The notes beneath the pieces were generated by a model. That model had not been told where the DNA came from, ran no database searches, and saw nothing but the letters and a program-made list of their open reading frames with translations. A DNA stretch of 64,000 bases from positions 434,001 through 498,000 of the forward strand of contig NZ_AP028067.1 of the NCBI RefSeq assembly GCF_030297155.1, written 5' to 3'. Shown one piece after another: positions 1-64,000 of the stretch. Numbering within the stretch: position 1 is the stretch's first letter; every line of letters begins with the position of its first letter. The DNA comes from Vibrio sp. FE10. Its GTDB lineage: Bacteria > Pseudomonadota > Gammaproteobacteria > Enterobacterales > Vibrionaceae. The position numbers and the translations under genes are program-made.

Positions 1-819
1 CATCTTACGTGCACGGTTACACTTCTCGATCATCATTTTCTGAGCGAAGATTACTTCTTCAGCTGGGATTTCAACACCTAGGTCACCACGAGCAACCATG
101 ATGCCGTCAGAAGCTTCAAGGATTGAATCGAAGTTATCTACACCTTCTTGGTTTTCAATCTTAGAAATGATGTGGATGTTTTCGCCACCGTTAGCGTTTA
201 GAAGCTCACGGATTTCTTTAACATCGTCTTCTTTACGGATGAAAGAAGCAGCTACGAAATCAACGCCTTGCTCACAACCAAACTTAAGGTCAGCTTTGTC
301 TTTCTCAGAAAGAGCTGGAAGTTGAACAGAAACGCCAGGAAGGTTAACACCTTTGTTTTCGCCTAGAGCACCGTTGTTAAGAACTTTACACTTAACTTCA
401 GTTTCTGTTGTTGCGATAACTTCCATTTCGATTAGGCCGTCATCAACAAGGATAGTGTTACCTGCTGTTAGGTCTTTAGCGAAACCTAGGTAAGTTACTG
501 CTACTACGTCTTTGTTACCAACAACTGTTGCGTCAGTTGTGAAAGTGAACTCTTGACCAGCTACTAGATCTACGTCGTTACCATCTTCAAGTTTGATAGT
601 ACGGATTTCAGGACCTTTAGTATCTAGAAGGATAGCAAGTTGCTCACCTTTGTTTTCCATTACTTTACGGAAGTTCGCGATACGAGTGCCGTGTTCTGCG
701 AAATCACCGTGAGAGAAGTTAAGACGCATAACGTTCATGCCAGCATCTACTAGTTCAGTTAGCTTCTCTACAGATTCAGTTTTAGGGCCAATCGTACATA
801 CGATTTTGGTCTTTTTCAT
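1..819 (-). CDS. pykF: Pyruvate kinase I, N-terminal part (gene runs off the left edge)
   Basis: Pyruvate kinase makes pyruvate and ATP from phosphoenolpyruvate and ADP, the last step of glycolysis, in the cytosol. The minus-strand frame opens with [16 protein letters not shown] and carries the family landmarks [10 protein letters not shown], the B-domain stretch and the active-site region [10 protein letters not shown] followed by [14 protein letters not shown]. About 273 of the roughly 470 residues are visible; the C-terminal allosteric domain lies outside the window. The start is ATG at 817-819, with GGAGAGTACC just upstream on the coding strand as ribosome binding site. The sequence looks like the E. 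coli PykF type. It is monocistronic as far as can be seen and divergent from the DeoR-type regulator. No disruption is visible. Confidence 0.97.
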
Positions 820-963
820 GGAAGGTACTCTCCGGTAAGTATTGTTACAATTTGAAATTTATTTAAGTTCTGAAGATTGGTCCGCTACATCAACATTTTG
901 TGCCTGTTGTGTAAAAGCGCGGGACTTCCAATATGTCCTTCAGAGTTGTAAGTCTTTCATCAA

Positions 964-999
964 TTTTAGTCATTTTATGACTAAAAGATTTTGATTCAA
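964..999 (-). promoter_or_regulatory. Likely pykF promoter with an overlapping perfect palindrome
   Basis: On the minus strand a TTGAAT box (994-999) and a TAAAAT box (972-977) are separated by 16 bp and point to pykF, leaving a leader of roughly 145 nt. A perfect 10-bp inverted repeat, TTTTAGTCAT and ATGACTAAAA with a 3-bp centre, covers 964-986 and so overlaps the -10 box. That position suits a repressor or activator site, but I cannot assign the protein. The rest of the 820-1248 intergenic stretch shows no gene I would support. Confidence 0.45.
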
Positions 1000-1195
1000 C
1001 GTCGGGTTTCTGTGACTTACACCAATATATCAGGTGAAAGTTGCAGAAAAATAACGGTCAGTTTTGTAATTTTTTTTCTTTTCGGGTGCGGATTCTACCA
1101 CCTAATGAGTTCAATATCACTGCTTAACAATTGTCTTAGGACAAGGTTTCATCGCTATTTATTAATTTTTTGGATCAAAATAAATGGACTAAATA

Positions 1196-1263
1196 GTTTC
1201 GTTGTAACTATAATATGTTTCATATCGAAACTTAATGGCCTTTTCTAAATGTCGAAACGAAAC
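1196..1263 (+). promoter_or_regulatory. Promoter and probable operator of the DeoR-family gene
   Basis: A perfect TATAAT lies at 1209-1214, about 35 bp before the start codon. It is flanked by AGTTTCG (1195-1201) and CGAAACT (1226-1232), an exact inverted repeat. GTTTC also occurs at 1217-1221, exactly 21 bp from the first copy, and GAAAC at 1227-1231, 1254-1258 and 1259-1263. DeoR-family proteins such as AgaR and GlpR use operators built from TTTC or TTCG half-sites, so autoregulation is a reasonable inference. No good -35 box was found. Confidence 0.45.
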
Positions 1264-2019
1264 ACCCAGCTCAGAAGACATGCAATTTCTAATCTAGTGA
1301 ATGAAAAGGGGGAGGTTAGTGTTGATGAATTATCCGCTAAGTTCGAAACCTCAGAGGTCACGATTAGAAAGGACTTGGCGTCTTTAGAGAAAAACGGTCA
1401 GCTTTTACGCCGTTATGGTGGTGCGATTTCATTACCGAAAGAGGTTGTGAACGAAGAACTGGGTCAAAAAGTTTCGACTCGAAAGATTTCATTAGCAAAA
1501 GCCGCTGCAGATTTGATTCGCGACCATAATCGCATTGTCATCGATAGTGGCAGCACTACCGGCGCCTTGATTCAGCAGCTTAATACTAAGCGTGGTTTGG
1601 TTGTTATGACCAATTCATTGCACGTTGCTAATGCGCTTAATGAGCTTGAAAGCGAACCAACGTTATTAATGACGGGTGGTACTTGGGATACCCATTCGGA
1701 TTCTTTCCAAGGCAAAGTCGCGGAGTCAGTACTTCGTGCTTACGATTTTGACCAATTGTTTATTGGAGCTGATGGTATCGACCTTGATAGAGGCACGACC
1801 ACGTTCAATGAATTGATTGGCCTGAGCAAAGTTATGGCTGAAGTGTCACGAGAAGTGATCGTGATGGTTGAGTCTGAAAAAGTGGGACGAAAGATCCCTA
1901 ATCTGGAATTAGCGTGGGAACACATCGATATTTTGATTACTGATACAGACTTGGACAAAGAATTCCAAGCAAGTATTGAATCACATGACGTTCGAGTGAT
2001 CCTAACTGATCCTGCTTAA
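1249..2019 (+). CDS. DeoR/GlpR-family transcriptional regulator, next to glmS
   Basis: A 256-residue repressor-type protein. Residues about 5-60 form the DeoR winged helix-turn-helix (SNLVNEKGEVSVDELS, then TSEVTIRKDLASLE and LLRRYGGA). Residues about 75-235 are the DeoRC sensor fold, with the sugar-phosphate binding features DSGSTTGALIQQL and FIGADGID. Members of the family sense sugar phosphates. It sits 107 bp upstream of glmS in the same direction, and in Pseudomonas a DeoR-family protein (GlmR) controls glmS, so amino-sugar control is a plausible inference. The start is fixed: an in-frame TAA directly precedes the ATG. No clear ribosome binding site is visible. Confidence 0.88.
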   Translation: MSKRNTQLRRHAISNLVNEKGEVSVDELSAKFETSEVTIRKDLASLEKNGQLLRRYGGAISLPKEVVNEELGQKVSTRKISLAKAAADLIRDHNRIVIDSGSTTGALIQQLNTKRGLVVMTNSLHVANALNELESEPTLLMTGGTWDTHSDSFQGKVAESVLRAYDFDQLFIGADGIDLDRGTTTFNELIGLSKVMAEVSREVIVMVESEKVGRKIPNLELAWEHIDILITDTDLDKEFQASIESHDVRVILTDPA

Positions 2020-2126
2020 ACCTAATTTTAACTATTATGCATTTACCTTCCTATAATTGATCTTAATGAAAGATATGGCCTTTGCTTGCTGCCAGTAGGA
2101 ATAAACGAAATTGATGGAGTAAAACT

Positions 2127-3959
2127 ATGTGTGGAATTGTTGGTGCAGTAGCACAACGTGATGTAGCCGAAATTTTAGTAGAAGGCCTTCGCCGCCTAGA
2201 ATACCGAGGCTACGATTCTGCGGGTGTCGCTGTAGTCGATACTGAATCTAACCTAACTCGTGTACGCCGCCTTGGCAAAGTACAAGAGTTAGCAGACGCA
2301 GTCGATCAGCAACATGTAATTGGCGGTACTGGTATCGCTCATACACGTTGGGCAACACACGGTGAGCCGTCTGAAGCGAATGCACACCCACACATGTCTG
2401 GTGATATTGCTGTTGTACACAATGGTATTATCGAAAACCATGAAGCACTGCGTGCTCTTCTTCAAGAGCGTGGTTACGTGTTTACTTCACAAACGGATAC
2501 TGAAGTTATCGCTCACTTGGTTGAATGGGAACTTCGTACTTCTGATTCATTGGTTGAAGCGCTTCAAAAGACAGCGAAACAATTAGACGGTGCATACGGC
2601 ACGGTGGCGGTTGATCGTAAAGATCCTAGCCGCATCGTTGTGGCTCGTTCAGGTAGCCCGATCGTTATCGGTTTTGGTGTTGGTGAAAACTTCTTAGCAT
2701 CTGACCAACTTGCACTATTAAGCGTAACTCGTCGCTTCATGTACCTAGAAGAGGGTGATGTTGCTGAGGTTACTCGTCGTGATGTTACGGTATTTGATGT
2801 AGCGGGCGAGCGTGTTGAGCGTGACATCGTTGAATCAAACGCAGAGCACGATGCAGGTGATAAAGGTCAATACCGTCACTTCATGCAAAAAGAGATCTTT
2901 GAGCAGCCAACAGCGCTGATCAATACAATGGAAGGTCGCATCTCTGACACTTCTGTAATCACTAATGCAATCGGTGTTAAAGCTGAAGAGATCCTAAGCA
3001 AAGTAGAACACGTGCAGATCATCGCATGTGGTACGTCTTACAACTCAGGCATGGCAGCTCGTTACTGGTTTGAGTCTCTAGCAGGCGTAAGCTGTGACGT
3101 AGAGATTGCTTCTGAATTCCGTTACCGTGATTTCGTTGTTCGTCCGAACAGCTTATTGGTGACTCTGTCTCAGTCTGGTGAAACGGCGGATACGCTTGCT
3201 GCACTTCGTCTTGCAAAAGAGAAGGGTTACATGTCAGCAATGACTATCTGTAACGTAGCGGGTTCTTCACTGGTTCGTGAATCTGACTTTGCCTTCATGA
3301 CTCGCGCAGGAACTGAAATCGGTGTTGCTTCAACTAAAGCCTTCACAACACAGCTAGCGGCTATGCTGATGATGGTAACTTCAATTGGTCGTCTACAAGG
3401 TCGCATCAATGAAGAGAAAGAAGCTGAAATCGTTCAAGCACTGCATCAATTGCCTGCTGATATTGAAAAAGCACTCGCATTCGATAAAGAGATCGAAGCG
3501 CTAGCACCTGATTTTGCAGATAAGCATCACACACTATTCTTGGGTCGTGGTGAGTTCTACCCAATCGCAATGGAAGCGTCTCTTAAGTTGAAAGAGATCT
3601 CTTACATTCACGCAGAAGCCTACGCGGCTGGTGAGCTTAAGCACGGTCCTTTGGCTCTTATCGATGCAGATATGCCAGTTGTCGTTATTGCACCAAGTAA
3701 CGACTTGCTAGAGAAGCTAAAATCAAACGTTGAAGAAGTACGTGCTCGTGGCGGTCTACTGTACGTATTCGCTGATGAAGATGCGGGCTTTGAAAGCGAT
3801 GAGAACATGAAGATCATCAAGATGCCTCACGTAAGTGAAGTAACAGCACCTATCTACTACACAGTACCGATGCAGCTGTTGTCTTACCACGTAGCGCTAA
3901 TCAAAGGTACCGATGTTGACCAACCTCGTAACCTAGCGAAAGCGGTAACGGTTGAGTAA
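2127..3959 (+). CDS. glmS: Glutamine-fructose-6-phosphate aminotransferase (isomerizing)
   Basis: GlmS converts fructose-6-phosphate and glutamine into glucosamine-6-phosphate, the entry step for UDP-GlcNAc, peptidoglycan and LPS. The 610 residues match the usual length. Cys2 of MCGIVGAV is the N-terminal glutaminase nucleophile after Met removal. The class II glutaminase domain spans about 2-220, and two SIS isomerase domains follow, with [17 protein letters not shown] and the C-terminal tail [17 protein letters not shown] lies 9 bp before the ATG. A TATAAT at 2052-2057 with a weak TTAACT upstream may be its own promoter. The 107-nt upstream gap is too short for a glmS ribozyme, and none is seen. 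Confidence 0.98.
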
Positions 3960-3994
3960 TCGTTAGCCTATCTAAGAAAATTAGATAATAAGAA

Positions 3995-4018
3995 GCCCAT
4001 CCTGTGATGGGCTTTTTT
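3995..4018 (+). terminator. Rho-independent terminator after glmS
   Basis: A 7-bp GC-rich stem, GCCCATC with GATGGGC, has a 4-nt loop and is followed by six T residues. It begins 35 bp after the glmS stop codon. Confidence 0.9.
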
Positions 4019-4063
4019 GTGCCTGTTAGTTAACGATCAGCGTTAGATCTAGCTTTAACGGCA

Positions 4064-5332
4064 TTAAGCATTAAGGGCTTGCTCTAGGTCAGCAAAGATA
4101 TCGTCAATGTGTTCAATACCTACTGAGAGGCGAATCATCTCTGGTGATACACCCGCTTGTTTTTGTTCTGCTTCGCTTAGTTGACGGTGTGTTGTAGAGG
4201 CAGGGTGACACGCGAGAGACTTGGCATCGCCGATGTTCACCAAGCGCTTGAAGATTTGTAGCGCATCATAGAAACGAACACCTGCTTCATAACCGTCTTT
4301 CAAGCCAAAAGATAAAATGGCAGACGGCTTACCTTGCATGTATTTCTCAGCCAGCGGATAGAACTCAGACGTTGGTAAACCAGCGTAGCTCACCCAACTT
4401 ACTTTCTCATGTTGCTGAAGGTACTCCGCTACTTTCAGTGCATTCTCTGTGTGTCGCTCCATACGTAACGACAACGTCTCTAATCCTTGCATCAGCATGA
4501 AAGCATTCATGGGTGACAGTGCTGCGCCGGTATTACGTAGTGGAACCGTTCGAGCGCGGCCAATAAACGCAGCTTCGCCAAAAGCTTCGGTATAAACCAC
4601 ACCGTGGTAAGAAGGCTCTGGCTGATTAAATACGGGGAAACGATCTTTGTGCTCGGCCCATGGGAATTTGCCTGAATCGACAATCACGCCACCCAATGTT
4701 GTTCCGTGACCACCAACGTACTTTGTTAGCGAGTGCACCACGATATCGGCACCAAAATCGATAGGCTTACATAGCACTGGAGTCGCTACTGTGTTATCAA
4801 CAATCACAGGTACACCCTGTGCGTGAGCAAGTTCTGCGACACGTTCTAAGTCGATGATATTACCTGCTGGGTTGCCAATACTCTCACAGTAAACCGCTTT
4901 GGTTTTTTCATCGATCAGTGCAGCCAAGCTTTCAGGTTTATCGTCTTTGGCAAAGCGAACCTCTATGCCTTGGTTTGGCAGCATGTGAGCAAATAGGGTG
5001 TAAGTACCGCCGTAAAGCTGGGGCGTGGAGACAATGTTGTCACCGATCTGTGCCAACGTTTGAATCGCGTAGTTGATCGCCGCGCTGCCCGCACTCACGA
5101 CTAAGCCAGCAATCCCGCCTTCTAAGGCCGCCATACGTTTTTCCAACACATCGTTGGTTGGATTCATTATGCGAGTGTAGATATTGCCTGGCACCGCAAG
5201 GTTAAACAGGTCGGCGCCGTGTTGTGCATCATCGAATTCATAAGCAACGGTTTGGTAAATAGGAGTCGCAACTGATTTGGTTGTTGGATCGGTTTCGTAG
5301 CCGAAGTGAATCGAGAGTGTTTCGTCTTTCAT
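4064..5332 (-). CDS. metY: O-acetylhomoserine sulfhydrylase (PLP-dependent)
   Basis: A Cys/Met metabolism PLP-dependent enzyme of 422 residues. The lysine that should carry PLP is K204 in SLTKYVGGHG, and YTRIMNPTNDVLEKR and the aspartate in VIVDNTVATP are in the expected places. Length and sequence fit the O-acetylhomoserine (thiol)-lyase MetY, which makes homocysteine or methionine precursors from O-acetylhomoserine and sulfide, rather than the shorter MetB or MetC. GGAAG precedes the ATG. It is flanked by terminators and stands alone. I looked for a MetJ operator upstream and saw no convincing tandem AGACGTCT-like boxes. Confidence 0.9.
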   Translation of the reverse strand: MKDETLSIHFGYETDPTTKSVATPIYQTVAYEFDDAQHGADLFNLAVPGNIYTRIMNPTNDVLEKRMAALEGGIAGLVVSAGSAAINYAIQTLAQIGDNIVSTPQLYGGTYTLFAHMLPNQGIEVRFAKDDKPESLAALIDEKTKAVYCESIGNPAGNIIDLERVAELAHAQGVPVIVDNTVATPVLCKPIDFGADIVVHSLTKYVGGHGTTLGGVIVDSGKFPWAEHKDRFPVFNQPEPSYHGVVYTEAFGEAAFIGRARTVPLRNTGAALSPMNAFMLMQGLETLSLRMERHTENALKVAEYLQQHEKVSWVSYAGLPTSEFYPLAEKYMQGKPSAILSFGLKDGYEAGVRFYDALQIFKRLVNIGDAKSLACHPASTTHRQLSEAEQKQAGVSPEMIRLSVGIEHIDDIFADLEQALNA

Positions 5333-5494
5333 GTTTCTTCCCTGAACTATTGAACGATTTATGTACGTTCATATTGCCGTCTTTTTTATAAAAGAAAAGT
5401 AAGCTTAGTCACAGAGAGGCAATTGGAATTGTGTGCGGGACGATTCATTATTTGTAGGAGATATAGCAGTGAGTTGTACAGATCTAGAAAAGCA

Positions 5495-5528
5495 AAAAGC
5501 CAGAGCAGCGTGAACTGTTCTGGCTTTT
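5495..5528 (-). terminator. Terminator following the tRNA-Ile2 gene
   Basis: AAAAGCCAGAGCAG pairs with CTGTTCTGGCTTTT (14 bp with one G-U pair) around a 6-nt loop. Read on the minus strand it ends in a T run immediately after the tRNA. It could also act on the other strand. Confidence 0.85.
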
Positions 5529-5534
5529 CTAATT

Positions 5535-5610
5535 TGGTGGCCCCTCCCAGATTTGAACTGGGGACCGAACGATTATGAGTCGTGCGCTCTAACCACTGAG
5601 CTAAGGGGCC
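5535..5610 (-). tRNA. ileX: tRNA-Ile2 with CAU anticodon
   Basis: The minus strand reads GGCCCCTTAGCTCAG at the 5' end and ends in GGGGCCACCA. The 7-bp acceptor stem is perfect and CCA is encoded. The T arm contains GTTCAAAT. The anticodon loop is CTCATAA, giving anticodon CAU. The acceptor stem and body match the E. coli ileX type of tRNA, whose wobble C is modified to lysidine by TilS to read AUA, and not the elongator or initiator Met tRNAs. It is a single gene of 76 nt with its own promoter and terminator. Confidence 0.93.
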
Positions 5611-5621
5611 GTAGGGCATAG

Positions 5622-5650
5622 ATTATAGGGGAACCATTCAGTGGTGTCTA
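5622..5650 (-). promoter_or_regulatory. Promoter of the tRNA-Ile2 gene
   Basis: On the minus strand TAGACA (5645-5650) and a perfect TATAAT (5622-5627) are spaced by exactly 17 bp. The -10 box ends 11 bp before the mature tRNA 5' end, so the primary transcript has almost no leader. Confidence 0.85.
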
Positions 5651-5705
5651 GACACTATAAGGGGCAATTCCGCTTACATCTTAGCCACTTAAATCACGCA
5701 GGCAC

Positions 5706-5735
5706 AAAAAAGGTGAGCCAACGCTCACCTTTTCT
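5706..5735 (-). terminator. Terminator of the rpsU-yqeY-dnaG-rpoD operon
   Basis: AGGTGAGC pairs with GCTCACCT around a 4-nt loop, followed on the minus strand by a T run. It lies about 40 bp after the rpoD stop codon. Confidence 0.9.
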
Positions 5736-5773
5736 ATTTTATGCTTAAAAGCTAACCACACTAAAGCGTGTGA

Positions 5774-7618
5774 TTACTCGTCTAGGAAGCTACGCAGAGT
5801 TTCTGAGCGGCTTGGGTGACGAAGTTTACGCAGTGCTTTCGCTTCGATCTGACGGATACGTTCACGAGTAACGTCGAACTGTTTACCAACCTCTTCAAGA
5901 GTGTGGTCAGTGTTCATGTCGATACCGAAACGCATACGCAGTACTTTCGCTTCACGAGGTGTTAGGCCTGCAAGAACGTCTTTAGTTGCGCCGCGTAGGC
6001 TTGTTGCCGTTGCAGAATCTAAAGGAAGTTCTAGAGTCGTATCCTCGATGAAATCACCTAGGTGCGAATCTTCGTCGTCACCGATTGGTGTCTCCATTGA
6101 GATTGGCTCTTTAGCGATTTTCAGTACTTTACGGATCTTGTCTTCAGGCATTTGCATGCGCTCAGCCAGTTCTTCCGGAAGTGGTTCACGACCCATCTCT
6201 TGTAGCATTTGACGAGAGATACGGTTTAGTTTGTTGATCGTTTCGATCATGTGAACCGGAATACGGATAGTACGAGCTTGGTCGGCAATCGAACGAGTGA
6301 TTGCTTGACGGATCCACCAAGTAGCGTAAGTAGAGAATTTGTAACCACGACGGTATTCAAACTTATCTACAGCTTTCATCAGACCGATGTTACCTTCTTG
6401 AATTAGATCCAAGAATTGTAGGCCACGGTTTGTGTACTTCTTAGCAATCGAGATTACTAGACGTAAGTTCGCTTCAACCATCTCTTTCTTCGCACGACGA
6501 GCTTTCGCTTCACCGATAGACATACGACGGCTGATATCTTTAATGCTTTGAACAGTAAGAGACGTCTCTTTCTCGATCATATCCAGTTTTTGGATTGAGC
6601 GACGGATATCGTTCTCGTTACGTTTGATCTTTTCTGCGTATGGCTTGTCTGAAGCTAATACTTCGTCCAACCATGCTTCGCTAGATTCATTACCCGTAAA
6701 TAGAGCAATGAAAGATTTCTTCGGCATTTTGCCGTACTCAACCGTTTGACGCATGATTAGGCGTTCTTGAGTACGTACGCGATCCATTGAAGTACGCAGT
6801 TCGTTTACTAGGTAATCAAACTGTTTTGGCGTTAGACGGAACTCTTTGAATACGTCTTGCATCATTGTCGTTGCAAGTGTTGCTTTCGGGCTTTCGTGGC
6901 CGTATTCATTGATTGCTAGTTGACGGTTTTGGTAGCTAGTGCGAAGTGCTGTGAACTTCTCAAGAGCAAGCTCAGGATCAATACCTGTATCTTCCTCTTC
7001 TTCTTCCTCGTCGTCTTCTGCTTCTTCTTTGTCTTCGTCTTCTAGATCAGTTTTAGCAAGTTCTGAACCGATGTGAGTTGCCGTTGGCGCAGCTGTGCCA
7101 TCGTCGTCTGGGTCAACAAAGCCATTGATTAGGTCTGTTAAACGAATCTCTTCAGCGAGTACGCGGTCAAACTGTTCCAAGATGTATGGAATCGTACCTG
7201 GGTATTCAGCAACAGATAGTTGAACGGTATTGATACCATCTTCAATGCGCTTCGCAATGTCGATCTCGCCTTCACGAGTCAGTAGCTCAACCGTACCCAT
7301 TTCACGCATGTACATGCGAACTGGGTCAGTAGTACGGCCAATCTCGCTTTCTACGCTTGAAAGCGCAGCAGCAGCAGCTTCAGCTGCATCTTCATCTATA
7401 TTGGCATCGTCATCATTAAGAGCTAGATCATCAGCGTCAGGTGCAGTTTCTACTACCTTGATACCCATGTCGTTGATCATTTGAATGATGTCTTCTACCT
7501 GTTCAGAATCCACGATTTCTGCAGGTAGGTGGTCGTTTACTTCGGCGTAGGTCAGATAGCCTTGTTCCTTGCCTTTAATAACAAGTAATTTAAGCTGTGA
7601 CTGCGGATTTTGATCCAT
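5774..7618 (-). CDS. rpoD: RNA polymerase primary sigma factor sigma-70
   Basis: RpoD directs RNA polymerase to housekeeping promoters. The 614 residues match the E. coli size. Region 1.1 lies at the N terminus and is followed by an acidic non-conserved region with a long run of Glu and Asp near residues 195-215. Regions 2.3-2.4 contain [20 protein letters not shown], and region 4.2 contains [20 protein letters not shown] near the C-terminal end RSFLDE. It is the last gene of the macromolecular synthesis operon, 99 bp after dnaG. No feature departs from the family. Confidence 0.99.
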
Positions 7619-7717
7619 AGATGATATCCAACTTCAGGTCTGGTGAAGGACGTTGCATTCTCAAATGCAAACCAATTATGTTAACAAATTTATTAAATGC
7701 TGACTAATCAAACAGGG

Positions 7718-9469
7718 TTACGCTTTTAGATCTAGCATTAAAGCTAGTAGCTCCCTTTTTTCTTCGGCTGATAAACCGACGCTTCTTGCTTTGGCCTGCA
7801 GGTTTTCAATTTGTTTTTCAACGCACTGGGCAAGTATGTTGTCCAATGAATCTAAAAATATGTCTTCTTGATTGTCTTCGTCGAGAGGGATTTCCCAGCT
7901 CGCGAGACGAGACAGAAGAGCCTCATGTTTATTGTGTCGCCAATGCTCTAATAATTGGCCTGTGTTGATATGGGGATGCGCGTGGCATTTATCAAGTACT
8001 TCGACGAATAAACTTAGTCCAGGCAACTGTAAGCCTTTGACACTTGATAAATCCGGTACCATATCAGCATAGCTCGGATTTTGGATAAGCAAAGCGATAA
8101 CTTCTCGCATTGGAGTGCGCTTCAGCTCTTTATGCGGCTGAGGTGTCGGGTTCTTAGTATGAACACGAGCTCGTCTCAGTTGGTTATCAAATCCAGTACG
8201 CTCATCCAATAATTTTTCGAGCAGTTCTTGGAAATAACTGTCAGGGATTTTGTTAATCAAGGCGCTTGCGTGTGCTCGCAGTGCCGACTTCCCTTCCGTT
8301 GTTCCCAAATTCAATTTATGTATCTCAATAAGATTGTCGAACAAGTAAGTAGAAAGCGGTGTCGCATTCTGTACCAGTTGTTCGAAGGCTTCTTGGCCAT
8401 TCTCTCTTATATAGCTATCTGGGTCTTCGCCATCGGGTAAAAACAGAAACTTGAGCGTGTTACCTGTTTTCAGGTATTCAAGCGCATTTTCGAGTGCGCG
8501 CCATGCGGCTTCTTTACCTGCTCGGTCACCATCGTAACAACAAACCACTGTGCTGGTTTGGCGGAACAACATTTGAACATGGTCACCGGTTGTCGAGGTG
8601 CCCAGTGATGCCACTGAGTAATCAACACCATATTGCGCTAATGCTACGACATCCATGTAACCTTCAACCACAAGTATTTGCGGCGGTTCACGGTAGGCTT
8701 GCAGCACTTCATAAAGGCCGTAAAGCTCTTTACCTTTATGGAAGATAGGCGTTTCTGGTGAGTTCAGGTATTTCGGTGTGCCGTCTTCTAAGACACGACC
8801 ACCAAAACCAATCACTCGACCACGACGATCGCGAATCGGGAACATGACACGTCCACGGAATCGGTCGTATCGGTTACCTTTATCGTTTTCTATCAACATG
8901 CCGCCAGTAACGAGCATGTCTTGGGCTTCTTTTTGTTGCCCAAAGTTCTTACGAACCAAGTCCCATTCATCAGCGACGTAGCCAATGCCAAACTTCTGTA
9001 CGATTTCACCAGACAGTCCACGATTCTTTAGGTAATCAATCGCAGGCTTGTTAGCTGAGATTTTCAGTTGAGAACGGTAAAAATTACTGATGCCGCCCAT
9101 CAAATCGTAGAGGTTACGTTTTTGTTCGCTGTTGGCTCTTGGTGCCGTGGATATTTCACCACTGCGCTGTTCTCTAGGAACATCAAGGCCTAAAAATGAG
9201 GCAAGTTCTTCAATGGCTTCAACAAAGTCGAGACGTTCGAACTCCATAATGAAGTCGATGGCATTGCCATGCACGCCACAACCAAAGCAGTGATAAAACT
9301 GTTTTTCTTGGCTTACGCTAAAAGAAGGGGTCTTCTCGTTGTGAAATGGACAACAAGCGCCATAGTTTTTGCCTTTTTTCTTAAGTTTCACGCGTGCGTC
9401 CACAATATCGACAATGTCGAGACGCGCTAGGAGATCATCGATGAAACTACGCGGGATGTGTCCTGCCAT
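7718..9469 (-). CDS. dnaG: DNA primase
   Basis: DnaG makes the RNA primers for leading and lagging strand DNA synthesis and works with the DnaB helicase. The 583-residue protein has the N-terminal CHC2 zinc finger (C40, H43, C61, C64), then the RNA polymerase basic-subunit fold and a Toprim domain with VVEGYMDVVAL and CCYDGDRAGKEA, the metal-binding acidic residues. The C-terminal part after about residue 440 is the variable helicase-binding domain. AGG lies just before the ATG. It follows yqeY after a 119-bp gap holding a hairpin, and is followed by rpoD. Confidence 0.98.
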   Translation of the reverse strand: MAGHIPRSFIDDLLARLDIVDIVDARVKLKKKGKNYGACCPFHNEKTPSFSVSQEKQFYHCFGCGVHGNAIDFIMEFERLDFVEAIEELASFLGLDVPREQRSGEISTAPRANSEQKRNLYDLMGGISNFYRSQLKISANKPAIDYLKNRGLSGEIVQKFGIGYVADEWDLVRKNFGQQKEAQDMLVTGGMLIENDKGNRYDRFRGRVMFPIRDRRGRVIGFGGRVLEDGTPKYLNSPETPIFHKGKELYGLYEVLQAYREPPQILVVEGYMDVVALAQYGVDYSVASLGTSTTGDHVQMLFRQTSTVVCCYDGDRAGKEAAWRALENALEYLKTGNTLKFLFLPDGEDPDSYIRENGQEAFEQLVQNATPLSTYLFDNLIEIHKLNLGTTEGKSALRAHASALINKIPDSYFQELLEKLLDERTGFDNQLRRARVHTKNPTPQPHKELKRTPMREVIALLIQNPSYADMVPDLSSVKGLQLPGLSLFVEVLDKCHAHPHINTGQLLEHWRHNKHEALLSRLASWEIPLDEDNQEDIFLDSLDNILAQCVEKQIENLQAKARSVGLSAEEKRELLALMLDLKA

Positions 9470-9537
9470 AAAACCTTAGAAAAATGCACTAACTGAGAGT
9501 GTGGATAATAATAGTTTGAATAGGTTACAGATACAAA

Positions 9538-9570
9538 CAAGCCGTGCGTTCCGAAGGATTGCACGGCTTG
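9538..9570 (-). terminator. Attenuator-like hairpin between yqeY and dnaG
   Basis: CAAGCCGTGC and GCACGGCTTG form a 10-bp perfect stem, with CC/GG pairing inside the 13-nt loop. The T run after it on the minus strand is poor (TTTGTATC). E. coli has a partial terminator before dnaG in the equivalent operon, which sets a high S21 to low primase ratio. The same role here is inference. Confidence 0.65.
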
Positions 9571-9588
9571 TTGCAATTTGATTTGGGA

Positions 9589-10032
9589 TTAAGCGAGTTT
9601 AGAACGAACTAAACCACTAACTTTTCCCATATCTGCACGCCCTTGAATTTGTGGTTTCAAGATAGCCATTACTTTACCCATGTCTTGCATGCCCGCAGGT
9701 TGAGCTTCCGCGATTGCGCTATCAAGTAGTGCAACAACTTCTTCTTCAGTTAACGGTTGAGGCATAAAGCCTTCAAGTACAGTAATTTCTGCTTTTTCCA
9801 CGTCAGCAAGATCTTGACGATTTGCTGATTCATATTGAGCAACAGAATCGCGACGTTGCTTAACCATTTTAACTAATATAGCAATTATGTCGTCGTCGTT
9901 CAGAGTGATCCGTTCGTCAACTTCACGTTGCTTAATTGCTGAAAGAGCTAAGCGGATAGTGCCAAGGCGCGGTTTGTCCTTGGCTTTCATCGCTAATTTT
10001 TGCTCTTCTTTGAGTTGTTCAATAAGAGCCAT
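9589..10032 (-). CDS. yqeY: GatB/YqeY domain protein
   Basis: A 147-residue small helical protein. It contains the YqeY landmarks KDKPRLGTIRLALSAIKQRE near the start and the C-terminal MGKVMAILKPQIQGRADMGKVSG, which resembles the tail domain of the GatB amidotransferase subunit and may contact tRNA. The molecular role is unknown. AAGGA lies a few bases before the ATG. It sits 25 bp after rpsU and before dnaG, a place where E. coli has no such gene, so it travels with translation and replication initiation genes here. Confidence 0.92.
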   Translation of the reverse strand: MALIEQLKEEQKLAMKAKDKPRLGTIRLALSAIKQREVDERITLNDDDIIAILVKMVKQRRDSVAQYESANRQDLADVEKAEITVLEGFMPQPLTEEEVVALLDSAIAEAQPAGMQDMGKVMAILKPQIQGRADMGKVSGLVRSKLA

Positions 10033-10057
10033 AACTCAGTCCTTATGGATTAAGTTA

Positions 10058-10273
10058 TTAGTACAGGCGAACGCGACGTGCGTTTTCGCGAGCTAGCTTC
10101 TTAGCGTGACGCTTTTGAGCTGCTGCTTTAGCGCGTTTGCGAACTGTAGTTGGCTTTTCGTAATGCTCACGACGACGCACTTCAGAAAGGATACCTGCTT
10201 TTTCACAAGAGCGCTTGAAACGACGTAGTGCAACGTCGAACGGTTCGTTTTCACGTACTTTAACTATTGGCAT
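10058..10273 (-). CDS. rpsU: 30S ribosomal protein S21
   Basis: A 71-residue, very basic protein beginning [20 protein letters not shown] and ending in an Arg/Lys-rich tail, the full S21 sequence. S21 is a small-subunit protein near the anti-Shine-Dalgarno region, involved in early translation initiation. It is the first gene of the operon with yqeY, dnaG and rpoD. GAGGTGAAAGG precedes the ATG. It is divergent from tsaD. Confidence 0.99.
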
Positions 10274-10399
10274 ATGCCTTTCACCTCAGGGGTTATTCAT
10301 TATCGCTGGTCACTCAGTACCAAATCAGAGAAGTTACCCATCGAGCTAACTCTCTATTCGCGTTTGGCCATTAACCAGCTTGATCAAAAATGGTGCGGA

Positions 10400-10429
10400 A
10401 TTTTAATCCGATCACAGTGGCTTTGTAAA
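10400..10429 (-). promoter_or_regulatory. Likely promoter of the rpsU operon
   Basis: TTTACA (10424-10429) and TAAAAT (10400-10405) on the minus strand are 18 bp apart, giving a leader of about 120 nt before rpsU. A TATAGT at 10444-10449 on the plus strand could serve tsaD, but its -35 box is weak. Confidence 0.5.
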
Positions 10430-10531
10430 GCACTTTGTCGATTATAGTCTGTACAATATTTGTTTGAAGAGCTTAGGCAGGGTAATATTGCGCTAATTTC
10501 CCATTTTAGACGAAAGCGTGCCGAGAAAATT

Positions 10532-11548
10532 ATGCGCATTATTGGTATTGAAACCTCTTGTGATGAGACAGGAATTGCGATTTATGATGATGAGCAAGGC
10601 CTGCTTTCTCATCAATTATACAGTCAAGTTAAGCTGCACGCCGATTATGGTGGTGTGGTTCCTGAGTTGGCATCGCGTGACCACGTAAAAAAGACCATCC
10701 CACTGATTAAAGCGGCATTGGCTGAAGCGAATCTCACGTCAAAAGACATTGATGGTGTGGCTTACACTGCGGGACCTGGTTTAGTTGGTGCTCTACTGGT
10801 TGGTGCAACCATTGGTCGCAGTATCGCTTATGCTTGGGGTGTGCCAGCTGTACCTGTTCACCACATGGAAGGTCACCTTCTTGCTCCTATGTTAGAAGAT
10901 AACCCGCCACCATTCCCATTTGTAGCTCTGCTAGTTTCTGGCGGACATACCATGATGGTAGAAGTGAAGGGCATCGGCGAGTATCGAATTCTTGGTGAAT
11001 CGATTGATGATGCTGCAGGTGAAGCATTTGATAAAACCGCGAAGTTGATGGGCTTAGATTACCCAGGTGGTCCATTGCTGTCTCGTTTAGCAGAAAAAGG
11101 CACACCAGGTCGTTTTAAGTTCCCGCGTCCAATGACCGATCGCCCGGGACTCGATATGAGCTTTTCTGGTCTAAAGACATTTGCTGCGAACACCATTCGT
11201 GCGAATGACAACGACGATCAGACGCGTGCTGATATCGCTTACGCTTTCCAAGAGGCCGTTTGTGCGACCTTGGTAATTAAATGTAAGCGTGCCTTGGCGG
11301 AAACGGGCATGAAACGTATAGTGATTGCTGGTGGCGTAAGTGCCAACAAACAGCTACGTATTGAGCTTGAAGCGTTGGCGAAGAAAATTGGTGGTGAGGT
11401 TTATTACCCACGAACTGAGTTCTGTACTGATAACGGTGCGATGATTGCTTATGCGGGTATGCAACGCCTTAAAAATGGTGAAACGGCTGATTTGTCTGTT
11501 CATGCCACGCCGCGTTGGCCAATTGACCAACTAGAGCCAATTGCTTAA
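10532..11548 (+). CDS. tsaD: tRNA threonylcarbamoyladenosine (t6A37) transferase subunit
   Basis: TsaD, with TsaB and TsaE, transfers the threonylcarbamoyl group to A37 of tRNAs that read ANN codons. The start is placed at ATG 10532, giving [20 protein letters not shown] and 338 residues, the E. coli length. An upstream in-frame ATG would add 24 residues with no family match. The ASKHA-fold metal motif is HHMEGH, and [19 protein letters not shown] and [12 protein letters not shown] are present. It is divergent from rpsU, an arrangement shared with many gammaproteobacteria. Confidence 0.97.
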
Positions 11549-11621
11549 CTAGTCGCAATCGTTCAACGAGAACCTGTTGATCAACAAAAGCTAAGCGCAG
11601 AATAAACCATAGCATTTCGAT

Positions 11622-11648
11622 AAACGGTCGCCTTGAGCGGCCGTTTTT
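11622..11648 (+). terminator. Terminator after tsaD
   Basis: AAACGGTCGC pairs with GCGGCCGTTT (one G-T pair) around a 5-nt loop, with the T run starting inside the stem end. Confidence 0.85.
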
Positions 11649-11708
11649 ATATCCTAGCTTACCGACTATATGTCGATAAATAATTGCCGATAGAGATTAG
11701 GGAAGAAA

Positions 11709-12524
11709 ATGAATAAGTTCACTGTAGATAACCAGTCGATGACGTACCTAGATGAAGGTCAAGGCCCTGTTGTTGTATTTGGCCACAGCTATCTTTGGGA
11801 TAGTGCAATGTGGCAGCCACAGGTCGAGGCTCTAAAAGCTCAGTATCGCTGTATTGTTCCAGAGCTTTGGTCTCATGGTGAATCACAAGCCGCGCCGAAC
11901 TCGATGCATAACCTGAAAGATTACGCTCAACACATTTTGGATCTCCTTGATCATTTAGAAATCGAAGAGTTTTCCGTTGTCGGCTTATCGGTGGGCGGTA
12001 TGTGGGGAACAGAACTAGCGGAGTTAGCGCCTGCGCGAATCCAGTCTTTGGTGCTTATGGATACCTTTGTTGGTTTAGAGCCAGAAGTTGCCCATGCTAA
12101 ATACTTCAGCATGTTAGACACCATTACTCAAACAAAAATGGTTCCTCAACCGATTGTTGAAGCCGTGGTTCCACTATTCTTCGCCAATGACGCTCACACA
12201 AACTCACCAGCTTTGGTTGAGAGCTTTACTCAGCATTTGTCTGAACTTCAGGGTGATACAGCGGAAGAAGTCGCGCGAATCGGTCGAATGGTATTTGGGC
12301 GTCGCGATATGATTGAAGTGGTAGAGAACTTTGCACTGCCAGTTTTGATTGCTGTAGGGCAAGAGGATAAGCCACGTCCGGCACTTGAATCATACCTAAT
12401 GCATGATTGCATTACGGGCAGTGAGTTAGTGGTGATTCCAGGTGCTGGTCATATTAGCTCGCTTGAGCAACCAGAGTTTGTGAACACAATGCTGAAGACG
12501 TTTTTAGATAAACATCTGCTGTAA
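11709..12524 (+). CDS. Alpha/beta hydrolase of unknown substrate
   Basis: A 271-residue single-domain alpha/beta hydrolase. The oxyanion-side motif is VVFGHSYLWDSAMW, the nucleophile elbow is GLSVGG with Ser94, and the catalytic His lies in PGAGHISSLEQPE near the C terminus, with an acidic residue expected in the VLIAVGQEDKPRP segment. No signal peptide is seen, so it is probably cytosolic. It resembles the 3-oxoadipate enol-lactonase and esterase group, but no pathway neighbours support a substrate. GGGAAG lies just before the ATG. It has terminators on both sides and so is probably transcribed alone. Confidence 0.85.
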   Translation: MNKFTVDNQSMTYLDEGQGPVVVFGHSYLWDSAMWQPQVEALKAQYRCIVPELWSHGESQAAPNSMHNLKDYAQHILDLLDHLEIEEFSVVGLSVGGMWGTELAELAPARIQSLVLMDTFVGLEPEVAHAKYFSMLDTITQTKMVPQPIVEAVVPLFFANDAHTNSPALVESFTQHLSELQGDTAEEVARIGRMVFGRRDMIEVVENFALPVLIAVGQEDKPRPALESYLMHDCITGSELVVIPGAGHISSLEQPEFVNTMLKTFLDKHLL

Positions 12525-12597
12525 GTTCTTAAAGACTGAATAGTATTGATCGACTGAGATTTGTGTCGGTTTGAATTTATCTCGGTTTAAAAATAGT

Positions 12598-12632
12598 TCG
12601 GCTTAGACATGACAGTTTAAGCCGATTTTTTT
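12598..12632 (+). terminator. Terminator between the hydrolase and plsY, usable from both sides
   Basis: TCGGCTTA (12598-12605) pairs with TAAGCCGA (12618-12625) around a 12-nt loop, followed by T residues on the plus strand. The right arm overlaps the plsY stop codon. Confidence 0.75.
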
Positions 12633-13213
12633 TGTCCGAGTTTTGGCTCGCTGCCATCGAGAAGGCGGCGGATATTCTGATGGTGACGCAACACAATCAA
12701 GCAACACAGCATGGCCACTGGCAGCGTATATTGTGGTTTGACTAACCAAGCGTAGAAAGGCGCAAGTAAGACGGTGACCAGTGCCGCCAATGAAGAGTAG
12801 CGAAACAAAAACGCGACCACTAACCAAGTCGCCATGATCATGCCTGTTAAATCGAATCCAATTGGGGCGATGGCTCCGAGTGCGGTTGCGACGCCTTTAC
12901 CACCTTTGAAGTGGAAGAAGATTGGATACATATGACCAAGACACGCCGCTATCGCGACAACACCTAAAATGATCGGGTCGATTTTGAGGTAGTAGCCAAG
13001 CCAGACTGGAATGGTACCTTTAAGCATGTCACACAAAAGGACGGCAGCAGCTGCGCCTTTACCGCCAACACGCAGAACATTGGTTGCTCCAGGGTTGTTA
13101 GAACCTACCGTTCGAGGATCAGGGAGTCTTAAAACTCGGCATATCAAGACCGCACTCGAGATTGAACCTAGTAAATAGGCAGCAATGATCATGATGAGAG
13201 CCAAAGGGGTCAT
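12617..13213 (-). CDS. plsY: Acyl-phosphate:glycerol-3-phosphate acyltransferase
   Basis: PlsY acylates glycerol-3-phosphate from acyl-phosphate, the first step of phospholipid synthesis in the PlsX/PlsY route. The 198-residue membrane protein has about five hydrophobic segments and the three family motifs: [11 protein letters not shown] near the start, the glycine-rich [12 protein letters not shown], and [18 protein letters not shown] precedes the ATG. It is divergent from folB across about 137 bp, the arrangement also seen in E. coli. Confidence 0.97.
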
Positions 13214-13350
13214 GTCTGTCCTTAACGGTTATAAGCCTAACGATGGGAAAATAATGCTCAATCCCAGAGTAATTGATATCATATCCGGAATTACGCAAAT
13301 AATACGTTTTTTTCCCCCATATGGGTATCCGACCTCTAAAAGGACAAGTC

Positions 13351-13710
13351 ATGGCACTGGATAAAGTTTTCATTGAACAGCTAGAAGTAATTACAACGAT
13401 CGGTGTTTACGATTGGGAACAAGAGATTAAACAAAAACTTGTGCTTGATATTGAAATGGCTCATGACAATCGCCCTGCGGGTAAAAGTGACGATGTGGTT
13501 GATGCCTTGGACTACTCGACGGTAAGTACTGCTGTGCTGGATCATATTGCTAATGGCCGATTTCTATTGGTTGAGCGTGTGGCAGAAGAAGTCGCTGAAC
13601 TAATCATGACTCAGTTCTCAGTACCTTGGATCAAAATCCGTTTAGCTAAGCCTGGCGCAGTGCCTCAAGCAAAAGCTGTAGGCGTGATCATCGAAAGAGG
13701 TCAGGCATGA
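13351..13710 (+). CDS. folB: Dihydroneopterin aldolase
   Basis: FolB cleaves 7,8-dihydroneopterin to 6-hydroxymethyl-dihydropterin and glycolaldehyde in folate synthesis. The start is ATG 13351, giving MALDKVFIEQLEVITTIGVY and 119 residues. AAAGGA lies directly before it, and the sequence upstream of this ATG has no family match. The motif TTIGVYDWEQ, the catalytic region LLVERVAEEVAEL and the C-terminal KPGAVPQAKAVGVIIER are all present. It overlaps folK by four bases (ATGA), so the two are translationally coupled and encode successive steps of the pathway. Confidence 0.97.
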   Translation: MALDKVFIEQLEVITTIGVYDWEQEIKQKLVLDIEMAHDNRPAGKSDDVVDALDYSTVSTAVLDHIANGRFLLVERVAEEVAELIMTQFSVPWIKIRLAKPGAVPQAKAVGVIIERGQA

Positions 13711-14189
13711 CAATAGCCTATGTTGGTGTTGGCACGAACATAGACCGCGACAAGCATGCAAAGGTGGCATGGACAGAGCTTCAATCGTTAGGGACTAACC
13801 TTAAATGCTCTAAAATCTATCACTGTGAGCCTGTTGGGTTTAAAAGCCACTCGTTTTATAACTTTGTGATAGAGCTTGATACTCCGTTGTCATTGACGGA
13901 GTTTTCACAACAGTTACGTAAAATTGAGTTTAAATGGGGTCGCTCCCAAGATGCGCATAAACTTCAAGACCGTAAACTCGATCTTGATATTGTGCTGTTT
14001 GGTGAGGCGGTTTCTGCGAGTGATCCAGAATTACCACGTAGTGATATCTATAAATATCCTTTTGTAACACAACCACTTTATGATCTTTGTCCTGCGAGAG
14101 TGATCCCGCAAGACGGAAGAACCGTCGGTGATATATGGCAGAATATGCAGCAATTAGACTCGCTCTCTGTCGTAGACATAAAACTATAA
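13707..14189 (+). CDS. folK: 2-amino-4-hydroxy-6-hydroxymethyldihydropteridine pyrophosphokinase
   Basis: FolK transfers pyrophosphate from ATP to the product of FolB. The 160 residues contain the HPPK signature near RKLDLDIVLFG, where two Asp residues bind Mg, together with YVGVGTNIDR at the start and YKYPFVTQPLYDLCP. It is shifted relative to typical FolK by a slightly divergent N-terminal part (VGVGTNID rather than ALGSNL), but all key positions are there. The gene starts inside the folB stop region and is followed 15 bp later by uppP. Confidence 0.9.
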   Translation: MTIAYVGVGTNIDRDKHAKVAWTELQSLGTNLKCSKIYHCEPVGFKSHSFYNFVIELDTPLSLTEFSQQLRKIEFKWGRSQDAHKLQDRKLDLDIVLFGEAVSASDPELPRSDIYKYPFVTQPLYDLCPARVIPQDGRTVGDIWQNMQQLDSLSVVDIKL

Positions 14190-14204
14190 TTTTTAAGGTA
14201 AGTA

Positions 14205-15008
14205 ATGAGTTATTTTGAAGCGTTTATATTGGCGTTGGTGCAAGGCTTTACTGAATTCCTGCCTATTTCCAGTTCGGCACACTTAATCCTTCCTTCTGCT
14301 GTTTTAGGCTGGGAAGATCAAGGTTTGGCTTTTGATGTCGCGGTCCATGTCGGTACTTTGGCTGCCGTGGTTATTTATTTCCGCAAAGAAGTGGTGTCTC
14401 TTTTGGGCGCTTTCTTTGGATCTATTTTTAAGGGCGATCGCAGCAAAGAAGCGAAGCTAGCGTGGATGATCATTCTCGCGACGATTCCTGCGTGTATCTT
14501 TGGTTTGTTGATGAAAGATATTGTTGAGATCTACTTACGCAGTGCGTGGGTGATTGCAACGACCACCATCATCTTTGGCCTATTGCTATGGTGGGTGGAT
14601 AAGAACTCAAGCCTGCGTGATGACGAATACCAAGCGGGTTGGAAAAAGGCGTTGTTTATCGGTCTTGCTCAGGCAATGGCGATCATCCCTGGAACATCGC
14701 GTTCTGGTGCGACGATTACGGCCGCGCTTTATCTTGGTTTTACACGTGAAGCCGCTGCTCGATTCTCTTTCTTGATGTCTATCCCAATCATCACTCTAGC
14801 TGGTGGTTACTTAGGTCTTAAGTTGGTGACAAGCGGTGACCCAATCCATGTTGGCACTCTGCTAACGGGTGTTGCGGTGTCTTTCATCAGTGCTTATATC
14901 TGTATTCACTTCTTCTTGAAGCTTATCTCGCGTATGGGTATGACACCGTTTGTTATCTACCGCCTGATTTTAGGTTGTGGTCTGTTTGCTTTCTTAATGA
15001 TGCAGTAA
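14205..15008 (+). CDS. uppP: Undecaprenyl-diphosphate phosphatase
   Basis: UppP (BacA) dephosphorylates undecaprenyl diphosphate at the inner membrane to recycle the lipid carrier for peptidoglycan and O antigen. The 267-residue protein is strongly hydrophobic, with about eight membrane segments and both signature loops: [16 protein letters not shown] at the N terminus and [16 protein letters not shown] around residues 160-175. TAAGG lies 8 bp before the ATG. It is the last gene of folB-folK-uppP and is followed by a terminator. Confidence 0.98.
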
Positions 15009-15043
15009 TAAGTGCTTATGCAGCACCCTACAAGTTGAAATGA

Positions 15044-15068
15044 AAAACCCGCTTAGTCGCGGGTTTTT
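15044..15068 (+). terminator. Bidirectional terminator between uppP and cca
   Basis: AAAACCCGC pairs with GCGGGTTTT around a 6-nt loop, with T runs on both strands. The two flanking genes converge on it. Confidence 0.9.
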
Positions 15069-15096
15069 TAATGCGTATTTACTGGCGTAGTGAAGA

Positions 15097-16365
15097 TTAA
15101 CTGTTAGATAGTTCTGATAACGCGCTCTCAATCGCGACAGCTCTGCGTTTCTCTTGTTCTTCTCTAATATCTTTACCTTGAAAGCCATCTGAAATAATCG
15201 ATTTCACTTCGACTTGAAGCGCTGCTTGGTAAGCCACTTCAAAACGCGCTTTCTGAGGGTAAGGCTGATCTTCTAATCCTTTACGGCCAGCATGATCGGC
15301 TTGGCAGCAAAGCAAGATGTCATTGAGCCTGTCTGGTTTACGCCAAACATCAAACTTGTTCAGAACCTTGAGGAAAGTTGTAGGTTTGAGTTCTCCTGCG
15401 CGATGGATATTAGAGTGTTGCTCACACACTAACAGCGCGAGGTCTCTGAATTCATTAGGCACTCTTACTCTTTCACACAGCTTCTTAATGATCTTCAAGC
15501 CAGTATGACAATGCATTTTGTGGCTTGGCCATTCGGCTTGTGGTGTGACGCCTTTACCCAAGTCATGCACTTGAGCTGCAAAACGTACTGGTAGCGATGA
15601 GCTTAATAGCGCAGCTTGCTGAGCAACCATCAGAGTGTGAATGCCAGTATCGATCTCTGGGTGCCATTTTTCAGGTTGAGGTACGCCAAATAGAGCGTCA
15701 ATCTCAGGTAAAACAACCGCCAATGCGCCACATTCTCTTAAAACGGAAAGGAACACTTCAGGGTGCGGTGTACTAAGCGACTTATGCCACTCTTGCCAAA
15801 CACGCTCAGCCGTGAGGTGTGCCAGTTCTCCAGATAGAACGATCTCACTCATCATCAGCATGGTTTCAGGTGCAATCGTAAAGTTGAGATGGTGAAGTTT
15901 AGCGGCGAAGCGAGCCACACGGAGCACACGAAGAGGATCTTCAACAAAAGCGTCCGAGACGTGTCTTAGAATACGGTTATCAAGATCTTGCTGCCCATGA
16001 TAAGGATCGCAGAGCTCGCCTTTATCATCTTGAGCGATGGCGTTGATCGTGAGATCTCGACGCATCAGATCTTCTTCCAAACTCACGTCCGGAGCAAAAT
16101 AACACTCGAAACCCGTGTAGCCCGAACCTGACTTTCTCTCGGTACGAGCCAGTGCGTGCTCTTCTTTGGTTTTTGGGTGTAAGAATACAGGGAAATCTTT
16201 CCCGACAGCAGTAAAGCCAAGGCTTTCCATTTCTTGAGGGGTACTTCCTACCACGACCCAATCTCTATCATAGCTATCAATATTGAGCAGCTTATCGCGT
16301 ACCGCTCCACCGACTAGGTAGCGCTGTAACCCACGCTCTTTTGGTAGGCTATCGTATATTTGCAA
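15097..16365 (-). CDS. cca: CCA-adding enzyme with HD phosphohydrolase domain
   Basis: Cca adds or repairs the 3' CCA of tRNAs. The nucleotidyltransferase motif LVGGAVRDKLL is followed by DRDWVVVGS, RRDLTINAIA and the EDPLRVLRVARFAA region. The HD domain carries VRFAAQVHDLGKG. I place the start at TTG (16363-16365) because GAGGTGA lies 5 bp upstream and it gives LQIYDSL; total 422 residues. Against E. coli (MKIYLVGG) this leaves about 12 extra residues between the opening IY and LVGG, with no in-frame start that would avoid them. An upstream ATG at 16413 would add 16 more residues. The gene is divergent from gspA. Confidence 0.93.
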   Translation of the reverse strand: MQIYDSLPKERGLQRYLVGGAVRDKLLNIDSYDRDWVVVGSTPQEMESLGFTAVGKDFPVFLHPKTKEEHALARTERKSGSGYTGFECYFAPDVSLEEDLMRRDLTINAIAQDDKGELCDPYHGQQDLDNRILRHVSDAFVEDPLRVLRVARFAAKLHHLNFTIAPETMLMMSEIVLSGELAHLTAERVWQEWHKSLSTPHPEVFLSVLRECGALAVVLPEIDALFGVPQPEKWHPEIDTGIHTLMVAQQAALLSSSLPVRFAAQVHDLGKGVTPQAEWPSHKMHCHTGLKIIKKLCERVRVPNEFRDLALLVCEQHSNIHRAGELKPTTFLKVLNKFDVWRKPDRLNDILLCCQADHAGRKGLEDQPYPQKARFEVAYQAALQVEVKSIISDGFQGKDIREEQEKRRAVAIESALSELSNS

Positions 16366-16449
16366 CTTATCACCTCGAAATGTTTTATCACTGCTGGACT
16401 TTACTGCGAGCAATGGTACTTTCCATTAATCGTAATTATAGGGCAGCAC

Positions 16450-18138
16450 ATGTATAAGGAATATTTTGGCTTCGTTGAGATGCCATTTTCGATTGTACCA
16501 AATTCTCGCTATTTGTTTTTGAGTCAGCGTCACCAAGAAGCGATGCAGAACCTACAAGCCGGTTTAGGCGAGGGTGGGGGCTTTGCGATGCTTACTGGTG
16601 AAGTGGGTACCGGAAAAACAACGGTCGCCAAAGCGATGTTGTCATCACTCGATAATCAGACTCAAGCTGGCCTTATACTTAACCCTACGTTTTCCAATAC
16701 GGATTTACTGGAAGCTATTTGTGATGAGTTCGAGGTCGAGTACCCTGAACGAGCATCGCTGAAACAGCTCAGCCAAGCGATTCATTATTTCCTGTTGGAT
16801 AGCCATGCTGAAGGTATTCAAACCTTACTGGTGATTGACGAGGCCCAACATCTCGCAGCCGATGTGTTGGAGCAGCTACGCCTTCTAACCAATCTAGAAA
16901 CAGACAGTCGTAAGCTGTTAAAAGTGCTGTTGGTTGGTCAACCGGAATTGCAGCAGCATTTACAGACCACTCAGCTACGTCAGCTTGCACAGCGCATTAC
17001 AGGTCGTTATCACTTACTGCCTCTTAATACTGAAGAGACTGGCAAGTACATCGCGTTTCGTTTGGAGACTGCAGGTGGCGAGCAAATGTTATTTTCGAAT
17101 CGTGCTATCAAGCTGATCGCTCAATATACCCATGGTATTCCAAGGCTTATCAATTTGGTGTGTGATAAAGCACTGCAGTTAGCTTTTCATGATGGAGAGC
17201 AAACGCCATCGAATGAGACGGTTAACCGAGCTTGTCAGCAGATCATGGCCTTTCAGGCTGATGTGTATCATGTTGAAAAACAGCACGCAGTTACCGTCGC
17301 ACCAAAACTACTCAAATATGCCGGTTTAGCGACGTTAAGCATTGGCTTAGCCTTTACTACTTTTAACTTTGCCCCGTCATACATTGAGTCATGGCTATCG
17401 ACGAACACTTCAAACGAAGCTAAAACCGAAGTGCTGGCACATGCACAACGCTCATTGGTGGCAGATACGGCTAAGTTAGCGGCAGAGGCTAACTTAGCGG
17501 TAGAACCGAAGCCTTCAAAGTTTGCACTACCACAAGATATTCAACAGCATTTAATGCAAGGAACTAACCGTTCTCTTGCGATTAAAGATCTTTATACCTT
17601 ATGGGGATATCAGTCTTCTTTGCGTGATGGTTTGTGTTTAAGTGAACCTCAAAGCGTGTTCGTGTGTGAGCAACAACAGGCCAACCTAACGGATTTATTG
17701 GAGCTTGGGGTACCTGTGGTTCTCAATCTTGAACTCGAACAAGAGTCGGTATTCGCTGTACTTTATGGAGAGTCTGACGACTCGGTTGAACTACTCATTA
17801 ACGAGAAGTTGTTGGTGATGCCTAAGCGCTCGTTAGAGCAATTGTGGCAAGGCGATTATGTCGCTATTTGGAAACAACCACTGAGAGAAACCCTAAAAGA
17901 GGGTTATCAAGGCGAAGCCGTAACATTATTGGATTTACTGTTGTCTGAAGTGTTAGGTGAAGTCGTTTCAGGAAATGATGTGTTTGATAATGAATTAAAA
18001 ATGAAAGTCGAAGCTTTTCAAACTTGGCAGGGTATGTCTGTGGACGGTATTGCGGGCAAACGTACATTGGCAAGATTGCAAAGGTTGGCTCAACTGGATT
18101 CACCTAAGTTGATGTCACTTGATGGAGGAGCTAGCTAA
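16450..18138 (+). CDS. gspA: Type II secretion ATPase GspA (ExeA family) with peptidoglycan-binding domain
   Basis: GspA with GspB helps the type II secretin pass through and assemble at the peptidoglycan. The start chosen is ATG 16450 (MYKEYFGFVEMPFSIVPNSR), 562 residues; an upstream ATG adds 30 residues overlapping cca. The AAA-type ATPase has Walker A GEVGTGKTT at 50-58 and Walker B LLVIDEAQH. One membrane segment lies near 285-305. The periplasmic part includes a peptidase-C39-like region and a C-terminal peptidoglycan-binding fold (ELKMKVEAFQTWQGMSVDGI). The stop overlaps the gspB start by one base (TAATG). The remaining gsp genes are not in the window. Confidence 0.93.
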   Translation: MYKEYFGFVEMPFSIVPNSRYLFLSQRHQEAMQNLQAGLGEGGGFAMLTGEVGTGKTTVAKAMLSSLDNQTQAGLILNPTFSNTDLLEAICDEFEVEYPERASLKQLSQAIHYFLLDSHAEGIQTLLVIDEAQHLAADVLEQLRLLTNLETDSRKLLKVLLVGQPELQQHLQTTQLRQLAQRITGRYHLLPLNTEETGKYIAFRLETAGGEQMLFSNRAIKLIAQYTHGIPRLINLVCDKALQLAFHDGEQTPSNETVNRACQQIMAFQADVYHVEKQHAVTVAPKLLKYAGLATLSIGLAFTTFNFAPSYIESWLSTNTSNEAKTEVLAHAQRSLVADTAKLAAEANLAVEPKPSKFALPQDIQQHLMQGTNRSLAIKDLYTLWGYQSSLRDGLCLSEPQSVFVCEQQQANLTDLLELGVPVVLNLELEQESVFAVLYGESDDSVELLINEKLLVMPKRSLEQLWQGDYVAIWKQPLRETLKEGYQGEAVTLLDLLLSEVLGEVVSGNDVFDNELKMKVEAFQTWQGMSVDGIAGKRTLARLQRLAQLDSPKLMSLDGGAS

Positions 18139-19055
18139 TGTCACGCATTATGCAAGAGCTCAAACAATCCGAGCTTAGAGGCTACCAAAGCCATCACGTA
18201 CCTAATTCTGCAGTGGCTATCAGTAAAAAGAGAGGGTCGTCGCTCGCGATGGGGCTTCTTCTGCTATTAGTTCCTTCTTTGTTGGTCGGTGGGGCGTTGG
18301 TTTATCAATCTTATACTTCCCCACCTCAAGTACTCAGCCAGTCTACTAAATCAATGCCTCCGAAGCCTGAGGATAAAATGATCGCTTCAAAGGCGACGGT
18401 AACGAATGAAACCGTGGCAGTCGCACAAGATGAGTCACCATTCTTGATTCGCACAGCACCGACAAATAACGAGTTAAAAGCACTGCCGCGTAAAGAAGTG
18501 TATGCACAAGTAAATATCAACGGCACTGCTGATATGGATAACTCGAACGCCATGCTTGCACTCGCTGATGTCTCTGAATCCAATTCAGAGTTAGGTTCAG
18601 AACCTAGTTTGGAGAGCTTTGAATCTTCACCGACACAATCAAATTCACGTGACAGCAGTAATGAGTTGCAATCAGATCGTGATTTACTGCAAGGACTTGA
18701 TCTTACTGAGCTACCACCAGACTTAGCCTTGAAACTTGAGTCTATTATGGAAGATCAACAAAGTGCGCCTGAGCCAATGGATTCTAGACCGGCTACAAGC
18801 ATGGAATCTCCAGTCATCGAGTTAGAATCTCATGGCAGTAGTTTGTTTGGGGTGCTACCAAAGTTAGATTTACAAACTCATATGTACTCGAGTAGTGAAA
18901 CGAAACGTTGGGTCAAAGTGAATGGCCATGAAGTGGCGCAAGGAGATTGGATTGGACAAGACATCCAGTTGCTAGAGATCAAACCACAGTCGGTGATCAT
19001 CGAGTTTAATCAGCAGAAGATAGAAATCCCGGCTCTATACGAGTGGAAAGGTTAG
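18138..19055 (+). CDS. gspB: Type II secretion protein GspB
   Basis: A 305-residue inner-membrane protein and the partner of GspA. A short basic cytoplasmic start is followed by one membrane helix near residues 33-57 (MGLLLLLVPSLLVGGALVYQ). A long Ser/Glu/Pro-rich low-complexity linker covers about 60-225. The conserved GspB/PulB domain is at the C terminus, with WVKVNGHEVAQGDWIGQD and VIIEFNQQKIEIPALYEW, a small beta-rich fold also seen in GspC. It is translationally coupled to gspA and followed by a strong terminator, so gspAB form a two-gene operon. Confidence 0.93.
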   Translation: MSRIMQELKQSELRGYQSHHVPNSAVAISKKRGSSLAMGLLLLLVPSLLVGGALVYQSYTSPPQVLSQSTKSMPPKPEDKMIASKATVTNETVAVAQDESPFLIRTAPTNNELKALPRKEVYAQVNINGTADMDNSNAMLALADVSESNSELGSEPSLESFESSPTQSNSRDSSNELQSDRDLLQGLDLTELPPDLALKLESIMEDQQSAPEPMDSRPATSMESPVIELESHGSSLFGVLPKLDLQTHMYSSSETKRWVKVNGHEVAQGDWIGQDIQLLEIKPQSVIIEFNQQKIEIPALYEWKG

Positions 19056-19120
19056 CGTAATAGGGATTCGCTTTTCCAGTCGTACCGGGTGGATATTTGA
19101 ACGAGAAACCAAGACAAATA

Positions 19121-19148
19121 AAAAGGAGCACCTCGGTGCTCCTTTTTT
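19121..19148 (+). terminator. Bidirectional terminator between gspB and ygiM
   Basis: A 12-bp perfect stem, AAAAGGAGCACC with GGTGCTCCTTTT, closes on only TC (effectively a 4-nt loop), with a T run after it. The two genes converge here. Confidence 0.92.
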
Positions 19149-19211
19149 GATATTCGATACTGAATTTACTCTATTTAGCGCAAGATAAGCCAAACAGGAA
19201 AAGCGGTCAGC

Positions 19212-19823
19212 TTACGACCAGCCGTTTGGTGACTTTCTGCGACGAGGCATGATGTGCGGAAGGATAAGGCCAAGAAGTAGACCAATACCAGCAACACCAC
19301 CACCGTACATGAAGTACTTCAGTAGTAGATCATCTTTTTGTGTGTCTAGCTTAGCGCGTAGCTCACGGTTCTCTGTTTGAGAGCTCGTTAGCTGTTGGCT
19401 AATCTCGCTGTAGTTTTGCTCAAGTTCAGCAATTTGCTTGTTACGAGAGTCTAGAGAGCTCGCTAGGCCAGCTTTCTCGCTGTCTGCGCTTTGGCGTGCA
19501 TTTGCAAGCTTGCCTTTTACGTCAGTCAGTTCTTTCTCTAGCTTTGGCATGCGCAGAGCCATGCTTTCTTGAGTGCTTACAAACTTACTTTCTACCCAGC
19601 CTTTACGGCCGCGGTTGTCTTGAACCTGGGTGTAACCCGTGCTCTTGTTAGTTTGTAGGTAAGTAATCTTTTCACCAGCATCAACACTACCGATGATACG
19701 GAATGTGTTGTTTGGGCCAGAATGCATATAAGTAAATAGTTTGTCAGCAATATAACGGTCTTGTGCAAAGGCAGCTGGAGCCGCAAGCATTGCGAGCAAA
19801 ACTAAGCTAATCAGTTTTTTCAC
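19212..19823 (-). CDS. ygiM: SH3-domain membrane protein of the YgiM/TIGR04211 family
   Basis: A 203-residue envelope protein of unknown function. It starts with GTG (19821-19823), preceded by AAGGGA. The N-terminal signal peptide (LISLVLLAMLAAPAAFAQ) is followed by a bacterial SH3 domain at about 22-85 with the MHSGPNNTFRIIGSV segment. A coiled coil spans about 95-165, then comes one membrane helix (YGGGVAGIGLLLGLILPHIM) and a basic cytoplasmic tail. In E. coli ygiM also neighbours cca, so only the gspAB insertion separates them here. The SH3 domain probably faces the periplasm. Confidence 0.9.
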   Translation of the reverse strand: MKKLISLVLLAMLAAPAAFAQDRYIADKLFTYMHSGPNNTFRIIGSVDAGEKITYLQTNKSTGYTQVQDNRGRKGWVESKFVSTQESMALRMPKLEKELTDVKGKLANARQSADSEKAGLASSLDSRNKQIAELEQNYSEISQQLTSSQTENRELRAKLDTQKDDLLLKYFMYGGGVAGIGLLLGLILPHIMPRRRKSPNGWS

Positions 19824-19912
19824 AGTAAATCCCTTAACGATTCAAATTGGGTAGGCGTATGAGTCAGCCTCAATGAGCAAATAATATTTAGTTTCTTTAT
19901 GCGGTGCAACAA

Positions 19913-19937
19913 AGAAGGGAGGCAAAGCCTCCCTTTC
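19913..19937 (-). terminator. Terminator after the phosphate transporter gene
   Basis: AAGGGAGGC and GCCTCCCTT form a 9-bp stem with a 3-nt loop, followed on the minus strand by TTCTTTG. It lies about 90 bp past the transporter stop codon. Confidence 0.75.
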
Positions 19938-20028
19938 TGTGCGTTTGAGTCAATAATGACATGGTATTTACATATCGTTACCGAAGCTCACCGTTTTCTG
20001 ACGCTAATATTTACTAACGTCAGGGCTA

Positions 20029-21291
20029 TTACATGGTGAACATAGCTTGAATTGCGTAGAAGAACACAACTGCAAGTAGTGCACCAGCAGGTAGCGTTAC
20101 AATCCAAGAAGCAACGATGTTACGCACAACGCCTAGGTTTAGAGCTGCGATACCACGAGCGAAACCTACACCTAATACCGCACCAACCAATGTTTGTGTG
20201 GTTGAGATTGGAAGGCCAGTACCTGAAGCAAGAACAACTGTACATGCAGTTGCAAGCTGAGCTGCGAAACCACGGCTAGGTGTTAGTTCTGTAATACCAG
20301 TACCCACAGTCGCCATTACTTTATGACCCATGGTAGCAAGACCAACAACGATACCAATACCACCTAGTGGAAGAATCCACCATGCGATAGTGCTCTTACC
20401 TGAGATTTCACCCATGTGCTCAACCGTTGAAACAACAGCAGACAGTGGACCAATCGCGTTAGCTACGTCGTTTGAACCGTGTGCGAATGCCATTGCACAA
20501 GCTGTGATAACCATAAGTACGCTGAAGATACCTTCAACGCCAGCAAAGCCATGGTCTTCTTCGCGGTTAGCAAATTTCTTCTGAATGTATAAGTAACCGC
20601 CAATCATGACGAGAGCAGAAACACCTGCTGCCCATAACCATGCTTCAGTGCCGGTTAGGTGAAGGCCAACGTGCTTAAGACCTTTTTTGATAGTTACAAG
20701 TGCAATGACCATGGTCGTAATGAACATGTACACAGGCACAAAACGCTTAGCGTTAAACAACGGATTTTCTGTATCGAATATCAGTCGTTGGGCACTTACA
20801 AAAATGAGATAGGCGAAGATGCCGGAAATCAACGGTGTGACAATCCAACTACCCACAATACCTTGAACGCTGTTCCAGTCTACTGCTTCTGTACCTACAG
20901 ACACACAAGCGAAACCGATGATTGCACCGATGATTGAGTGAGTCGTTGATACTGGCCAGCCCATGTATGATGCTAGAAGCAACCATGTACCAGCAGCCAG
21001 TAGCGCTGACATCATGCCGTACACAAGTACATCAGGTTGATGAGCGAATAGAGACGTTTCGATAACACCTTTACGGATCGTGTCTGTTACTTCGCCGCCC
21101 GCAAGGTAAGCACCTGCGAATTCAAAGATCATTGCGATAATGATCGCTTGTTTAACGGTTAGAGCTTTAGAGCCTACTGAAGTGCCCATTGCATTCGCAA
21201 CGTCATTTGCACCAATACCAATAGCCATCAAGAAACCGAAAGCTGCTGCAACAATAATCAGGACAGTGCCGTAGTTAGCAAGGATATCCAT
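20029..21291 (-). CDS. pit: Inorganic phosphate transporter, PiT family
   Basis: A 420-residue, very hydrophobic permease with about ten membrane segments. It has the duplicated PiT signature: GIGANDVANAMGTSVGSKAL near the N terminus and AFAHGSNDVANAIGPLSAVV in the second half. PiT proteins import phosphate, often as a metal-phosphate complex, driven by protons or sodium. It is shorter than E. coli PitA (about 499). The DUF47 gene lies 128 bp upstream in the same direction, the usual partner in bacteria with this type of transporter. AGGTATTACG precedes the ATG. Confidence 0.94.
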   Translation of the reverse strand: MDILANYGTVLIIVAAAFGFLMAIGIGANDVANAMGTSVGSKALTVKQAIIIAMIFEFAGAYLAGGEVTDTIRKGVIETSLFAHQPDVLVYGMMSALLAAGTWLLLASYMGWPVSTTHSIIGAIIGFACVSVGTEAVDWNSVQGIVGSWIVTPLISGIFAYLIFVSAQRLIFDTENPLFNAKRFVPVYMFITTMVIALVTIKKGLKHVGLHLTGTEAWLWAAGVSALVMIGGYLYIQKKFANREEDHGFAGVEGIFSVLMVITACAMAFAHGSNDVANAIGPLSAVVSTVEHMGEISGKSTIAWWILPLGGIGIVVGLATMGHKVMATVGTGITELTPSRGFAAQLATACTVVLASGTGLPISTTQTLVGAVLGVGFARGIAALNLGVVRNIVASWIVTLPAGALLAVVFFYAIQAMFTM

Positions 21292-21419
21292 CGTAATACC
21301 TAGTTGTTTGATAACAAGCGGAACAAATTTAGACGCAAAAAACCGCTCAGCGAGAGGAATACTCAGCGCATAAGTGGTTTGGTTAAAAAGTGCTCTTCGT
21401 TATATGGTTAACGTATGAT

Positions 21420-22106
21420 TTAAGATCGAGAAAGCATTACTTCAAGACGAGCGCCAACACGCTGTGCTTGATCTGCAATACCACCAACCCATTCAAGAAT
21501 CTTGTACAAGAACATGATGTCAACTGGATTCAGACCTTCTTCTATCGCCATCAATTGTTGGCGTAGTTCGATCTGCATCGCGTCCGTGTCATCTTCAATT
21601 ACATCTAATTGATGAATCATTTCAGCAACGAGTGTTACTTCACGGCCTTTAAAGCCCGTTTCAAGCAATTCGTCTAATTCATTGATTACGTTTTGTGCTT
21701 GGTTCGCTGCATCTAGACAACGTTTAACGTAAGCGATGAAGTTCTGTTGCATTGGAGCAGGAATGACAAGTTGACGACCATATACACGGCCAGCAATGTC
21801 TTTCGCTAGGTTTGCTAGTTTGTCTTGTTGAGTTAAAAGCTCCAACATATCGGTGCGATCAACTGGCATAAACAAACCGCGAGGAAGTTTAAGGCGAATT
21901 TCACGTTTTAGTACGTCAGCTTCTTTCTCAAGGTGAGAAATCTGAGCTCGAATTTCAGAAGCTTTCTCCCAGTCACCTTTTGAAGAAACTTCAAAGAAAT
22001 TAACTAGGTGAGAACAACATTCGTTCACGCATACTACGTGACGCTGCAAAGGTTTAATTGGGGACTTTGCAAATAACCCCATAATTGTATTTACTGGCAT
22101 GGTCAT
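21420..22106 (-). CDS. DUF47 (PhoU-like) accessory protein of the Pit transporter
   Basis: A 228-residue all-helical protein of the TIGR00153/DUF47 family, related to PhoU. Landmarks are GLFAKSPIKPLQRHV, the acidic helix ISHLEKEADVLKREI and LPRGLFMPVDRTDMLELL. Such proteins are encoded beside PiT permeases and are thought to modulate phosphate uptake. Two in-frame ATGs six bases apart (22106 and 22100) could serve as the start; AGG lies before both. Probable operon with the downstream permease. I saw no convincing Pho box upstream. Confidence 0.9.
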   Translation of the reverse strand: MTMPVNTIMGLFAKSPIKPLQRHVVCVNECCSHLVNFFEVSSKGDWEKASEIRAQISHLEKEADVLKREIRLKLPRGLFMPVDRTDMLELLTQQDKLANLAKDIAGRVYGRQLVIPAPMQQNFIAYVKRCLDAANQAQNVINELDELLETGFKGREVTLVAEMIHQLDVIEDDTDAMQIELRQQLMAIEEGLNPVDIMFLYKILEWVGGIADQAQRVGARLEVMLSRS

Positions 22107-22307
22107 CCAACCTAATAAATAATAACCTTAAAACAACATACACCATATTCATGGTGAAATGTTAAGCGATGGCTACAAAGTCGCGCATGTTAACCTAATC
22201 AATGTCTCATTAAAACTGTTTTAGATCATCATAAGGGCGATATTTCTGACTTGCTGACTTTTCAAATTGGCAATATCCTGTCCCTATCTTCACAGAAAGG
22301 TATAACT

Positions 22308-23825
22308 ATGGAAACCGAGATAGAACTGAAGTTTTTTGTTTCTCCTGATTTTTCAGAGACTTTACGCAATAAAATTGCTGAAACTAAAGTACTTCAGCAC
22401 AGTTGTCGTGAGCTAGGTAACATCTACTTTGACACCCCTGACAACTGGCTACGCAAGCACGATACAGGCTTGCGCATTCGACGTTTTGATGACGTGTTTG
22501 TACAAACCGTTAAGACCGCAGGTCGTGTGGTTGCTGGCCTGCATCAAAGACCAGAATACAACGCAGAACACGACAGCAATGAGCCTAAGTTATCCTTACA
22601 TCCTGAGGATATTTGGCCAGCAGGTAAGGACATTGAAACCTTACAAGCAGAGCTGACGCCTTTGTTCTCTACCAACTTCACTCGTGAACAGTGGCTGGTG
22701 GGTATGCCTGATGGTAGCCAAGTCGAAGTGGCATTTGACCAAGGTTTTGTCGAATCTGGCGGCCTACAAGAACCCATTTGCGAAGTCGAATTAGAACTTA
22801 AATCAGGTCAAACCGATGCTCTGTTTACTTTGTCTCGTCAATTTTGCGAGCAAGGCGGCATGCGCTTAGGCAACCTTAGCAAAGCGGCTAAGGGCTATCG
22901 TCTTGCTCAAGGTTATCAAGGAGATGAAGTTGCTCCTTTGACATTAGTTGATACTGGCAAAACGGATACCGTTGAATCGTGTTTCATTCAATCTTTAGAG
23001 CATGCTCTCGCTCATTGGCACTATCACGAGCAGATCTTCACCGAGCGCCAATCAATTGAAGCGCTACATGAGATCAGTCACTCGCTGAGTTTTATCCGTC
23101 AAACCTTCACTATTTATGGTGGCATCGTGCCAAGACGCGCGAGTGCTATTTTACGTCAGGAACTAAAGTGGCTTGAGCAAGAGCTCGATTGGCTGAAAAG
23201 CTATGACCACTTCGAAGATTTACTGGAAGATAAAGGCCACGTGCTGCGTAAACTTGATGCGCGCAAGTTCTTAGTGGCTGAACTGAAAGAGATGCAAGAA
23301 CAACTTCCTGATCGTGAAGACCTGCTTACCTTGTTGAGCTCTGCTCGTTATACCGGTTTGTTGCTAGACCTAAGCCGTTGGATCTTGTCTCGTGGTTGGC
23401 AGCCATTCTTAGATGAGAAAGCGCGTGAGCAAATGGGTCGTGGTATCGAATGGTTTTCGGTGCAGCAACTCGATCGTACATGGGCAGACTTGATGGAAGC
23501 TTTCCCACCAGAGCGAGTTATGACCAGCCAAGCGTACATTGATCAACAATACCGTTTGATGCGCAATCTATATTCTGGTGTCGGTTTCGCGAGTTTGTAT
23601 GACGACGATGAGCGCAACAGCTTCCGCTTGCCATGGGCCGATATGGTGCAAGGCATTGATGACTTGCTGGCACTTAAAACATTAGAGCCTTTGACTGAAA
23701 AGTTGGAAGGTGATGAGAAGGTTCAGCTAGAGCGTTGGTTGGCTCGTCAAGAGGTGTCTATCCTGCATGCTATGGAGCAGACGCGCCAAATCAGTGTCGA
23801 AGTTGAGCCATACTGGCAAGACTAG
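22308..23825 (+). CDS. ygiF: CYTH-CHAD inorganic triphosphatase
   Basis: Residues about 1-200 form a CYTH domain with the ExExK signature METEIELKFF (E4, E6, K8), which hydrolyses tripolyphosphate in E. coli YgiF. Residues about 220-500 form a helical CHAD domain rich in His and basic residues, expected to bind polyphosphate. The start is ATG 22308, giving 505 residues; AAAGG lies 7 bp before it. An ATG 57 bp upstream would only add unmatched residues. In E. coli ygiF precedes glnE and hldE as well; here a channel and a chemoreceptor gene intervene. It is divergent from the DUF47-pit operon. Confidence 0.93.
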   Translation: METEIELKFFVSPDFSETLRNKIAETKVLQHSCRELGNIYFDTPDNWLRKHDTGLRIRRFDDVFVQTVKTAGRVVAGLHQRPEYNAEHDSNEPKLSLHPEDIWPAGKDIETLQAELTPLFSTNFTREQWLVGMPDGSQVEVAFDQGFVESGGLQEPICEVELELKSGQTDALFTLSRQFCEQGGMRLGNLSKAAKGYRLAQGYQGDEVAPLTLVDTGKTDTVESCFIQSLEHALAHWHYHEQIFTERQSIEALHEISHSLSFIRQTFTIYGGIVPRRASAILRQELKWLEQELDWLKSYDHFEDLLEDKGHVLRKLDARKFLVAELKEMQEQLPDREDLLTLLSSARYTGLLLDLSRWILSRGWQPFLDEKAREQMGRGIEWFSVQQLDRTWADLMEAFPPERVMTSQAYIDQQYRLMRNLYSGVGFASLYDDDERNSFRLPWADMVQGIDDLLALKTLEPLTEKLEGDEKVQLERWLARQEVSILHAMEQTRQISVEVEPYWQD

Positions 23826-23861
23826 ACTCACTGCCGGTATCAAGATAAGTATGAATTTTTA

Positions 23862-23887
23862 AATAGGGCCTCGGCCCTATTTTTTTG
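23862..23887 (+). terminator. Bidirectional terminator between ygiF and the channel gene
   Basis: AATAGGGCC and GGCCCTATT pair around TC and are followed by a run of T on the plus strand. The converging channel gene ends inside this hairpin. Confidence 0.88.
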
Positions 23888-24626
23888 TTTGTTGCTCGAG
23901 CTTCTTTAGTCGTTCGAGGATTTTCTGTTGCTGCTCTATGATCTTTTCAAGATGCTTCTCTTTGTTTTCAGCCCGTTGGTTCTCATGATGAGTGGGAGAG
24001 GTGATTAAAGAAGTAATCAAGCCTGAAATCATACCAAACACACCCACGCCGCAAATAATCACCAAAGACGCCACTAATTTTCCTGAACTCGTTACTGGAT
24101 AATGATCGCCATACCCCACAGTACTGATGGTAACGAAAGCCCACCATAAAGCATCTTGGCCAGTGGTAATGTTGGCATTAGGATCTTTGTGTTCTAACAG
24201 AAGTATTGTTCCTGCACCTATGGTTAAGAGAATAACCAGCAGCAGAATGATTGAAGCGAGAGTGGTCTCTTTTCGATTGCGAAATAGCTCTCTGAAAACA
24301 CGTTTACCTGAGCGCAGAACGAGAATTACACGCAGGATCTGAAAAATGCGAGCGAAACGAAGCGGCTCGACCATCGGGATGCTTGCTAAGAAATCGATCC
24401 AGTGTACTTTTAGGTATTCTTTCTTGTTTTGTGATCTGAATAGATCAATTGTGAGCTGAAAAAGAAAAACACTACAGATTATAAAATCGAGGCCGATAAG
24501 GACTTGTTTCGATTCTTTATCAATCGGTGCAAACAATAAGCCTGAGATCACAAATAACGCTAAGAAAGAGAGAATCAGTGATAATAAGCTCATCGGCTTG
24601 GTTGTGTCTTTGATACTATTTAACAT
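23877..24626 (-). CDS. Voltage-gated-type potassium channel family protein
   Basis: A 249-residue membrane protein with six hydrophobic segments. The selectivity filter is TVGYGD at 169-174, after a pore helix (ALWWAFVTIS). The preceding S4-like helix has regularly spaced arginines (R90, R93, R99, R105), so voltage sensing is possible. The C-terminal tail (about 213-249) is a charged coiled coil that may hold the tetramer together. No nucleotide-binding or RCK domain is present. The ion preference is inferred from the filter. Flanked by ygiF (converging) and a chemoreceptor gene (divergent). Confidence 0.88.
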   Translation of the reverse strand: MLNSIKDTTKPMSLLSLILSFLALFVISGLLFAPIDKESKQVLIGLDFIICSVFLFQLTIDLFRSQNKKEYLKVHWIDFLASIPMVEPLRFARIFQILRVILVLRSGKRVFRELFRNRKETTLASIILLLVILLTIGAGTILLLEHKDPNANITTGQDALWWAFVTISTVGYGDHYPVTSSGKLVASLVIICGVGVFGMISGLITSLITSPTHHENQRAENKEKHLEKIIEQQQKILERLKKLEQQTKK

Positions 24627-24723
24627 TCATACGAGGCTCAAAATAAATCGCGAACTTTGACTGAAATAGCCATCTCGCGGATATAGAAGCCATCAATATA
24701 TAAGAGTTAATGGAGAACTGACA

Positions 24724-25980
24724 ATGACTAAACTGTCATTCAAGCCGTGGGAAAGGGTAATCTCTGACGTTCGTCTCGTTCCAAAAATGGTCATGCTGAT
24801 GATATTCAGCACTATCTTGATCATTTCGAAGCAGCTATGGGACGCGAGCACGTTTTACGATTCATTGCTTGCAGTAACGAACAATGCTCAAGTTGCACAG
24901 CAGCATTACGAGACTTATCTAGTTCAAGTGGCTTGGCAAACAGCCTTGATGATCATTGTGTTTGTGGTTCTTCTATTAGCCGCGGCGCGCGTTATGTTGC
25001 GCCAAACTCAATACCTAAATGATGCAATCAAAACCATGGCAGATAAGAACCTGTCAGTGCCAATTCATATGGATTGTAAAGATGAATACGGCGATGTGGC
25101 TCGTGAACTTGAGAAAACACGAGTTCAGCTGCACGACATGGTTAAAGCTCAAATCGCGTCTTCTGATGAGCTGTTTGCTCTGACGGAAGTGATGACAATC
25201 AGCATGTCAGAAACCAAAGACTCGGCTCAAGAAGAGTTCAATGAGATCGATCAGTTAGCGACAGCTATGAGCGAGATGACTTCGACTGTACAAACTGTAG
25301 CTGAGCATGCACAAAGTGCTTCTTCATTGACTGAACAAGCATCAGGCCAAGCGTTGACGGGTCAGAAGTTCGTTCAGGGTTCAGTCTCTAAGATGAGTGA
25401 ACTTTCTTCAGACATCGCAGCCTCTGCTGCAGCGGTAAACCAAGTCGAAGAGCGTGTTGACTCAATTGGTAGCGTTGTTGGCACTATCCAAGGCATTTCA
25501 GAACAAACCAACTTACTGGCATTAAACGCAGCGATTGAAGCGGCGCGTGCGGGTGAAGCGGGTCGCGGTTTTGCTGTGGTTGCTGATGAGGTTCGTAACC
25601 TTGCACAGCGTACCCAACAAGCGACAGTAGAAATTCAGGACATGATCAGCCACCTACAAAGCAGTGCCAATTCTGCGGTAGAGCTGATGGAAAAGAGTGT
25701 TGTGGAAGCGGCTGAAGGTGTGGATCTGGTGACTAACGCCGGCTCTGAACTTGACGGTATCGTAAGCCAAGTAAACCAAATCAATGACATGAATTTCCAG
25801 ATCGCAACAGCTGCGGGTCAACAGAGCAGTGTGGCTGAAGAGATGAGCGTCAACCTGACCAATGTTCGTGAGCTTGTGGAAGCGTCTGTTGTGGTAGTCG
25901 GCGAACTTCTTGAGACTTCTCAGCTTATGGAAAGTAACGCACAAGAACTCGACGGTAAGATTAAGCAGTTTAAGGTTTAA
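24724..25980 (+). CDS. Methyl-accepting chemotaxis protein with almost no periplasmic part
   Basis: A 418-residue chemoreceptor. Two membrane helices (about 21-37 and 70-90) enclose only about 30 residues, too few for a ligand-binding domain. A HAMP linker follows (about 90-145), then the long signalling coiled coil with the conserved hairpin tip [19 protein letters not shown] and [16 protein letters not shown]. It should signal through CheW/CheA at a cell pole. No C-terminal CheR-binding pentapeptide is seen; the protein ends in KIKQFKV. With so short a loop it may sense membrane state or act through a partner, which is inference. A strong terminator follows. Confidence 0.93.
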
Positions 25981-26063
25981 TCCTTAGCGTTTGGTCTTTA
26001 TCCGTAAAGCTTATTCTCAGAGGCTTTTCTCAGATATAAGCTCGACCAGATAAGTTAATCGAT

Positions 26064-26096
26064 AAAACGCCCACATTGCTAATGTGGGCGTTTTTT
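26064..26096 (+). terminator. Terminator after the chemoreceptor gene
   Basis: A 14-bp perfect stem (AAAACGCCCACATT with AATGTGGGCGTTTT) with a 3-nt loop runs into six T residues. Confidence 0.93.
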
Positions 26097-26201
26097 ATTG
26101 GCGTAATTTAGTATAACTTACCTTTAGTTATGAAAACTCGTTATTGAAGAACTGAGCCGATAAACCGATTGTTCAGCGCACAGCTTACACAAGGAAGAAA
26201 C

Positions 26202-29051
26202 ATGCCATTGCCTCCTCAACTCGTCACTCATTCGCAGTCTGCTTTTGAGCATTTACTAGAACACCAAAGTGAAGCTATTAATGCGTGGCCGGAACCACTT
26301 GTTGACGATCTTAAGTATGTATTAGGTTTGAGTGGTTTCATTGGTGAATGCCTGCAGCGCGATTCGGTTTTAGCGAGCGCTTTACCAGACATGCTTAAGT
26401 GCGATGAACGTGCTCAAGGGTATCGCGAGCGATTAGCAGAGCTTCTTTCTGGTTGTGCTGATGAAATGAGTGGCCAACGAGTGTTGCGCCAATTCCGCAA
26501 CCGAGAAATGACCTATATTGCTTGGCGTGACTTTATGGGCTCTTGGCAACTAGAACAAAGCTTAAGCCATTTATCGATGTTGGCAGAGGCGATGATCTTC
26601 GAGACCTACCAATGGCAATATGACATTTGCTGTAAAGAGTGGGGCACTCCTTGCAATGAACAAGGTGAAGCGCAGCCGATGCTGATTATTGGCATGGGCA
26701 AGCTAGGTGGCGGTGAGCTCAATTTTTCTTCTGATATCGACCTGATTTTTACCTATCCTGAAAATGGCGAGACGCAAGGCGCTAGACGCAGTATTGCAAA
26801 CGCGCAGTTTTTCACTCGCCTAGGGCAACGCATTATTAAGGCGCTCGATCAGCAAACCTTTGATGGGTTCTGTTATCGCGTCGACATGCGCCTGCGTCCA
26901 TTCGGTGAGAGCGGCCCATTGGTGATGAGCTATGCTGCGCTGGAAGACTATTACCAAGAGCAAGGTCGTGACTGGGAGCGCTACGCGATGGTTAAGGCGC
27001 GAGTCATGGGCTGTGAAATGTATCCTCAGTACCAAGAACTTCGTCAGATGCTACGCCCATTTGTGTTTCGTCGTTATATCGACTTCAGTGCCATTCAATC
27101 GTTAAGACGCATGAAGTCGATGATTGGCAGCGAGGTTCGTCGTCGTGGCTTATCGAACAACATCAAACTGGGTTCTGGTGGCATCCGCGAAGTGGAGTTT
27201 ATTGCTCAAGTCTTTCAGCTGATTAGAGGCGGCCGTGAGCCAAGCCTTCGTGGACGAGGTCTACTTGAAACGCTAAGTGCGATTGAAGCTCTCAGTTTAC
27301 TAGAAGCCAAAGAGGTGGGTCACTTACGTAATGCCTATCTGTTTTTACGCCGACTTGAAAATTTGTTGCAAGCGATGGGCGATAAGCAGACCCAGACCCT
27401 GCCTGACAACGAGCAAGAGCAATTACAGCTAGCGATAGCGATGCAATTTGCTGATTGGGATGGTTTGATTGACGCAACCTGTGCGCATATGGCGAATGTA
27501 CACACCGTATTTGAAGACTTGATTGGGGTCGAAGAAGAAGACGCCAATCCAATTGCGAGTCACTTTAGTGAGTTGTGGGATATGGCTCATAAGCCGGATG
27601 TGATTGAGCATGTATTAGAACATGACATAGCGGTAGCTAGCCCACCTCAAGCGGCTAAAACGATCATTCAGTTCAAAGCTGACCTCGCAAAGAAAACACT
27701 TGGCCCTCGTGGACGCGAAGTTCTCAACCGTTTGATGCCTAAAGTATTCCAAGCCTTGTATACCGCCAAAGATGCCGAGTTTGGTTTATCTCGAGTGTTG
27801 CATCTGCTGCAAAAGATCGTCACTCGAACCACGTATCTAGAGTTGCTCGATGAACATCCTGCAGCTTTGACTCAGCTCGTTCGTTTATGTACTGCGAGCC
27901 CGATGATCTCGGAGCAGCTTGGTCGTTATCCTATTCTTTTAGATGAACTTATCGACCCTCAGCAACTCTATAACCCTGTGCCATTAGAGTCGTACAAAAC
28001 AGAATTGCGTGATTATCTTGCTCGTATTCCTGAAGACGATATGGAGCAGCAGATGGAAGGTCTGCGTCAGTTTAAGCAGACTTGTATTCTGAGAATTGCT
28101 GCTGCGGATATTGCGGGCGCTTTACCTGTCATGAAGGTCAGTGATCACCTTACCTATTTAGCGGAAGCGATTGTTGAGGCAGGTGTTAACCAAGCGTGGC
28201 TACAAGTGTCAGCTAAGTTCGGTGAGCCCACTCATGTGAAAGACCGAGAAGGGCGCGGTTTTGCGGTTGTCGGCTATGGCAAGGTCGGTGGTTGGGAGCT
28301 CGGTTATAACTCAGACCTTGATATTGTCTTCATGCACGACTGTCCGGTACACATCTATACTGATGGTAAGAAAGAGATTGATGGACGCCAGTTTTACCTA
28401 AGATTGGCACAGCGCATCATCCATATTTTCTCAACAAGAACCGCTTCCGGAATTTTGTATGAGGTTGATACACGTTTACGCCCTTCGGGTGCATCGGGCC
28501 TTTTGGTAAGTCCTACAGATGCGTTTGATGAGTATCAGCACCAAGACGCTTGGACATGGGAGCATCAAGCTCTGACTCGCGCTCGTATGATTTATGGCGA
28601 TGAGCTACTGGCGTCTGCGTTTAACAAAACGCGCCATGAGGTATTGTGCTTACCGCGTGATGAGACGACGCTTAAAAAGTCTGTTGTGGATATGCGTGAG
28701 AAGATGCGTGGGCATTTAGGTGGAAAAAAAGCTGACCGATTTATGCTTAAACAGGATGCGGGTGGTATTACTGATATCGAGTTCTTAGCTCAATACTTAG
28801 TGTTGAGATACAGCAACGAAAAACCTAAGCTCACCCGTTGGTGTGACAATGTGCGAATCTTTGAAAGCTTGTTGTCGCAAGGGATTATGGATGAGCAACA
28901 AGGCGTTGTATTAACCAATGCGTATACGACGCTGCGTGATGAAATTCATCACCGAAACTTACTCAATCTAGATGCAGACGTGGCGATTGATAAGTTTGAA
29001 ATAGAAAGACAACATGTTGTTCAAGCATGGAAGCAATGGATGGAAGTTTAA
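26202..29051 (+). CDS. glnE: Glutamine synthetase adenylyltransferase/adenylyl-removing enzyme
   Basis: GlnE attaches AMP to and removes it from glutamine synthetase in response to PII and glutamine. The start is ATG 26202 ([11 protein letters not shown]) with AAGGAAG before it, 949 residues, close to E. coli (946). Two related nucleotidyltransferase domains are visible: the N-terminal removase with [20 protein letters not shown] and the C-terminal transferase with [19 protein letters not shown]; each has the paired Asp. A helical regulatory region lies between them. The gene is intact and is followed 122 bp later by hldE, as in E. coli. Confidence 0.97.
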
Positions 29052-29173
29052 CCCTAGTTATTGCTTGCATGACACCGTGTCTATTTCGGTAAGCGTTTGC
29101 TAATTTTTCTATGGTTTAGCCTCTGTAATCAGTGTGCTAGACTCTAGCCAGATTCGATTTTTGGAGATCCACA

Positions 29174-30604
29174 ATGAAACCAATTCTACCTGACTACAGC
29201 CAATCAGGCGTTCTTGTTGTCGGTGACGTAATGCTTGACCGTTACTGGTATGGCCCAACAGGCCGTATTTCACCAGAAGCACCTGTACCCGTTGTAAAAG
29301 TAGAAAATAACGAAGAGCGTCCTGGTGGTGCAGCCAACGTAGCGATGAACATTGCTTCTCTTGGTGGCCATGCTCATATCGTTGGTTTGACTGGAAAAGA
29401 TGAGCCTGCAGAGGTGTTAAAAAACACCTTAGGTGCACTAAAAGTTAAGTGTGATTTTGTTGAACTAGAAGATTACCCAACCATCACCAAACTACGAGTG
29501 ATGAGCCGAGGTCAACAGTTGATCCGTCTTGATTTTGAAGACCGATTTGAGAACACAGATCCAGAACTTGTTTTGTCTCGCATGGAGCAAGCGCTTCCTA
29601 ATGTAAGTTCGGTCATCCTATCTGATTATGCGAAAGGTGCACTTGAGCACGTCCAGAGCTTTATCCAAAAAGCGCGTGCGGCCAATGTTCCGGTCTTTAT
29701 CGATCCAAAAGGTGCTGATTTTGAACGATACCGTGGTGCGACATTACTAACGCCTAATATGGCGGAATTTGAGTTGGTCGCTGGCAAGGTTAAGACTGAA
29801 GAAGAAATGATCGAAAAAGGACTCGCGTTAATTGAAGAGTTCGATTTTGAAGCGTTACTTGTTACTCGTAGCGAACATGGTATGACGCTGCTGCGTAAAG
29901 GTTTGGAACCATTCCACCTGCCGACTCAAGCCAAAGAAGTCTATGACGTTACTGGTGCTGGCGATACGGTTATCTCAGTACTGGCTGCGTCTGTTGCAGC
30001 TGGTAAGCCATTGGATGAGGCGTGTGCACTAGCGAATGCTGCGGCTGGTGTCGTTGTTGGTAAGCTAGGTACGTCAACGTTATCTACGATTGAGCTAGCG
30101 GAAGCTATTCATGGTAGCCAAGATACTGACTACGGTGTGATCTCTGAAGCTGCACTAGTTGAAGCGGTTAAGCGAGCTCGTGCAAAAGGCGAGAAAGTGG
30201 TTATGACCAATGGCTGCTTTGATATTCTTCATGCTGGTCATGTTTCTTACATGAACCACGCGGCTGAGTTAGGCGATCGTTTGATCGTTGCCGTTAATAC
30301 GGATGACTCAGTGAAACGTTTGAAAGGCCCTGGTCGACCTGTGAACCCAACCGATCGTCGTATGGCGGTATTGGCTGGCTTAGGTGCGGTTGATTGGGTT
30401 GTTCCGTTTTCTGAAGATACGCCTCAACGTTTGATTTCTGAAGTATTGCCAAGCATTTTGGTCAAAGGTGGTGATTACAAACCTGAAGATATTGCTGGCG
30501 GTGCGGAAGTGATTGCGGCTGGTGGCGAAGTTAAAGTGCTTAACTTTGAAGATGGTTGCTCTACGACTGAAATCATCAAAGCGATTAAAGGTGGTCGAGG
30601 TTAA
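29174..30604 (+). CDS. hldE: Bifunctional heptose-7-phosphate kinase / heptose-1-phosphate adenylyltransferase
   Basis: HldE makes ADP-D-glycero-D-manno-heptose for the LPS inner core in two of its steps. Residues about 1-318 form a ribokinase-type kinase with [15 protein letters not shown] and the active-site motif [15 protein letters not shown]. Residues about 343-476 form a cytidylyltransferase-like domain with [19 protein letters not shown] (HxGH). The 476 residues match the family. GGAG lies 8 bp before the ATG. A bidirectional terminator separates it from converging tolC. Confidence 0.98.
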
Positions 30605-30680
30605 TCCTTAACCTTCTAGCCTCAAACCTTTAGCTTCAAGCTTATAGTCAGACTATAAATCTAGCTTTTGATAGATAATA

Positions 30681-30712
30681 AAAATGCCGCTCAATGAGCG
30701 GCATTTTTGTAA
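30681..30712 (+). terminator. Bidirectional terminator after hldE
   Basis: AAAATGCCGCTC pairs with GAGCGGCATTTT over 12 bp with a 3-nt loop and is followed by TTTT-type runs on both strands. Confidence 0.92.
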
Positions 30713-30731
30713 CTGTAATCTAATCACTTTA

Positions 30732-30757
30732 TTAAAGACTCTGGTTAGAGTCTTTAA
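30732..30757 (-). terminator. Terminator hairpin directly after tolC
   Basis: TTAAAGACTCT and AGAGTCTTTAA form an 11-bp perfect stem with a GGTT loop, 15 bp past the tolC stop codon on the minus strand. The T run is short, so it may share the job with the hairpin at 30681. Confidence 0.7.
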
Positions 30758-30771
30758 TTAGGATTTCATAA

Positions 30772-32115
30772 TTACTTGCTTGCTACTTTTAGACCTGCGT
30801 TTACATCAACGATGTCTTGTTCGCTTAGTGTACCAACCGCTTGACGAAGCTGAAGCACACTTAGGATGTAGTTGTAACGAGCATCTGAAAGGTTTTTGTT
30901 CGCATCGTATAGACGACGAGTCGAATCTAGTACGTCAACGATAGTACGAGTACCCACATCAAAACCAGCTTCTGTTGCTTCTAGAGCAGACTGAGCTGAA
31001 ACCACAGATTGTTCGTAAGCGCGTAGAGCACCAATCGAAGCTGTGATGTTGTTGTTGAATGCACGTACGTCTTTTACAACGCTACGGTAAGTTGCTTCTA
31101 GATCTTCACTTGCTGCAACGTAGTTGTATTCAGCCTGTTTAGTCAAAGAAGTTGTGCTACCACCGGTGTATAGAGGAACAACTAAGTTCAAACCAATGTT
31201 TAGGTTATCTTGGTCGTAGTCGCCATTTCCTGTTGGAGTATTAGCGGTATCAGTTTGACCTGCAAATGCGTAGCTACCATCTAATGTTAGACTAGGTAGA
31301 TGACCAGAGCTTGCTAGAGATATGTTGTCTTTAGCGATGTCTTGAGAAATACGCGATGCCAATAGACTCAGGTTTTTCTCTTGTGCTTGTTCAACGAGTG
31401 CTGCAGCTGATTCTGAAGATTTGCTTGCTGAGAAACGATCAGTATCTAGGATGCTTAGGTTAGAGTGTTCCTGACCTGTAATCTCACGTAGACCTTCGTA
31501 GTTATTAATCAGAGTGTTCTCTGCTAAAACTTCGTCAGCCAAAACACCATCGTACTGAGCTTGTGCATCATGTACATCGGTGATCGCTGAAAGACCTACT
31601 TCAAAGCGCTGCTTTGTTTGCTCTAGTTGACGAGCAACTGCGGCTTTTTCTGCACGAACAAACTCTAGGTTATCCTGAGCTCGTAATACTTCGAAGTATG
31701 CTGTCGCAACACGAAGGATCAAAGCTTGTTGCTCTGCCGCGTACGCTGAATCAGATTGACGAGCAGTTTTCTCAGCTGTATCTAGCGTGATCCAAGAAGA
31801 ACGTTGGTAAAGCTCTTGTGTGAAGCCAACACCAACACCCCAATTATTGTTGTCAATATTTGAGTTGCCCGTTGAATCGTAATCACGTTCACCACGATTA
31901 ATATCGTAGTTCGCGTTTAGATTGATTTGCGGTAACAAAGAGCTACGGCTTGACGTTACTGCTTCAAAAGCGGCATCGCGCTGCGCTGCTGAACGAAGAA
32001 GTTGTGGATCGTTCTGTTTTGCTTGGTCGTAAACTTCAGCTAGCGTATCAGCAAAAGCTGACGAACTCAGGCTGCCAATTGCTGCACTGATAAATAGTGG
32101 AAGCAGTTTTTTCAT
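30772..32115 (-). CDS. tolC: Outer membrane efflux channel TolC
   Basis: TolC is the outer-membrane tunnel used by RND pumps, ABC drug pumps and type I secretion. The 447-residue precursor has a signal peptide cleaved near SSAFADTL, followed by two OEP repeats of long helices and short strands (for example RVATAYFEVLRAQDNLEF and ATEAGFDVGTRTIVDVLDSTR). It is somewhat shorter than E. coli TolC (493) because the C-terminal tail is shorter, as in other vibrios. AGGAATAGGAAA precedes the ATG. It is divergent from nudF, as in E. coli. Confidence 0.96.
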   Translation of the reverse strand: MKKLLPLFISAAIGSLSSSAFADTLAEVYDQAKQNDPQLLRSAAQRDAAFEAVTSSRSSLLPQINLNANYDINRGERDYDSTGNSNIDNNNWGVGVGFTQELYQRSSWITLDTAEKTARQSDSAYAAEQQALILRVATAYFEVLRAQDNLEFVRAEKAAVARQLEQTKQRFEVGLSAITDVHDAQAQYDGVLADEVLAENTLINNYEGLREITGQEHSNLSILDTDRFSASKSSESAAALVEQAQEKNLSLLASRISQDIAKDNISLASSGHLPSLTLDGSYAFAGQTDTANTPTGNGDYDQDNLNIGLNLVVPLYTGGSTTSLTKQAEYNYVAASEDLEATYRSVVKDVRAFNNNITASIGALRAYEQSVVSAQSALEATEAGFDVGTRTIVDVLDSTRRLYDANKNLSDARYNYILSVLQLRQAVGTLSEQDIVDVNAGLKVASK

Positions 32116-32342
32116 TTTCCTATTCCTGCCTTTAATGGAATTTTCTTTAAAAGAGTTTAACCCAATTTGGTGGTAATTTACTCGAAACTTTGCACTTTTT
32201 TACATTTAACTGTCCACTTGTGCAATATTTATTTTTTAAAACTTAACTTTAATTATAAAATTTATATAAAAAGTTGAACCTAATCCTTGGTAGTTAACTC
32301 GGACAATGAGTAAACTGTAAAGATCACTTAGTGAGGTACCAA

Positions 32343-32972
32343 ATGCAACAGTATGACAATCAACGACATGAGTTTACTCCGCAAGATGTGGAAATAGTCT
32401 CAAAAGAGACGCTGTTTCGTGGTTTTTTCAAAATGGTTAAATACACATTCAAGCATAGGTTGTTTGAGGGAGGCTGGAGCCAACCAATAGAACGCGAGAT
32501 GTTTGAGCGTGGTCATGCCGCCGCTTTGTTACCTTACGATCCTATCCGTGATGAAGTTGTGATCGTGGAGCAGATCCGTGTTGGCGCTTTAGAGCATCAG
32601 AACCCATGGCAGTACGAAATTGTTGCTGGGATCATTGATACCGATGAATCCCCACAAGATGTCGCTCGTCGCGAGGCAATGGAAGAAGCCGGAGTCGAAG
32701 TCGGATCTGTATTACCGATTACTTCGTATTACCCTTCATCTGGAGGCTGTTCAGAAAGGCTTGATGTCTTTGTTGGTTGCGTTGATGCCACGACAGCAAA
32801 AGGTGTACACGGATTGGATTACGAAGGTGAAGATATTCGCGTGCAAGTGATGAGTCGCGAGGCGGCTTATCAGTTAGTAAAAGAGGGTGTGTTTGAAAAT
32901 GGGGCCACGATCATTGCGCTGCAGTGGCTACAATTGAACTACCAAGAATTACAGTCAGAGTGGATAGATTAA
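32343..32972 (+). CDS. nudF: ADP-ribose pyrophosphatase (Nudix)
   Basis: NudF hydrolyses ADP-ribose to AMP and ribose-5-phosphate. The start is ATG 32343 because the GTG 12 bp upstream lies inside the likely ribosome binding site GTGAGGT. This gives 209 residues, the E. coli length. The Nudix box runs from G96 to V118, with E102, R110, E111, E114, E115 and G117 all present. It is the first of nudF-yqiB-cpdA-yqiA, only 4 bp before yqiB. Confidence 0.95.
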   Translation: MQQYDNQRHEFTPQDVEIVSKETLFRGFFKMVKYTFKHRLFEGGWSQPIEREMFERGHAAALLPYDPIRDEVVIVEQIRVGALEHQNPWQYEIVAGIIDTDESPQDVARREAMEEAGVEVGSVLPITSYYPSSGGCSERLDVFVGCVDATTAKGVHGLDYEGEDIRVQVMSREAAYQLVKEGVFENGATIIALQWLQLNYQELQSEWID

Positions 32973-32976
32973 CGTT

Positions 32977-33417
32977 ATGCCAAATATAGCGGTCAAAAAA
33001 CCGTATCATGTTGATCTTGCTGAATTGATGCGAGTTTACGAAACCAATTATGCCAAACTTAACGCTTTGTTACCGGTTGGGCATGAGGTTGGTGACGTTC
33101 GCTGTTACCAAGCCGTTAATATGGTGTATCAATTGACAGTGAATGAGGTCACAAAATACACCACATTAATAGATATATGTCAGAGTGACGCGATGCCAGT
33201 GTTTCCTTTGCCAAAAATGTCTGTCAGGCTATATCACGACGCTCGAGTTGCAGAAGTGTGCGCTAGCGGGGATTTTTCACGTGTCAAAGCGAAATATGAC
33301 TATCCCAACACTAAGCTTCTGCAAAAGGATGAGAAATTTCAATTGAATAAATTTCTTGGGGAATGGTTAACGTTTTGTTTAAAAACTGGTATCAGCCGCT
33401 CGCCAATTCCTTTTTAA
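32977..33417 (+). CDS. yqiB: DUF1249 protein YqiB
   Basis: A 146-residue soluble protein of the DUF1249 family, function unknown. Recognisable segments are YHVDLAELMRVYETNYAKL near the start, and VRLYHDARVAEVCASGDF with the C-terminal DEKFQLNKFLGEWLTFCL. It lies between nudF and cpdA as in E. coli, which supports the identification. No signal peptide or membrane segment is seen. Confidence 0.92.
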   Translation: MPNIAVKKPYHVDLAELMRVYETNYAKLNALLPVGHEVGDVRCYQAVNMVYQLTVNEVTKYTTLIDICQSDAMPVFPLPKMSVRLYHDARVAEVCASGDFSRVKAKYDYPNTKLLQKDEKFQLNKFLGEWLTFCLKTGISRSPIPF

Positions 33418-33477
33418 TTGAGCCGATTTAAAGAACACTTTTAAAGTCTAAACAGTAACGTATCTGGATTTGTTATT

Positions 33478-34302
33478 TTGGAATTATCACACACTTCAAA
33501 ATTTGATGAGAGCAGTATTAAGCTTGTGCAGCTAACGGACACGCATTTATTTGCACCGAGCAATGGCAGCTTATTAAGCATCAACACACAAGATAGCTTT
33601 CGTGCTGTAGTCGATGGAATTGTTAGCCACAACTTTGACTATCAAGCGATCTTAGCTACCGGCGATATTTCGCAGGACCACAGTGCTGAATCGTACCAAA
33701 AGTTTGAGTCGGGCATTCAACCTTTGGCAAAACCATGTTACTGGTTGCCAGGGAATCACGACTTCAAACCTAATATGGGCAGTGTATTGCCATCGCCACA
33801 AATTCAATGTGTTGATCATGTTCTGCTAGGCGATAACTGGCAGATGGTCATGCTGGATTCTCAAGTGGTTGGTGTGCCGCATGGACGTTTAAGCGATCAA
33901 CAACTTGATCTGCTGGAACAGAAGCTCTCTGAGTTCCCCGAGCGAAATACCTTGGTTCTTCTGCATCATCACCCTTTACTGGTAGGTAGTGCATGGCTTG
34001 ACCAACACAACCTGAAAGATGCTGAGCAGTTTTGGGATGTGGTTCAACAGCACACCAATGTGAAAGCGGTACTTTGTGGCCATGTTCATCAAGACATGAA
34101 TCGCAATCATCATGGTGTACAAGTCATGGCAACCCCATCGACTTGTGTTCAATTCAAACCAAACTCGAACGACTTTGCTGTTGATACATTATCTCCAGGC
34201 TGGCGAGAGATTGAATTGCACCAAGATGGCACGGTTACTACAGAAGTTCGCCGTTTACCTCATGGGCAATTCCTGCCTGATTTTGCTGCAGGAGGATACT
34301 AA
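33478..34302 (+). CDS. cpdA: 3',5'-cyclic-AMP phosphodiesterase
   Basis: CpdA degrades cAMP and so limits CRP signalling. The calcineurin-like metal motifs are in order: LVQLTDTHLF, ATGDISQDH, PGNHDF, LLHHHP and CGHVHQD. The best start is TTG at 33478, giving 274 residues against 275 in E. coli. No ATG or GTG is available nearby in frame, and the ribosome binding site is weak (GGA), so low translation is likely. It shares one base with yqiA (TAATG). Confidence 0.94.
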   Translation: MELSHTSKFDESSIKLVQLTDTHLFAPSNGSLLSINTQDSFRAVVDGIVSHNFDYQAILATGDISQDHSAESYQKFESGIQPLAKPCYWLPGNHDFKPNMGSVLPSPQIQCVDHVLLGDNWQMVMLDSQVVGVPHGRLSDQQLDLLEQKLSEFPERNTLVLLHHHPLLVGSAWLDQHNLKDAEQFWDVVQQHTNVKAVLCGHVHQDMNRNHHGVQVMATPSTCVQFKPNSNDFAVDTLSPGWREIELHQDGTVTTEVRRLPHGQFLPDFAAGGY

Positions 34303-34907
34303 TGACGGATTCTAATGAGCAAGCCGGTAAGCCATCACTGCTGCTCTATATTCACGGTTTTAACAGTTCTTCACGTTCTCACAAAGCGAATGTGATGGCG
34401 GATTACTGTGCTCAGCACCGTACAGATATTAAAGTCGTTACCCCGCAACTGCCGAGCTTCCCTCAACAAGCTGCACTTCATTTGCAGCAGCTGGTGGAGC
34501 AATATAAAGATCAATATCAAATCGCGTTAGTCGGTAGCTCGTTGGGTGGCTATCTTTCAACATGGCTGAATAGTCACTATGGTTTCAAAGCGGTGGTGGT
34601 AAACCCAGCAGTGAAGCCGTATGAGCTTCTTGCTGATTATTTAGGTGAGCAAGTAAACCCATACACAGATGAACGATATGTGTTAGAAACAAAACACATT
34701 GATGAACTGAAGGCATTAGAAGTTTCGACTCTCGCTAAGCCGAGCGACTTCTGGTTACTTCAGCAAACGGAAGACGAAGTTCTGGATTACCGACAAGCGG
34801 TAGAGAAGTACCAAGGTGCAACACAAACAGTAGAAGAGGGTGGTGATCATAGCTTTGTTGATTTTGAACGCTACCCACAACAAATTGTCACCTTTCTAAA
34901 CCTTTAA
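34302..34907 (+). CDS. yqiA: Esterase YqiA
   Basis: A 201-residue alpha/beta hydrolase of the UPF0227/YqiA family. The opening LLYIHGFNSSSRSHKA gives the oxyanion region, the nucleophile elbow is GSSLGG with Ser80, and the C-terminal EGGDHSFVDFERY supplies the catalytic His. E. coli YqiA hydrolyses short acyl esters; the natural substrate is not known. It is translationally coupled to cpdA and precedes parE, the same order as in E. coli. Confidence 0.94.
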   Translation: MTDSNEQAGKPSLLLYIHGFNSSSRSHKANVMADYCAQHRTDIKVVTPQLPSFPQQAALHLQQLVEQYKDQYQIALVGSSLGGYLSTWLNSHYGFKAVVVNPAVKPYELLADYLGEQVNPYTDERYVLETKHIDELKALEVSTLAKPSDFWLLQQTEDEVLDYRQAVEKYQGATQTVEEGGDHSFVDFERYPQQIVTFLNL

Positions 34908-35146
34908 CCTGTTTCACCAACAGAGTGATTTTCTCTTGTTTGCCTGTTATTTCATCTATCAATGGTGAAATATCATAGTTTGATGTCTTAGTTTTTGAAC
35001 TAGCTTGACATCATTACTCAGCTTCCAGACTATATTCCCCAATACTTCGCTCGTTCGCTCTACTATGAAGGTTCATAGTAATAATTTTGCTTTAGTGAAA
35101 CTAGAGCCCGCGAACTGACGCAAACTTTTTGAGTAAACTCCGTATT

Positions 35147-37027
35147 ATGACTGAACAATATAATGCAAAAGACCTCGAGGTACTTGAAGGTCTCGATCCT
35201 GTGCGACACCGCCCAGGTATGTATACAGAGACAGAAAGGCCGAACCACCTTGCCCAAGAAGTCATTGATAACTCGGTCGATGAAGCATTAGCGGGACACG
35301 CTAAGAAAATTAAAGTCGTGCTTCATGCTGACCAATCATTAGAAGTTACCGATGACGGCCGTGGTATGCCGGTTGATATTCACCCTGAAAAAGGGATCTC
35401 GGGTGTTGAGCTGATTTTAACTAAGCTCCACTCAGGCGGTAAATTCTCAAACAACAACTACAAGTTTTCAGGTGGTTTGCACGGGGTTGGTATCTCGGTA
35501 GTAAACGCACTGTCTAAACGTGTAGAAGTGACGGTTCGCCGTGACGGTCAGGTACATGAAATAGCCTTAGAAGGTGGTCATGCAGTGACTGAGCTGACTG
35601 TGACTGGCACTTGCGGCCATCGCAATAGCGGTACATCTGTTCACTTCTGGCCTGACCCTAAATACTTCGATAGCTCTAAATTTTCGGTTTTACGTCTTAT
35701 CAATAACCTGCGCGCGAAAGCCGTACTTTGCCCAGGTTTAGAAATCACCTTTGTCGACAAGGTTGGCGGTGAAGAACATAAGTGGTACTACGAAGACGGC
35801 CTAAAAGACTACCTTGCTGAAGGCGTGAAAGGTTACACCTTACTGCCTGAAGAGCCTTACGTTGGCGAGTTCGTTGCTGAAACGGAAATGGCGAATTGGG
35901 CGATTATCTGGCAGCCAGAAGGCGGTGATATGATCACCGAGAGTTACGTGAACTTAGTACCAACTAAACAGGGGGGTACGCACGTAAACGGTCTTCGCCA
36001 AGGTCTGCTTGATGCGATGCGTGAGTTCTGTGAATTCCGTAACTTGCTGCCTCGTGGCGTTAAGCTAACGGGTGATGACATCTTTGACCGTTGTTCTTAC
36101 GTTCTATCGGTGAAGATGCAAGATCCACAATTTGCTGGTCAAACGAAAGAACGTCTATCTTCTCGTCAAACCGCTGCGTTTGTTTCTGGTGTGGTTAAAG
36201 ATGCGTTTAGCTTGTGGTTGAATGAAAAGCCTCAGCTAGCAGAATTACTTGCAGAAGCGTGTATTGCTAACGCCCATCGTCGTATGCGAGCAAGCAAAAA
36301 GGTTGTACGTAAGAAAATCGCTTCAGGTCCAGCACTGCCGGGTAAGCTAACCGACTGTTCAGTTCAAGACTTAAGCCGCACCGAAATCTTCTTCGTGGAA
36401 GGGGACTCGGCGGGCGGTTCTGCTAAACAAGCGCGTGATCGTGAATTCCAAGCGGTAATGCCGCTGCGCGGTAAAATTCTCAACACATGGGAAGTGTCGG
36501 CAGACCAAGTTCTAGCTTCACAAGAAGTCCATGATATTTCGGTTGCTCTGGGTATCGACCCTGATAACGATGATTTGTCGGGTTTACGTTACGGTAAGAT
36601 CTGTATCCTTGCCGATGCGGACTCGGATGGTCTTCATATCGCGACGCTGTTGTGTGCACTGTTTACTCGCCACTTCCATGCATTGGTAGAAGCGGGTCAT
36701 ATCTATGTGGCAATGCCTCCTCTGTATCGTATCGATTGTGGTAAGGAAGTGTTCTACGCACTCGATGACGCAGAGAAAGATGGTGTACTTGAGCGACTAT
36801 CGCAGAAAAAAGCCAAGATCAACGTACAACGATTCAAAGGTCTGGGTGAAATGAACCCACTTCAGTTACGTGAAACCACGATGGATCCAAACACTCGTCG
36901 CCTTGTTCAGTTGACTATTGATGACAACGACGCGACCAACGAGATGATGGACATGCTGCTTGGTAAGAAACGTGCAGATGATCGCCGTTCATGGCTACAG
37001 ACTAACGGTGATATGGCCGAGGTATAA
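35147..37027 (+). CDS. parE: DNA topoisomerase IV subunit B
   Basis: ParE is the ATPase subunit of topoisomerase IV, which unlinks daughter chromosomes. The start is ATG 35147 (MTEQYNAKDLEVLEG), 626 residues; a TTG 18 bp upstream is less likely. The GHKL ATPase motifs (EVIDNSVDEALAG, DDGRGMPVD, GGLHGVGISVVNAL) are followed by the transducer domain and a Toprim domain with VEGDSAGGSAKQ, PLRGKILN and LADADSDGLHI. It ends 3 bp before parC. No Shine-Dalgarno of note, so the start has modest support from the upstream sequence. Confidence 0.97.
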   Translation: MTEQYNAKDLEVLEGLDPVRHRPGMYTETERPNHLAQEVIDNSVDEALAGHAKKIKVVLHADQSLEVTDDGRGMPVDIHPEKGISGVELILTKLHSGGKFSNNNYKFSGGLHGVGISVVNALSKRVEVTVRRDGQVHEIALEGGHAVTELTVTGTCGHRNSGTSVHFWPDPKYFDSSKFSVLRLINNLRAKAVLCPGLEITFVDKVGGEEHKWYYEDGLKDYLAEGVKGYTLLPEEPYVGEFVAETEMANWAIIWQPEGGDMITESYVNLVPTKQGGTHVNGLRQGLLDAMREFCEFRNLLPRGVKLTGDDIFDRCSYVLSVKMQDPQFAGQTKERLSSRQTAAFVSGVVKDAFSLWLNEKPQLAELLAEACIANAHRRMRASKKVVRKKIASGPALPGKLTDCSVQDLSRTEIFFVEGDSAGGSAKQARDREFQAVMPLRGKILNTWEVSADQVLASQEVHDISVALGIDPDNDDLSGLRYGKICILADADSDGLHIATLLCALFTRHFHALVEAGHIYVAMPPLYRIDCGKEVFYALDDAEKDGVLERLSQKKAKINVQRFKGLGEMNPLQLRETTMDPNTRRLVQLTIDDNDATNEMMDMLLGKKRADDRRSWLQTNGDMAEV

Positions 37028-37030
37028 TGG

Positions 37031-39289
37031 ATGTCTAACGAAATTACATACGATGGCGTTGAACAATTGCCGATGCGCAAGTTCACCGAAGATGCCTATT
37101 TAAATTACTCAATGTACGTGATCATGGATCGTGCATTGCCTTATATCGGTGATGGCTTGAAGCCAGTACAGCGTCGTATTATCTATGCGATGTCTGAATT
37201 AGGCTTATCGGCGGCATCAAAATATAAAAAATCAGCGCGTACGGTTGGTGACGTTCTAGGTAAGTATCACCCACACGGTGATTCTGCTTGTTACGAAGCT
37301 ATGGTACTGATGGCGCAACCATTCTCTTACCGCTACCCATTGGTGGATGGTCAAGGTAACTGGGGTGCTCCGGATGATCCGAAATCGTTCGCGGCGATGC
37401 GTTATACTGAAGCAAAGCTGTCTAAGTTTGCTGAAGTTCTGCTTGGTGAATTAGGTCAGGGAACCGTTGATTGGCAACCTAACTTTGATGGCACAATGAA
37501 AGAGCCTCAGATGTTACCAGCACGCCTTCCTCATATCTTGCTTAATGGCATTACCGGCATTGCGGTTGGTATGGCGACCGACATCCCGCCTCACAATGTT
37601 CGTGAAGTGGCGAACGCAGCGATTCATTTGATTGATACGCCGAAAGCTGAACTTCCAGATGTGATGGGTTTCATTCAAGGCCCAGATTACCCGACAGAGG
37701 CTGAGATTATTTCGCCGAAGTCGGACATCGAAAAGATCTATCGTACAGGTCGTGGTAGCATCAAGATGCGCGCGGTATGGCACAAAGAAGGCTCTGATAT
37801 TGTTATCACCGCTCTTCCTCATCAAGTGTCTGGTGCGAAGTTACTTGAGCAAATCGCGAACCAAATGCGTGCTAAAAAGCTGCCAATGGTTGACGATTTG
37901 CGTGATGAATCTGATCACGAGAACCCAACGCGTATCGTCGTGGTTCCTCGCTCGAACCGTATCGATTGTGATCAACTGATGAGTCACCTATTCGCTTCGA
38001 CAGATCTTGAGAAAAACTTCCGCGTTAACTTGAACATGATTGGCTTAGACAATCGTCCTCAAGTGAAAGGCTTAGTTCAGATTCTGAAAGAGTGGATTGA
38101 GTTCCGTCGTACGACCGTTCGTCGTCGTTTACAGTACCGTTTAGATAAAGTACTGGCTCGTTTGCACATCTTAGAAGGCTTACTTGCTGCTTACCTAAAC
38201 ATCGATGAAGTGATTGAGATCATTCGAACAGAAGACGAACCATGTCCTGTCCTGATGAACCGTTTCAACATTTCTGAAATTCAAGCCAATGCGATTCTTG
38301 ATATTAAACTTCGTAACTTAGCTAAGTTAGAAGAATTTAAAATCCGAGCTGAGCAAGAAGAGCTTGAAGCTGAACGAGAGAAGCTTGAAAAGCTACTAGG
38401 TTCAGAGCGTCGCTTGAATACGCTGATCAAGAAAGAAATCCAAGCAGATGCTGATAAATACGGCGATGACCGTCGTTCACCATTGATTGAGCGTGCTGAA
38501 GCGAAAGCGCTAACAGAACGTGACTTAGTACCAAGCGAACCAATTACGGTTGTGCTGTCTGAGAAAGGTTGGATTCGTCATGCTAAAGGGCATGAGGTTG
38601 ACGCTGAAGGCTTGAACTACAAATCAGGTGATAAATTCTTAGCGAGCGCTAAGGGTAAGAGTAACCAACAAGCGGTGTTCCTCGGCAGTGATGGCCGAAG
38701 CTACTCTCTTGAGTCTCATTCATTACCGTCGGCTCGAAGCCAAGGTGAGCCAATTACAGGCCGCCTGAACGTCAGTCCGGGTACTTCGATTCGCCAAGTG
38801 GTGATGGGAGAGAATGAACAGCTATGGTTAGTCGGTTCTGATGCTGGATACGGTTTTGTTTGTAAGGGCAGTGATCTACTGTCGAAGAACAAGAGCGGTA
38901 AAGCGTTGGTTAACTTGCCACAATCTTCAGAAGTGATGCTGCCAAGCCCAATTGCTGACCTTGAAAGCAACCAGATTTTGGCGATTACTAACCAAGGTCG
39001 TATGTTGTTGTTCCCAATTAAAGACTTGCCACAGCTTAGCAAAGGTAAGGGCAACAAGATCATCAACATCCCTTCTGCGAAAGCGAAAGAGCGTGAAGAG
39101 TTTGTGTCACACTTGATGGCTATCCCTGAGAATGCGACGCTGACTATCTATGCGGGTAAACGTAAACTTGGTTTGAAACCATCAGACCTTGAGAACTTCC
39201 GAGGTGAACGTGGTCGTCGTGGTGGTTTACTACCGAGAGGTTTGCAACGCGTGACTCGTATCGATATCGAAGACCCAAGCGAATCATAG
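37031..39289 (+). CDS. parC: DNA topoisomerase IV subunit A
   Basis: ParC is the DNA-breaking subunit of topoisomerase IV. The 752 residues equal the E. coli length. The winged-helix breakage domain has the catalytic Tyr125 in [10 protein letters not shown]. The quinolone-determining stretch reads [11 protein letters not shown] with Ser85 and Glu89 in the susceptible state. A coiled-coil gate and a C-terminal beta-propeller with GQ-type repeats follow. An ATG 4 bp upstream is out of frame and dead-ends. A terminator follows. Confidence 0.98.
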
Positions 39290-39331
39290 AGACGTTTGCT
39301 ATCTTGATTAGATAAGATGATTAGATAAAAG

Positions 39332-39359
39332 AAAACCCAGCCTGAGAGCTGGGTTTTTT
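39332..39359 (+). terminator. Bidirectional terminator between parC and degS
   Basis: AAAACCCAGC pairs with GCTGGGTTTT over 10 bp with a 6-nt loop and is followed by T residues. The flanking genes converge. Confidence 0.92.
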
Positions 39360-39404
39360 GTGTCTGTATTTTAGCTGTTTAGCTAGCTAGTCTGTGATGC
39401 TTAA

Positions 39405-40469
39405 CTACAAGCGAGTATCTTCGGCAATCGTCACTTTCAGAGTTTCGTTTTTACCTTGGCGTAAAATACCCACATCGATCACTGTACCTGGTCTTAGGTC
39501 GGTAACAATGTCCATGACGCTTTGGCGGCCATTAACTTGGGTGTTATTGATGCTAACAATAATATCTTGTGCTTCAAAGCCTGCATCGGCTGCTGGACCG
39601 TTCGGGTCAATACCCAGTACCACGATGCCACCAATGTTCTTGTTGCCTAATAGGCGCGATGTCACTGAGTTTATATCTTGCCCATCAATACCGATGTAAC
39701 CACGAATGACACGCCCATCCGCGATGATTTTTTGCATGATCTTATTGGCAAGTGGGTAGGGGATAGCAAACGAAATGCCGTAGGTTTCCATATCGGTTGC
39801 TTGCTGGAAAGAGGCGGTATTGATTCCGACTAGCTCGCCTTGTGAGTTAACAAGAGCGCCACCAGAATTACCTTCATTGATTGCCGCATCGGTTTGGATA
39901 AAGGCTTGATGTCCATCGGCACTGATTGAAGAGCGACCGGTTGCGGAGATAATACCAAAGGTCGTCGTTTGACCTAGGTTGTATGGGTTGCCGATAGCCA
40001 GTACCACATCGCCCACGTTGGCTGTGTAATCTTGGTTCAGTGGAATTACCGGTAAGTTGTCACCGCTGACTCGAAGTATCGCAATATCGGTGCGTTTGTC
40101 AGAACCAACTAACTGTGCGGCGGCAACGCGACCATCTTGTAAGGCAACCACAATTTGGTCAGCCTGAGCCACCACGTGGAAGTTGGTAATGATGTAGCCT
40201 TTTTCGCTGACAATCACCCCTGAACCCAAACCTTGAGTCAGCAGTTTGTTGCGATCGCTTTCTGCGTATTTACGGCTATAGATATTGACCACAGCGGGTG
40301 CCGCGCGGCGTACAGCTTGGTTAAATGAAATCTGAAGAGAGCCGATATTATCGACTTTAGGGCTCGTGACGTCAGCAACAATCGCCGGTCGTAAGCTCGG
40401 AAATGCGAGAAGAATAAGCGCCGCTGAAACGAGTCCAAGGGAAATAGAACGAAATAGAAAGGACAGCAT
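39405..40469 (-). CDS. degS: Sigma-E stress sensor protease DegS
   Basis: DegS is an inner-membrane serine protease that cuts RseA when misfolded outer-membrane proteins bind its PDZ domain, which releases sigma-E. The start is ATG 40469 (MLSFLFRSIS), 354 residues, with GAGGGAAA before it; an upstream start 39 codons earlier has no family support and lies partly in the degQ-degS hairpin. One membrane anchor is at about 5-24. The triad is H98 (TNFHVV), D128 (RTDIAIL) and S202 (GNSGGAL), followed by a single PDZ domain. Confidence 0.96.
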   Translation of the reverse strand: MLSFLFRSISLGLVSAALILLAFPSLRPAIVADVTSPKVDNIGSLQISFNQAVRRAAPAVVNIYSRKYAESDRNKLLTQGLGSGVIVSEKGYIITNFHVVAQADQIVVALQDGRVAAAQLVGSDKRTDIAILRVSGDNLPVIPLNQDYTANVGDVVLAIGNPYNLGQTTTFGIISATGRSSISADGHQAFIQTDAAINEGNSGGALVNSQGELVGINTASFQQATDMETYGISFAIPYPLANKIMQKIIADGRVIRGYIGIDGQDINSVTSRLLGNKNIGGIVVLGIDPNGPAADAGFEAQDIIVSINNTQVNGRQSVMDIVTDLRPGTVIDVGILRQGKNETLKVTIAEDTRL

Positions 40470-40562
40470 GTTTCCCTCTTCAACAAGTAAGGTGTGAAGC
40501 CTCCACCGATGGATGGACGACTTGATTACGAGTGAAGCATAGCATTTTGATTCATTTAAAGA

Positions 40563-40609
40563 AAAGGGAAGCTGAGTAAGTTTCAATCAAACTTACTTCG
40601 CTTCCCTTT
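40563..40609 (-). terminator. Long hairpin between degQ and degS
   Basis: A 10-bp stem (AAAGGGAAGC with GCTTCCCTTT) continues, after a 2x2 mismatch, into a 9-bp stem (AGTAAGTTT with AAACTTACT) closed by a 5-nt loop. On the minus strand it ends in TTTTCTTT, so it should terminate or attenuate transcription leaving degQ. Confidence 0.85.
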
Positions 40610-40627
40610 GAACATTGTGACGAATAG

Positions 40628-41986
40628 TTATCGAATCACAAGGTAGATGGTTCGGTCGCCTCGTTGGATGTTGAGCGCCAATACACCGGGTTGCTTCTCT
40701 AAAATCTCTCTAAATTGTGCAAGGTTTTTGACCGGCTGGCGGTTTACTCCAATGATGATGTCATCTTTGAGAAGTTGATAGGCTTCTGCTGGTGAGCCTT
40801 GAGCTACGCTTGAGACTTTCACACCAGTCGCTGAGTCGCTCTCGTTGGTGTTGGTCAGTTCCGCGCCTGCAAGCCCTTCATGAAGCTTTTCAGCTTGTGT
40901 CTTGCTATTGGTTGATTCGCCAAGGGTTACATCAAAGTTTTTGCTTTTTCCATCGCGGATAACACCGAGCTCGATCTGTTTGCCTGCGCCTAGTGTGGCC
41001 ACTTTCGCTCTGAGCTCACTGAAGGTATCAATGCGTTTGCCATTAATAGAGACAATAATGTCTCCGGCTTTAAGTCCCGCTTTGTCTGCTGCGCTATCAG
41101 GGACAATTTGACTAACAAAAGCCCCTTTGCTTGATTCATAACCGAGTGCTTCAGCTAATTCCGAGGTGACTTCTCCACCTTGCACACCCAGCATGCCGCG
41201 TTTTACTTCACCGAAATCGAGGATCTGTTCTGTCAGGTTTGTCATCATATTGGATGGAATTGCAAAGCCGATGCCGACATTGCCTCCGTTAGGGCCTAGG
41301 ATAGCCGTGTTGATACCAATCAGTTCACCATTAAGATTCACTAATGCACCTCCAGAGTTACCACTGTTAATTGCGGCATCGGTTTGAATGAAGTTCTCGA
41401 AGTTCTCTAGATTTAGACCGCTACGGCCTAACGCTGAAACAATACCGGATGTCACGGTTTGGCCAAGCCCAAATGGATTGCCGATAGCGACACTGAAATC
41501 GCCGACTCTTAGCTTGTCTGAATCTGCGACTTTTATCTGGGTAAGGTTTTTGGCTTTCTCTAATTTGAGCAATGCGATATCAGACATCTGGTCGCCACCG
41601 ATCAGCTCGGCATCGTACTCTCGACCATCATGAAGTTTTACTTTGATATCGTCGGCGCCATTTATAACGTGATAGTTGGTGACGATATGGCCTTTTTTAG
41701 CATCAATGATGACACCAGAACCTAACCCACGGAATGGGCGCTCTCGTGTCTGCTCTGGGCCGAAAAAGAATTGGAATTGTTCAGGGATTTGCTGACGTTG
41801 TACCTGTTTGCCTTCAACGGCAATACTAACCACAGCGGGGGTCACTTGTTCAAGCATAGGTGCTAGGCTCGGTAATTGTTCATTACCCACACTTAATGGC
41901 AGTGCGGCGGTTGCTTGAATAGGGGTGATGATTGAACTTAAGCTTAAAGTCAGTACTGATAAAGCAAGCAAAGGTTTTTTCATCAT
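40628..41986 (-). CDS. degQ: Periplasmic serine protease/chaperone of the DegP/DegQ type
   Basis: A 452-residue HtrA protease. The signal peptide ends near IQATAALP. The triad is H106 (TNYHVI), D136 (MSDIALL) and S211 (NSGNSGGAL). Two PDZ domains follow, at about 260-345 and 360-450. Its position directly upstream of degS matches E. coli degQ; as vibrios often have one such periplasmic HtrA, it may cover the DegP role too, which is inference. AGGAG lies before the first of two adjacent ATGs. The LA loop is short (about 70-85), like DegQ and unlike DegP. Confidence 0.93.
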   Translation of the reverse strand: MMKKPLLALSVLTLSLSSIITPIQATAALPLSVGNEQLPSLAPMLEQVTPAVVSIAVEGKQVQRQQIPEQFQFFFGPEQTRERPFRGLGSGVIIDAKKGHIVTNYHVINGADDIKVKLHDGREYDAELIGGDQMSDIALLKLEKAKNLTQIKVADSDKLRVGDFSVAIGNPFGLGQTVTSGIVSALGRSGLNLENFENFIQTDAAINSGNSGGALVNLNGELIGINTAILGPNGGNVGIGFAIPSNMMTNLTEQILDFGEVKRGMLGVQGGEVTSELAEALGYESSKGAFVSQIVPDSAADKAGLKAGDIIVSINGKRIDTFSELRAKVATLGAGKQIELGVIRDGKSKNFDVTLGESTNSKTQAEKLHEGLAGAELTNTNESDSATGVKVSSVAQGSPAEAYQLLKDDIIIGVNRQPVKNLAQFREILEKQPGVLALNIQRGDRTIYLVIR

Positions 41987-42108
41987 AAACTCCTCTCTAG
42001 TTAAGGCCTTATCCCTCTTATACGTTTAATAAGTATGAGAAGTTTCAAATGACCTGAGTGAAAGTTATGACTCAAAAACCTTTGTAAAGTTCAAGAAGTG
42101 TTAAATGT

Positions 42109-42564
42109 TTACGATGCTTTTGCTGTGACTACATCAGGAGCATCAATGATTTCTTTCTTCTGTTCTTTAAATAAACCGGTTGCACCATTAGCGTAATCTT
42201 TTGGTTGCTCCTCAAGAGTCGCCTCTTTAGTTGAAGGCTTGTCTTGCGTCTTATCCGAATGGGCAGCGGCTGTTTTGACAAACGGGTTGTCTTGCTCTGG
42301 CAGATTAGGAATCAGCTCTGAGCTCGTTTTTTCCATGTGTTGATAAAGCTTTGTGTAGTCCTTACCTAAGGTATCTAACATTTCTGCTGATTTAGCAAAG
42401 TGGTCAGCAAGTTCTTGTCGTTGCTGTTCAAGGGCAAACTTTGCACTGTCTAATTCTTTTTGTACGTTCTTTTGTTTTTTGTATTCAGGCGTCATGAGAC
42501 GAGAAATAGCGACCCCTAAGATAACTCCGACTAGTAAACCGGCAACGGCATACATCCAAGGCAT
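42109..42564 (-). CDS. zapG: Cell-envelope/division protein ZapG (YhcB, DUF1043)
   Basis: A 151-residue inner-membrane protein. One N-terminal membrane helix (WMYAVAGLLVGVILGVAISRL) is followed by a coiled coil at about 30-90 (VQKELDSAKFALEQQRQEL) and a polar tail. The family links cell envelope growth to division. AAGGAG precedes the ATG. It lies beside degQ and divergent from zapE, the same neighbourhood as in E. coli. Confidence 0.92.
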   Translation of the reverse strand: MPWMYAVAGLLVGVILGVAISRLMTPEYKKQKNVQKELDSAKFALEQQRQELADHFAKSAEMLDTLGKDYTKLYQHMEKTSSELIPNLPEQDNPFVKTAAAHSDKTQDKPSTKEATLEEQPKDYANGATGLFKEQKKEIIDAPDVVTAKAS

Positions 42565-42783
42565 AACAGCTCCTTATTATTGTTTTTTAACATGTTTGTT
42601 ACTGCTTAGTTACACGTGATACGGCTCCATGGTACTATGAGAAAGCCGCAGTATAAAGAGAAATGCGTGTGCGCTAGATAGCAGTTTAGTGTTGCTTTAT
42701 TCATCGCATCAAACCATCTCTCGTGCTGTTTGGGCACCTTTTTCTTCGCTGTCTGATATCGCTTTCATTGTGGAAATGTCGTC

Positions 42784-43887
42784 ATGAATCCCGTTAAAAA
42801 ATACGAACAAGATATAAAAGAACATGGATTTCAAAGAGATCCAGCACAAGAGCAAGCAGTTAAATCTTTAGATGAACTCTTTCATCAATTCCAAGATTAC
42901 ATGAATACCCCAGTTCCTCAACTTACGCGATTCCAGAAATTGCTAGGTAAAAAGCCCGAGTTGCCAACGCCTCCCAAAGGCCTCTATTTTTGGGGTGGTG
43001 TAGGGCGTGGCAAAACTTATCTAATGGATACGTTTTACGAAGCCTTACCGACCACTAAAAAAATGCGAGTTCACTTTCACCGCTTTATGTATCGAGTTCA
43101 TGATGAGTTGAAAGCGCTCGGTAATGTGAGTGACCCGTTGCCTTTAGTCGCAGATAAGTTGAAAGAAGAAGCGGATATTATCTGTTTTGATGAATTCTTT
43201 GTTTCAGACATTACCGATGCCATGATCTTAGGGACTTTGTTCCAAGAGCTATTTGCGCGTAACGTTATCTTGGTGGCTACTTCTAATATCCCACCTGCAG
43301 ATCTGTATCGTAATGGCTTACAGCGCGCACGCTTTTTACCTGCGATTAAGCTGATTCAAGAAAACTGCCACATCCTTAATGTAGACAGCGGTATTGATTA
43401 CCGACTGAGAACCTTAGAGCAAGCTGAGATCTATCATTACCCATTAGATAACCAAGCCAATATCAATCTAGAGAAATACTACGCGCAGTTGGTCGGTGAA
43501 GATAAAGAGAAGCTCAAGCAGATCGAAGTTAACCATCGCCAATTGGATGTCATTGAAGCGAGTGATGGTGTATTACATGGTACTTTTGCACAACTTTGTC
43601 AGTCAGCTCGTAGTCAGAATGATTACATCGAACTGTCTAAGGTTTACCACACGGTTTTATTAGCGGATGTTTTACAGATGGGAGCGACGTCAGACGATGC
43701 GGCGAGGCGCTTTATTGCGTTAGTCGATGAGTTTTATGAGCGCCATGTGAAATTAATAATTTCAGCGGAAGTTGAGTTGGAAAAATTGTACACCAATGGT
43801 CAGCTAGAGTTTGAGTTTAAACGTTGTCAGTCGCGTTTAATTGAAATGCAGAGCCATGAATATTTGGCAAAAGAACACTTAATTTAG
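42784..43887 (+). CDS. zapE: Cell division AAA ATPase ZapE
   Basis: A 367-residue AFG1-like ATPase that acts on the FtsZ ring. The Walker A loop is GGVGRGKT at 71-78, Walker B is IICFDEFFV, and the sensor region is ATSNIPPADLY. The first residues NPVKKYEQDIKEHGF match the family start. It sits between the divergent zapG and the rplM operon, the common gammaproteobacterial order. It is complete. Confidence 0.95.
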   Translation: MNPVKKYEQDIKEHGFQRDPAQEQAVKSLDELFHQFQDYMNTPVPQLTRFQKLLGKKPELPTPPKGLYFWGGVGRGKTYLMDTFYEALPTTKKMRVHFHRFMYRVHDELKALGNVSDPLPLVADKLKEEADIICFDEFFVSDITDAMILGTLFQELFARNVILVATSNIPPADLYRNGLQRARFLPAIKLIQENCHILNVDSGIDYRLRTLEQAEIYHYPLDNQANINLEKYYAQLVGEDKEKLKQIEVNHRQLDVIEASDGVLHGTFAQLCQSARSQNDYIELSKVYHTVLLADVLQMGATSDDAARRFIALVDEFYERHVKLIISAEVELEKLYTNGQLEFEFKRCQSRLIEMQSHEYLAKEHLI

Positions 43888-43969
43888 CTCTTATTATCTC
43901 GAATACGAAAGAGAATTAAAAAAATCGTGATTTTGTTCAAAAAGAGGTGATTTTTTCTTCGCTCTTCTC

Positions 43970-43975
43970 TATAAT
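43970..43975 (+). promoter_or_regulatory. Promoter -10 box of the rplM-rpsI operon
   Basis: A perfect TATAAT is followed by a C/G-rich discriminator (CCTGCGACC), a common feature of ribosomal gene promoters under stringent control. No good -35 box lies at 16-18 bp. Transcription would start near 43982. Confidence 0.6.
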
Positions 43976-43981
43976 CCTGCG

Positions 43982-44134
43982 ACCTACCGTTACTGCGGGC
44001 CTCTAGCGATGAGTAAAATCACGTTATGCCAAGAGTTTTCCAACACTCGAAGGGGTGATGAATGGTAACTCTTAGACAGTGGGAATACGCGAGTATTCCT
44101 TAAGTGTAAATTTTTTAAATAGGTAATTATTAGC
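43982..44134 (+). promoter_or_regulatory. Structured leader of rplM, possible L13 autoregulatory site
   Basis: The 150-nt leader can fold. AAGAGTT (44031-44037) pairs with AACTCTT (44067-44073) around a small hairpin, CACTC with GGGTG (44044-44057). GGAATAC (44082-44088) pairs with GTATTCC (44093-44099) over a GCGA loop of the GNRA class, and CTTA (44071-44074) can extend this with TAAG (44101-44104). The first and last pairings compete for 44071-44073. E. coli L13 represses its own operon by binding the rplM leader; the same role here is inference. Confidence 0.55.
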
Positions 44135-44563
44135 ATGAAAACTTTCGTTGCTAAACCAGAAACTGTAAAACGCGACTGGTATGTTGTAGACGCTGAAGGC
44201 AAAACTCTTGGCCGTCTAGCAAGTGAAATCGCTTCTCGCCTACGCGGCAAGCACAAAGCAGAATACACTCCTCACGTAGACACTGGTGATTACATCATCG
44301 TTGTTAACGCTGAGAAAGTTGCTGTGACTGGTAACAAAGCTAAGGGTAAGGTTTACTACCGTCACTCTGAGTTCCCAGGTGGTCTTAAGACTATCACTTT
44401 TGAAAAGCTAATTGCTAAGAAACCAGAAATGGTTCTTGAACTAGCAGTTAAAGGTATGCTTCCACGTGGTCCTCTAGGCCGCGCGATGTACCGTAAGCTT
44501 AAAGTATACGCTGGTACTGAGCACAACCATGTTGCTCAACAACCACAAGTACTAGACATCTAA
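44135..44563 (+). CDS. rplM: 50S ribosomal protein L13
   Basis: The 142-residue L13, an early-assembly protein of the large subunit. It opens [20 protein letters not shown] and carries the signature [21 protein letters not shown] near its end. It has the E. coli length. Strong use of a few codons (for example CGT, GGT, AAA) fits a highly expressed gene. It is followed by rpsI 15 bp later. Confidence 0.99.
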
Positions 44564-44578
44564 TTGGGGATTAAGACA

Positions 44579-44971
44579 ATGGCAGAGAATCAATACTACG
44601 GCACTGGTCGTCGCAAAAGCTCAGCAGCTCGTGTTTTCATCAAACCAGGCTCTGGTGAGATCGTAATCAACAAGCGTAGCCTTGATGTTTACTTCGGTCG
44701 TCCAACTTCTCGTATGGTTGTTAAGCAACCTCTTGAGCTAGTTGAACTAACTGAGAAACTTGACCTTTACATCACTGTTTCTGGTGGTGGTATTTCAGGT
44801 CAAGCTGGCGCAATCCGCCACGGTATCACTCGTGCTCTTATGGAATACGATGAAACTCTACGTCCTGCTCTACGTGCAGCTGGCTATGTTACGCGTGACG
44901 CTCGTTGCGTTGAACGTAAGAAAGTTGGTCTACGTAAAGCACGTCGTAAACCTCAATTCTCTAAGCGTTAA
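44579..44971 (+). CDS. rpsI: 30S ribosomal protein S9
   Basis: The start is ATG 44579 ([20 protein letters not shown]), 130 residues; the TTG 15 bp upstream overlaps the ribosome binding site GGGGATTAAG and is rejected. The C-terminal tail [17 protein letters not shown] is the conserved S9 end that reaches P-site tRNA. It forms a two-gene operon with rplM and is followed by a terminator. Confidence 0.99.
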
Positions 44972-45025
44972 TTTTTCCTTACCGAAAAATACACGCGACC
45001 AGTTTTATTACTGGAATTGTGGTTC

Positions 45026-45052
45026 AAAGCTCGGCTATATGCCGGGCTTTTT
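45026..45052 (+). terminator. Terminator after rpsI
   Basis: AAAGCTCGGC pairs with GCCGGGCTTT (one G-T pair) around a TATAT loop with a short T run, 55 bp after the stop codon. The intergenic stretch continues to 45302 and holds the petABC promoter; I see no gene in it. Confidence 0.8.
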
Positions 45053-45176
45053 GTCTTTCTGGCCCCCGCTAAACGCTTTTCCCCCCTCGTTTTATTCCCA
45101 AATTCTTATATTTTGAAAGCTTTTGTAACCCAATGTGCGCTTTGCCTCATGATTGTTACAAAAAGGTAGCTTTATC

Positions 45177-45205
45177 TTGTCAAAAAGTAGGGTTTTATTT
45201 ATCAT
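45177..45205 (+). promoter_or_regulatory. Likely promoter of petABC
   Basis: TTGTCA (45177-45182) and TATCAT (45200-45205) are spaced by exactly 17 bp, five of six and five of six matches to consensus. This gives a leader of about 90 nt before petA. Confidence 0.65.
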
Positions 45206-45302
45206 TTGCCGTCAATAAATAGAACTAAATACATATTTTGTTAGCCATGCTCTTTATTCGGAATTATTTCAATCCATAAGGAGCAAATGGGAGAATGTTT
45301 GG

Positions 45303-45893
45303 ATGAGCAACGCGCCTTTAAATAACGGTCGCAGGCGTTTCTTAACCGCAACAACAGCCGTTGTTGGTGGTTTAGGAGCAGCTGCTGTAGCCGTGCCTTT
45401 TATTAAATCATGGAATCCGAGTGCTAAGGCGAAAGCTGCAGGCGCGCCGGTGGAAGTGGAAGTCAGTAAGTTAGAACCGGGACAAATGGTTCGTGTCGAG
45501 TGGCAAGGTAAGCCTGTATGGGTTGTACGCCGAGCTGAATCGGTACTAGAGAACCTAAAAGCGATCGGTGGTCAACTTCGTGACCCTCAATCTGAAGCTG
45601 AACAACAACCTGAATACGCACAGAACGAGTTCCGTTCGATTAAGCCGGAATTCTTCGTTGCTGTTGGTTTCTGCACACACTTAGGTTGTTCTCCAACTTA
45701 CCTGCCAGATTCTTTCGCAGAACAGGTTCAGGGCGTTAAGTCTGGTTTCTTCTGTCCTTGTCATGGTTCAAAGTTTGATATGGCAGGTCGAGTATTCCAA
45801 GGCGTACCGGCTCCATTGAACCTTGTTGTACCAAAGCATATGTATTTGAGTGACACGAAGATCATGATCGGTGTCGACGAGGGAGACGCATAA
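45303..45893 (+). CDS. petA: Cytochrome bc1 complex Rieske iron-sulfur subunit
   Basis: The Rieske protein passes electrons from ubiquinol to cytochrome c1. The 196 residues begin with a Tat-type twin-arginine stretch (GRRRFLTATT) and a membrane anchor at about 17-34. The 2Fe-2S ligands are C124 and H126 (CTHLGC) and C151 and H154 (CPCHGS), with C129 and C153 for the disulfide. An ATG 8 bp upstream is out of frame. The stop overlaps petB by one base (TAATG). Confidence 0.97.
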   Translation: MSNAPLNNGRRRFLTATTAVVGGLGAAAVAVPFIKSWNPSAKAKAAGAPVEVEVSKLEPGQMVRVEWQGKPVWVVRRAESVLENLKAIGGQLRDPQSEAEQQPEYAQNEFRSIKPEFFVAVGFCTHLGCSPTYLPDSFAEQVQGVKSGFFCPCHGSKFDMAGRVFQGVPAPLNLVVPKHMYLSDTKIMIGVDEGDA

Positions 45894-47158
45894 TGCAAGG
45901 ATTGCTTGATTGGGTAGAAAAACGTCTACCCGCGATGAATGCTTACAAAAAGCACTTATCTGAATACCCAATGCCTAAGAACTTTAACTTTTGGTACCTT
46001 TTCGGTTCTTTGGCAATGTTGGTCCTGGTTAACCAAATCCTTACGGGTATCTGGTTAACAATGAACTACGTGCCGTCTGGTGAAGGTGCGTTTGCTTCTG
46101 TTGAATACATCATGCGTGATGTGGAATACGGTTGGTTACTGCGTTACATGCACTCGACTGGCGCTTCTGCGTTCTTCGTGGTTATCTACTTGCATATGTT
46201 CCGTGGTCTAATCTACGGTTCTTACCAAAAACCTCGTGAGCTACTTTGGATCTTCGGTATGTTGATCTTCTTAGTGCTTATGGCTGAAGCTTTCATGGGT
46301 TACTTACTACCATGGGGTCAAATGTCTTACTGGGGTGCTCAGGTAATCATATCTCTGTTTGGTGCAATTCCAGTTATTGGTGATGACCTAACGCTTTGGA
46401 TCCGTGGTGACTACATCATTTCAGGTGCAACGCTGAACCGTTTCTTCGCACTGCACGTTATCGCTCTACCAATCGTACTGTTGCTGCTTATCGTACTTCA
46501 TGTACTAGCGCTGCACGAAGTTGGTTCGAATAACCCTGACGGTATCGAGACTAAGCTTCCTAAAGGTACTATGGGCGACGACTACAAGACTCAGTTCCCA
46601 TTCCACAAGGATTACACTAAGAAATACGACATCATCGACTCTATTCCTTTCCACCCATACGGGACGGTGAAAGATATGGTAGGTGTTGCTGGTTTCTTAT
46701 TCTTGTTCTGTTACGTGCTGTTCTTTAACCCAGAGATGGGTGGGTACTTCCTTGAGCCGCCTAACTTTGAAGCTGCAAACCCACTGAAAACACCTGAACA
46801 CATCGCTCCAGTTTGGTACTTCACGCCGTTCTACGCGGTACTACGTGCTGTTCCAGATAAGCTACTGGGTGTGGTTGCAATGGGTGCTTCTATTGTTGTG
46901 CTATTCCTACTGCCATGGTTCGACCGTTGTAAAGTGCGTTCTTACCGTTACCGTAGCAAACTGCATTTGATTAACATCATCCAATTCACAATAAGCTTTA
47001 TTGCGCTTGGTGTCCTTGGTGCGCTTCCAGCAACGCCAACATACACATTACTGGCTCAAATCTTTAGCTTAGGTTATTTCATGTTCTTCGTTCTGCTGTG
47101 GTTCTACAGTAAAAATGAAGCGACGAAACCATTACCAGAAAGGGTGACATTCAAATGA
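45893..47158 (+). CDS. petB: Cytochrome b of the bc1 complex
   Basis: Cytochrome b holds the two b hemes and both quinone sites. The 421-residue protein has eight or nine membrane helices. Heme-ligand His pairs sit in RYMHSTGASAFFVVIYLHMFRG and in FFALHVIALP with LIVLHVLALHEVG. The Qo-site motif is PVWYF (HIAPVWYFTPFYA). It is followed with a four-base ATGA overlap by petC. Confidence 0.98.
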   Translation: MQGLLDWVEKRLPAMNAYKKHLSEYPMPKNFNFWYLFGSLAMLVLVNQILTGIWLTMNYVPSGEGAFASVEYIMRDVEYGWLLRYMHSTGASAFFVVIYLHMFRGLIYGSYQKPRELLWIFGMLIFLVLMAEAFMGYLLPWGQMSYWGAQVIISLFGAIPVIGDDLTLWIRGDYIISGATLNRFFALHVIALPIVLLLLIVLHVLALHEVGSNNPDGIETKLPKGTMGDDYKTQFPFHKDYTKKYDIIDSIPFHPYGTVKDMVGVAGFLFLFCYVLFFNPEMGGYFLEPPNFEAANPLKTPEHIAPVWYFTPFYAVLRAVPDKLLGVVAMGASIVVLFLLPWFDRCKVRSYRYRSKLHLINIIQFTISFIALGVLGALPATPTYTLLAQIFSLGYFMFFVLLWFYSKNEATKPLPERVTFK

Positions 47159-47892
47159 AAAAGTGGATTGTAATTTTATTTGCTATGTTGCCGTCTCTAG
47201 CGATGGCAGCGGGTGCAGGCGTACCATTAGACAAAGCAAACAATGATTTAACAGACAAAGCTTCATTGCAAAATGGCGCTAAGATGTTCATGAACTACTG
47301 TTTTGCTTGTCACTCAACGCAGTACCAACGCTATGAACGTGTTGCGAATGATTTAGAGATTCCTTTAGACCTAATGAAGGAAAACCTAATCTTCGATCCT
47401 GAAGTGAAAATTGGTAGCTTGATGGTTAACGCTATGCCTTCTGACCAAGCAGCTAGCTGGTTTGGTGCTCCACCACCAGACTTAACATTGGTTGCTCGTG
47501 TTCGTGGCGCAGATTGGCTATACACGTACCTTCGTACTTTCTATGAAGATCCGTCTCGTCCATTTGGTGTGAACAACATTGTTTTCCCAAGTGTTGGTAT
47601 GCCGCATGTTCTTGAAGAGCTACAAGGTATCCCAACGCCAATCTACGATACTCACATGGTAGATGGTGAGGAAGTAAAGGTTGTTGTTGGTACTGAAACG
47701 GACGGTTCTGGTGAACTAAGCACTGGTGAGTATGACAATGCGGTTCGCGATCTTGTTAACTTCCTAGTTTACTCGGGTGACCCAGTACAACTTGAACGCC
47801 ACGCTATGGGTTGGTGGGTAATGGCCTTCTTGGTAATCTTCACTATCGTTGTGATTTTACTGAAGAAAGAGTATTGGCGTGATGTGCACTAA
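47155..47892 (+). CDS. petC: Cytochrome c1 of the bc1 complex
   Basis: Cytochrome c1 passes electrons from the Rieske cluster to soluble cytochrome c. The 245-residue precursor has a signal peptide ending near AMAAGAG, a heme-c motif CFACH at 49-53 with the axial methionine probably in the VGMPHVLEEL region, and a single C-terminal membrane anchor (WWVMAFLVIFTIVVILL). It ends the petABC operon, and a terminator hairpin follows 43 bp later. Confidence 0.96.
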   Translation: MKKWIVILFAMLPSLAMAAGAGVPLDKANNDLTDKASLQNGAKMFMNYCFACHSTQYQRYERVANDLEIPLDLMKENLIFDPEVKIGSLMVNAMPSDQAASWFGAPPPDLTLVARVRGADWLYTYLRTFYEDPSRPFGVNNIVFPSVGMPHVLEELQGIPTPIYDTHMVDGEEVKVVVGTETDGSGELSTGEYDNAVRDLVNFLVYSGDPVQLERHAMGWWVMAFLVIFTIVVILLKKEYWRDVH

Positions 47893-47904
47893 TTGTGCTA
47901 TAAT
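47874..47904 (+). promoter_or_regulatory. Extended -10 promoter, probably for sspA
   Basis: TGC followed directly by TATAAT (47896-47904) is an extended -10 element. A TTGGCG at 47874-47879 is 19 bp away. The start would fall near 47911, before the hairpin at 47936, so that hairpin would lie in the sspA leader. Confidence 0.5.
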
Positions 47905-47935
47905 ACCGTGCTAATTCCCAAATTATGTTAATGTT

Positions 47936-47965
47936 CAATGGAGGCTTTAGGCCTCCATTGTTTTT
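47936..47965 (+). terminator. Terminator or attenuator between petC and sspA
   Basis: CAATGGAGGC and GCCTCCATTG form a 10-bp perfect stem with a 5-nt loop, followed by five T residues. It lies only 25 bp before the sspA start codon. Confidence 0.85.
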
Positions 47966-47989
47966 ATTTAAAGTGTACTGGAGGGCTCC

Positions 47990-48625
47990 ATGGCTGTAGC
48001 TGCCAATAAACGTTCTGTAATGACTCTTTTCTCAAGTGCTTCTGATATGTATAGCCATCAGGTGCGCATTGTTCTTGCTGAAAAAGGCGTAAGTGTTGAA
48101 GTTGAGTTAGTAGATGAAAAAAATCTACCAGCAGAGCTTGTTGAACTGAACCCGTACAAATCAGTACCTACCCTTGTTGATCGTGAGCTTGCTCTATATG
48201 ACTCAAAGATCATCATGGAATATCTAGATGAGCGTTTCCCTCATCCACCATTGATGCCTGTATACCCGGTTGCACGTGGTAATAGCCGTCTAATGATGTA
48301 CCGCATTGAGCGCAACTGGTATTCAGTTGCAGAGAAGATCGTTAAAGGCAACGCTGAAGAATCAGAAGCTGCTCGCGTTAAACTGCGCAACGACCTACTG
48401 ACTCTTGCTCCTATCTTCGCTGAGTATGAATACTTCATGAGCGAAGAGTTTAGCCTAATTGATTGCTACCTTGCTCCGCTACTATGGCGTTTACCTGAGC
48501 TTGGCATCGAACTGATTGGTCCTGGTTCTAAAGAGCTTAAGATTTACATGAACCGCGTATTTGAACGTGATTCATTCCTAGCTTCTCTAACAGAAGCTGA
48601 GCGTGAGATGCGACTCGTTCGCTAA
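47990..48625 (+). CDS. sspA: Stringent starvation protein A
   Basis: SspA is a glutathione-S-transferase-fold protein that binds RNA polymerase holoenzyme and shifts transcription under starvation and acid stress. The 211 residues show the thioredoxin-like half (MTLFSSASDMYSHQVRIVLAEKG) and the helical half. The surface triad region PHPPLMPVYP is present. It is followed 6 bp later by sspB. In E. coli sspA follows rplM-rpsI directly; here petABC lies between. Confidence 0.97.
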   Translation: MAVAANKRSVMTLFSSASDMYSHQVRIVLAEKGVSVEVELVDEKNLPAELVELNPYKSVPTLVDRELALYDSKIIMEYLDERFPHPPLMPVYPVARGNSRLMMYRIERNWYSVAEKIVKGNAEESEAARVKLRNDLLTLAPIFAEYEYFMSEEFSLIDCYLAPLLWRLPELGIELIGPGSKELKIYMNRVFERDSFLASLTEAEREMRLVR

Positions 48626-48631
48626 GCGTTT

Positions 48632-49126
48632 ATGGATATTTCTAATATGACACCACGCCGACCATACATGCTTCGCGCATTCTATGATTGGTTGGTTGAT
48701 AACGAATTAACTCCCCACCTTGTTGTTGAAGCAACATTACCAGGTGTGAGAGTTCCAGAAGAGTTTGTTCAAGATGGTCAGATCATTCTGAACATCGCGC
48801 CTCGTGCGGTTGGGCAACTTGAACTGAGTAACGAAGCTGTTACGTTCAGTGCTCGCTTTAGCGGACGTCCACACTCTGTGATCGTTCCTCTATATGCAGT
48901 ACAAGCGATTTATGCTCGTGAGAATGGTGCTGGTACCATGTTTGAACCTGAAGAGGCATACATGGAAGCGTTTGAAGAAGGGATTGAAGAAAGTCCTTTT
49001 GAAGAACCAGAAAAAGGCCCATCTTTGAGTGTAGCAACGGCAGACGTTGATGCGGAAGAGCCTGACTCAGATCCTGAGCCACCTCGTCCAGCAAAAGGTC
49101 GACCAAGCCTTCGTGTTATCAAATAG
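48632..49126 (+). CDS. sspB: ClpXP adaptor protein SspB
   Basis: SspB delivers ssrA-tagged proteins to ClpXP. The 164 residues include the conserved domain MTPRRPYMLRAFYDWLVDN to AIYARENGAGTMFEPE, an acidic flexible linker (about 112-150) and the C-terminal ClpX-binding tail RPSLRVIK. It is the second gene of sspAB and ends at a terminator. Confidence 0.97.
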   Translation: MDISNMTPRRPYMLRAFYDWLVDNELTPHLVVEATLPGVRVPEEFVQDGQIILNIAPRAVGQLELSNEAVTFSARFSGRPHSVIVPLYAVQAIYARENGAGTMFEPEEAYMEAFEEGIEESPFEEPEKGPSLSVATADVDAEEPDSDPEPPRPAKGRPSLRVIK

Positions 49127-49154
49127 CGTTATTTTTAAATAACTCCAAATACAA

Positions 49155-49183
49155 AAAAGCAGCGATTTATCGCTGCTTTTTCT
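49155..49183 (+). terminator. Bidirectional terminator between sspB and dolP
   Basis: AAAAGCAGCGA pairs with TCGCTGCTTTT (11 bp) around a 4-nt loop and is followed by T runs. The flanking genes converge. Confidence 0.92.
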
Positions 49184-49286
49184 TTTTGTGCTTTCTGGTT
49201 TTTATTCGTTTGATTCATTTCGTTAGGCTTTACCAGCTAACCAGCAGCTAAGCCAGTTAAGTCCGTTTAAGTGGACTTAGCGAAGG

Positions 49287-49892
49287 TTAGTTTACCGAAG
49301 TATCTTCTTCACCATATTCGAACGCTCGAATCACCTGCTTTACGCCTGAAACATTACGGGCAACTTCTGTCGCGATATCAGCATGCTCTCGAGATACTAA
49401 CCCAAGTAAAAACACCTCTGAATCTTCAGTGATGACTTTAACCTTAATGCCGTTGAGATCTGCGTTTGCAAGAAGGGCTGATTTCACCTTAGTGGTGATC
49501 CAGCTGTCGTTACTAATGGCACTGATGGTCAATGGCTCTTTTACTCGCACCTGATTATGGATGCTTTCTACGCCTGCCACTTCTTTGGCTTGGCTTTCAA
49601 ACGCGCGACGTTCTGAGTCAGTGGTCGCTTGCCCCATCAATACAACCGAACCTCGGTAAGAGCTCGCAGTGATACGAACGTTGCCACGATATGGTTGTTT
49701 GTTGGTGATGGCCGCGACTTCAAATTCGATATTGTTGTCGTTCCAAATCTCTTTGGTGGTTCGTGTATCAGTGACTAAGTTCGCTGTGGTTGCAGCACCA
49801 GCAATGAAAATGCCAGCACAACCAGACAGGGAAAGTGTAAGTAGCGAAACACTAATCAGCTTAAACAGCCTCATAGAGGTTAATGATTTCAT
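49287..49892 (-). CDS. dolP: Outer-membrane BON-domain lipoprotein DolP
   Basis: A 201-residue lipoprotein. The lipobox LSGC gives Cys25 as the lipidated residue. Two BON domains follow, at about 45-115 and 120-195. DolP (YraP) supports outer-membrane integrity and division-site peptidoglycan remodelling. GGAG precedes ATG 49892; a second ATG 18 bp in has no ribosome binding site. It is last in the order lpoA-yraN-diaA-dolP, the same as in E. coli. Confidence 0.95.
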   Translation of the reverse strand: MKSLTSMRLFKLISVSLLTLSLSGCAGIFIAGAATTANLVTDTRTTKEIWNDNNIEFEVAAITNKQPYRGNVRITASSYRGSVVLMGQATTDSERRAFESQAKEVAGVESIHNQVRVKEPLTISAISNDSWITTKVKSALLANADLNGIKVKVITEDSEVFLLGLVSREHADIATEVARNVSGVKQVIRAFEYGEEDTSVN

Positions 49893-49908
49893 TGTGATGC
49901 TCCGTCTA

Positions 49909-50499
49909 TCACTCTTCGTGAGCAGGGAAGAGTACTTGGTCGATTAGGTCACATAGGCAGTGCAGTGTCACCATGTGAACTTCGTGAATGCGTGCTGTAC
50001 GGTGTGAAGGGATACGAATTTCTACATCGTGTTCGCCAAGCAAACCAGCCATTTCACCGCCGTCTTTACCGGTAAAGGCGATGATAGTCATATCACGAGT
50101 TACCGCCGCTTCCATCGCTTTGATGATGTTCTTGCTGTTACCGCTGGTTGAGATAGCCAGTAAAATATCACCGGTTTGACCAAATGCGCGCACCTGCTTA
50201 GAGAAGATCTCTTCATAGTGGTAATCGTTAGCAACGGCCGTCAACGTCGTATTGTCTGCCGTTAGCGCCATTGCTGGCAGGCTAGGGCGTTCTGTTTCAA
50301 ATCGGTTTAATAAGCATGATACAAACTGTTGAGCATTAGACGCAGAACCACCATTACCACAACAAAGAATTTTGTTTCCGTTGAGCAGGGTTGCAACCAT
50401 TGCTTGTGCAGCATGCGTAATGGCGTCAGGCAGTGCTTCGGCAGCAGCAATCTGGATCTGAATACTTTCTGTAAAACTTTCTTTAATGCTGTCTAGCAT
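49909..50499 (-). CDS. diaA: DnaA initiator-associating protein DiaA
   Basis: A 196-residue SIS-domain protein that binds DnaA and promotes ordered initiation at oriC. Landmarks are [34 protein letters not shown] and the C-terminal [10 protein letters not shown]. GmhA is a close relative, but the neighbours yraN and dolP and the sequence favour DiaA. AAGGATAAAC precedes the ATG. It begins two bases after yraN ends. Confidence 0.93.
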
Positions 50500-50501
50500 G
50501 T

Positions 50502-50900
50502 TTATCCTTGGGTAATCGCGTTTTGAATCCAGTTGATATCGTCATTTGGGCCTTCGATGGCAACGATATCAAATCGGAAGTCTGTAGAGTGTACTGACAG
50601 GCCTTGCTGCATAAGCCAGACATTGGCTGTTTTAAGCAGCTTGTGCGACTTCTTTGCTGTCACCATTTCAGCGGCATGTCCGTAGCGTGTTTGCTTGCGG
50701 TATTTTACCTCAGTAAACACAACCGTATTGTTATGACGCATTATAAGATCAATTTCGCCACACTTTGCTATGAAGTTTTCTTCAATTAGCGATAAACCGT
50801 GGCGAATTAGGTAGGACTTTGCCACGGCTTCGTATTTATCACCCACTTGTTTGTGGGTGATTGTTGGTTTGGAGAGAAACTTACGGCTAAAAAGCCCCAT
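50502..50900 (-). CDS. yraN: UPF0102 nuclease-fold protein YraN
   Basis: A 132-residue protein with the endonuclease-like core of UPF0102: [17 protein letters not shown], then [22 protein letters not shown], with the Asp and Glu-x-Lys of the fold. Function is unknown. I chose ATG 50900 (MGLFSRKF), which has GGGCAGAG before it; a GTG at 50921 would add seven residues. The gene overlaps the lpoA end by 14 bases. Confidence 0.9.
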
Positions 50901-52704
50901 GCTCTGCCCAACTGATTTCACGTTGTACGATGCAATTGTTGTCGATAGTTAGCACACCGGTTTCACCTGGAATACTGTAGCCTTGAACGGCTTTCATCTG
51001 TGGAAGTGCATCCATTAGGTAATAAGCATCCATTCCCAACGCTTGCAGACGTTTTTGGCCGTTTGAGTTTGAAGGCCATAGGTCGTTTAGCTCTTTGTTG
51101 AGCTCGTTCTTGCTCTCAACCAATAGTGGGATGTCGCTGTAGAACACACCTGTTAGGTCTTCGTACTGCTTATCGCCGCTGTTGCTGCGTGAGTTTGAGA
51201 ACAAGGCTGGTTGGTCAGCATCTGGGTTAATTGCCACTTCAATGAAAGGCTTAATTAACGTGAGCTCTGAGTTCTTCGCCACAATGTAGACCGAGTCGAT
51301 ATCACGACGACTGCGTGGCTCAGTTTCTAGGTCCAGATTAAGGAGGCCATCCATTTGAGCGATACGCTGCTGGCTTTCTTGTAGTCCGAATACCTGATTC
51401 ACATTGCGCTGAAGTTGGCGCTTGTCAGAGAACATAGTAATCGCGACTTCGTTGTTGCTGTACTTTTTCCACTCTGCCTTAAAGGCTTGCTCAACTCGGT
51501 CACCTAAGCGTCCTTTTGGCGCTAGGATAAGCGGGTACTTATAACCTTGAGCAAAAAGATGTTTCGCTGCTTGAGCGACTTCTTGTTCTGGCGATAGAGC
51601 GAGATAGCAGATATTAGTATCAGATTCTAACTGCGTTGGAATGTTCAAAGCTAACGCAGGAATCGAGTTCTCGTGATTTTTCTGCGCTTGTTGAAGCTTG
51701 GTGATGTTGCTCTTAATCAGCGGACCAACAATGAAATCAACGTTGTTTTCTTCCAGTGTTGCTTTAATTTCAGCGGCACTTTGTACGTTGGTATCCATAA
51801 CCGTCAGGGTTGCATCTTCTTCGCGCTCTTTGTCATTCATCATTGCAAAGATAAAACCGTCACGAACGAGTTGCGCTTGCTTGCCGTACTTACCTGTTAA
51901 AGGCAGTAATAGCGCGGTGCTGGTTGGCTTGCTGATTTCTAACGCTAATATATCGGTGATCGCTTGAGGCGTATAAAGCGCTGCTGGGTGGCGAGGGTTC
52001 TCTGCTAACCAATCAGACAGTGTTTTCTGCAGGTCAGGAAGATTAGAGTTGAGCGTCTTCATGTAAATAGACAGCTGTAACCAGCCCGCTAAAACGTCTT
52101 CGGTAGGAGAAGTTTTAAGCTCTAGAATCTCATATTGAGAATAGCTATTCAGATTCTGCCAAATACGGTCGGCCGTTTGCTGCTGGATTTCTTCATCAGC
52201 ATCTAGGTACTCTGAATAAAGCACTAACTCACGGCTCGCTTCGAAATACTCTTTCTTCATCTCTGAAATATTCGCGCGTAGCTCGTGATAATCTTTCCAT
52301 TGCTCGTTAGGCAGTTTCCACCACGGCTGGAAATTAAGTTGGCTATAGGCTTGGTCTGGTTGCGAGTTATTCACTAATAACTGCGCACGAGCCAGTTGCC
52401 ACTCTGCTTGTTGCACTTCACTAAGCTCTTGCTTTGCTATGCGTTTGATAAGCAAAGTAGCTTGATCGGTTTTCCCAGCTTGCACAGAGGCTTTAAGTGC
52501 CATGATTAGCCAATCGTTTTGCAGGCTTCCTTTGCTGCTATCCGCTTGCATCATGTAACTTTCAGTTGATTGCGCTGGATCTAGTGTAATATCAACACGC
52601 GTTGGTGCTTGAGGGCCTGAAGAACAAGCCGCCAACGTAATTGCTAATGCAATTGGAGTGAGTAAGCGTGGTACACTGAGTCTCTTATGGTTCATCGTTG
52701 CCAT
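50887..52704 (-). CDS. lpoA: Outer-membrane lipoprotein activator of PBP1A, LpoA
   Basis: LpoA reaches through the periplasm to activate the synthase PBP1A. The 605-residue precursor has a lipobox LAAC with Cys27. Residues about 35-250 are a TPR-like helical domain; about 255-600 are a type I periplasmic-binding-protein-like fold with ALLLPLTGKYGKQAQLVRDGF and VDFIVGPLIKSN. Two starts nine bases apart are possible (MATM). It is divergent from rsmI, as in E. coli. Confidence 0.95.
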   Translation of the reverse strand: MATMNHKRLSVPRLLTPIALAITLAACSSGPQAPTRVDITLDPAQSTESYMMQADSSKGSLQNDWLIMALKASVQAGKTDQATLLIKRIAKQELSEVQQAEWQLARAQLLVNNSQPDQAYSQLNFQPWWKLPNEQWKDYHELRANISEMKKEYFEASRELVLYSEYLDADEEIQQQTADRIWQNLNSYSQYEILELKTSPTEDVLAGWLQLSIYMKTLNSNLPDLQKTLSDWLAENPRHPAALYTPQAITDILALEISKPTSTALLLPLTGKYGKQAQLVRDGFIFAMMNDKEREEDATLTVMDTNVQSAAEIKATLEENNVDFIVGPLIKSNITKLQQAQKNHENSIPALALNIPTQLESDTNICYLALSPEQEVAQAAKHLFAQGYKYPLILAPKGRLGDRVEQAFKAEWKKYSNNEVAITMFSDKRQLQRNVNQVFGLQESQQRIAQMDGLLNLDLETEPRSRRDIDSVYIVAKNSELTLIKPFIEVAINPDADQPALFSNSRSNSGDKQYEDLTGVFYSDIPLLVESKNELNKELNDLWPSNSNGQKRLQALGMDAYYLMDALPQMKAVQGYSIPGETGVLTIDNNCIVQREISWAEHGAF

Positions 52705-52765
52705 GAGTTCTTTAAATTCCGTATCAATTTGTATCTATATTAATCGTTGAAGTGATGGTAAACAA

Positions 52766-53632
52766 ATGACAGATAACAAAACCTTGCTCACAGAGAGCCC
52801 AACTCTCTATATTGTGCCAACCCCAATCGGAAATTTGGGAGATATCACTCAAAGAGCAATTGAAATTTTATCAAGTGTCGATGTTATTGCAGCCGAAGAC
52901 ACACGCCACACGGGTAAGCTGCTTGCTCACTTCAATATATCCACCAGAACGTTCGCTTTACATGATCATAATGAACAAACTAAAGCGCAAGTTCTAGTCG
53001 AAAGGTTATTAGAAGGTCAGTCTATCGCATTAGTCTCTGATGCGGGTACTCCTTTAATCAGTGACCCAGGTTACCATCTTGTATCACAATGTCGTCAAGC
53101 GGGTGTGAGAGTTGTGCCACTTCCTGGTGCTTGTGCTGTGATTACCGCACTCAGTGCGTCTGGTTTACCGTCTGATCGTTTCAGTTTTGAAGGCTTCTTA
53201 CCGCCAAAGAGCAAAGGTCGTAAAGATAAGTTCTTAGAGATCGCAAAAGCAGAACGCACGTGTATCTTCTACGAATCTCCGCACCGTATTACTGATTCTC
53301 TACAAGACATGCTTGAGATCTTAGGCCCTGACCGTGAGGTTGTGTTGGCGCGTGAGCTGACTAAAACATTCGAAACCATTCAAGGGTTGCCACTCGGTGA
53401 GCTTATTGAGTGGATTGAAGAAGACTCGAACCGCAAGCGCGGTGAGATGGTGTTGCTGATTCATGGTCACCGTGAAGAAGCGAGCACAGAGCTGCCAGAC
53501 GAAGCGACTCGTACGCTGGGTATTCTAACCAAAGAGTTGCCCCTTAAAAAAGCAGCGGCAATGACGGCAGAGATCTACAACCTTAAGAAGAATGCACTCT
53601 ATAAGTGGGGTCTAGAACACCTAGACAACTAA
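52766..53632 (+). CDS. rsmI: 16S rRNA (cytidine-1402-2'-O)-methyltransferase
   Basis: RsmI methylates the ribose of C1402 in the P site, the partner of RsmH, encoded downstream, which methylates the base of the same nucleotide. The 288 residues have the tetrapyrrole methylase fold: [17 protein letters not shown], the [12 protein letters not shown] loop and FYESPHRI. It is divergent from lpoA and complete. Confidence 0.97.
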
Positions 53633-53656
53633 TGCTTCTTTAGTGATTTAGTTCAG

Positions 53657-53699
53657 ATACAGATAAATGAGTAACTAAGCTGTTCTCCTTTATCTGTAT
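53657..53699. repeat. Imperfect terminator-like inverted repeat after rsmI
   Basis: ATACAGATAAA (53657-53667) and TTTATCTGTAT (53689-53699) pair exactly but enclose a 21-nt loop, and no T run follows. It may weakly end rsmI transcription. Confidence 0.4.
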
Positions 53700-53739
53700 T
53701 GCTAACCTGCCACTCGCTCTTAAATGCATTCGCAACTCT

Positions 53740-53911
53740 CATCTCGTCAATCACATCTGCATTTAATTCTTTTCGAATCTCTCATCTCGTTACTCATATC
53801 CACTTTTAATTCTGTTCGAACCTCTCATCTCGTTACTCGCATCCGCTTTTAATTCTTTTCGAATCTCTCATCTCGTTATTCGCATCCGCTTTTAACTCTT
53901 TTCGTATCTCT
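53740..53911. repeat. Four tandem copies of a 43-bp repeat upstream of rnpB
   Basis: Units begin at 53740, 53783, 53826 and 53869, each opening CATCTCGT and closing TTCG(A/T)A(T/C)CTCT. Neighbouring copies differ at 3-5 positions in the pairs I compared. A decayed part-copy precedes the first and another (CATCTCGCTACGCG) follows the last. The plus strand is about 74% pyrimidine in the third unit. There are no unique spacers, so it is not CRISPR. No reading frame of interest. It fills most of the 400-bp gap between rsmI and rnpB. Confidence 0.93.
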
Positions 53912-53999
53912 CATCTCGCTACGCGTATCTGCTCTTCAGCTGCTTTTGTTCAATTTCCCATCAGTTAACAATCGGTTTGCAGCATATTTGTGATCTCGC

Positions 54000-54028
54000 T
54001 AGACACTGCACATTAATCTCTATACAAT
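54000..54028 (+). promoter_or_regulatory. Promoter of rnpB
   Basis: TAGACA (54000-54005) and TACAAT (54023-54028) are spaced by exactly 17 bp and each matches consensus at five of six positions. A CCGCCC discriminator follows, as expected of a stable-RNA promoter. The start would be near 54035. Confidence 0.85.
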
Positions 54029-54035
54029 CCGCCCT

Positions 54036-54476
54036 CGGAGTTGAACGGGTAATCGCTGCTTTGCTGATGTCCTTCGGGAGACTGACGTTGAGGTCCTTCG
54101 GGAAACTGACGTTGAAGTCCTTCGGGAGACTGGTAGAGGGGAGGAACGTCCGGGCTCCATAGAGCAGGGTGCCAGATAACGTCTGGGGGGCGCGAGCCCA
54201 CGACAAGTGCAGCAGAGAGAAGACCGCCGATGGCCTCATTTCTTCGGAAGAGGCACAGGTAAGGCTGAAAGGGTGCGGTAAGAGCGCACCGTGCGGCTGG
54301 CAACAGTTCGTAGCAAGGTAAACTCCACCCGGAGCAAGATCAAATAGGCCCTCGCATTGCGCTGCTCGCGTATGGGGGCGGGTAGATTGCTTGAGCCTGT
54401 GAGCGATTGCAGGCCTAGACGAATGGTTACCGCCGCGCAAGCGGAACAGAACCCGGCGTATGTGTCAACTCCACCT
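54036..54476 (+). ncRNA. rnpB: RNase P RNA, type A, with an expanded P3 region
   Basis: The catalytic RNA that trims tRNA 5' ends. The conserved blocks follow the E. coli order: AGGGGAGGAACGTCCGGGCT, CATAGAGCAGGGTGCCAG, GAAAGGGTGCGGTAAGAGCG, GTAAACTCCACCCGGAGCAA and AGAACCCGGCGTATG. P1 pairs GGAGTTGA (54037-54044) with TCAACTCC (54465-54472), which sets the ends to within a few bases. The gene is about 440 nt against 377 in E. coli; most of the excess is the triplicated hairpin unit at 54069-54132. Open frames across it are not real genes. Confidence 0.97.
54069..54132 (+). repeat. 24-nt tandem repeat inside RNase P RNA (P3 region)
   Basis: Unit 1 (54069-54092) and unit 2 (54093-54116) differ at two positions, and a 16-nt third part (54117-54132) is identical to the start of unit 1. 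Each contains GTCCTTCGGGAGAC or its one-base variant GTCCTTCGGGAAAC, whose CTTCGG forms a UUCG tetraloop. E. coli has one such hairpin here. The region 5' of the AGGGGAGG block is 100 nt, against about 56 nt in E. coli. Confidence 0.9.
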
Positions 54477-54486
54477 ATATAAAGAA

Positions 54487-54520
54487 CCCATCATTACTTA
54501 ACAGTAGTGATGGGTTTTTT
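54487..54520 (+). terminator. Terminator of rnpB
   Basis: CCCATCATTACT pairs with AGTAGTGATGGG (12 bp, one G-T pair) around a 4-nt loop and is followed by six T residues, 10 bp past the RNA. Confidence 0.92.
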
Positions 54521-54704
54521 GCTTTATATTGACGTAAATTATTTAGATTTCCTTAGAATCCTTCACCCTGATATAAGCTTGGGTCAAAAATTCCCAAAGC
54601 CTATACACAATATGGTGGAGATACGGCGTGAAATCAGTACACTAAAACGTTAATAGAACAAATTATTGCCTAACTAACGGCTCAATCCACTCACTGAGAA
54701 GACT

Positions 54705-55655
54705 ATGACAGAAGCATTCAAACATATTTCAGTATTGCTTAACGAATCTATTGACGGACTTGCGATCAAACCTGACGGTACCTACATCGATGGTACTTTT
54801 GGCCGTGGTGGTCACAGCCGTACAATCCTGTCTAAACTGGGCGAGAATGGACGACTCTTTAGTATCGACCGCGATCCACAAGCGATTGCTGAAGCTCAGA
54901 AGATTGATGATCCCCGTTTTACAATTATCCATGGCCCATTCTCGGGTATGGCTGAATATGCAGAACGTTATGACTTAGTCGGTCAAGTGGATGGTGTTTT
55001 ACTGGATTTAGGTGTTTCTTCACCACAGTTAGATGATGCTGAACGTGGCTTTAGCTTCATGAAAGATGGCCCGTTGGACATGCGTATGGATCCAACAACG
55101 GGTATTCCTGTTTCTCAGTGGTTAGTTGAAGCGGATCTTGATGATATCACTTGGGTTATTCGTGAGTTCGGTGAAGACAAACACGCTCGTCGTATCGCGA
55201 AAGGCATCATTGCTTATCAAGAGAACGAAGAGAACGAACCGTTAACGCGTACTGGTCAACTGGCTAAGCTTATTTCAGATGTTGCTCCAAAGAGCTTTAA
55301 AGAGAAAAAGCACCCAGCGACACGTGCATTCCAAGCGTTTCGTATCTACATCAACAGTGAACTTGAAGAGATCGATACCGCACTGAAAGGCGCAGCAAGC
55401 ATTCTTGCTCCTCAAGGTCGTATCTCTGTTATCAGTTTCCACTCTCTTGAAGACCGTATGGTGAAGCGCTTTATTCGTAAAGAGAGCCAAGGGCCACAAG
55501 TGCCTCACGGTTTACCGCTAACAGAAGATCAGATTAAAGCTTTAGGCAGTGCCGATCTAAAACCAATTGGTAAAGCGATCAAGCCTTCTAAAGATGAAGT
55601 GGATGAGAACACTCGTTCGCGCAGTTCAGTACTACGAATCGCAGAAAAGCTATAA
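54705..55655 (+). CDS. rsmH: 16S rRNA (cytosine-1402-N4)-methyltransferase
   Basis: RsmH methylates N4 of C1402 in 16S rRNA, the same residue treated by RsmI. The 316 residues show the SAM motif [18 protein letters not shown], the [12 protein letters not shown] block and the C-terminal [22 protein letters not shown] precedes the ATG. It is the first gene of the division/cell wall cluster here: no mraZ lies between it and rnpB. A TTGACG at 54529 with TAGAAT 19 bp on is a possible promoter. Confidence 0.97.
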
Positions 55656-55658
55656 TCA

Positions 55659-55976
55659 ATGAAGACCTCCAAACCGAACTTAGCGAAGATAATATTTTTT
55701 GATTTGATCTCCGTGGGCAAAGTCCCGTTGGTGCTTCTTATCTGTATCTTCGCGAGTGCGATGGGGGTCGTTCTTACGACACATATGTCACGTCAGGCTA
55801 TTACGCAAAAAGACACGGCATTAGTGGAGCGAGAACAGCTTGATGATGAGTGGCGAAATTTAATGCTTGAAGAGACGGCTCTGGCTGAACATAGCCGCGT
55901 TCAAGCATCGGCAAAACGAGAGCTAGACATGAAACGTCCAGACTCTGACAAAGAAGTAGTGATCACACTGAAATGA
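55659..55976 (+). CDS. ftsL: Cell division protein FtsL
   Basis: A 105-residue bitopic protein of the FtsQLB complex. A short cytoplasmic start is followed by a membrane helix (VPLVLLICIFASAMGVVLTT) and a periplasmic coiled coil with heptads (ALVEREQLDDEWRNLMLEETALAE). It lies 3 bp after rsmH and overlaps ftsI by four bases (ATGA). Sequence conservation is low in this family, so position and topology carry the call. Confidence 0.92.
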   Translation: MKTSKPNLAKIIFFDLISVGKVPLVLLICIFASAMGVVLTTHMSRQAITQKDTALVEREQLDDEWRNLMLEETALAEHSRVQASAKRELDMKRPDSDKEVVITLK

Positions 55977-57730
55977 CCGGTAAAAAGGAAAAAGCACCCG
56001 CGAAAACCGTTAATAAATCAACGAAAGAGCGAGTGAAGAGCGAAAAGGATTCGGATCCAGTTCTTATTAAATGGCGTTTCAACGTCGTGATTGCTTTCGT
56101 GTTTCTTGCCTTTGCTGCACTCGTAGGACGTGTGGCTTACATCCAAATCATTGAACCAGATAACTTAATTCGTCAGGGCGACCTTCGCTCGGTACGTGTT
56201 AAGGCAATTCCTTCCGCCCGCGGCATTATCTCAGACCGCAATGGCGAGCCGCTTGCTGTGAGTGTTCCAGTTGAAGCGGTATGGGCCGACCCGAAAACCA
56301 TTTTCGATAAAAACGGTATGGCCCAAATTGATCGTTGGTATGCATTAGCCGATGTACTTGGCCTAGAACGACAATCGATGATTGATAAGATCTCTAGCAA
56401 CAAATCCCGTCGATTTATTTACCTGCAAAGACAAGTTAGCCCTGCAATGGCTAAGTATATCCGCGAGCTTAAGCTCGTAGGTGTTGGCTTGAAAGCGGAA
56501 TCTCGACGTTACTACCCCGCAGGCGAAGTCAGTGCACACCTTATCGGTGTGACTGGCATTGACGGGCACGGTTTGGAAGGCGTTGAACGCAGCTACGACA
56601 AATGGCTCACGGGCGAAGCGGGTAAGCGGACGATTCGTAAAGATCGCTATGGACGTGTTGTTGAAAACATTGCTTTAGAAGAGCGTGAAGAAGGCAAACC
56701 ACTAGAGCTAACGATCGATCAACGACTTCAGGCGATTGCTTATCGCGCGATCAAGCAGGCTGTGGCGGATCACAAGGCGACTTCAGGCTCAGCTGTATTA
56801 CTCGATGTAAAAACGGGTGCCGTGTTAGCTATGGTTAATGCCCCTTCTTATAATCCGAATAATCGTGCTGATTTACAAAGTTTTAAGATGCGTAACCGCG
56901 TTCTGACCGATGCAATGGAACCGGGTTCTACCGTGAAACCTTTTGTGGTTTTAGCAGCGCTAGAGAACGGCACTGCAGACCCAGATATCGTTATTGATAC
57001 GGGCAATGGCATTATGCAGATCGGTGGTAGTCGCGTACGAGATTCTTCTAAAGTCGGTAAGGCTGACTTAGCGCTGATCCTCAAGAAGTCGAGTAACATC
57101 GGCGTAGCGAAATTGGCACTTAATATGCCACTTGAAGCTTTGCTTGGTATGTACAGTTCAGTTGGTCTAGGCGAGATGTCTGGGCTTAATTTGGTTGGTG
57201 AAACGAGCGGTATTTTCCCGAATCGCCGTCGTTGGTCAAAGTTTGAAATTGCGACCTTAGCATTCGGTTATGGCTTGTCGGTTACACCGATGCAGTTGGC
57301 ACATGCTTATGCAACGCTAGCCAACAAAGGCATGTATGAACCGATTCATATTATTAAAAGTAATGACCAAGATTTTTCTAAGCAAATCATCAAGCGCGAG
57401 AACGCTGAACTGGTTCTGAATATGCTAGAAGGGGTTACTCAAAAAGGCGGTACGGCAACCAGAGCCGCAGTGCCTGGTTATCGAGTTGCAGCAAAAACGG
57501 GTACCTCTCGTAAGGCTGAAGCGGGCGGCTACAGTGATGAATACATCGCGGTGACCGCAGGCTTTGCTCCAGTCAGTGACCCAAGGGTGGCGCTGGTTGT
57601 TGTGGTCAATGAGCCTCAAGGTGACCTTTACTATGGCGGTTCAGTCGCAGCCCCCGTTTTTTCTGAAATCATGAAGGGTGCACTGCAAATACTCAATGTC
57701 CCTGCTGATGAAAACAAGTTTCAAGAATAG
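55973..57730 (+). CDS. ftsI: Septal peptidoglycan transpeptidase PBP3
   Basis: FtsI cross-links septal peptidoglycan with FtsW. The 585 residues have one membrane anchor at about 36-55, a pedestal domain with RGIISDRNGEPLAVS, and a transpeptidase domain with S319-T-V-K, S373-S-N375 and K508-T-G. The basic cytoplasmic head (about 30 residues, Lys-rich) is typical. It overlaps ftsL and is 18 bp from murE. Confidence 0.98.
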   Translation: MTGKKEKAPAKTVNKSTKERVKSEKDSDPVLIKWRFNVVIAFVFLAFAALVGRVAYIQIIEPDNLIRQGDLRSVRVKAIPSARGIISDRNGEPLAVSVPVEAVWADPKTIFDKNGMAQIDRWYALADVLGLERQSMIDKISSNKSRRFIYLQRQVSPAMAKYIRELKLVGVGLKAESRRYYPAGEVSAHLIGVTGIDGHGLEGVERSYDKWLTGEAGKRTIRKDRYGRVVENIALEEREEGKPLELTIDQRLQAIAYRAIKQAVADHKATSGSAVLLDVKTGAVLAMVNAPSYNPNNRADLQSFKMRNRVLTDAMEPGSTVKPFVVLAALENGTADPDIVIDTGNGIMQIGGSRVRDSSKVGKADLALILKKSSNIGVAKLALNMPLEALLGMYSSVGLGEMSGLNLVGETSGIFPNRRRWSKFEIATLAFGYGLSVTPMQLAHAYATLANKGMYEPIHIIKSNDQDFSKQIIKRENAELVLNMLEGVTQKGGTATRAAVPGYRVAAKTGTSRKAEAGGYSDEYIAVTAGFAPVSDPRVALVVVVNEPQGDLYYGGSVAAPVFSEIMKGALQILNVPADENKFQE

Positions 57731-57748
57731 AGCTAATCAGGATTCAAT

Positions 57749-59233
57749 ATGAGTAATAGCCTCACGCTGTCATCTTTACTTTCTCCTTGGGGAGACTTTG
57801 GTTCTCCTGAGTTGGAGTCGATTGCTGTTGAGCAGTTGGAGTTGGATAGCCGAGCCATCAAGGAAGGTGATATTTTTGTTGCCGTAATTGGACATGCTGT
57901 CGACGGCCGTCGGTTTATCGATAAAGCCGTTTCTCAAGGCGCGAAAGCTGTCATTGCACAAGCTAGCGATGACAAAGCTCATGGCTTGGTTGAGTGGCTA
58001 AACTCGGTTCCTGTGGTTTATGTTTCAGACTTAAACTCAACACTCTCTGAATTAGCTGGCCGTGTTTATTCTTCTCAAGCGACCAAATTGATTGGTGTCA
58101 CGGGCACCAATGGCAAAACCACCATCACCCAATTGATTGCTCAATGGCTTGATCTCGTCGGCCAACGTTCTGCGGTTATGGGTACAACGGGCAATGGCTT
58201 CTTAGACAATCTAAAAACCGCGGCTAATACCACTGGCAGTGCCATCGAGATACAGCGCACACTGAGTGAGTTAGCTGCAGAAAAAGCGGTGTATACCGCA
58301 ATGGAAATCTCTTCTCATGGTTTGGTGCAAGGTCGAGTAAAGGCTTTGGACTTTGAGGTTGGTGTCTTTACTAACTTGAGTCGTGATCATCTTGATTATC
58401 ATGGCACGATGGAAGAGTACGCATTGGCTAAGAAGAGCCTGTTTACTCAACACAAATGCAAGCATGCAGTGATTAATGTGGATGACGAAGTGGGTAAAGC
58501 TTGGATGTCAGATTTATCCAATGCCATTGCAGTTTCACTGTCACCGCTAACGGGCTATCAACAATCGGTATGGGCATCTGATGTCGCTTATGCAGAAACC
58601 GGTATTCAGTTGTCTTTCGATGGAAGTTGGGGACAAGGGAAGCTTTCTGTTCCACTGATTGGTCAGTTCAACGCATCAAATGTATTGGTTGCTTTTGCGA
58701 CCTTGCTTTCGTTGGGTATCGACAAGCAAATCTTGATCGACACTGCGCCTCAGCTTCAACCTGTCATTGGCCGAATGGAGCTTTTCCAAGTTCCGAACAA
58801 AGCAAAAGTCGTTGTCGATTACGCTCATACGCCCGATGCGTTAGAGAAAGCATTGGCTGCACTACGCGTGCATTGCTCTGGACAATTGTGGGCAATCTTC
58901 GGTTGTGGTGGTGATCGCGATACAGGTAAGCGCCCAATGATGGCAGCGACCGCCGAGCAGTTCGCCGATAAAAGCATTATTTCAGATGACAACCCTCGCA
59001 GCGAAGATCCTGCTTTGATTGTTAAAGATATGCTGGCTGGCCTAAGTAAACCTGAATCTGCATTTGTCGAGCACGATCGCTACCAAGCGGTTAAGTTTGC
59101 TCTAGAGCAGGCTGGCAGCAATGACATTATTCTTTTGGCAGGTAAAGGCCATGAGGATTATCAAGTATTGAAAGACAAAACGGTACATTATTCAGACCGA
59201 GAGTCTGCGCTACAACTTTTAGGTATTTCATAA
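57749..59233 (+). CDS. murE: UDP-MurNAc-tripeptide synthetase (meso-diaminopimelate adding)
   Basis: MurE adds the third amino acid of the peptidoglycan stem. The 494 residues carry the ATP loop [14 protein letters not shown] and the motif [10 protein letters not shown], whose DNPR is characteristic of enzymes using meso-diaminopimelate. The Mur N-terminal and C-terminal domains are complete, with [14 protein letters not shown] near residue 390. The stop shares a base with murF (TAATG). Confidence 0.98.
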
Positions 59234-60612
59234 TGATTGATGTATCACTCGAGCAGATTTGTTTTGCTGTTAATGGCGAGCTGATTGAGCATTCAGAAAC
59301 CAGTAATCACAATACAGTGATCAACGCCGTTTCTACCGACACGCGTACAGTCGAAGATGGTGCGCTGTTTGTTGCTATCGTCGGTGAGCGTTTCGATGCG
59401 CATGACTTTTGCCACCAAGCGGTTGCAGCAAACGCGAGCGCGTTGTTAGTCGAACGAAAACTTGACCTAAATATTACTCAAGTTGTTGTTGAAGACACTA
59501 AACTTGCTTTAGGTCAGCTAAGTGCTTGGATCCATAAGCAATGTAATGTTCCGACCATGGCGATTACAGGCAGCTGTGGCAAAACGACCGTCAAAGAGAT
59601 GGTGGCAAGTATTCTACAACAGCGTGGCAAGGTGCTGTTTACGGCTGGTAACTTCAATAATGATATTGGTGTGCCTTTGACTTTGCTGCGCAGTGAACCA
59701 AGCGATGACTATGCGGTGATCGAATTAGGCGCCAACCATATTGGTGAAATCGCCTACACCACGCAGCTCGTGAAACCACAGGTTGCCTTGGTGAATAATG
59801 TGGCGGTGGCTCACTTAGAAGGCTTTGGTTCTATTGATGGCGTAAAACAAGCGAAAGGTGAAATCTTTCAGGGGCTTGCTGCCGGTGATACTGCTATTGT
59901 TAATTTAGAGAGCAACGGTGGTGATTTTTGGAATGAAGTACTCGCGGATAAAACGGTACTGACATTTTCTGAAAGTAACCATGAAGCCGATTATTTTGCT
60001 GATAATATCGAAATCAACGACCAAGGCGAAGCTTGCTTTGATATGCAAACACCACTAGGTGCTACAGCTGTTGAACTTGGTATTATTGGTCAGCATAACG
60101 TGGCGAACGCGTTGGCGGCGGCAGCGTTGAGCATTCAATTTGGTGCAACGCTTGATGAAATAAAAAGTGGTTTAGCGAATCTTATCTCGGTCAAAGGGCG
60201 AGTTGAGGTTCAACAATTAAGTCAGAATATCAAGCTGATAGATGACAGTTATAACGCTAGTGTGCCTGCAATGAAGGCGGCAGCGAAACTGCTGTCGAGC
60301 TTTAAAGGTCAACGTTGGTTGATTTTAGGCAATATGGCTGAATTAGGCGACGAAAGTCTTGCACTTCACCGTCAAGTCGGTGAATATGCTGCCCCATTCG
60401 CTTTTGAGCATGTACTCACTTACGGTGATGATACCAAGGTGATTAGTGAGGTCTGTAATGGTACTCACTTCGCAACGCATCAAGCGATGATCGCACACAT
60501 AGAGCAGCACTTATGCTTGCCGAATAACGTGTCACACACCTTGTTGGTGAAAGGCGCAAACAGTGCAGGAATGAGTAAAATAGCCGCTGCTTTAAAGGAG
60601 AACTTTTCATGA
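59233..60612 (+). CDS. murF: UDP-MurNAc-tripeptide D-alanyl-D-alanine ligase
   Basis: MurF adds D-Ala-D-Ala to complete the pentapeptide. The 459 residues contain the ATP loop [36 protein letters not shown] and the C-terminal domain with [14 protein letters not shown]. It is coupled to murE by TAATG and overlaps mraY by ATGA. Confidence 0.98.
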
Positions 60613-61691
60613 TAATTTGGCTTGCAGAGCTACTACAGCCATACTTTTCTTTTTTCCGTTTGTTCGAATACCTATCGTTTCGAGCCATCGCGAGTATTTT
60701 GACGGCTTTATGTCTGTCGCTGTGGATGGGACCTCGTTTAATTGAGCGTCTGCAAATGCTACAAATTGGCCAAGTTGTTCGTAATGACGGCCCTGAATCT
60801 CACTTCAGCAAACGTGGTACGCCAACCATGGGCGGTGTGATGATCCTTGCTGCTATCATTATTACGGTATTGGTGTGGGCTGATCTTTCCAACCCTTACG
60901 TTTGGGCAGTATTGGCCGTGCTTGCTGGCTACGGCGCCGTTGGCTTTGTTGATGACTACCGTAAAGTGGTTCGTAAGAACACTGATGGTCTGATTGCTCG
61001 CTGGAAGTACTTCTGGCAATCCGCGATCGCATTGGTTGTGGCGTTTGCTCTATATGCTCACGGACACGATACTGCGGCAACTCAGTTGGTGGTTCCTTTC
61101 TTTAAAGATGTGATGCCACAGCTAGGTTTATTGTACATCGTACTGACTTATTTTGTTATTGTGGGTACCAGTAATGCGGTAAACCTAACGGACGGCCTAG
61201 ACGGCTTGGCCATTATGCCAACGGTTATGGTGGCGGCTGGTTTTGCTGTGATTGCTTGGGCAACAGGTAACGTTAACTTCGCGGCATACCTTCACATTCC
61301 ATACATTCCATACACCTCTGAGCTGGTTGTGGTTTGTACCGCTATCGTGGGTGCGGGTCTTGGTTTCCTATGGTTTAACACCTACCCAGCACAAGTCTTC
61401 ATGGGCGATGTTGGCTCACTAGCGCTTGGTGGTGCATTAGGTGTGATTGCTGTTTTGGTTCGCCAAGAATTGGTACTGGTTATCATGGGCGGTGTGTTTG
61501 TAATGGAGACCTTGTCAGTTATTCTGCAGGTGGGCTCTTACAAATTGCGTGGTCAGCGTATTTTCCGCATGGCACCGATTCATCACCACTACGAACTGAA
61601 AGGTTGGCCAGAGCCGCGTGTAATCGTGCGCTTTTGGATCATCTCAATGGTATTAGTCTTGGTTGGTCTAGCGACACTGAAAGTTCGTTAA
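60609..61691 (+). CDS. mraY: Phospho-MurNAc-pentapeptide transferase
   Basis: MraY makes lipid I from UDP-MurNAc-pentapeptide and undecaprenyl phosphate at the inner membrane. The 360 residues span about ten helices. Signatures are [36 protein letters not shown], the [11 protein letters not shown] loop and the His-rich [10 protein letters not shown]. Its lipid carrier is recycled by UppP, encoded at 14205. It is complete. Confidence 0.98.
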
Positions 61692-61700
61692 TCCTGTATG

Positions 61701-61724
61701 AGCCTCTTGATGAGAGGCTCTTTA
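61701..61724 (+). terminator. Terminator-like hairpin between mraY and murD
   Basis: GAGCCTCT pairs exactly with AGAGGCTC around a 5-nt loop and is followed by only three T residues. It interrupts an otherwise tightly packed operon in its 58-bp gap, so a partial stop or an mRNA-processing role is possible. Confidence 0.5.
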
Positions 61725-61749
61725 AAACTATTAAGAGCATCTTGTTTAA

Positions 61750-63066
61750 ATGGAACGTTGGCAAAATATTCAAAATGTAGTGGTTGTGGGGCTCGGTATT
61801 ACCGGGCTCTCTGTCGTTAAACATCTCGTAAAATATCAACCTCAGACTCATGTGAAGGTGATTGATACTCGAGAACTACCACCAGGCCGAGAATCTTTGC
61901 CTGAATCGGTAGAGCTGCATTCTGGAAGTTGGAATAGCCAATGGTTAGCGAAAGCTGATTTAGTGGTTGCTAACCCGGGTATCGCCTTAGCGACCCCTGA
62001 AATACAAGATGTTATTCAAGCGGGAACTCCGGTTGTTGGCGATATTGAACTGTTTGGCTGGGCGGTAGACAAACCCGTCGTGGCAATAACAGGTTCCAAT
62101 GGTAAAAGTACGGTGACCGATCTAACGGGTGTGCTTGCTAAGGCCGCCGGTCTTAACGTTGGCGTTGGTGGCAACATCGGTATTCCAGCCTTAGACCTTC
62201 TTGAGCTTGATGCCGACTTGTATGTTCTTGAGCTTTCAAGCTTTCAGCTAGAGACAACATCCAGTTTAAGTCTTGCAGCTGCGGCCTTTTTGAACCTGTC
62301 AGAAGATCATATGGATCGCTATCAAGGCATGGCCGATTACCGTGACGCTAAATTAAGAATTTTTAATAATGCTCAGTACGCGATTGTAAACCGAGAAGAC
62401 AAAGAGACTTATCCTGACCACACGATGTCATTGGTGACATTTGGACTCGATGACCAAGAGTTTGGTGTATCAATAGTCGATGGTACCGAATGGCTAGTGG
62501 ATAACGGTAAGCCAGTACTTGCTACTCAAGATTTAACATTGGTTGGACGTCACAATGTGGCGAATGCGTTAGTCTCTTTAGCACTGTTGAAGCAAGTTGG
62601 TATTGATTACAGCAAAAGCCTTGAAGCTCTGAAAGCCTACAACGGTTTAACGCATCGTTGCCAAGTAGTGGCTGACAGACGCGAAATCAAATGGGTTAAC
62701 GACTCGAAAGCGACCAACGTAGCCAGTACATTAGCGGCTCTGTCGGGGTTAGAGTACCAAGGTACTTTGTATCTCTTAGTCGGAGGTGTGGGCAAAGGCG
62801 CTGACTTTAGCGAGCTTAAACCCGTGTTGGCGCAACTAGACCGTGTTCAGTTGTGTTGCTTCGGTGAAGATGCTGCGCAATTCATGCCATTACATCCATC
62901 GGCGAAGACGTTTGATACCATGCGTGACATCATCGAGAGCATCTCTGCACAACTGGCGTCGGGTGACATGGTGATGCTGTCTCCTGCGTGTGCAAGCTTC
63001 GATCAATTTAATAACTTCATGGCGAGAGGTGATGCGTTCACTGAACTTGCCCATGAGTATGCCTAA
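61750..63066 (+). CDS. murD: UDP-MurNAc-L-alanine:D-glutamate ligase
   Basis: MurD adds D-Glu, the second residue of the stem. The 438 residues open with a Rossmann-like motif [16 protein letters not shown]. The ATP loop is [13 protein letters not shown], followed by LELSSFQLE and the C-terminal [15 protein letters not shown]. The start at 61750 has no strong ribosome binding site. It is followed 22 bp later by ftsW. Confidence 0.97.
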
Positions 63067-63088
63067 CGTGTTGAAGGACTAACATTCA

Positions 63089-64000
63089 GTGCAAAGAGTG
63101 AAAGAGATTAATCAATCTATTTGGCAATGGCTTAACCGTGCCACACCAGCGGCGCTCTACGATCGTCAGTTGGTATGGATTGCTCTTGGATTGATGCTAA
63201 CGGGCTTGGTAATGGTAACGTCGGCTTCGTTCCCAATCAGTGCTCGTTTAACCGATCAGCCGTTTCACTTTATGTTCCGTCACGCCATTTTCTTGGTGTT
63301 AGCGTTAATCGTATCCAGCGTAATACTTCAAATTCCAATGAAGCGTTGGTTTCAATACAGCATGTACCTACTGGGGTTATCCTTCTTTTTGTTGGTTGTG
63401 GTATTAGCTGTCGGTAAATCGGTGAACGGTGCATCGCGCTGGATTCCGCTTGGATTGTTTAACTTACAACCTGCCGAAGTCGCTAAATTATCGCTGTTTA
63501 TCTTTATGGCAGGCTACTTGGTTCGAAAACAAGACGAAGTGAGGAAAACCTTCTTCGGTGGTTTTGGTAAGCCAATTATGGTGTTTGGTGCCTTTGCAGT
63601 ATTACTCCTTGGCCAACCCGATTTAGGTACCGTTGTTGTAATGCTGGTTACCTTGTTTGGCATGCTATTTATCGCAGGTGCCAAGCTTTCACAGTTTATT
63701 GCCTTAATGGTGGCGGGTATTGCCGCGGTCGTCGGCTTGATTGTTATTGAGCCTTATCGTGTTCGACGTGTGACCTCATTCTGGGAACCATGGAATGACC
63801 CGTTTGGCAGTGGCTACCAGTTAACTCAATCACTGATGGCATTTGGCCGTGGTGATTGGATGGGGCAAGGCCTTGGTAACTCGGTTCAGAAGTTAGAATA
63901 TTTACCAGAAGCACATACCGATTTTGTGTTTGCTGTATTGGCTGAAGAGTTGGGCTTTGTTGGCGTGACCTTAGTGCTGATCCTTATTTTTAGTCTGGTG
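63089..64000 (+). CDS. ftsW: Septal peptidoglycan polymerase FtsW, N-terminal 304 residues (runs off the right edge)
   Basis: FtsW is the SEDS-family glycosyltransferase that works with FtsI. The frame starts at GTG 63089 ([15 protein letters not shown]) with GAAGGA upstream; a second GTG nine bases on is possible. Several membrane helices are visible, with [31 protein letters not shown] and the [18 protein letters not shown] region, whose acidic residues are conserved in SEDS proteins. It stays open to the last base. Confidence 0.95.

Follow-up and report, generated by a model that had tools for sequence, protein, structure and literature searches.

The rnpB gene of the Vibrio genome studied here carries a short sequence in tandem copies within the P3 region of its RNase P RNA, and the question raised by this locus is how such an array is accommodated in an essential ribozyme and whether it is a fresh or an old acquisition. 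The window referred to throughout is the whole stretch of DNA that was analysed, 64,000 nucleotides in length.

The rnpB gene and its setting

A match to RF00010, representing class A RNase P RNA, was obtained at 54037-54476 on the forward strand with a score of 299.6 bits as compared to a gathering score of 100. The model was aligned over positions 1-367 of 367, the surplus P3 bases being treated as an insertion, which establishes that the rnpB gene is complete. Both P1 strands (5′ and 3′) pair in this alignment, with a few non-standard pairs marked, in agreement with the initial annotation, which had described P1 as still pairing. U69 and the conserved GAGGAAxGUCC region of P4 are present as GAGGAACGUCC at 54141-54151, in which base 67 is a C, its partner 359 being a G. 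The gene is best explained as specifying an ordinary class A RNase P RNA, which is presumably active. It is located in a 6.0 Mb genome between a gene reading as RsmI, which ends at 53632, and a gene reading as RsmH, which starts at 54705, both names being assigned from the protein sequence. The features of the locus are as follows:

54000..54028, forward strand: probable rnpB promoter (TAGACA, 17 bp, TACAAT), read from the sequence
54037..54476, forward strand: rnpB, class A RNase P RNA (RF00010, 299.6 bits, model 1-367 complete)
54059..54065, forward strand: basal P3 stem, 5′ strand, partner of 54132-54138 (all 231 cells paired across the 33 distinct sequences, 4 of the pairs having changed on both sides)
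54063..54086, forward strand: unit 1, 24 nt (Tandem Repeats Finder array; register from the alignment)
54084..54089, forward strand: linker 1/2, GACGUU, partner of linker 2/3 (197/198 cells able to pair)
54087..54110, forward strand: unit 2, 24 nt, predicted to cap the rod (Tandem Repeats Finder; stem closing on itself in 98/99 cells and changing on both sides; loop of 14 types among the 33 sequences)
54108..54113, forward strand: linker 2/3, GACGUU, partner of linker 1/2 at 54084..54089
54111..54134, forward strand: unit 3, 24 nt, predicted to pair with unit 1 (Tandem Repeats Finder; RNAalifold and RNAfold)
54132..54138, forward strand: basal P3 stem, 3′ strand (same pairing count as 54059..54065)
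54147, forward strand: C in place of E. coli A67 in P4 (numbering checked on E. coli rnpB)
54458, forward strand: G in place of E. coli U359 in P4, partner of 67 (numbering checked on E. coli rnpB)
54480..54520, forward strand: probable terminator 3′ of rnpB, a hairpin followed by a T run, read from the sequence

Upstream of rnpB, a 43-nt repeat in 4.8 copies occupies the non-coding positions 53729-53933 of the window; a count by similarity gives 5 copies for the window and 6 for L044, and L062, which represents the second genome of the species, has 4. Among the matches listed, the same rsmI-rnpB stretch of related vibrios harbours arrays with periods of 7, 8, 14, 19 nt and more, or diverged 43-nt arrays, and the interval looks like a repeat hotspot.

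The 67-359 pair of helix P4

The initial annotation had considered the RNA to be conserved everywhere outside P3, which is contradicted by the P4 pair 67-359, as this is C-G here and not A-U. Among 234 readable loci, with some genomes represented twice, the pair was A-U in 167 and C-G in 67, and no mixed combination was observed; 7 more loci, unreadable at 359, lie outside the 234. An exact-pattern scan of 398 genomes made the P4 change seem confined to Vibrio, the two other matches (L273 and L274) being without an Rfam hit. This confinement was contradicted by a looser pattern applied to 239 genomes, which placed a C at 67 in at least 6 genomes from a single further family within the same taxonomic class, and a G there in at least one genome, all of these being pattern matches in putative rnpB genes. 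In an E. coli RNase P structure a metal ion is bound by the phosphates of A67 and G68 and by O4 of U69, as stated in PMC9433436.

Units of the P3 array

Tandem Repeats Finder reported an array with a period of 24 and 2.8 copies (90% matches, score 115) at 54065-54132, and the units were placed by reading at 54063-54086, 54087-54110 and 54111-54134, so that the outer edges of units 1 and 3 double as both strands of the basal P3 stem. This 24-nt array and the end-to-end RF00010 match bear out the initial annotation in its central claim, that the P3 of rnpB is enlarged through tandem repetition of its usual hairpin unit. Its description of the array as two units plus 16 nt of a third was accurate as to the 24-nt repeat but not as to the partial copy, as the third copy is not truly partial: at its 3′ end it forms base pairs with the beginning of unit 1. 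When searched for by exact matches, the unit junction pattern was present at two places in the window's genome, both of them in rnpB, and a mobile or genome-wide repeat was rejected as the source of the P3 units since the pattern search gave no such copies.

Predicted fold of the array

Folding and covariation were analysed in 33 distinct three-unit sequences, including one row from outside Vibrio (L242/L261). RNAalifold folded these sequences into one long rod, and the minimum free energy fold by RNAfold was likewise a rod in 33/33, with 8-11 core pairs between units 1 and 3 and no core pairs within unit 1. In this layout the outer strands of units 1 and 3 pair, as do their cores, and unit 2 forms the cap. 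The row of independent UUCG hairpins envisaged by the initial annotation is thus at odds with the predictions, in which units 1 and 3 pair with each other. Two registers of the rod were obtained, as the GACGUU linkers pair in 22 of the 33 sequences, the window included, while the inner part slips in the other 11, whose best folds lose the pairing of linker 1/2 with linker 2/3, contrary to the covarying closing pairs of unit 2. Weighing against the rod, the fold energy of the window is ordinary for the dinucleotide composition (z -1.02; 27 of 200 shuffles did equally well), and the single best structure accounts for only 1.5% of the ensemble; the rod pair that was checked has a probability of 0.48 in the window, with values of 0.07-0.83 over the set of 33 sequences. 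Short cUUCGg hairpins could arise first, during transcription.

Covariation backs two elements of this fold, namely the outer stem and the stem that closes unit 2, and not the core pairs between units 1 and 3. Both-sided changes numbered 13 in the outer stem, where 231/231 cells were paired, and 5 in the closing of unit 2 by the inner half of the linkers (98/99 cells paired); none of 500 shuffles was as good in either case. Unit 1 closed on itself failed in 11/99 cells, and independently self-closed units were ruled out for unit 1 by C.A and A.C mismatches at its base. Unit 3 closed on itself was paired in 99/99 cells, which is as good as the outer stem, albeit without both-sided changes. The core pairs of units 1 and 3 hardly vary, and covariation over the 33 rows consequently gives them no support and cannot separate the rod from a four-way junction. 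Loop types differ between the units, with 14 in unit 2 and two each in units 1 and 3, and the more constant loops of units 1 and 3, as compared to the free-like loop of unit 2, may be taken as an additional hint of the rod.

We therefore prefer, at a probability of roughly 0.6, the reading that tandem repetition of the P3 hairpin unit has extended the P3 arm, the copies being predicted to pair into one longer rod. As the unit is almost identical to its own reverse complement, unit 1 is predicted to pair with unit 3 across the arm and unit 2 to fold on itself as the cap, which would set a single extended rod on top of the old basal stem. Going by known RNase P structures, the arm would be peripheral and stop short of the catalytic core. 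We consider it likely that the long P3 is a tolerated peripheral expansion, or a mildly useful one.

Copy number across Vibrio and relatives

Of 196 Vibrio genomes sampled, 194 gave a match to RF00010. The P3 region was read off the sequences of rnpB loci, and unit junctions were also sought in 227 Vibrio genomes by an exact pattern, which misses diverged junctions; its per-genome counts are complete for the 227, and its places are those among the matches listed. The pattern matched in 98 of the 227 genomes, in 97 of these within P3 and in one (G041) outside rnpB, the P3 of G041 being a single 63-nt arm (L205). Among the 97 genomes with a tandem-unit P3, 95 have three units (two junctions) and two have four (G030 and G071); a two-unit P3 was encountered neither by the junction pattern among the 227 Vibrio genomes nor in the P3 regions read. 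Two of the three-unit genomes, G024 and G048, have one extra junction match elsewhere each. An assembly artefact, the alternative mentioned by the initial annotation, is very unlikely to be the source of the array, which is common to 95 of the 227 genomes with two like junctions and was read directly as three units in the loci.

In terms of length, a P3 of 36 nt corresponds to one unit, 84-87 nt to three and 109-110 nt to four, and P3 regions of 46-52 and 63-64 nt consist of a single long arm that differs in sequence. At L202 (G125) and L210 (G026), which belong to genomes of ~1 Mb placed in Vibrio, P3 is odd and diverged, with a length of 41 and 38 nt, respectively. Records with a three-unit P3 include V. 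lentus, V. splendidus, V. chagasii, V. crassostreae and V. tasmaniensis, and the V. mexicanus record has one unit. Three units are present in each of the 30 loci nearest to the window over the rnpB stretch (98-100% identity, the window's own included). The second genome of the species (G186) has the same three-unit array as the window, two genomes of the species being compared. A copy number common to all vibrios, the outcome that the initial annotation had set against its own reading, was not observed for the genus, in which one, three and four units occur, but it does describe the near-relative loci read, which have three.

Beyond the genus, an order-wide junction search over 394 genomes returned only two isolated matches outside Vibrio (G209 and G549), at loci without the rnpB motif (L212 and L213). 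A family-wide search over 296 genomes identified three units also in G607, which belongs to another genus; in G621 and G628 of this genus the junction match lies away from rnpB, and their P3 is single-unit. The P3 junctions of G607 (L261) are those of G027 and G137, and yet the remainder of its rnpB resembles no other in the 175-locus set described below by more than 87.6%. The three-unit P3 of G607 may reflect a transfer of P3 alone or convergence. At L265 (G560), in another genus of the family, P3 is cut down to a stub of 19 nt by the measure of the script.

Age and history of the long P3

Unit 1 reads GAUGUCC in 31 of the 33 distinct sequences and unit 3 reads GACGUCC (26) or GAAGUCC (7), with unit 2 being variable. 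The array appears to be old and not freshly copied, because these unit-specific bases persist across species. The initial annotation had proposed a recent or actively copied expansion, and this view is not upheld by the retention of unit-specific bases and by the three units of nearly all tandem-unit genomes (95/97).

The history of the P3 state was followed on a FastTree tree of rsmH and rsmI beside rnpB, in which 175 loci were used out of the 203 that exceed 1700 bases; repeat copies of included genomes, 12 in number, were dropped from the 203, as were 16 loci with missing or short genes or no readable rnpB, and 40 of 120 short loci, which came without refetched flanks, lie outside the tree. 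A tree of rnpB only (226 loci) was too noisy, with 21 changes and many weak branches, and was therefore replaced by the rsmH/rsmI tree. On the latter, single and tandem P3 require at least 16 changes as compared to at least 49 in 200 shuffles, indicating that the P3 state tracks descent, albeit with many exceptions.

Individual pairs of loci suggest how such exceptions may come about. L331 and L321, with flanks 96.7% and the rest of rnpB 99.2% identical, nonetheless have one and three units, respectively, which looks like a local change. L318 and L305 have flanks of 77.6% identity and an rnpB which outside P3 is 99.7% identical, the median for this flank class being 90.3% (3202 pairs), and L306 and L332 similarly combine flanking genes of 77.3% with an rnpB of 99.2% identity outside P3; these two comparisons suggest an exchange of whole rnpB between species. 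Patchiness of the P3 state among relatives may thus be due in part to rnpB alleles that seem to move between species. Several single-unit alleles equal the three-unit allele minus exactly two units (L091, L103, L108 and L136). As the distribution is patchy and rnpB is discordant with its flanks, we infer that the three-unit P3 would be an old and reshuffled allele of the genus, to which certain lineages held on for long and which others gained, lost or exchanged across species boundaries.

Alternative explanations

The P3 arm may alternatively be branched, with the outer stem and the linker helix as in the rod and with units 1 and 3 each forming their own UUCG hairpin; the resulting four-way junction could offer a docking site to a protein or to some other region of the RNA. 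In both unit 1 and unit 3 the UCC/GGA stem is paired in 99/99 cells, the UUCG loops of both units are unchanged in 32 of the 33 sequences, which a simple internal loop would not need, and such a branched arm retains the covariation-backed linker helix that is lost in 11 of the 33 rod folds. Against this, forcing hairpins in units 1 and 3 is 8.5-9.6 kcal/mol worse in all 33 sequences, and the pairs of these hairpins have probabilities of at most 0.0004. In addition, the sole departing row (L242/L261) has loops 1 and 3 altered together, to UUCA and GAUG, and carries a GNRA loop, GCAA, on unit 2. We consider the branched arm to be doubtful, although it is the least improbable of the alternatives weighed here.

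The remaining alternatives concern the origin and retention of the array and not its fold. A recent or ongoing repeat expansion, with a number of units that varies between strains as in a contingency locus, would be in keeping with units that are ~90% alike, with the one-, three- and four-unit forms within the genus and with close relatives that may differ, such as L331 and L321. It is rendered highly improbable by the uniform three units of the 30 nearest loci and of the other genome of the species, by unit-specific bases common to different species and by the lack of any two-unit form in the 227 genomes (one genome per species, two for the window's species). A long P3 retained for a selected function, be it protein binding or the tuning of RNA stability or processing, is unlikely but less so than an ongoing expansion: the long P3 is present in many species, the loops of units 1 and 3 are more constant than that of unit 2, and other Vibrio lineages have a P3 extended by unrelated sequence (46-64 nt as compared to 36), whereas the repeated changes between single and tandem forms, together with the many short-arm species, suggest that the arm is dispensable. 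A special function of the long arm is possible and is not needed to account for what is seen.

A further, tentative proposal which we regard as improbable on present numbers is that P3 changes in steps of two units. With a self-complementary unit, an odd number of copies leaves one unit to act as the cap, so that one and three units would be foldable and two would not, and the sources of change would be hairpin-aided slippage together with the swapping of alleles between species, a joint proposal to which the same reservation applies. The idea fits the 95 three-unit genomes as compared to no two-unit genomes, but the two genomes with four units weaken it, as they would not be expected under a strict rule of odd numbers.

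Relation to known systems and significance

As compared to E. coli M1 RNA and the RF00010 model, the RNA of the window is alike in its full-length match to the model and unlike in its two extra 24-nt P3 units and in the C-G, not A-U, at 67-359; it has the same P3 base and P3 unit as the single-unit vibrios. STRRs are scattered heptamers that are present at many other places in the genome. Repeats of this kind inside rnpB of heterocyst-forming cyanobacteria are reported to have been described by Vioque in 1997. The two systems share the presence of short tandem repeats inside the RNase P RNA gene and differ in that the Vibrio unit is the RNA's own P3 hairpin, the junction pattern of which occurs, within the window's genome, at rnpB alone and there twice. 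A similar comparison can be made with the lineage-specific expansion segments of RNase P RNA as described in PMC12974513, where likewise a peripheral arm grows and its base is not remodelled; the Vibrio arm is unlike these in growing by tandem copies that are predicted to pair mutually. The main text of PMC12974513 contains neither 'Vibrio' nor 'helix P3'. In the openly licensed literature no description of the Vibrio P3 was found, and an earlier description of the long arm is possible. A study in FEMS Microbiol Lett from 2001, reportedly entitled 'Structures of ribonuclease P RNAs of Vibrio core species', probably covers the genus, and the long P3 may have been described there already.

RNase P RNA is a textbook ribozyme, the side-arm growth of which is usually inferred across deep time. 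The predicted rod suggests that tandem repeats in a structured RNA need not form a row of hairpins, and the two-unit-step rule, if true, would mean that tandem duplication can lengthen an RNA arm without breaking it. As one genus has forms with one, three and four units, some of them in close relatives, and as the alleles apparently move between species, natural variants offer a means of testing how the length of an arm affects an essential ribozyme.
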